Virus record (IMG/VR): IMGVR_UViG_3300048015_000368
Location: 1 to 21,888 of that record
Direction: 5' to 3' (one strand)
Length of the DNA: 21,888 bases
DNA from: a virus
The translations under genes were made by a program, and so were the position numbers. Shown here in pieces: positions 1 to 21,888 of this stretch. The notes under the pieces are model-generated. The model saw only the letters and a program-made list of their open reading frames with translations, had not been told where the DNA came from and made no database searches. The stretch's first letter is position 1. Each line of letters begins with the position of its first letter.

Positions 1-102
1 ATCAACAGCATCGCCTCCGGCGGCTCGGCCCGGTCGATCAACACCCGGGCGCTGATCGAGGTGCTGCAGGCCGTGGCGCGCGAGCGGGGGCTGAGACGGT
101 GA
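1..102 (+). CDS. 3' end of an unidentified gene
   Basis: The frame is open from the first base and ends at TGA 100-102, giving a 33-residue C-terminus that finishes ALIEVLQAVARERGLRR. The last half is a probable amphipathic helix rich in Arg, Leu and Ala. The start lies outside the window, so length and domains cannot be judged and I do not recognise the family. It lies upstream of the terminase genes on the same strand, where phages often keep small regulatory or replication genes, but that is only context. Confidence 0.4.
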   Translation: MNSIASGGSARSINTRALIEVLQAVARERGLRR

Positions 103-115
103 GGCGCGCGCGCCC

Positions 116-376
116 TTGACCATCCTGCAGCCGGGGCCGGACGCCACCGGCGACCCGCGCTGGGGCGATGTTGCCGCCCTCAAGGCGGACATGGCGAAGC
201 TCGGCCCCTCTGTGCTGACCAGGCTAAGCAACCGAAACCTGGCGTGGATTTGCGCGCCCGACTCCGCGGATCAAGCGTTCGGGGAAGACAACATCGCCGA
301 TCTGCCCGTGCAGGGTTGGCCGGCCGGCTCGACATGGGGCGACGTTGGCGGCGGGTATTTCTGGGGCAGGAACTGA
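116..376 (+). CDS. short hypothetical protein, possibly a truncated N-terminal fragment
   Basis: This is an 86-residue frame with only a TTG start available (116); an internal ATG at 191 is the alternative. Its composition is that of a real protein, with Trp, Gly and Asp well placed, for example GWPAGSTWGDVGGGYFWGRN at the C-terminus, rather than the Arg-rich text of out-of-frame GC-rich DNA. It stops abruptly at 374-376, where the overlapping frame becomes a Sel1-repeat protein. That suggests a broken or fused gene: an N-terminal fragment cut at the join. I do not recognise the family, and no ribosome-binding site supports the TTG. Confidence 0.35.
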   Translation: MTILQPGPDATGDPRWGDVAALKADMAKLGPSVLTRLSNRNLAWICAPDSADQAFGEDNIADLPVQGWPAGSTWGDVGGGYFWGRN

Positions 377-795
377 GCATCGTAAAGCCCCTAGCCGAGG
401 CAGGCGACACCCAGGCCCAGGTCATGATGGGCAATATGTACGCGTTCGGTCAGGGTGTGAAGAAGAACGAGGCCACCGCTTTGGAGTGGTACAGTCGATC
501 GGCGGAAGCGCAGGACGCCAGCGGGCTTTACGCCCTGGGCATCATCTATGGACGGGGGCAAGGCGCGCCCCAGGATCTCGTCAAAGGCTACATGTACCTT
601 CGTCTGGCGATGGCTGCCGACGCGAAGCCGAACCAGGGGACGTTTTCGGTCCGTGGAAATCTCAGGCATGTAAAGTCGCTTATGACGCCCCACCAGATCG
701 CCGCAGGCGACAAGGCGGTCGCGGACTGGCGCGCCGCGCTCGGCTTGCCGCCCTACGTCCCGGCGCCCGAGCCGAAAAGAGATTACTCCGATTGA
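244..795 (+). CDS. Sel1-like repeat (TPR-type) protein, 5' end uncertain
   Basis: From about base 370 the frame reads as Sel1-like repeats. One unit contains LAEAGDTQAQ then MMGNMYAFGQGVKKNEATAL, and a second contains LYALGIIYGRGQGAPQDL; both carry the Sel1 alternation of small residues, LG..Y..G.G and a following A..W/Y helix. Sel1 repeats fold as paired helices and act as protein-binding scaffolds. The tail after residue 140 is a shorter helical region ending in a Pro-rich segment. The GTG at 244 begins with about 40 Arg-rich residues that look out of frame and overlap the 116-376 frame, so the true start is probably later (ATG 423 or 426) or was lost. No signal peptide is visible. The protein may be host-derived cargo rather than a virion part. 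Confidence 0.55.
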   Translation: MDLRARLRGSSVRGRQHRRSARAGLAGRLDMGRRWRRVFLGQELSIVKPLAEAGDTQAQVMMGNMYAFGQGVKKNEATALEWYSRSAEAQDASGLYALGIIYGRGQGAPQDLVKGYMYLRLAMAADAKPNQGTFSVRGNLRHVKSLMTPHQIAAGDKAVADWRAALGLPPYVPAPEPKRDYSD

Positions 796-937
796 TCGGA
801 GGCTTCCCGGGATATTGCATTCTGGGAAAGGCGCCGAGCGGCGCGCCAACAGCTGCAGTTGCGACCGCAACAGCATCCTTGGCGAGTTCTGGAACAGGAC
901 CGCTCGCGTGAAATCCGTTCGATATTCGGAGGTAGAG

Positions 938-1285
938 ATGGCGGCCACAGGCGGGCGACCGCGAGGAACCGTGACGGCGCCGCCGTCGCCAGAGGCGCCC
1001 CAGCCTGAGGCGGGCGAGCCCGCCGCGCGGAAGGCGACGGTCGGAGCCCCTCAATTCCGCCGGGCCGCTCGGGGCTATGCGTATGAGGCGTTAGGCGCGC
1101 TCGCGGAACTGATGCGAAGCGCGAACTCTGAGGCCGTGCGCGTGTCGGCCGCCAACGCCCTGATCGACCGCGTCTACGGCCGTCCGCCTGCGGCCGCCAA
1201 GGCTGGGGACGGCCCCAAGGGTTCCGACGATGTCGGCCCCCCCAGGAGGGTGACCTTTCAATGGCTCGATCGGGAAACATCGTGA
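938..1285 (+). CDS. terS: probable terminase small subunit
   Basis: 115 residues from ATG 938, chosen because GGAGGTAGAG lies directly before it; longer versions start in Arg- and Cys-rich text. Residues 1-40 are Pro-, Ala- and Gly-rich and probably disordered. The rest contains a helical block, ALGALAELMRSANSEAVRVS then AANALIDRVYGRPP, a pattern common in phage small-terminase proteins that recognise pac DNA and present it to the large subunit. It overlaps terL by 25 bases, and terL's ribosome-binding site lies inside this gene, so the two are probably translationally coupled. Assignment rests on that block and the position; no DNA-binding domain is obvious by eye. Confidence 0.6.
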   Translation: MAATGGRPRGTVTAPPSPEAPQPEAGEPAARKATVGAPQFRRAARGYAYEALGALAELMRSANSEAVRVSAANALIDRVYGRPPAAAKAGDGPKGSDDVGPPRRVTFQWLDRETS

Positions 1286-2535
1286 TCCCCTATTCGCCCC
1301 GGCCGGCCTTCGACGGCTTTCATGGGCGGATGGAGCGGTGGGCCTGTATCGTGGCCCACCGCCGGGCGGGCAAGACGGTGGCCGCGGTCAACGACCTGAT
1401 CCGCGCGGCCATGCGCTGCGATCGCTCTGAGCCTCGTTTCGCCTATGTGGCGCCCTTCACCAGCCAGGCCAAGGACGTGGCCTGGAGCTACCTGGAGCAA
1501 CACGCCGCGGCCGTGCCCGGCGCCTCGGCCAGCGTCTCGGAGCTGCGGGTCGATCTGCCCAACACGGCGCGCATCCGGCTTTATGGGGCGGACAACTACG
1601 ACCGCCTGCGGGGCATCTATCTGGACGGCGTGGTGCTGGACGAATTCGCCGACATGGACCCCCGCGCCTGGTCGCAGGTGATCCGGCCGGCGCTGGCCGA
1701 CCGCCAGGGCTGGGCCGCCTTCATCGGCACGCCCAAGGGCCGCAACGCCTTCTGGGAGCTCTATGAGCGGGCCGCCGCCTCGCCCGACTGGTTCGCCCTG
1801 CGCCTCAAGGCCTCGCAGACCGGACTGGTGTCGGCGGCGGAACTTGCGGCGCTGAAGGCCGAGCTGTCAGCCGACGAATACGCCCGCGAGATGGAGACCA
1901 GCTTCGACGCCGCCGTGGCCGGCGCCTATTACGCCGAGGCTCTGACCCTGGCGGACGGCGAGGGGCGTATCGGCCGGGTGGCCCACGATCCGGCGGCCGA
2001 GGTGCACGCCGCTTTTGACCTCGGCATCGGCGACGCCACGGCCGTGTGGCTGGCCCAGTTCGTGGGGCGCGAGATACGGCTGATCGACTATATCGAGAAC
2101 AGCGGCGTGGCCCTGGACTGGTACGCCCGCGCCCTGCGCGAGCGGCCTTATGCCTATGCGCCGTTGATCCTGCCGCACGACGCCCGAGCGCGAGAACTGG
2201 GCACCGGCAAGAGCCGAATGGAAATGCTGCAGGGCTTGGGCTTCGCGGTGCGGATCGCCCCGCGGCTGGCGCCCTTGGACGGCATCGAGGCCGTCCGGCG
2301 CCTGCTGGCCCGCACCTGGATCGACGCGGGCCGCTGCGAGGCGGGGCTGCGGGCCCTGCGCGACTATCGCGAGAAGACCGACCCCAAGCGCCGGGTGAGC
2401 CTGGGCCCCCTGCACGACTGGACCAGCCACCCGGCCGACGCCCTGCGCTACCTGATGACGGCCTATGAGGAGCCGGAGGTTGGACGCAAGGCGCGAGTCG
2501 GGGAGCGGGGGCGGGGCGGGGGGTGGATGGGGTAG
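1261..2535 (+). CDS. terL: terminase large subunit (packaging ATPase/nuclease)
   Basis: A 424-residue packaging motor that threads DNA into the prohead and cuts it. The N-terminal ATPase has a Walker A-type AHRRAGKT (residues 32-39), an adjacent FAYVAPFTSQAKDVAW segment, a Walker B VVLDEFAD with D127/E128, and the coupling motif FIGTPKG near 155. The C-terminal RNase H-like nuclease shows its first acidic residue in HAAFDLGIGDATAVW (D253) and the last in HPADALRY near the end. ATG 1261 is preceded by AGGAGGGTGA at ideal spacing. The length is typical, and both active centres look intact. The last ~15 residues are Gly/Arg-rich and could be an extension acquired where the accessory island begins. 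Confidence 0.93.
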   Translation: MARSGNIVIPYSPRPAFDGFHGRMERWACIVAHRRAGKTVAAVNDLIRAAMRCDRSEPRFAYVAPFTSQAKDVAWSYLEQHAAAVPGASASVSELRVDLPNTARIRLYGADNYDRLRGIYLDGVVLDEFADMDPRAWSQVIRPALADRQGWAAFIGTPKGRNAFWELYERAAASPDWFALRLKASQTGLVSAAELAALKAELSADEYAREMETSFDAAVAGAYYAEALTLADGEGRIGRVAHDPAAEVHAAFDLGIGDATAVWLAQFVGREIRLIDYIENSGVALDWYARALRERPYAYAPLILPHDARARELGTGKSRMEMLQGLGFAVRIAPRLAPLDGIEAVRRLLARTWIDAGRCEAGLRALRDYREKTDPKRRVSLGPLHDWTSHPADALRYLMTAYEEPEVGRKARVGERGRGGGWMG

Positions 2536-2615
2536 GGGCCTGTCCCGAATGCGGCCGTCATGAAGCAGAGGATGACGCCGAAGCCTCGCGCACGCTCGGC
2601 AACCGTTTGATACGC

Positions 2616-3005
2616 CGGCTTCTTGGCGTGCACGTCGGGGGCGCCCAGCAGCCAGAAGGCCAGATTGGCTTTGAGGAACAGGCGCTGATCCGCGACCGCC
2701 CTAACGCTGCCGGCGAGCAGCCTAAGGATGGCGGGCGCGCCGGGGCCGCCGTCGCTTTCGTATTTTCGCGTCCAGGGCACGGACAGCGCCTGGCGGCAGT
2801 CCTCCTGGCGCACGCGGATCAGGCGGTGATTCGGGGTGATCAGCCTGTCGAAGCGCTCGAAGATCCGGACGCGCTGCCCGTCGAACGTCGCCATTTCGAC
2901 GTTAGCGGTCGGCAGGCCGAGAGCGGCAGCCAGCGCGAGGCGCAGGTGTTCGTTCTCCACCGAGTGGGACAGATCGGAGCCGTTGGGTAGGCGCCCGATC
3001 CACAA
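2616..3005 (-). pseudogene. hipA: hipA toxin-kinase remnant
   Basis: Read on the minus strand, this matches the central part of HipA-family Ser/Thr kinases: LPNGSDLSHSVENEHL, FDGQRVRIFERFDR, RLIRVRQEDCRQALSVP and the helix FLKANLAFWLLGA. HipA is the toxin of HipBA modules. The N-terminal third is absent, and the frame stops resembling HipA just after the catalytic loop. That loop, typically of the form GATDGHAKNFS, here reads GAPDVHAKKPAY, losing the Gly before His and the metal-binding Asn. The open frame runs on by chance to 2463, inside terL. No hipB is visible. It is opposite in strand to the phage genes, so it is a dead fragment brought in with the island. Confidence 0.8.
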
Positions 3006-3025
3006 GTTCCTACTGTGTTCTTTTC

Positions 3026-3049
3026 TTGACTTGAGTCCTCTGTCACAAT
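3026..3049 (+). promoter_or_regulatory. possible promoter for the first leader-protein gene
   Basis: TTGACT at 3026-3031 and CACAAT at 3044-3049 are separated by 12 bases, within the short spacing used by Caulobacter sigma-73 promoters. It lies in a short AT-richer patch just before the leader gene at 3104. The -10 match is weak. Confidence 0.3.
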
Positions 3050-3084
3050 CTCAGGATGGTCGGGGCGCTGCGGGACCGGCCGAG

Positions 3085-3208
3085 CGCTCGGCAAGGAGGG
3101 AACATGGCGGCGAATGGACACCGGACGGCGCGAGCCGACGCTTCGCCAGAGACCATAGAGGCGCATATGGCCCGCCGGCGCCAAGAGCAGGCGGACGCCG
3201 GCCCCAGG
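3085..3208 (+). repeat. direct repeat copy A: leader of island gene 1
   Basis: These 124 bases match 4860-4983 without gaps at 107 positions (about 86% by hand count). The repeat starts before the ribosome-binding site and covers the first 35 codons of the gene at 3104. Beyond 3208 the two sequences are unrelated. Confidence 0.9.
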
Positions 3209-3697
3209 GCCATGGCGGCGCCGTCTTGGGCCTGGGGGCGATCGGGCCGATGGAGGGCGCCCTGGCGGCGGGGCGCGGCGACGGGGGGCGTGGCGGGCGC
3301 TGCGTTCCTTCCTCTGGGGCCGGCGCGCGCGGGCGCGATCAACGCTTCAGTCATGTCTGTCGCCCAGGACGTCTTTAACGGCCGCCCGATTTCTACGGAG
3401 CGTGCAGGAGAAAGCGCGATCTTAGGCAACCTTCTTGGTGGGCTGGCTGGCGTTTGGGGCCGCGCCGCCTCGAATAGGCTTTCCTCAAAAGCCAAGGGCA
3501 GGCTTGGCGAAGCCTTGGGCGACATGAGGAGCACAATCAATGGCGAGCGCAGAGTTTGGGCCCCCAAGACGCGCGACCCCTTGAGCACGACGAACAAGAA
3601 AGACTATTGGTATCCGGACGGCAGGAGCGGTCAGAAACGTCTTGAAGACAAGTTTGGGGTGGGCGCGGAACTCTCACCACGACAGATTCGGGCGTAA
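3104..3697 (+). CDS. leader-type putative polymorphic toxin, interrupted by a stop codon
   Basis: 197 residues from ATG 3104, behind AAGGAGGG. Residues 1-35 are the leader shared with the gene at 4879. Residues 40-60 are Trp/Arg-rich, while another frame over the same bases gives a natural Gly-rich hydrophobic stretch (AVLGLGAIGPMEGALAAG), so two compensating indels are likely. A Gly-rich, weakly hydrophobic region (about 100-120) follows. The C-terminal part, KGRLGEALGDMRSTINGERR then YWYPDGRSGQKRLEDKFG, resembles the end modules of polymorphic nuclease toxins; E181-D182-K183 could be the ExK of a PD-(D/E)xK fold. TAA at 3695 then stops it, but the frame continues in sensible protein to TGA 3817, so the stop is probably a nonsense mutation. 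A candidate immunity gene follows 31 bases after that TGA. The toxin role is inference. Confidence 0.5.
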   Translation: MAANGHRTARADASPETIEAHMARRRQEQADAGPRAMAAPSWAWGRSGRWRAPWRRGAATGGVAGAAFLPLGPARAGAINASVMSVAQDVFNGRPISTERAGESAILGNLLGGLAGVWGRAASNRLSSKAKGRLGEALGDMRSTINGERRVWAPKTRDPLSTTNKKDYWYPDGRSGQKRLEDKFGVGAELSPRQIRA

Positions 3698-3848
3698 GCG
3701 GTGTTGGGTCCGAAGTTCCAGCTCAATAGTTTCCTGCCGTCCGACATCGGCAAGATTGCTGCCGTACCCGCCGCGGCAGCGGCGTCACCGATCTTCGGCG
3801 GTCAGCGAGGGCGATGACGTCAATTCTGTCCTGACGGGAGGTAGAGAA

Positions 3849-4844
3849 GTGGGGCTTGTCCTCAGTTGGGTCGCCGTCCATGGGCGCGAGATGGCCAGTG
3901 TGTTGAGTCAGCTCGGTTTGGTCGCTTTCGGGGAAACGAGCGATGAAGCGGCTTCGGATTATGGCTGCGCCGAACTTGCTGGGGGCTGGCTGGTCGTAAC
4001 GGCGACGAAAGGCCGGATCGAGCTCGCCCAGGCGCTTCAGACCCTGTCCGCCGATGGCGCCGCCCTGGGCGGCGAACTCAGTGAAATCGTGATGGTCAGC
4101 CGGCTGTGCGCTTTCGAAGCCGGCCGCTTGGTCTGGTCCGTCACTCATGACCCTGACCGAGATGGCGTCGAGGTCATCGGTTCGCCGCCGCCTCAGCTGG
4201 AGATGATCCGGCGGCGTCTGCAGGCAGAACAATCGGCCGCCCCGGGGGCGGACTACATCTTCGATGTCCCCCTTGAGCTAGGGGATGCCCTTTGCGGCTA
4301 TCGCCCTGGCAGAGACAATGCGCCCGTCTGGACCGTCCTTCGCAAGGCCGGCGCGCCATCGGCTCGGGGCTCAGTCCGACCGTCCGGATCGTTGTCGGCG
4401 GCGATGAGGAGCGAGCTTGTGCCTATGCTCCAGGCCCTGGGCTGGGACATCGAAGGCGATCTGGAGCGCACGGCTTCCCCATCCGGTTTCTTCCGCGCCT
4501 CACGAGAAGTGGCGGGCTTCAGGCAAGTCTTGTGGTTCGACTTTAAGCAGGCCGAGGAGACTTATCTAATCGTCAATTACTCTGTTTGGGACGTCGGGTT
4601 GGACCGACCCATCCTTTCGGGCCGGGGCGTGCGGCCGCCCGATCGTCGATCACCGTGGAACCGGTTCTTGGATCTGGCCAAGCCTTCCCCGGCTCACGAG
4701 GACCCCGTCGCCGCTGCTATCAGCGGCGCCTGCGAGGAGATCGAGGCGATCGACCGCTTCTTGAAAACGGGCGAACGGGGGCCAAGGGTCTATGTCGAAG
4801 GCGGCTTGGCCAAGGACACATGGCCGAGCTTGCCGGAACATTGA
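3849..4844 (+). CDS. two-part putative immunity/partner protein
   Basis: 331 residues from GTG 3849, preferred because GGGAGGTAG lies 5-12 bases ahead; the longer frame from 3642 overlaps the leader gene and begins in poor text. The protein is soluble and acidic with no signal peptide or membrane helix. Residues 1-170 (CAELAGGWLVVTATKGRIEL, then WSVTHDPDRDGVEVIG) form one alpha/beta domain. A short Ser/Gly linker leads to a second domain with MRSELVPMLQALGWDIEG and VLWFDFKQAEETYLIVNYSV, which recalls DUF4304-like small globular proteins. Position right after a toxin-like gene suggests immunity, and two domains could mean protection against two toxins. I do not recognise either half with certainty. 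Confidence 0.6.
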   Translation: MGLVLSWVAVHGREMASVLSQLGLVAFGETSDEAASDYGCAELAGGWLVVTATKGRIELAQALQTLSADGAALGGELSEIVMVSRLCAFEAGRLVWSVTHDPDRDGVEVIGSPPPQLEMIRRRLQAEQSAAPGADYIFDVPLELGDALCGYRPGRDNAPVWTVLRKAGAPSARGSVRPSGSLSAAMRSELVPMLQALGWDIEGDLERTASPSGFFRASREVAGFRQVLWFDFKQAEETYLIVNYSVWDVGLDRPILSGRGVRPPDRRSPWNRFLDLAKPSPAHEDPVAAAISGACEEIEAIDRFLKTGERGPRVYVEGGLAKDTWPSLPEH

Positions 4845-4859
4845 GGCGGCCCCGGAGAT

Positions 4860-4983
4860 CGCTCGGCAAGGGGGGAAGATGGCGGCGGATAGACAACCAG
4901 CGGCGCGAGCCGGCGCTTCGTCGGAGAGCATAGAGGCCCATATGGCGCGCCGGCGCCGAGAGCAGGCCAACGCCGGCCCCAGG
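4860..4983 (+). repeat. direct repeat copy B: leader of island gene 2
   Basis: Second copy of the 124-base leader block at 3085-3208, including the ribosome-binding region, start codon and first 35 codons. Mismatches are scattered and many are synonymous or conservative (N/D, T/S, Q/R), as expected for two once-functional copies rather than a fresh duplication. Confidence 0.9.
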
Positions 4984-5202
4984 TCCAAGGCGGCGGCGTA
5001 CGAGGCCTATCGGGCCCCGATCAGGACGGGCCAAGACTTGCGGCTCGCACAACCTTCGGACGTCGCAGCCTATGGCGCGCGCCTGATGAATGCCCGCCGG
5101 CCGAAGCCCGGGCGGCAGATCGTTCGGGTCCCTCCAATTCAGGATAACGGTATTCGCAACCAGCCAACGCCGGCCCGGACCTGCGGGGCATCCGGTGGCT
5201 GA
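4879..5202 (+). CDS. second leader-type protein with a different C-terminus
   Basis: 107 residues from ATG 4879, behind AAGGGGGGAAG. The first ~35 residues (SIEAHMARRRREQANAGPR and neighbours) repeat the leader of the gene at 3104; the rest (AYEAYRAPIRTGQDLRLAQP onward) is unrelated. No catalytic motif is visible. The last ~20 residues read poorly, while the +1 frame over the same bases gives GPAGHPVAEVEKQVRRR and ends in a TGA that overlaps the next ATG (ATGA, 5227-5230). A frameshift near 5150 may therefore have displaced the original end. It starts 34 bases after the previous partner gene and is followed by another partner gene. Constant leader plus variable end is the pattern of toxin delivery families, but activity is unknown. 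Confidence 0.5.
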   Translation: MAADRQPAARAGASSESIEAHMARRRREQANAGPRSKAAAYEAYRAPIRTGQDLRLAQPSDVAAYGARLMNARRPKPGRQIVRVPPIQDNGIRNQPTPARTCGASGG

Positions 5203-5226
5203 GGTCGAAAAACAGGTTCGTCGGCG

Positions 5227-5766
5227 ATGAACGACTATCCCTTCGCCTTTCCGGTCGTAGCGGTCGGACCGGCATTCAGCAAAGATAATGACGAATACTA
5301 CGGCAACGACGTCGTCTGGTTTCGCGCCGATGACGCTACAATGCAATCTGACGTGGCCTTTAACTCAAGTATCCATGGGTTTGCATCCTGGCTCCTGTTT
5401 GACGATCACGGGATGTGCTGGCTCATCAGGGGTCTGACGGTGGTGCGGCCGAAACCAATCGGCTGGAAGTCCTGGTTTCGATCTTCGAAAGATTCAAAGG
5501 AAACTAAGGGGAGCTGCCGGCTGAGGGTCGATCGGCTCTGGGACGCCGGCTTCGAGGAGGCGCGCCGCCGCGTCTGCGACGCCTATGCCAACGAGCGCAA
5601 TCTTGTCTGGGAATGCCTCGCCACCGATCGAAAGCTGGAATCTCCCGAGGAGGAGCGGGCCGCGATCGACGGCGAGGTTCAGAGGTTGGCCGAGGCGAAA
5701 GACATGAGCGAACTGATCGACCGGCTCCAGGACCTCAGCGACCGGCGGGAGGCAGAAGCGCACTAG
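5227..5766 (+). CDS. hypothetical partner/immunity candidate of the second leader protein
   Basis: 179 residues from ATG 5227, with an aromatic-rich alpha/beta first half (WFRADDATMQSDVAFNSSIH, then FASWLLFDDHGMCWLIRGL). From residue 125 to the end it is a highly charged helical region (EEERAAIDGEVQRLAEAKDM, IDRLQDLSDRREAEAH) that probably forms a coiled coil. No signal peptide or transmembrane segment is present. It is codirectional with the leader gene, 24 bases behind its stop (or overlapping it if the frameshift proposed there is real). I do not recognise the family; an immunity role is inferred from arrangement only. Confidence 0.55.
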   Translation: MNDYPFAFPVVAVGPAFSKDNDEYYGNDVVWFRADDATMQSDVAFNSSIHGFASWLLFDDHGMCWLIRGLTVVRPKPIGWKSWFRSSKDSKETKGSCRLRVDRLWDAGFEEARRRVCDAYANERNLVWECLATDRKLESPEEERAAIDGEVQRLAEAKDMSELIDRLQDLSDRREAEAH

Positions 5767-5934
5767 GCGCCGCGGAACACGGAAAACTTAGCTTTTTAGC
5801 GAACCCATGTGGAGATGGTCTGAGTGAGACAGGCCACTGAACCTGCCACAGAGACGCGCAAGCGGCTTTGCGGGCCCTCAAGCTAACCCATTGACCTCAA
5901 AAACCTTCTTTTCGGAGCAGACACTAACGCCCTA

Positions 5935-6243
5935 ACGCCGGCGCACCGCGTCCCCGAAGAACACCGCCGCCTCCCGCCGCGCTTCATCAGAAACCGCCGT
6001 GTGGCCGCCCTCAAAGGCGCCCGCGCTTGGTCGAATTCCTGGTTGATGAAGGCGGCGATGGCGGCGGGCAGGGGCTCGGCGCCGAGTTCGCGAGTGACCG
6101 CTTTGCGGGCCAGTAGATCGTGGGTCAGCGCCGACGCCTCGGCGGGCGAGTCGCATTCGGCCATCAGGGTGGGGACGTGCGTCGGGGCGACCGCCGAGCG
6201 CCCGTTCAGACGCAGTTCAACAGCCGCTTCAACGCCTTGCCTA
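5935..6243 (-). pseudogene. frameshifted 3' remnant of an unidentified gene
   Basis: On the minus strand the sequence reads as ordinary protein: GVEAAVELRLNGRSAVAPTH, ECDSPAEASALTHDLLARKA, IAAFINQEFDQARA. It then must shift frame near 6025 to continue as FEGGHTAVSDEARREAAVFF and GDAVRRR, stopping at about 5935. A stop codon lies directly upstream (about 6243), so the 5' part is missing. I cannot name the family. The 160 bases between the previous gene and this remnant hold nothing I recognise. Confidence 0.45.
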
Positions 6244-6290
6244 AGCCGCTAACGCAGCCCTCGCGAGCAGAACAAAGAATGAACATAAAC

Positions 6291-6319
6291 TTGACGGCGC
6301 GGGCAACGTCCCATAGACT
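6291..6319 (+). promoter_or_regulatory. promoter for the third island pair
   Basis: TTGACG (6291-6296), a 17-base spacer, then TAGACT (6314-6319), preceded by an A-rich stretch. This is the best promoter-like sequence in the window. It would leave about a 100-base leader before ATG 6424, and suggests that the next two genes can be expressed in the lysogen independently of the late operon. Confidence 0.5.
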
Positions 6320-6423
6320 TTGTTTATCCCAAACAGATGCGGCGAGAGTAACCCGGCTTTCCAGTCAACGCGGTCGGACGTCATAGGGCTAACCAAGGCA
6401 ATCGGCGACAAAACGGAGATCCG

Positions 6424-6963
6424 ATGAGCGACGCCTGGAACTACAGCGCCAACACGGCAGACGCGCCTGATACAGATTTTGACTCGGCGGCGACGCCCAA
6501 TCCGATCCAGCCATCGGGCGGCGGTCAGCCCGGCGTGCCGATTGCCGGCGCCGCGGGGTGGCGTGCGGGCGCTTTCGGAGCGGGCGGCGGGCTGTTGGGA
6601 TTGATCAAGGTCGCAGACAAACGACCCGTGCAGCCCTCGGGCGCGCTCCCGTCTTATGAAACCGATAGCTGGCGATGGAATGATCCTGATGCGGTCGCTT
6701 ACGATCTGGATCGAGCGCAAAGATCGCTGGGCGAATCCCAGGGATTGGCGAACGCGCTTGAGGTGTTCGGCGGCCTCCAGAACTTGGCCGGCGTCGGCAC
6801 GAAGGGGCTGAAGGCCATCGGGCTCCTGACGGACGCACCCTTGGGGCTGGCCGGCTTCGCCTACGGCGCTTATCTTGGACACGTCGAAACGCCCCGGTTG
6901 CAGGGGCAGGTTCAAGCCCTCCAGCGCCGTCTCGACCAGCTGAAGGGCCAGTCTGGGACATGA
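6424..6963 (+). CDS. glycine-rich hypothetical protein, possible effector
   Basis: 179 residues from ATG 6424, with GGAG 7 bases ahead. Residues 1-35 are acidic, Pro/Asn-rich and disordered. Residues 36-63 are a Gly/Ala-rich amphipathic or membrane-inserting stretch (VPIAGAAGWRAGAFGAGGG, then LLGLIKVA) with small-xxx-small spacing. The middle is polar, and a second Gly-rich hydrophobic segment follows at 137-152 (DAPLGLAGFAYGAYLG). The C-terminus is a charged helix (LQGQVQALQRRLDQLKGQ). Glycine zippers of this kind occur in membrane-active peptides and some bacteriocins, but also in virion proteins. It overlaps the next gene by ATGA, so the two are translationally coupled. Function not recognised. 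Confidence 0.6.
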   Translation: MSDAWNYSANTADAPDTDFDSAATPNPIQPSGGGQPGVPIAGAAGWRAGAFGAGGGLLGLIKVADKRPVQPSGALPSYETDSWRWNDPDAVAYDLDRAQRSLGESQGLANALEVFGGLQNLAGVGTKGLKAIGLLTDAPLGLAGFAYGAYLGHVETPRLQGQVQALQRRLDQLKGQSGT

Positions 6964-7247
6964 CTGCCTTCTGGTTTCGCTTCAGAAAAAGCCGCCTCGG
7001 GCGACTGGTGGAAATACTGAGGCGTCGGCGTGTTTTTTCCATCTTTTGCGCCATCATCGGACTTTCGATTCCGTTGCTGGAAATACCGCAGATGGGGGTC
7101 ATGCATGCCATTCGCATCTATGGGTTCGGCATGCTGTATTTATCTACTATCAAAATAGTGATAATTTTTTACGACTGGCGCGAAGCTCGCTTGCGAGCGC
7201 GTCGTTGGCGAAAGCGGCATTCGTCTAAACTGTCCGGGGACAATTGA
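6960..7247 (+). CDS. small inner-membrane protein, possible immunity partner
   Basis: 95 residues, starting in an ATGA overlap with the preceding gene. The N-terminus is strongly basic (FRFRKSRLGRLVEILRRRR), followed by two hydrophobic segments, about residues 25-42 (VFSIFCAIIGLSIPLLEI) and 47-70 (IRIYGFGMLYLSTIKIVIIF), and a basic tail (WREARLRARRWRKRH). Positive residues at both ends predict a hairpin with both termini in the cytoplasm. It is locally lower in GC than its neighbours. Small coupled membrane proteins next to membrane-active proteins are often immunity factors; a holin-like role is the alternative. No family recognised. Confidence 0.6.
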   Translation: MTAFWFRFRKSRLGRLVEILRRRRVFSIFCAIIGLSIPLLEIPQMGVMHAIRIYGFGMLYLSTIKIVIIFYDWREARLRARRWRKRHSSKLSGDN

Positions 7248-7639
7248 AGGTCGCCTGCGATGAATACGGCCGTCGTCGCGAGACATCGGCCGCGGCATGC
7301 ACGCCGACGTCGGGCCAGTTGCGCGGCGCGGCCGCCGTGGAAATCTATGATCTGGGCTCCGACCTTCGCGCGGGTGAGCGGGGGGGGGTAGCTCGTCGCT
7401 GTGTTTGGCATAAGAGCGCGCCTCGAACAAATCCAGAACAATTCCTTGACGAGTCGGGCAGCTTTCGGTAGGATTTAGCTACTCCAGAGACATGCGGCCG
7501 CGGCGGCCCATCCCGGCTGGGGCCCCCGATCACCCCCCAATTCCCATCGTCCCGGCCCTTCGGCAGGCCGTGAGCGGCGCATCGTTTTGAGCGGGCGCGG
7601 CCGGGACGGACCCTTGTGAAAAACCGCCGGAGCCCGGCG
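7248..7639. other. gene-free gap before portal
   Basis: Roughly 390 bases with no convincing gene. Short frames on both strands are Arg/Pro-rich. On the minus strand around 7300-7410 the text TRAKVGAQIIDFHGGRAAQL looks slightly coding, but a run of nine G (7380-7388) and the lack of a start leave only a possible remnant. No terminator or clear promoter seen. Confidence 0.35.
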
Positions 7640-9508
7640 ATGGATGGCCTGATGGACGATATCCTGAAAGAGGCCAAGGAGGCCTTCGAACTGTGCGTGG
7701 CGCATGAGGCGGACAACCGCGCCGAGGCCCTGGACGACATCCGCTTCGCGCGCCTGGCCGAGCAATGGCCGGCGGAGGTGAGGCGCCGGCGCGAGCTGGA
7801 CGCGCGGCCCTGCCTGACCATCAACCGGCTCCCGGCCTTCATTCGCCAGGTGGTCAACGACGCGCGCCAGAACCGGCCGGCGATCAAGGTGCATCCGGCC
7901 GACGACCAGGGCGACCCGGAGGTGGCCCAGATCTACGACGGCCTGATCCGCAACATCGAATATACGTCCGACGCCGACACCGCCTATGACACGGCGCTGG
8001 ATTGCGCGGTGACCTCGGGCCTGGGCTATTTCCGCGTCAACACACGCTATTGCGACGACGACAGCTTCGATCAGGACATTGTCATCCAGCGGGTAGCCAA
8101 TCCGTTCAGCATCTTCGGCGATCCGCATTCCACGGCGGCCGACAGCGCCGACTGGAGCGTGGCCTTCGTGGTGGACACCCTGAGCCGCGACCGGTTCAAG
8201 GCGCGCTACAAGGGCGCCGGGGCGATCGACTGGGACGCCCTGGGCTACAGCGGCCTGGCCTCGCCCTGGCTGGAGGACGATCGGATCATGGCGGCCGAAT
8301 ACTGGACCCGCCATCCGGTGCGCCGCCAGATCCTGGCGCTGTCGTCCGGCGAGGTGGTGGGGGCGGACGTCTATGCCGCCAACAAGCCGATGTTCGATGC
8401 GGCCGGGATCAGCGTGATCGGCCAGCCGCGCGAGGCGATCGGCTATGCGGTGAAACAGCATCTGCTGACCGGCGCAGAGGTGCTGCAGACGGTGGATTGG
8501 GCCGGCAAATACATCCCCATCGTGCCGGTGTTCGGCGACGAGGTGAACATCGAGGGGCGGCGGCACCTGCGCTCCTTAGTGCGCGACGCCAAGGACCCGC
8601 AGCGGATGTTCAACTATTGGCGCACGACGTCCACTGAGCTGGTGGCCCTGGCGCCGCGCGCGCCCTTCATCGGACCCAAGGGCGCGTTCAAGACCGACGC
8701 CGACAAATGGGCCACCGCCAATGTGGAGAACCACGCCTTCATCGAATACGACGGCGCCACCCCGCCCGAGCGCCAAGGCTTCGCCGGACCGCCGGCCGGC
8801 GCGCTGCAGGAGGCGGTGAATGCGGCGGACGACATCAAGGCGATCCTGGGCCTCTATGACGCCTCGCTGGGCGCGGCGTCCAACGAGACCTCGGCCCGGG
8901 CGATCCTGATGCGGCAGAGGGAAGGGGATGTTTCCACCTTCCACTTCATCGACAATCTTTCACGCGCCATCCGCCATGCGGGGCGGATCCTGATCGACCT
9001 GATCCCCCACGTCTATTCGGCGCCGCGCATCCTGCGGGTGCTGGGGCCGGGGGGCGAGCCCTCGACGGTGGCCGTGAACCAGCCGCAGCCGCCCAACGCC
9101 CAGGCCGGCGCTGTCCCGAAGGTCTACGACCTGTCGCTGGGCAAATACGACCTGACGGTGGAGGCCGGCCCCAGCTTCACCACCCGGCGCGAGGAGGCGG
9201 CCAACCAGATGATCGAGCTGATCCGCGTCTTTCCCCAGGCGGCGCCGGTGATCGGCGACCTTCTGGCCAAGAACCTGGACTGGCCCGGCGCCGACGACAT
9301 CGCCCAGCGGCTGAAGGCCCTGTTGCCGCCGCAGCTGCAGGGCGACGGCCAGGCCGGCGCGCCCGATCAGGCCGCGGTGGCGGCCCTGCAGCAGCAGCTC
9401 GCCGCGCTGCAGGCGGACAAGAGCCTGCAGGACCGCAAGCTGGATATCGACCAGTTCCGCGCCGAGACCGACCGCATCCAGGCGGTCAACAAGGCGACGC
9501 CGGGCTGA
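7640..9508 (+). CDS. portal protein, P22 type
   Basis: A 622-residue protein that would form the dodecameric DNA channel at the head vertex, docking terminase, scaffold and tail. The length and N-terminal layout fit the P22 gp1 family: an acidic helix, then FARLAEQWPAEVRRRRELDA, RPCLTINRLPAFIRQVVNDA and RQNRPAIKVHP, then the domain beginning DTALDCAVTSGLGYFRVNTR. Near residue 420 SNETSARAILMRQREGD matches the portal stem/crown region. The C-terminal third ends in a Gln-rich coiled coil (VAALQQQLAALQADKSLQ), like the barrel helices of long portals. ATG 7640 is preferred because GGAG lies 7 bases ahead; an in-frame GTG at 7616 has only weak support. The protein looks intact. Confidence 0.9.
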   Translation: MDGLMDDILKEAKEAFELCVAHEADNRAEALDDIRFARLAEQWPAEVRRRRELDARPCLTINRLPAFIRQVVNDARQNRPAIKVHPADDQGDPEVAQIYDGLIRNIEYTSDADTAYDTALDCAVTSGLGYFRVNTRYCDDDSFDQDIVIQRVANPFSIFGDPHSTAADSADWSVAFVVDTLSRDRFKARYKGAGAIDWDALGYSGLASPWLEDDRIMAAEYWTRHPVRRQILALSSGEVVGADVYAANKPMFDAAGISVIGQPREAIGYAVKQHLLTGAEVLQTVDWAGKYIPIVPVFGDEVNIEGRRHLRSLVRDAKDPQRMFNYWRTTSTELVALAPRAPFIGPKGAFKTDADKWATANVENHAFIEYDGATPPERQGFAGPPAGALQEAVNAADDIKAILGLYDASLGAASNETSARAILMRQREGDVSTFHFIDNLSRAIRHAGRILIDLIPHVYSAPRILRVLGPGGEPSTVAVNQPQPPNAQAGAVPKVYDLSLGKYDLTVEAGPSFTTRREEAANQMIELIRVFPQAAPVIGDLLAKNLDWPGADDIAQRLKALLPPQLQGDGQAGAPDQAAVAALQQQLAALQADKSLQDRKLDIDQFRAETDRIQAVNKATPG

Positions 9509-9537
9509 GGCCCGCTCACTCCAACCCCGAGGACAAG

Positions 9538-10338
9538 ATGAGCAGCAAGAGCGGGGCCTATCCGGCCGCCGACGAAGAGGCGCGCGCCGACCAGGCCCCG
9601 CCGGACGGACCGGAGGCCTCCGATCCGGATGCGATGGTCGAGGTCGATTACGGCGGCCAGACCTACGCCGTGCCGCCGGAGCTCCAGGGCGCCTTGATGC
9701 GCCATGAGGACTATCAGAGGCAGGTGCAGCACCTGGAGGCCGGCCGCCAGGCCCTGGCCCAGATGGCGGCGTCGCATCAACAGCACCTGGCCGACCACGC
9801 CCGGTTGATGACCCTGAACGACCATATCCAGCAGCTGTCCAAGGTGAACTGGCCGGCCCTGCAGCAGCAGGATCCGGCCAAGGCCCAGCAGCTGGCGGGG
9901 CATCTGGCCAATCTGAAGCAGACCCACGCCCTGGCGTCGGACCAGCTGCGGCACAAGCAGGCGGTCGCCGCCTTCGCCCAGGAGCGCGCTCACGCCGCCC
10001 AGGTGCAGCAGGCCCATGCGGCGGTTAGCCAGGCCATCGAGGGCTGGTCGCCGCAGAAGGCCGGCCAACTGGCGCAATATGCGATGAGCCAAGGCATCAC
10101 GCCCCAGGAGCTGGAGGGTCTGGCCGATCCCCGGCTGGTGATGATCCTGCACCATGCCGCGATCGGCCACGCCGCCCAGCAGCAGCAGGCGGCCGGCGAA
10201 CGCCTGCGCGAGGCCCAGAAGATCCGCCCCGCCGCCGAGGTGGGCGGGACCGGCGGCGCGCCGAAAGACCCCAACCGCATGTCCACCGAGGACTGGATCC
10301 GTCACCGGCGCGGGCAACTGCGCAAGACCCCACGCTAA
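9538..10338 (+). CDS. scaffold protein
   Basis: 266 residues, extremely rich in Gln, Ala and His, starting behind GAGGA and sitting between portal and coat, the usual place of the P22-type scaffold gene. Residues 1-35 are acidic and disordered, followed by a conserved-looking strand (DAMVEVDYGGQTYAVPPEL). Most of the rest predicts long helices (YQRQVQHLEAGRQALAQMAA, then further repeats of AQQLAGHLANLKQT type). The C-terminus, MSTEDWIRHRRGQLRKT, is basic and helical, the property that P22-like scaffolds use to bind coat. Scaffold is normally lost before DNA fills the head. No protease domain is present. Confidence 0.75.
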   Translation: MSSKSGAYPAADEEARADQAPPDGPEASDPDAMVEVDYGGQTYAVPPELQGALMRHEDYQRQVQHLEAGRQALAQMAASHQQHLADHARLMTLNDHIQQLSKVNWPALQQQDPAKAQQLAGHLANLKQTHALASDQLRHKQAVAAFAQERAHAAQVQQAHAAVSQAIEGWSPQKAGQLAQYAMSQGITPQELEGLADPRLVMILHHAAIGHAAQQQQAAGERLREAQKIRPAAEVGGTGGAPKDPNRMSTEDWIRHRRGQLRKTPR

Positions 10339-10356
10339 CCTGAGGCTCAACACCCC

Positions 10357-11553
10357 ATGTCCAACACCTTCCTCACGCCCCAGCAGATCACCCGCGAGGC
10401 GCTGCGCATCCTGCACAACAAGCTGACCTTCATCGGGGCGATCAACCGCCAGTATGACGACAGCTTCGCCAAGTCCGGCGCCAAGATCGGCGACACCCTG
10501 CGCATCCGCCTGCCCAACCAGTACACCGTGCGCACCGGCAAGACCCTGTCGACCCAGGACATCACCGAACAGAGCGTGTCCCTGCAGATCGCCACCCAGA
10601 AGGGGGTGGACGTCAACTTCTCCTCCTCGGAACTGACCCTGAGCCTGGACGACTTCTCCAGCCGCATCCTGGAGCCGGCCATGGCGGTGCTGGCCTCCTC
10701 GCTGGAGGCCGACGCCTTGACCATGTACAAGAGCGTCTATCAGCAGGTCGGCACGCCAGGCACGACGCCCAACCAGTTGCTCACCTATCTGCAGGCCCGG
10801 GCGCGACTGAACAACAGCCTGACGCCGATGGACGCCAATCGCACCGCGCACCTGTCGCCGCTGGCGACGGCGACCATCGTCGACGCCCTGAAGGGCCTGT
10901 TCCAGGACTCCTCGTCCATTCGCGAGCAGTATCGCGAGGGGTCGATGGGCCGCACCGCGGGCTTCGACTGGTACGAGAACCCGCTCGTGCCCACCCACGT
11001 CAACGGCAACACCGTGTCGGGCGTGTCCGTCACCGGCGCGGGTCAGACGGGAGCGAGCCTTGCCGTGAAGGGCGTGGCCAGCGGAAACTTTTTCGCCCAC
11101 GGCACGGTGTTCACCATCGCCGGCGTCTATGAGGTGCATCCGGAGACCAAGTCGGTGACCTCGCGCCTGCAGCAGTTCGTGGTGACGGCCGACACGACGA
11201 TGACCGGAACCACCGGGACCTTGCCGATCAGCCCGTCCATCGACCCCAACGCCGACGCCTGGCAGAACGTCAACGCCTCCCCGGCCGACAGCGCGGCCCT
11301 GACCTTCGTGGGCGCGGCCTCGACCAGCTATGAGCAGGAGCTGGCCTTCCACCGCGACGCCTTTGCCTTCGCCACGGCGGACCTGATCATGCCCCGCGGG
11401 GTCGATTTCACTGCCCGCGAGGTCTACGACGGGGTGTCGATGCGCATCGTGCGCGCCTACGACATCAACAACGACGCCTTCCCCTGCCGGATCGACGTCT
11501 TCTACGGCTACCAGTCCATCCGCCCCCAGATGGCCTGCCGGATCACCTGCTAG
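10357..11553 (+). CDS. major capsid (coat) protein, P22 gp5-like
   Basis: 398 residues, close to P22 coat (430). The start NTFLTPQQITREALRILHNK, then the N-arm, AKIGDTLRIRLPNQYTVRTG and VSLQIATQKGVDVNFSSSEL, follow the P22 coat/HK97-fold pattern in which an N-terminal helix leads to the E-loop and spine helix. The motif EADALTMYKSVYQQ corresponds to the spine region. The insertion around residues 225-320 is Thr/Ser/Val-rich beta structure (GVSVTGAGQTGASLAVKGV), comparable with the I-domain. The end, CRIDVFYGYQSIRPQMACRI, matches the C-terminal YG...RP segment of this family. Codon use and GC match portal and scaffold. Intact. Confidence 0.88.
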   Translation: MSNTFLTPQQITREALRILHNKLTFIGAINRQYDDSFAKSGAKIGDTLRIRLPNQYTVRTGKTLSTQDITEQSVSLQIATQKGVDVNFSSSELTLSLDDFSSRILEPAMAVLASSLEADALTMYKSVYQQVGTPGTTPNQLLTYLQARARLNNSLTPMDANRTAHLSPLATATIVDALKGLFQDSSSIREQYREGSMGRTAGFDWYENPLVPTHVNGNTVSGVSVTGAGQTGASLAVKGVASGNFFAHGTVFTIAGVYEVHPETKSVTSRLQQFVVTADTTMTGTTGTLPISPSIDPNADAWQNVNASPADSAALTFVGAASTSYEQELAFHRDAFAFATADLIMPRGVDFTAREVYDGVSMRIVRAYDINNDAFPCRIDVFYGYQSIRPQMACRITC

Positions 11554-11562
11554 GCGCCCCGT

Positions 11563-11693
11563 CGTCATCCTTGGTTTTCGCACAGCGGAAGGCCGGGGAC
11601 CCAGCAAATCGACGCGTTCCGCTGCTGTGGATGCAATCACTGCAGCGTCAAGGTCTTCGCTGCTGGGTCCTCGGGACAAGCCCGAGGATGACG
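11563..11693. repeat. REP-like palindromic element between coat and adaptor genes
   Basis: Outer arms CGTCATCC (11563-11570) and GGATGACG (11686-11693), middle arms GGACCCAGCA (11597-11606) and TGCTGGGTCC (11661-11670), and a compact 7-bp hairpin CCTCGGG-acaag-CCCGAGG (11669-11687). Sequences of the form CGTCATCCTCGGG...CCCGAGG are known as dispersed repeats in alphaproteobacterial chromosomes. It lies inside an otherwise tightly packed late operon and could attenuate transcription or stabilise mRNA. Confidence 0.75.
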
Positions 11694-11730
11694 AAATCAT
11701 TGAAAAATAACAGATAATGTGGAGGCCGCC

Positions 11731-12369
11731 ATGCCCCTCGCCACCTATGCCGAGCTTCAGGCCGAGGTCGCCGCCTGGCTGCGGCGGGCGGACCTGGCCG
11801 CCGAGATCCCGACCTTCATCGCCCTGGCCGAGGCCCAGATGAACCGGCGGCTGCGGGTGCGTCCCATGGCTGCGCGCGTCAGCCTGACGGTGCAGAGCGA
11901 ATGCTTCGCTCTTCCGGGCGACTTTCTGGCCGAGCGCGAGCTGAAGGTGTTCGCCTCCGGCGTTCCCCATCCTCTGGCCTATCTGACGCCTGAGGCGATG
12001 GACTGGCGCTCGCCCTCGGTGGGGCCGGGGCGGCCCGGCTATTACACACTGGAAGGCGGTAGCGTCCGCCTGCAGCCGGTTCCGGACAAGGCCTATCCGG
12101 CCGAGCTCCTGTACCTGCAGGCGATCCCGGCCCTGTCGGCGACCAACCCCAGCAACTGGGTGCTGGCGGCCCATCCGGACGCCTACCTTTACGGCGCCCT
12201 GACCCAGTCGGCCCCCTATCTGCGGGCCGATGAGCGGCTGCAAATCTGGGGGACGCTGTTCACCCAGGTGCTGGCCGACATCGAGCGGGCCGACCGCGCG
12301 GGCGCCGCCGCCCGCCTGCGCGCGGACGCTCCGCTGCCGCGCCGCGCCTTCGACATCAACCGGGGATGA
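11731..12369 (+). CDS. head-to-tail adaptor protein
   Basis: 212 residues from ATG 11731, with TGGAGG immediately upstream. The opening, [20 protein letters not shown] then [18 protein letters not shown], is the characteristic N-terminus of podophage adaptor proteins that bind beneath the portal ring. A beta core follows ([36 protein letters not shown]), and the end, [20 protein letters not shown] and a helical tail, fits the same family. It follows the coat gene, as in P22-like gene orders with the gp4 equivalent, though it need not have the gp4 lytic activity. It ends four bases into the spacer before the collar gene (TGA 12367-12369, ATG 12377). Confidence 0.78.
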
Positions 12370-12376
12370 AGCCGCC

Positions 12377-13168
12377 ATGGCAGACCTGACCACGCCCAAC
12401 CTGGGCCTCACCAAGCCGCAGGTGGGCGCCTCCTCCGATACCTGGGGGACCAAGCTGAACGCCAACCTGGACCTGATCGACGCCCTGCTGCCCGCGGGGG
12501 TGATCTGGATGTGGTACGGCTCGGCGACCGCCATACCCTCCGGCTGGAACCTGTGCGACGGGACCAACGGCACGCCGGACCTGCGCGACCGGTTCATCAT
12601 CGGGGCCGGCGGCGCAAGCGCCCTTGGGCAGACGGGCGGCTTCTCGAGTCAGTCGTTTACGACCGACGGCCATGCGCTGGTCATTGCTGAGTTGCCCGCC
12701 CACGCGCACGCGGTCGTCGATAGCGGCCACGTCCACGCCGTCAATGACAGCGGCCACGCTCACGCCGTCTATGACCCGAGCCATGCCCACGCCATCACGG
12801 ATGGCGGCCACGCTCACGCGATCACGGACGGCGGTCACGCTCACGCCCTATCCAATATCGTCGATAACAATGCCGGATTTGGAGGCCACTATACTGGCGG
12901 CTCTGGCAATCTGCAGATCGAAAGCCCGAACACGGCGACCGCGAGTACAGGCATTTCGATCAACGCCGCGGGTACGGGCATTGCGATCAATGCCGCTAAC
13001 ACGGGGATCGGAATCTATTCGGCGGTGACGGGGGCCTCGCTGCAGACCGGTTACACAGGAATTTCCATCCAGAACACGGGCTCCGGGTCAGCCCACGCCC
13101 ATACTGCCACCGTGACGACGGTTCCGCCCTTTACGGCCCTCTACTTCATCATGAAGCTGGCGGGGTGA
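12377..13168 (+). CDS. tail-collar domain protein with histidine-repeat shaft (tail fibre/tip)
   Basis: 263 residues from ATG 12377. Residues 1-40 are a short attachment region ([20 protein letters not shown]). Then comes a phage tail-collar domain: [20 protein letters not shown] then [14 protein letters not shown]. From residue 109 six HxH motifs recur every nine residues ([34 protein letters not shown] twice), and a seventh HAH is near the end. A second set of Gly/Ile/Asn repeats, [20 protein letters not shown], suggests a narrow trimeric beta shaft. The end [14 protein letters not shown] is typical for collar proteins. By analogy with T4 gp37, the histidines could bind metal along the trimer axis. 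It probably contacts the cell surface. Confidence 0.85.
12701..12850 (+). repeat. tandem 27-base repeats encoding HxH motifs
   Basis: Five units of 27 bases (nine codons), each ending GHxHA, run from the HAH at 12701-12709 to the one at 12836-12844. The last two units are the most alike, suggesting recent local duplication. Unit number could vary by slippage without breaking the frame. Confidence 0.8.
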
Positions 13169-13172
13169 GGCC

Positions 13173-14681
13173 ATGGCCTTCCAGACCCTGGCGCCGCCGG
13201 CCGGCGTGTACCGCAACGGGACGACCTATCAGGCCAAGGAACGCTGGTACGACGCCAATCTGATCCGCTTCCAGGAGGGTCAGATCAAGCCGGTCGGCGG
13301 CTGGCAGCCGCGCTCCTCGGCCGCCGCCGTCTCGGGGGCGGCCCGGGCCGTGCTGAGCTGGCGCGACAATGGCGCCAATCGCTGGATCGCCATCGGCACG
13401 CATTCAAACCTGTATGTGCAGGACGAGGCCGGCGCCAATCACGACGTTACGCCGAGCGGAACCCCGCCGTTCACCGTGGGCCGCGCCGACGCGGCCCAGA
13501 ACCTGGGCTATGGCGGCGGGCCTTACGGGTCGGGAAACTATGGCGCGCCGGCGCCCAACACCGTCGCCTACCTGCCGGCTTCGGTCTGGTCGCTGGACGG
13601 CTGGGGCCAGGATCTGGTCGGGTGCTGCGACACCGATGGCCAGATCTACCTGTGGGCGCTGAACACGGCCGCGGCGGCCGCGCCGGTGGCCAATGCGCCG
13701 ACCGCCTGCCAGGGGCTGGTGGTCACCGACGACGGCTTCCTGTTCGCCCTGGGCGCCGGCGGCGATGGGCGGAAGGTGGCCTGGTGCGACCAGCAGAACG
13801 TGACGCAATGGGCCGCGGACGCCACCAACCAGGCCGGCGACTATGAGTTGACCACCGTGGGCACGCTGCAGTGCGGCAAGGCCGTGCCCGGCGGGGCCCT
13901 GCTGTTCACCGACGTCGATGTGTGGCTGGCGTCCTATATCGGCACGCCGCTGGTCTATGGCTTTCAGCGAAAGGGCTCGGGCTGCGGCGTGATCAGCAAG
14001 GGATGTGTCTCAACTCGGGACAGTATCGCCGTCTGGATGGGGCGGGGCGGCTTCTGGCTGTTCGACGGCCAGAGCGTGCAGCCGCTGGACTGCGACGTGC
14101 AAGACTATCTGTACGGCGATGTTAACGCCGATCAGGTGAGCAAGGTCACGGCCGTGCATCTGGCGGACCAGGGCGAGGTCTGGTGGTTCTATCCCTCCGG
14201 CGACTCCATTGAGATCGACCGCTATGTGGCCTGGGGCTATCGCGAGAGCGCGCGGCTGGGGCGCAATGTCTGGACGATCGGCGCTCTGGCGCGCCTGTGC
14301 GGCACGGGCAAGGGCGTGTTTCCCAATCCCCTGATGGTCGACGCCTCGGGCCTGCTCTACGAGCATGAGACGGGCGTGAATTGGGGCGGGGCTGAGCCCT
14401 ATCTGGAGAGCGGACCGATCGAGATCGGCCAGGGCGACGCCATGGCTGAGGTGCAGCGCATCGTTCCCGACCAGCTGAACGACGGCGACGCGACCGCGAC
14501 CCTCTATGGCCGGTTCTGGCCCAATGGCGCGGAGACCGCCTATGGCCCTGTGTCTCTGACCAGCCCCACGGACCTGCTGTTCCAGGCGCGGGAAATCCGG
14601 GTGCGGTTCACCGGGGCCAGCGCCGCCAGCTGGCGGATCGGCGCCATGCGGCTGGATGTGGTTGTGGGAGACGCCCTGTGA
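13173..14681 (+). CDS. tail hub / DNA-stabilisation protein, P22 gp10-like
   Basis: 502 residues, near the length of P22 gp10. The start is characteristic: YDANLIRFQEGQIKPVGGWQ. Repeated beta units follow (AVLSWRDNGANRWIAIGTHS then LYVQDEAG; IYLWALNTAA; GFLFALGAGGDGRKVAWCDQ; WLASYIGTPLVYGFQRKG; FWLFDGQSVQPLDCDVQDYL), each ending in a W/F-rich strand, which predicts a beta-propeller. The C-terminal quarter (ESGPIEIGQGDAMAEVQRIV) is a separate beta domain. Such proteins close the portal channel after packaging. It starts four bases after the collar gene's stop and overlaps the next GTG (GTGA), part of a tightly coupled tail operon. A frame-preserving Gly-rich loop at 110-125 is notable. Confidence 0.78.
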   Translation: MAFQTLAPPAGVYRNGTTYQAKERWYDANLIRFQEGQIKPVGGWQPRSSAAAVSGAARAVLSWRDNGANRWIAIGTHSNLYVQDEAGANHDVTPSGTPPFTVGRADAAQNLGYGGGPYGSGNYGAPAPNTVAYLPASVWSLDGWGQDLVGCCDTDGQIYLWALNTAAAAAPVANAPTACQGLVVTDDGFLFALGAGGDGRKVAWCDQQNVTQWAADATNQAGDYELTTVGTLQCGKAVPGGALLFTDVDVWLASYIGTPLVYGFQRKGSGCGVISKGCVSTRDSIAVWMGRGGFWLFDGQSVQPLDCDVQDYLYGDVNADQVSKVTAVHLADQGEVWWFYPSGDSIEIDRYVAWGYRESARLGRNVWTIGALARLCGTGKGVFPNPLMVDASGLLYEHETGVNWGGAEPYLESGPIEIGQGDAMAEVQRIVPDQLNDGDATATLYGRFWPNGAETAYGPVSLTSPTDLLFQAREIRVRFTGASAASWRIGAMRLDVVVGDAL

Positions 14682-14875
14682 AGCTGCCCGTCGCGCCGGC
14701 CCAATATGATCCCGGCGACCAGGCCCGTCTGCGCGGCGCCCTGGAGCGGGCCGATGATCAGAGTCTGAAGCGCGGCGTGGCGCTGCCCTTTCTGCTGCTG
14801 GCCTCGGCCAACGGCACAGTGTGGAAGGGCGTGATCGACAATGCCGGCGCCCTGTCGTGGACCGCCTTGCCATGA
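14678..14875 (+). CDS. small phage tail-module protein
   Basis: 65 residues beginning at GTG 14678, in a GTGA overlap with the hub gene, and ending in an ATGA overlap with the next gene. The pattern KLPVAPAQYDPGDQARLRGA, a helix, then ASANGTVWKGVIDNAGALSW, a beta hairpin, is a familiar small gene in podophage tail operons, often annotated only as hypothetical. Its double overlap implies strict translational coupling and a structural or assembly role. No cysteine, signal or membrane segment. Confidence 0.7.
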   Translation: MKLPVAPAQYDPGDQARLRGALERADDQSLKRGVALPFLLLASANGTVWKGVIDNAGALSWTALP

Positions 14876-15252
14876 GCGAGGACGTCGCCGCCGCCTGGCG
14901 CCGATGCCGTCCGTGGATCGAGGCGGCGCTGGCGCATGAGGGCGGCGGGCACGACATCGGCGATGTGGCGCGGCGGATCGAGGACGGGCGGGCCCATTTC
15001 TGGCCGGGCGACCGCTGCGCCATCGTCACCGAATTCTGGATCGCCCCGCGGCTGAAGACCCTGAACTTCTGGCTGCTGGGCGGCGAGCTGAAGGCATTGC
15101 TGGCGATGCGCGCGCCGATCGAGGCCTGGGCCATCGGCCAGGGCTGCGGGCGGGCGATCGGCGGCGGCGTGCATCCCGGCTGGGGGCGGGTGCTGGCCAA
15201 GGCCGGCTACCGCCCGCGCTGGACCCTCTATGGCAAGGATCTGACCCCATGA
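14872..15252 (+). CDS. GNAT-like phage protein of the tail operon
   Basis: 126 residues from ATG 14872, using the ATGA overlap; the longer frame from 14821 lies inside the preceding gene. The layout is that of the short GNAT-fold proteins common beside podophage tail genes: an N-terminal helix with AAWRRCRPWIEAALAHEGGG, a strand with CAIVTEFWIAPRLKTLNFWL, a helix (GELKALLAMRAPIEAWA), and the acetyl-CoA-loop-like QGCGRAIGGGVHPGWGRVLA, then GYRPRWTLYGKDL. GNAT enzymes transfer acetyl groups; in phages this group has no firmly known substrate and may serve assembly. It ends in another ATGA overlap. Confidence 0.62.
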   Translation: MSEDVAAAWRRCRPWIEAALAHEGGGHDIGDVARRIEDGRAHFWPGDRCAIVTEFWIAPRLKTLNFWLLGGELKALLAMRAPIEAWAIGQGCGRAIGGGVHPGWGRVLAKAGYRPRWTLYGKDLTP

Positions 15253-16163
15253 GCTTTGGAACCAAGGACTCCACCAGCCAGAACCAGTCGCAGTCGAGCA
15301 GCTATTACGACCCGACGCAGGTGGGACTGATCGACCAGTATGTGAGCACCGCGCCCGACGTGCAGGCCAGCCTGGGCTACACCCCCTATACCGGACCGGG
15401 CCTGTCGTTCGGCGACGGCGGGACGCTGTCGAGTCTAGAGGGCTACACGGCGCCGACGGTCGGCGGCTCCAGCTACGCCGCCTCGACCATCGCCCCCGGA
15501 GCCGTGCCCACGGTGAGCGCCGGATTACTGTCCGACACCGACCTGTCGCCCTATCTGAACCCCTATGCCAGCGATGTGGCCGACACGACCGCCGACGAGT
15601 TGGCGCGCCAGAACGACATCGCCAACACCAATGCGGCCGGGCAGGCCACCCAGGCGGGCGCCTTCGGCGGCTCGCGCTCGGCGGTGCTGCAGAATCTGAA
15701 CACCGACAGCTATCAGCGCAATCTGGATCAGACCCTTGCGGGGCTGAACCAGTCCAACTTCACCAACGCCCAGCAGGCCGCCGAAACCGACCTGGCCCGC
15801 CAGCTGACCGCCGGTCAGGATAACCAGCAGACGGGCCTAAGCGTGGCCCAGGACAACCAGAGCGCCCTGAACCAGGCCGCCCAGTTCGGCGCCGGCCAGG
15901 CCCAGAGCGCGGCCGTCGCCAACCAAGGCGCCGCCCAGTCCGCAGCCCAGACCCAGCTGTCGGCCCTCAGCCAGGCGGAGCAGCAGGCCAACGCCTTGTA
16001 TGGCGCCGACTGGCAGCAGTACACCAACAGCCAGACCGCGCCGATCGCCGTGCAGCAGCTGATCAATCAGATGTACGGTCTTGTGCCCCAGTCGCCGCTG
16101 AACCAAAGCACGAGCGAGGGGAATACGGATTCGTTCGGGGTGGATTTCACGACGCCGAAATAG
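15249..16163 (+). CDS. probable internal virion / DNA-ejection protein
   Basis: 304 residues from an ATGA overlap. Residues 1-90 are Ser/Gly/Thr-rich and extended. Then YLNPYASDVADTTADELARQ, NTNAAGQATQAGAFGGSRSA and DSYQRNLDQTLAGLNQSNF lead into a long, helical, Gln/Ala/Asn-rich region (LARQLTAGQDNQQTGLSVAQ, AAQSAAQTQLSALSQAEQQA). YLNPY...GAFGGSR with a Q/A-rich helical tail is a recurring pattern in podophage proteins next to tail genes, thought to be internal virion or ejection proteins delivered with DNA, like P22 gp7, gp16 and gp20. The low Lys and high Gln content fits. It could instead be a tail needle. No enzymatic motif. Confidence 0.6.
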   Translation: MSFGTKDSTSQNQSQSSSYYDPTQVGLIDQYVSTAPDVQASLGYTPYTGPGLSFGDGGTLSSLEGYTAPTVGGSSYAASTIAPGAVPTVSAGLLSDTDLSPYLNPYASDVADTTADELARQNDIANTNAAGQATQAGAFGGSRSAVLQNLNTDSYQRNLDQTLAGLNQSNFTNAQQAAETDLARQLTAGQDNQQTGLSVAQDNQSALNQAAQFGAGQAQSAAVANQGAAQSAAQTQLSALSQAEQQANALYGADWQQYTNSQTAPIAVQQLINQMYGLVPQSPLNQSTSEGNTDSFGVDFTTPK

Positions 16164-16200
16164 AACGCACGCAGGCTCGTGATTTTGAATTTGCTATCCG

Positions 16201-16284
16201 CTCATTCCCGCGGAGGCGGGAATCCGGGTTTTGGCCGGGCGTACTGAACAAAAAAGCCTGGATCCCCGCCTGCGCGGGGATGAG
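16201..16284. repeat. paired REP-like palindrome (BIME-like)
   Basis: Two hairpins, ATTCCCGC-ggag-GCGGGAAT (16204-16223) and ATCCCCGC-ctgc-GCGGGGAT (16262-16281), are also near-complementary to each other end to end (CTCATTCCCGC against GCGGGGATGAG, 10 of 11). Paired GCGGGAATCC/GGATCCCCGC units are common dispersed repeats in proteobacterial chromosomes. It separates the virion genes from the lysis/surface genes and may act as an mRNA end or attenuator. Confidence 0.8.
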
Positions 16285-16330
16285 CGGGGTGGGGCGAGGC
16301 TAATCGCCAACTCAAAAATGGGAACACCCA

Positions 16331-16678
16331 ATGATCGCCTGGACCGCCCTATGGGCCTCGCCTGCCTTTGCGCCGCTGAAGGGGCTGGGCGGGATCGTCA
16401 AGAGCGTGCTGACCGGGCCGGACAACAAGAGCTGGGCGCCGGGGCGGATCATGGGATTCGCCACCTTCATCATCGCCCAGTGCCTGGTGGTGCGGGTGTC
16501 CGCCGCCCTGTTGCCCGTGCTGCATTCGCCCGAGCGCTGGATGACCTTCTTCGCCGCCGTGGCCGCGTTTCAAGGGGCGACCGGCGCCACCTGCATCGCC
16601 CTGGTGCTGGGCATGGCCCCCACCGACGCCGGCGGCCGCTGGTGGAGCAAGGACGCCCGCCCGCCGCCCGCGCCGTGA
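16331..16678 (+). CDS. holin-like small membrane protein
   Basis: 115 residues from ATG 16331. A short N-terminal hydrophobic patch precedes a polar stretch (TGPDNKSWAPGRIMGFATFI). Two membrane segments follow, about residues 38-60 (IMGFATFIIAQCLVVRVSAA) and 75-95 (FFAAVAAFQGATGATCIALV), then a polar, Trp-rich, Pro-rich tail (DAGGRWWSKDARPPPAP). Such proteins occur in phage lysis modules and would let the endolysin reach the wall. Position just before surface-modifying genes and upstream of the endolysin fits, though about 5 kb separates them. A structural membrane protein is the alternative. The start has only a weak ribosome-binding site. Confidence 0.6.
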   Translation: MIAWTALWASPAFAPLKGLGGIVKSVLTGPDNKSWAPGRIMGFATFIIAQCLVVRVSAALLPVLHSPERWMTFFAAVAAFQGATGATCIALVLGMAPTDAGGRWWSKDARPPPAP

Positions 16679-16964
16679 AGCTCGGCCGGGAACGCGTCAG
16701 GCGGGTTGTCCTATCGCCTTGCCGCGGTGGGCACGATCAGCGTGCGGGAGATCGGCGCCGCCATCGGCGCCTTGGTCGGATTCGCAGCCAATTCCCGGTC
16801 AATGACCTGACCTTTGACGCCTGCGCTGCCGGCCGTGTTCGATTTCTTTGGCGGCATTTTGCGGTGCTGGATGAACAGCGCCGGGGGGATGATCCCTAGG
16901 TTTTGACCCACACGCAGGCTCCGCCGCCGAAAGCGGCGCCCGCGCCCTCACTTTGGAGAAACAG
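16679..16964. other. spacer with a doubtful small gene remnant
   Basis: Downstream of the holin-like gene, the plus strand carries a short stretch reading RLAAVGTISVREIGAAIGAL then VGFAANSRSMT before a stop near 16810, and the minus strand an open frame of 66 codons (16711-16911). Neither has a supported start. It may be the end of a lost gene. The last bases include GGAG for the next gene. Confidence 0.3.
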
Positions 16965-17558
16965 ATGAACAGGACACGGCGCTTCGCCGCCGCCCTGGCG
17001 TGGGCCTGCGCCCTGGCCGCGCCGGCCTGGGCCGGACCCAGCCCCGTGGGCTACACCGCGCCGGATGGGGTCAACGCCGTGGCCGTGACCGCCGCCACGC
17101 CCTTGCCGATCACAGGGGCAGTGACTATCACGCCCGGCGCCGCGCCCCAGCCGGCCAATATCACTCAGGTCAACGGCGCGGCCCTGGCCCCGGGCAACCC
17201 CCTGCCGGCCTCGCCCGTCTACGGCCCCTCGGGCGTGACGGCGGTGAGCGCCAGCCTGACCGCAGCCGGCGCCACCGGCGCGCTGACGCCCGTGGCGGGC
17301 CGGGGTTTTCACGTCCAGCTTTCAGGGACCGCCTCGGCGACCTGCTATCTGGAGCGCCAGCTGGACGGGGCCACCTGGGCCCCGATCACGGTCACCGCCG
17401 GGGGCGTCACCACACCCCTGTACAACTGGATCTACGCCGGCGCGGCCCTGACGGAGGACGTGGTCGAGGCCCAATTCGGGGCGGCCTATCGCGTGGATTG
17501 CGGCGCCCAGCTGGGCGCGTTCGCCTCGGGAACCCTGGCCGTACGGCTCAGCCAGTAG
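16965..17558 (+). CDS. exported phage protein of unknown function, beta-rich
   Basis: 197 residues from ATG 16965, with GGAG 7 bases ahead; an in-frame TTG at 16953 is less likely. Residues 1-22 form a Sec signal peptide (basic start, ALAWACALAAPAWA core and an AWA cleavage site). The mature protein is beta-rich: VTAATPLPITGAVTITPGAA, an Ala/Pro spacer, then a C-terminal domain (HVQLSGTASATCYLERQLDG, ATWAPITVTAGGVTTPLYNW) with two cysteines that could pair in the periplasm. The C-terminal domain looks like small beta-sandwich domains found in phage distal tails, but a signal peptide on a virion protein is unusual. It is 88 bases upstream of the next, also exported, gene. Confidence 0.6.
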   Translation: MNRTRRFAAALAWACALAAPAWAGPSPVGYTAPDGVNAVAVTAATPLPITGAVTITPGAAPQPANITQVNGAALAPGNPLPASPVYGPSGVTAVSASLTAAGATGALTPVAGRGFHVQLSGTASATCYLERQLDGATWAPITVTAGGVTTPLYNWIYAGAALTEDVVEAQFGAAYRVDCGAQLGAFASGTLAVRLSQ

Positions 17559-17587
17559 GCGGCGGCGGCCGCGATATCCGCCGCCGC
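17559..17587 (+). terminator. GC-rich hairpin directly after a stop codon
   Basis: A perfect 10-bp inverted repeat, GCGGCGGCGG (17559-17568) and CCGCCGCCGC (17578-17587), with a 9-base loop begins immediately after TAG 17556-17558. It lacks a downstream T-run, so it may be a processing or partial terminator element rather than a classic one. Confidence 0.4.
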
Positions 17588-17646
17588 GACCGTTCCGCCC
17601 GACATCAGCCAGGCGCGCCGCCGCCGCCGAACCCCACGAGGACCCC

Positions 17647-19107
17647 ATGCCCCATTCCGTCCCCCGCGCGCGACCGCTGGCCCGGCGCGCCCGCGGCCGA
17701 ATCGCCGCGCTCCTGGCGCTCTGCCTCGCCCCCGCTCCCGCCCTGGCCCAGATCGACCCGGTCGCACGGGGGATGGCGGGGGCGGCCCAGTCTACGGCCG
17801 GCAGATTCCCGCTCACCCACACGCCCCGCATCGCCTTCGCGTGCGACAGTTGGAGCGACTTTAACCGCAACGTCTCGGCCGCGCCCACGACGGTCATGTG
17901 GACGAGCTTCGGCTACATCAACAGTCTTCGGGCGCACTACGGGAAGCGGTTCTACACTGACCCGTCGCTGGAATTCGGCATCGCTGGCCAGACGACGTCC
18001 TACTACCTGACGACCGAAGTGCCCCAGATCATCGCGGCCAAGCCGGATATCTTGATCGTCTATTGCGGGACGAACGACGACAACACTTATCCCGTCCTAA
18101 CAACGTCCGTCGCTAACATGCAGAAGGCCGACGCCCAGCTCAGCGCGGCCGGGATCGCGGTCATCCATGTCGGTTTGGTGGCCCAAGGTAGCTGGAACGG
18201 CGCCAAGAAGCAGTGGATGGCGGAGTTCAACCGTCAAATGTGGTTGCAGTCGCTCAATCCGGCTTTGAATGTCCGATATGTCGATCTCAACCCAACGATG
18301 TCAGACTATTCCACAGGCCTCGTGGTCTCGGGACTACTTGTCGGCGACAACGTTCACCCGAGTGTGCTCGGCGGGATCGCGATCGCGGCGGCGATAGAGC
18401 CAGTGCTCGATCAGCTGCTGCCGGCCATCCCCGACCTACAGCAACTCACCGACGATGAGGCCTACGACCCGACCCTGAACCCTTCCGGCAACATGCTGCT
18501 GAACGGCATGATGACGGGCACGGCGGGATCGGCTCTATCGCCCGCCGCGGGGGCCGTGGCCACGGACTGGCAATGTCACTTTTCCAATTACTCCGCGCCC
18601 ACGACACTCACTATGGCCTGCTCGAAGGGGACCGACAGCAGCTACACGAACGAGTCCACGCAAGTCATTACCATCGGTGGAACGGCTGATGGCGACCGGA
18701 TTCGGTTCGAGGCGATGGGGACTTCGGGGGCGTTATGGACCATGCCAGCTTTGGCGGCTGGCGCCGCTGTCTATGGCGAGTGCAAGATCAGCGGCACAGG
18801 CCTGACCAACATCGCCAGCATCCAACTGTTGTTGGTGATCACTGTCAACGGTACGACCTACACATACTGGGACGGCGAATATCAGAACACCGGCTCCAGT
18901 CCCGGCTATAGCCCTGGCGCTCTGCCGTCGACCTACAGCGCCCTGCGGATCACCCCCGCCCTGACGCTCCCGACCGGCACAGTGACTAGCACACGATTTT
19001 ATCTTGAAATCCAACCGATGACGTCCAGCACGGCGACGTCTGGTGCCGTGACCGTCGAGCAGTGCGCAGTGCGTCAAGCCGGCTTAGGGCATGTGGCGCA
19101 GCAATGA
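17647..19107 (+). CDS. secreted SGNH/GDSL hydrolase with C-terminal beta domain
   Basis: 486 residues from ATG 17647, with GAGGA 7 bases ahead. A signal peptide (RR-rich start, ALLALCLAPAPALA) precedes the hydrolase domain. Block I is ACDSWSDF, a GDS variant with Cys at the Gly position and nucleophile Ser68. Block II is GIAGQTT, block III GTNDD with N143, and block V GDNVHPS with D234 and H237, so the catalytic set is complete. Such enzymes remove acyl groups from glycans. Residues 270-486 form a Thr/Ser/Gly-rich beta region (WQCHFSNYSAPTTLTMACSK), probably carbohydrate binding. It ends eight bases before the convergent acyltransferase gene, which suggests a shared acylated surface polysaccharide as substrate. 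A virion depolymerase is possible but the signal peptide argues for export. Confidence 0.8.
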   Translation: MPHSVPRARPLARRARGRIAALLALCLAPAPALAQIDPVARGMAGAAQSTAGRFPLTHTPRIAFACDSWSDFNRNVSAAPTTVMWTSFGYINSLRAHYGKRFYTDPSLEFGIAGQTTSYYLTTEVPQIIAAKPDILIVYCGTNDDNTYPVLTTSVANMQKADAQLSAAGIAVIHVGLVAQGSWNGAKKQWMAEFNRQMWLQSLNPALNVRYVDLNPTMSDYSTGLVVSGLLVGDNVHPSVLGGIAIAAAIEPVLDQLLPAIPDLQQLTDDEAYDPTLNPSGNMLLNGMMTGTAGSALSPAAGAVATDWQCHFSNYSAPTTLTMACSKGTDSSYTNESTQVITIGGTADGDRIRFEAMGTSGALWTMPALAAGAAVYGECKISGTGLTNIASIQLLLVITVNGTTYTYWDGEYQNTGSSPGYSPGALPSTYSALRITPALTLPTGTVTSTRFYLEIQPMTSSTATSGAVTVEQCAVRQAGLGHVAQQ

Positions 19108-19115
19108 GGTCGGTC

Positions 19116-20210
19116 TTACTCGGCCGCGCTCTTTAGGGTGCCGCCGGGTGCGGACGCGTCCATCGGCCGGCGCTGACGGAATAGCGTCGTCAGCGGTTTT
19201 TCAATCCACGTGTAAACCGCAATTCCGACCGCTGCGGCGATGACAACTGCCGTCACGCAGAAGGCTGCAAGGCCTGCGGCGGAGTGATCCATGTGCAGCT
19301 TCCGCCAGGCCTGGCCGACCGCAGACAGCGTCAGAAGTTGCGACAGATATATCGAATAGGAGGCGTCGCCGAGCAGTCGGGGAACTCTCAAATCACGCAC
19401 AATCCCCCTCGTCTCTAGTGCCAGTACTCCGGCCACTACGACCATCGCGGCAAGACCATGGGTCAACAGTCGCTGCGACCCCGGTGGCGCGGGCGTGAAG
19501 ACCGTGGCGACCAAACCGGCCGCGATCAGGGCCGCCGCCGCAGTCACGGGCATCCGTGGGAACACGCTGGCCCGCGTGGCGAGCCAGCCCAGGCCCATTC
19601 CGAGGGCGAATTCGACCATGACGCTGTCCGTATAAAAGCCGGGAAGGCTTCGTTTCTGGAAGTTGGCGATGAAGCCAATTGCGACGAGGGAGATGAGTGC
19701 CCCGATGGTTCCAATGAACTGGAATCTCTTCGGCGCGGACATGAACAATCCGAAAATAAAGTAGAAGAACATCTCGTAGTTCAGCGTCCAGCCGGGCATA
19801 ACTACTGGCTCAAGCGCGGGTTTGGCTGGATGCTGCCATGCCACGAACGCGAACGACGCCAACACATGTGACGCATCGAAGCGCGACGACTGGAGCAGCG
19901 TCGGGGCGACGATCATTGCGACAGTCATGATTGCAGTGAACAGCCAGTAGAGCGGCACAATCCGCACGATCCGCTTAATCCAGAACTGCCACGTCGCCAT
20001 CGGGCGGTTCCACGTCGTCATCCACATTATGAACCCAGAGACCACAAAGAAAATATCAACGCCCGCAGTCAGGCCTGGCAGCCATCCGCCTTTATATCCC
20101 ATGCGTTCAAGCTGCGGACCCAGATGGAAGACCACGACCAGCATCGCGGCGATACCGCGTAGGTATTGGATCCCGAGGAGTTCGCCTTTTAGAGCCGGGT
20201 TGCTCATCAT
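19116..20210 (-). CDS. membrane O-acyltransferase, acyltransferase 3 family
   Basis: 364 residues from ATG 20210 (ATG 20207 adjacent; a TTG at 20222 is less likely). The protein is a multi-pass membrane acyltransferase of the Acyltransf_3/OafA type. The start GIQYLRGIAAMLVVVFHLG carries the conserved RG...A.....H. Then GVDIFFVVSGFIMWMTTWN, the family signature, is followed by YWLFTAIMTVAMIV and about ten hydrophobic segments in all (FFYFIFGLFMSA, GAVIAAAVGIAVYTWIEKP type near the end). These enzymes acetylate O-antigen, capsule or exopolysaccharide sugars from the inner membrane. Temperate phages use them for serotype conversion and superinfection exclusion. It is the only intact gene on the minus strand and is slightly lower in GC, so it is probably a separately acquired lysogenic-conversion gene. 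Confidence 0.88.
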   Translation of the reverse strand: MMSNPALKGELLGIQYLRGIAAMLVVVFHLGPQLERMGYKGGWLPGLTAGVDIFFVVSGFIMWMTTWNRPMATWQFWIKRIVRIVPLYWLFTAIMTVAMIVAPTLLQSSRFDASHVLASFAFVAWQHPAKPALEPVVMPGWTLNYEMFFYFIFGLFMSAPKRFQFIGTIGALISLVAIGFIANFQKRSLPGFYTDSVMVEFALGMGLGWLATRASVFPRMPVTAAAALIAAGLVATVFTPAPPGSQRLLTHGLAAMVVVAGVLALETRGIVRDLRVPRLLGDASYSIYLSQLLTLSAVGQAWRKLHMDHSAAGLAAFCVTAVVIAAAVGIAVYTWIEKPLTTLFRQRRPMDASAPGGTLKSAAE

Positions 20211-20519
20211 TGGAGAAGCCAAATAACGAGCGCCGCGCAGCCGCGCAGGGCCTGAAGGGCGTTCAATGTTCGTTTTTCGGCCATCTGTCCCCCCCGCAGG
20301 GTGATCTTGGCCTCAATCGAGCTCAGCCGCAAGGCCTACGGTGGGTCACGGCGCCGCAGTGCAGCGTCGGACGCGGACAGCGCCACGCCCCAACCAGACC
20401 GACGGCAGGGTAGGTGGCAAAGAGGAGCGGTCGCGTAAATTTGGTCGTGGAAAGTCGAGAAACGAATGTTGTTAATGGTCGTGAAATCCGCACTCGCCGC
20501 TCATACCCACGCCGTGAGT

Positions 20520-20534
20520 CCGACCGAAGGTCGG
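20520..20534. repeat. short perfect hairpin
   Basis: CCGACC-gaa-GGTCGG, a 6-bp stem with a 3-base loop. Compact enough to form in RNA; no T-run follows. Confidence 0.4.
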
Positions 20535-20561
20535 TCTAAGGATAAAATTCACAGGACCTGG

Positions 20562-20589
20562 GTTCTAGCCAGCGCAGCACCGCTAGAAC
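20562..20589. repeat. 8-bp inverted repeat
   Basis: GTTCTAGC (20562-20569) and GCTAGAAC (20582-20589) are perfectly complementary around a 12-base loop, followed by a run of A. The A-run is on the wrong side for a plus-strand terminator. It may be a protein-binding dyad. Confidence 0.45.
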
Positions 20590-21261
20590 AAAAAATCCGA
20601 GGTTCCGAGATGAGAGCGCAAAGCGTATGTTGAGCGGAATAGGACAATCGACTGTCACCAGCGCTATTCGGGAATGTCTATCGTCGGTGGATTTTGAAAT
20701 GAGACGTTCGGTGCAGGCATTTTGGCGATCAGGTCTGGTCCAAGATCGTAATAATCAGTCAGCGATGGCGAGTAATAGATTATAAAGTTTGAATGAGGTC
20801 GCATTTTTCATCACTGCGGGCCGGATCGCGCTGATGGACTTCAATGAAGCAGACGGAACTCTTTGGGCAATCGCACGGCTTGGCTTCGTCCGTGCATAAA
20901 TAGCTTTACCTTAGCGCTCATGAAAGTATGCCCCCGGCGGCACCATCAATCATGGGTATCATGTGACGGGCGCCTCGTCACGGCGTCACGCCCGCCTTGT
21001 TCGTCGGCCGATGATTTCGTCTCCACGCTGGACGACGTCCCCGACGACAAGGCAGCCCTGAAGGGCGCACGCACCGCCCGGTCAACGCGTCAGCTGCAGA
21101 TCGTCACTCTTGCGGGCGCCGGATAGGCGTCATTCTTCGTATTCCAGGTCGCGACGCAGGCTCCGGCTACAGCCACTCGCCCGGCAGAGGACGCGAGGCG
21201 AACCGGATGATGGCGAGCAACATGCGCATGGTCATTCTCCCGCGTGAGCCGCGATGAGACA

Positions 21262-21280
21262 GTAATCCTCAGCGGATTAC
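21262..21280. promoter_or_regulatory. palindrome, possible operator
   Basis: GTAATCC-tcagc-GGATTAC, perfect 7-bp arms with 5-base centre, about 130 bases before the endolysin start. A half-site-like CTAATCC occurs near 21342. The size and symmetry fit a dimeric regulator site; the regulator is unknown. Confidence 0.4.
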
Positions 21281-21411
21281 GTCGTTCCTAAAGCACGGCT
21301 TGATCACAAAAGATGATCGGCTCCGCTAGAGAATGAAAACGCTAATCCTTGAGAGCGATTTTATCAATCAGCTGCGCGCTATAGGTTGATTTCCACACAC
21401 AAAGGTGATCC

Positions 21412-21888
21412 ATGACTGAACGGGAGCGCTTTGACCGCTGCCTGAGGGTAGTGCTGCGGTTCGAGGCCGGCGATTGCGACGAGCCGCCGGAGCCTGACGG
21501 ACCCGAGCCGCCAGCCGGCGCGGCGGCCCTGTTGCGCGACCGCTATTGGCTGGCCTGCGGCTGCGACCGGTTGGCGGCGGGGCTGGACCTGTTGGTGTTC
21601 GATACGGCGGTGAACATGGGCCCCGGCGCGGCGGCGCGCATCCTGCAGGCGGCGCTGGGCCATGCGGCCGACGGCGAGATCGCGGCGCGGACCCTGGCGG
21701 CGGCCGATGCGGCGGCGCGCGGCCCCCTGATCGGCCGGATCGCGCGGCTGCGGACCCAGCGTTATCGCGCCTTGGCCGGCTTTCCGATGTTGGGCGCACG
21801 CTGGCTGCGACGGCTTCAGACGGCGCAAACCCTGGCTCTGGCCTGGGCCGGCGAGGACGCGCGTGAGCCGATCGGAGATGCGGCATGA
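21412..21888 (+). CDS. GH108-type endolysin (N-acetylmuramidase), shortened catalytic region
   Basis: 158 residues from ATG 21412, behind the very strong AAAGGTGATC. The C-terminal part is characteristic of the family: FDTAVNMGPGAAARILQAAL and GEIAARTLAAADAA, then RIARLRTQRYRALAGFPMLG and ARWLRRLQTAQTLALAWAG. The N-terminal helix FDRCLRVVLRFEAGDCDEPP keeps the expected catalytic Glu (E18), with EAG in place of the usual EGG. The following ~40 residues that normally carry GG.T..GIT and the next helices are replaced by a short Pro/Asp/Glu spacer before RDRYWLACGCDRLAAGLDLL. It would cleave peptidoglycan glycan strands at lysis; whether this contracted form is active is open. No signal peptide, so it depends on a holin. 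The C-terminal binding domain found in longer members is also absent. Confidence 0.72.
   Translation: MTERERFDRCLRVVLRFEAGDCDEPPEPDGPEPPAGAAALLRDRYWLACGCDRLAAGLDLLVFDTAVNMGPGAAARILQAALGHAADGEIAARTLAAADAAARGPLIGRIARLRTQRYRALAGFPMLGARWLRRLQTAQTLALAWAGEDAREPIGDAA

Follow-up and report, generated by a model that had tools for sequence, protein, structure and literature searches.

Paired histidine and hydrophobic arms in the predicted needle of a P22-like podovirus tail fibre

The tail-fibre gene of the viral contig IMGVR_UViG_3300048015_000368 (the window, i.e. the whole stretch of 21,888 nucleotides analysed here) encodes P0001, a compact protein of 263 residues. P0001 has a regular repeat structure, its two arms match in number and stand in antiparallel register, and it is kin to fibres of solved structure. 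Taken together with what is known of those fibres, this makes it very probable that P0001 is the homotrimeric receptor-binding fibre of a P22-like podovirus, ending in a needle of the T4 gp37 and A-1(L) gp34 type with levels of bound metal. We further propose a pairing code for such needles, which we consider likely to be correct. According to this code, n HxH levels and n-1 hydrophobic levels are interleaved, descending unit i lies with ascending unit n-i, specific residues covary between the paired units and changes in length are coupled, so that register, metal number and relative length could be read from the sequence.

The fibre gene, its parts and its repeats

P22-like portal and coat genes lie upstream of P0001, whose immediate neighbours are the genes for an SU10-type adaptor (11719-12369) and for a large virion protein (13173-14681). 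The contig is assigned to a podovirus because the fibre, adaptor and virion protein genes sit downstream of the P22-like portal and coat genes. P0001 is made up of the following parts, all on the plus strand.

12377-13168, plus strand: tail-fibre gene P0001, 263 aa, PHROG tail fibre and tail collar families
12377-12490, plus strand: N-terminal segment, aa 1-38, recurring in fibres with a differing C-terminal part
12491-12676, plus strand: first half of the collar domain, aa 39-100, from profile match and AF2
12701-12844, plus strand: descending needle arm, aa 109-156, six HxH in 9-residue units HxHx[VI]xD(P)G
12845-12946, plus strand: needle tip loop, aa 157-190, 34 residues, located between the two arms
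12947-13081, plus strand: ascending needle arm, aa 191-235, five 9-residue TGIxI units
13094-13102, plus strand: seventh HxH, H240/H242, at the needle-collar junction, missing the IxI register by two residues
13115-13168, plus strand: collar return strand (17 residues) and stop, a beta strand in the AF2 model

The first 40 or so residues recur at 65-86% identity in many viral contigs, and residues 1-38 are probably the part by which the fibre is attached to the virion. The two arms are flanked by the N-terminal half of the collar and by its C-terminal return, i.e. the collar is split, and the C-terminal end PP[YF]xAL..IMK is common to the relatives. The original prediction had placed a tail-collar domain in this protein. 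Profile comparison bears this out, with matches of the first collar half to 8KEC, T4 gp12 (1ocy, 5iv5), 6ov6 and 9nxk and with the PHROG families; by the measure of Pfam it falls short, as Collar (PF07484) scores 14.7 bits against a cut-off of 24, spans positions 1-21 of 57 only and is absent from the hmmscan listing for P0001.

All seven predicted HxH motifs are present, at residues 109, 118, 127, 136, 145, 154 and 240 (positions 12701, 12728, 12755, 12782, 12809, 12836 and 13094 of the window), and the nine-residue spacing of the first six (H109-H156) is exact. P0001 has the repeated HxH of a T4 gp37 or A-1(L) gp34-type needle in the form of these six plus the one at the junction. When the sequence was shuffled 20,000 times with its composition kept, the HxH count averaged 0.9, compared with 7 in P0001, and never were there more than two motifs in a row at nine-residue spacing, compared with 6. 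The HxH units are encoded by a 27-bp tandem repeat (12700-12847). A second 27-bp repeat of the same period, which had been missed previously, lies at 12939-13005 and encodes TGIxI units.

Matching and register of the two arms

The units of the two arms were counted by means of a unit profile independent of the HxH count, in a collection of fibres with at least three nine-spaced HxH drawn from viral and genomic contigs; true histidine-rich metal chaperones, which the first pattern had also picked up in bacterial genomes, were filtered out. P0001 has six HxH and five TGIxI units. The same n to n-1 relationship holds in 63 of 88 clean, non-redundant fibres (72%), whereas permuting the arms between fibres gives 28%, with a maximum of 45% among 20,000 shuffles. 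It holds in 59% of the 196 non-redundant fibres of the combined set (24% by chance), where all eight fibres with n of seven or more fit exactly. By automatic count, the number of ascending units departs from n-1 in approximately 40% of the wider set; these misfits comprise counting errors as well as irregular fibres with additional HxH. The literature searched, to which the T4 gp37 structure paper did not belong, contained no previous account of the rule.

A second collection was built by similarity of the capsid protein and hence was blind to HxH. It yielded nine fibres, including P0001, at the same locus in viruses of the same lineage (coat proteins 80-86% identical to that of this virus), and all nine obey the rule: six and five units in P0001, five and four in L545, and four and three in the seven others, of which L536 fits with one additional residue ahead of the junction. 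Their tip loops measure 32-39 aa. This count leaves out L531, L532, L533, L534 and L547 of the same collection and lineage, whose irregular HxH needle has shorter nine-spaced runs and extra HxH on the ascending side, and which is perhaps an intermediate between the regular nine-residue type and that of T4 gp37.

The residues of the two arms change together. Where a descending unit has Q instead of D at position 7, the ascending unit that is its partner, counted from the end, starts with AN instead of TG. In the discovery set, i.e. the set in which the idea of the register arose, this association was significant only for descending unit i with ascending unit n-i (p=3e-5). Among 78 new fibres that had been held out, it was again clear only at i to n-i (p=9.5e-6), and those of them with matching arms gave p=1.7e-7. 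The combined set has the association at i to n-i in 38/47 versus 33/313 (p=3e-23), and none was found there at the neighbouring registers. The combined set later revealed another pair: a Tyr at position 6 of the descending unit is matched by a Tyr at position 6 of the ascending one in 38 of 39 cases, compared with 16.6 expected with needle position kept. In P0001, Y132 and Y214 lie in paired units. Also in the combined set, a small residue at descending position 5 goes with a residue other than G at ascending position 2 (p=4e-6). The fibres of L538 and L544 have Ala, not Val, at position 5 of every descending unit, and every ascending unit in them starts with A[ND] in place of TG.

The numerical matching and the covariation at i to n-i point to an antiparallel hairpin, in which layers of histidine (and metal) would alternate with hydrophobic layers. 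The ascending arm would have n-1 units because that is the number of gaps between n histidine levels, and a returning IxI would fill each of them.

The HxH at the junction behaves differently. Every one of the nine same-lineage fibres has it, compared with only 21 of 116 in the wider set, and it is two residues off the IxI register; it is therefore not part of the array, and may be a seventh metal site. The original prediction had attached weight to the equal number of motifs, seven, in P0001 and in T4 gp37. As the total varies between 5, 6 and 7 in the lineage, with 5 or 6 in the same-locus relatives of P0001, and as six of the motifs are in register and the seventh lies in the exit segment beside the collar, this equality is a coincidence.

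Proposed needle, its known relatives and alternative explanations

The best PDB match of P0001 by phmmer is the long tail fibre gp34 of cyanophage A-1(L) (8KEC, 3e-14). With a profile built from 45 relatives, the match to 8KEC reaches 1.7e-45 and spans almost all of the profile (positions 49-261), i.e. collar and needle, and T4 gp12 is matched at approximately 1e-13. The match of this profile to T4 gp37 (2xgf) is weak (E=0.035), and the hhalign alignment with T4 gp37 covers only the collar and the first HxH. A-1(L) gp34 has the same succession of parts as P0001: collar, descending nine-residue HxH units, tip, ascending TGIxI-type units and collar return. With five HxH and four TGIxI-type units it obeys the n to n-1 rule with one unit fewer than P0001, and it carries a paired change, Q276 and N333, as the register predicts. 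It differs from P0001 in being a myovirus fibre with an N-terminal shoulder of its own, and in its last segment (NGQAFQHDQP, compared with SGSAHAHT). The arm domain of A-1(L) gp34 has been likened to T4 gp37, and the arm binds host cells (PMC10966104).

T4 gp37 itself, taken from the T4 genome, forms an iron-bound trimeric needle with the same order of collar, descending arm, tip, ascending arm and collar, and has seven HxH (883, 915 and 929, then the tip, then 966, 980, 989 and 998). Unlike P0001, it carries HxH in both arms, three descending and four ascending, at irregular spacings of 32, 14, 37, 14, 9 and 9. The remark in the original prediction that spacing and fold differ from those of T4 was mistaken on spacing because the last three HxH of gp37 (980, 989, 998) are nine residues apart, as in P0001; nor does it hold for the fold, as A-1(L) gp34, the closest solved relative, carries the same nine-residue HxH and TGIxI arms. 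The prediction of a T4 gp37-like trimeric HxH needle is itself strengthened by the shared order of parts, the 8KEC match and the register-specific covariation of the arms.

Other fibres share parts of this design. T4 gp12 (1OCY, 5IV5) has the collar fold and an HxH metal site, but the site is single and there is no repeated needle. The short tail fibre gp16 of podovirus SU10 belongs to a short-tailed phage, and an adaptor of the SU10 family adjoins P0001. Its receptor-binding domain has been compared to the T4 gp37 tip, with HxH pairs proposed as Fe2+ ligands (PMC9509320), but it has only two such pairs and is likened to P0001 by description. Six and seven iron-binding HxH have been proposed, by analogy with T4 gp37, for Alteromonas phage R22Y gp12 and Burkholderia phage E094 gp23, respectively (PMC11705849, PMC8174754); these are different phages, likewise likened by description, and the R22Y motifs are not nine-spaced. 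The tail fibres of Burkholderia phages DC1, BcepIL02 and BcepMigl are approximately 40% identical to P0001 across collar and needle, with a shorter needle of four HxH and three TGIxI units, and have AHENRPPYYAL where P0001 has the junction HxH. The tail fibre of Synechococcus phage S-TIP37 (L086) has nine HxH at seven-residue spacing, a period other than that of the nine-residue needle. HxH needles, including six- and seven-motif examples and one from a podovirus, have thus been published before, and the mechanism proposed for P0001 is not new.

By analogy with these systems, we propose that each chain of P0001 exits the collar, runs through the six nine-residue HxH units to the tip, turns in the 34-residue loop and comes back through the five TGIxI units. 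Six histidines, two from each of the three chains, would surround the axis at every one of the six HxH levels and hold a single metal ion in octahedral coordination, most likely Fe(II). The returning strands would insert their five IxI levels as hydrophobic layers between the HxH levels, as in the T4 needle; the collar-side HxH may bind a seventh ion. The role of the ions would be to stiffen the shaft and fix its register, that of the tip loop to touch the host surface. In T4 gp37, whose domains have been described, the tip loop binds LPS and OmpC (PMC6957217), and since residues 157-190 occupy the same place, they are the probable receptor-contact site. The histidines of P0001 belong to the shaft and not, as had been predicted, to an iron-loaded tip, the tip being this loop. 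The AF2 monomer of P0001 has a confident collar (pLDDT of approximately 95 for residues 41-70) and a needle mostly below 60; that of a relative with n=4 similarly has a good collar and a poor needle, where the only needle strands, short and of low confidence, fall in descending unit 3 and ascending unit 1, i.e. in a predicted pair. Foldseek searches gave collar-type or weak matches only.

Six histidines are able to bind several metals. The same needle could hold zinc, nickel or manganese rather than iron, or its sites could be partly filled, which we regard as unlikely, though the most serious of the alternatives. The HxH site of T4 gp12 was solved with zinc, although a zinc salt had been used in refolding, and against it stands the iron listed for the HxH sites of T4 gp37, P2 gpV, phi92 and R-pyocin fibres (PMC6116203). 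That the histidines are purely structural, i.e. that they pack or form hydrogen bonds in a metal-free trimer, is improbable. The A-1(L) structure paper, in which neither histidine nor bound metal is discussed for gp34 and the word iron occurs only in one reference title (PMC10966104), fits such a reading; but both histidines of each unit are kept in the nine same-lineage fibres, which were collected blind to HxH, whereas other unit positions vary, and in T4 gp37 the change of H929 or H931 to alanine abolishes plaque formation (PMC6957217). A weak Pfam match to Plasmodium HRP (E=5e-4, below cut-off) hints that the histidine-rich array might instead store or sense metal, or be a low-complexity expansion that arose by chance, but we give this reading very little credence: the histidines of P0001 are strictly paired, nine-spaced, matched by a second arm and set within a fibre, and the true histidine-rich metal chaperones that the search pattern also caught lack a TGIxI arm to match.

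Needle length and the fibre locus in the lineage

The original prediction held that the 27-bp repeats could vary in number and alter the length of the shaft. The number of HxH units does vary, from 4 to 6 in the lineage and from 3 to 9 in the family, but never without a corresponding change in the ascending arm. As both arms change length together, slippage confined to the 27-bp array would upset their matching. The HxH-coding units differ from one another at 5-11 of 27 bases and so are not freshly slipped copies, and we reject recent slippage of the array. Within the arms of P0001, the closest adjacent pairs are descending units 4 and 5, which encode the same protein and differ in DNA at third codon positions only, and ascending units 1 and 2. 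This suggested a concerted duplication at mirrored DNA positions, which was rejected across 73 fibres: a mirror signal is seen with all codon positions (z=2.8) but not with third codon positions (z=-1.2), and the mirror match is therefore explained by selection at the protein level and not by recent paired duplication.

Four further members of the lineage (L529, L535, L540 and L543; capsid 82-89% identical) keep the N-terminal segment and the locus, but have unrelated C-terminal fibre parts. The fibre locus of the lineage is a module-swapping receptor-binding locus. A search of 385 genomes of one class, drawn via one alphaproteobacterial locus, gave only two coat relatives, both more distant (38% and 56%), and did not identify the host.

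Other genes of the window deserve mention. A HipA C-terminal-domain fragment (2463-3005, minus strand; PF07804, E=3e-20) lies between the genes for terminase and portal; it spans only a portion of the domain and is apparently truncated. Two open reading frames on the plus strand (3056-3697 and 4792-5202), in an insert of approximately 5 kb from terminase to portal, have a common N-terminal stretch, IEAHMARRRxEQAxAGPR, and then diverge; neither matched a Pfam family. A GDSL lipase/acylhydrolase gene (17647-19107, plus strand; PHROG lipase, moron class) adjoins one for a membrane acyltransferase (PF01757; 19116-20222, minus strand), and the two are a possible surface-modifying pair.

P0001 adds a compact podovirus protein to the known HxH needles. 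What is new here is the sequence rule for how the arms of a needle pair and change length together, which replaces a vague analogy with the seven motifs of T4 by predictions such as the placing of Q276 beside N333 in 8KEC. The rule is relevant to the proposal that host iron is carried by phage fibres, as the sites per needle can be counted from the sequence; their number varies among close relatives, and seven has no special meaning. If the pairing code is true, the length of the needle would evolve by coupled change of the two arms, and sequence alone would reveal its strand register, its metal number and its relative length.
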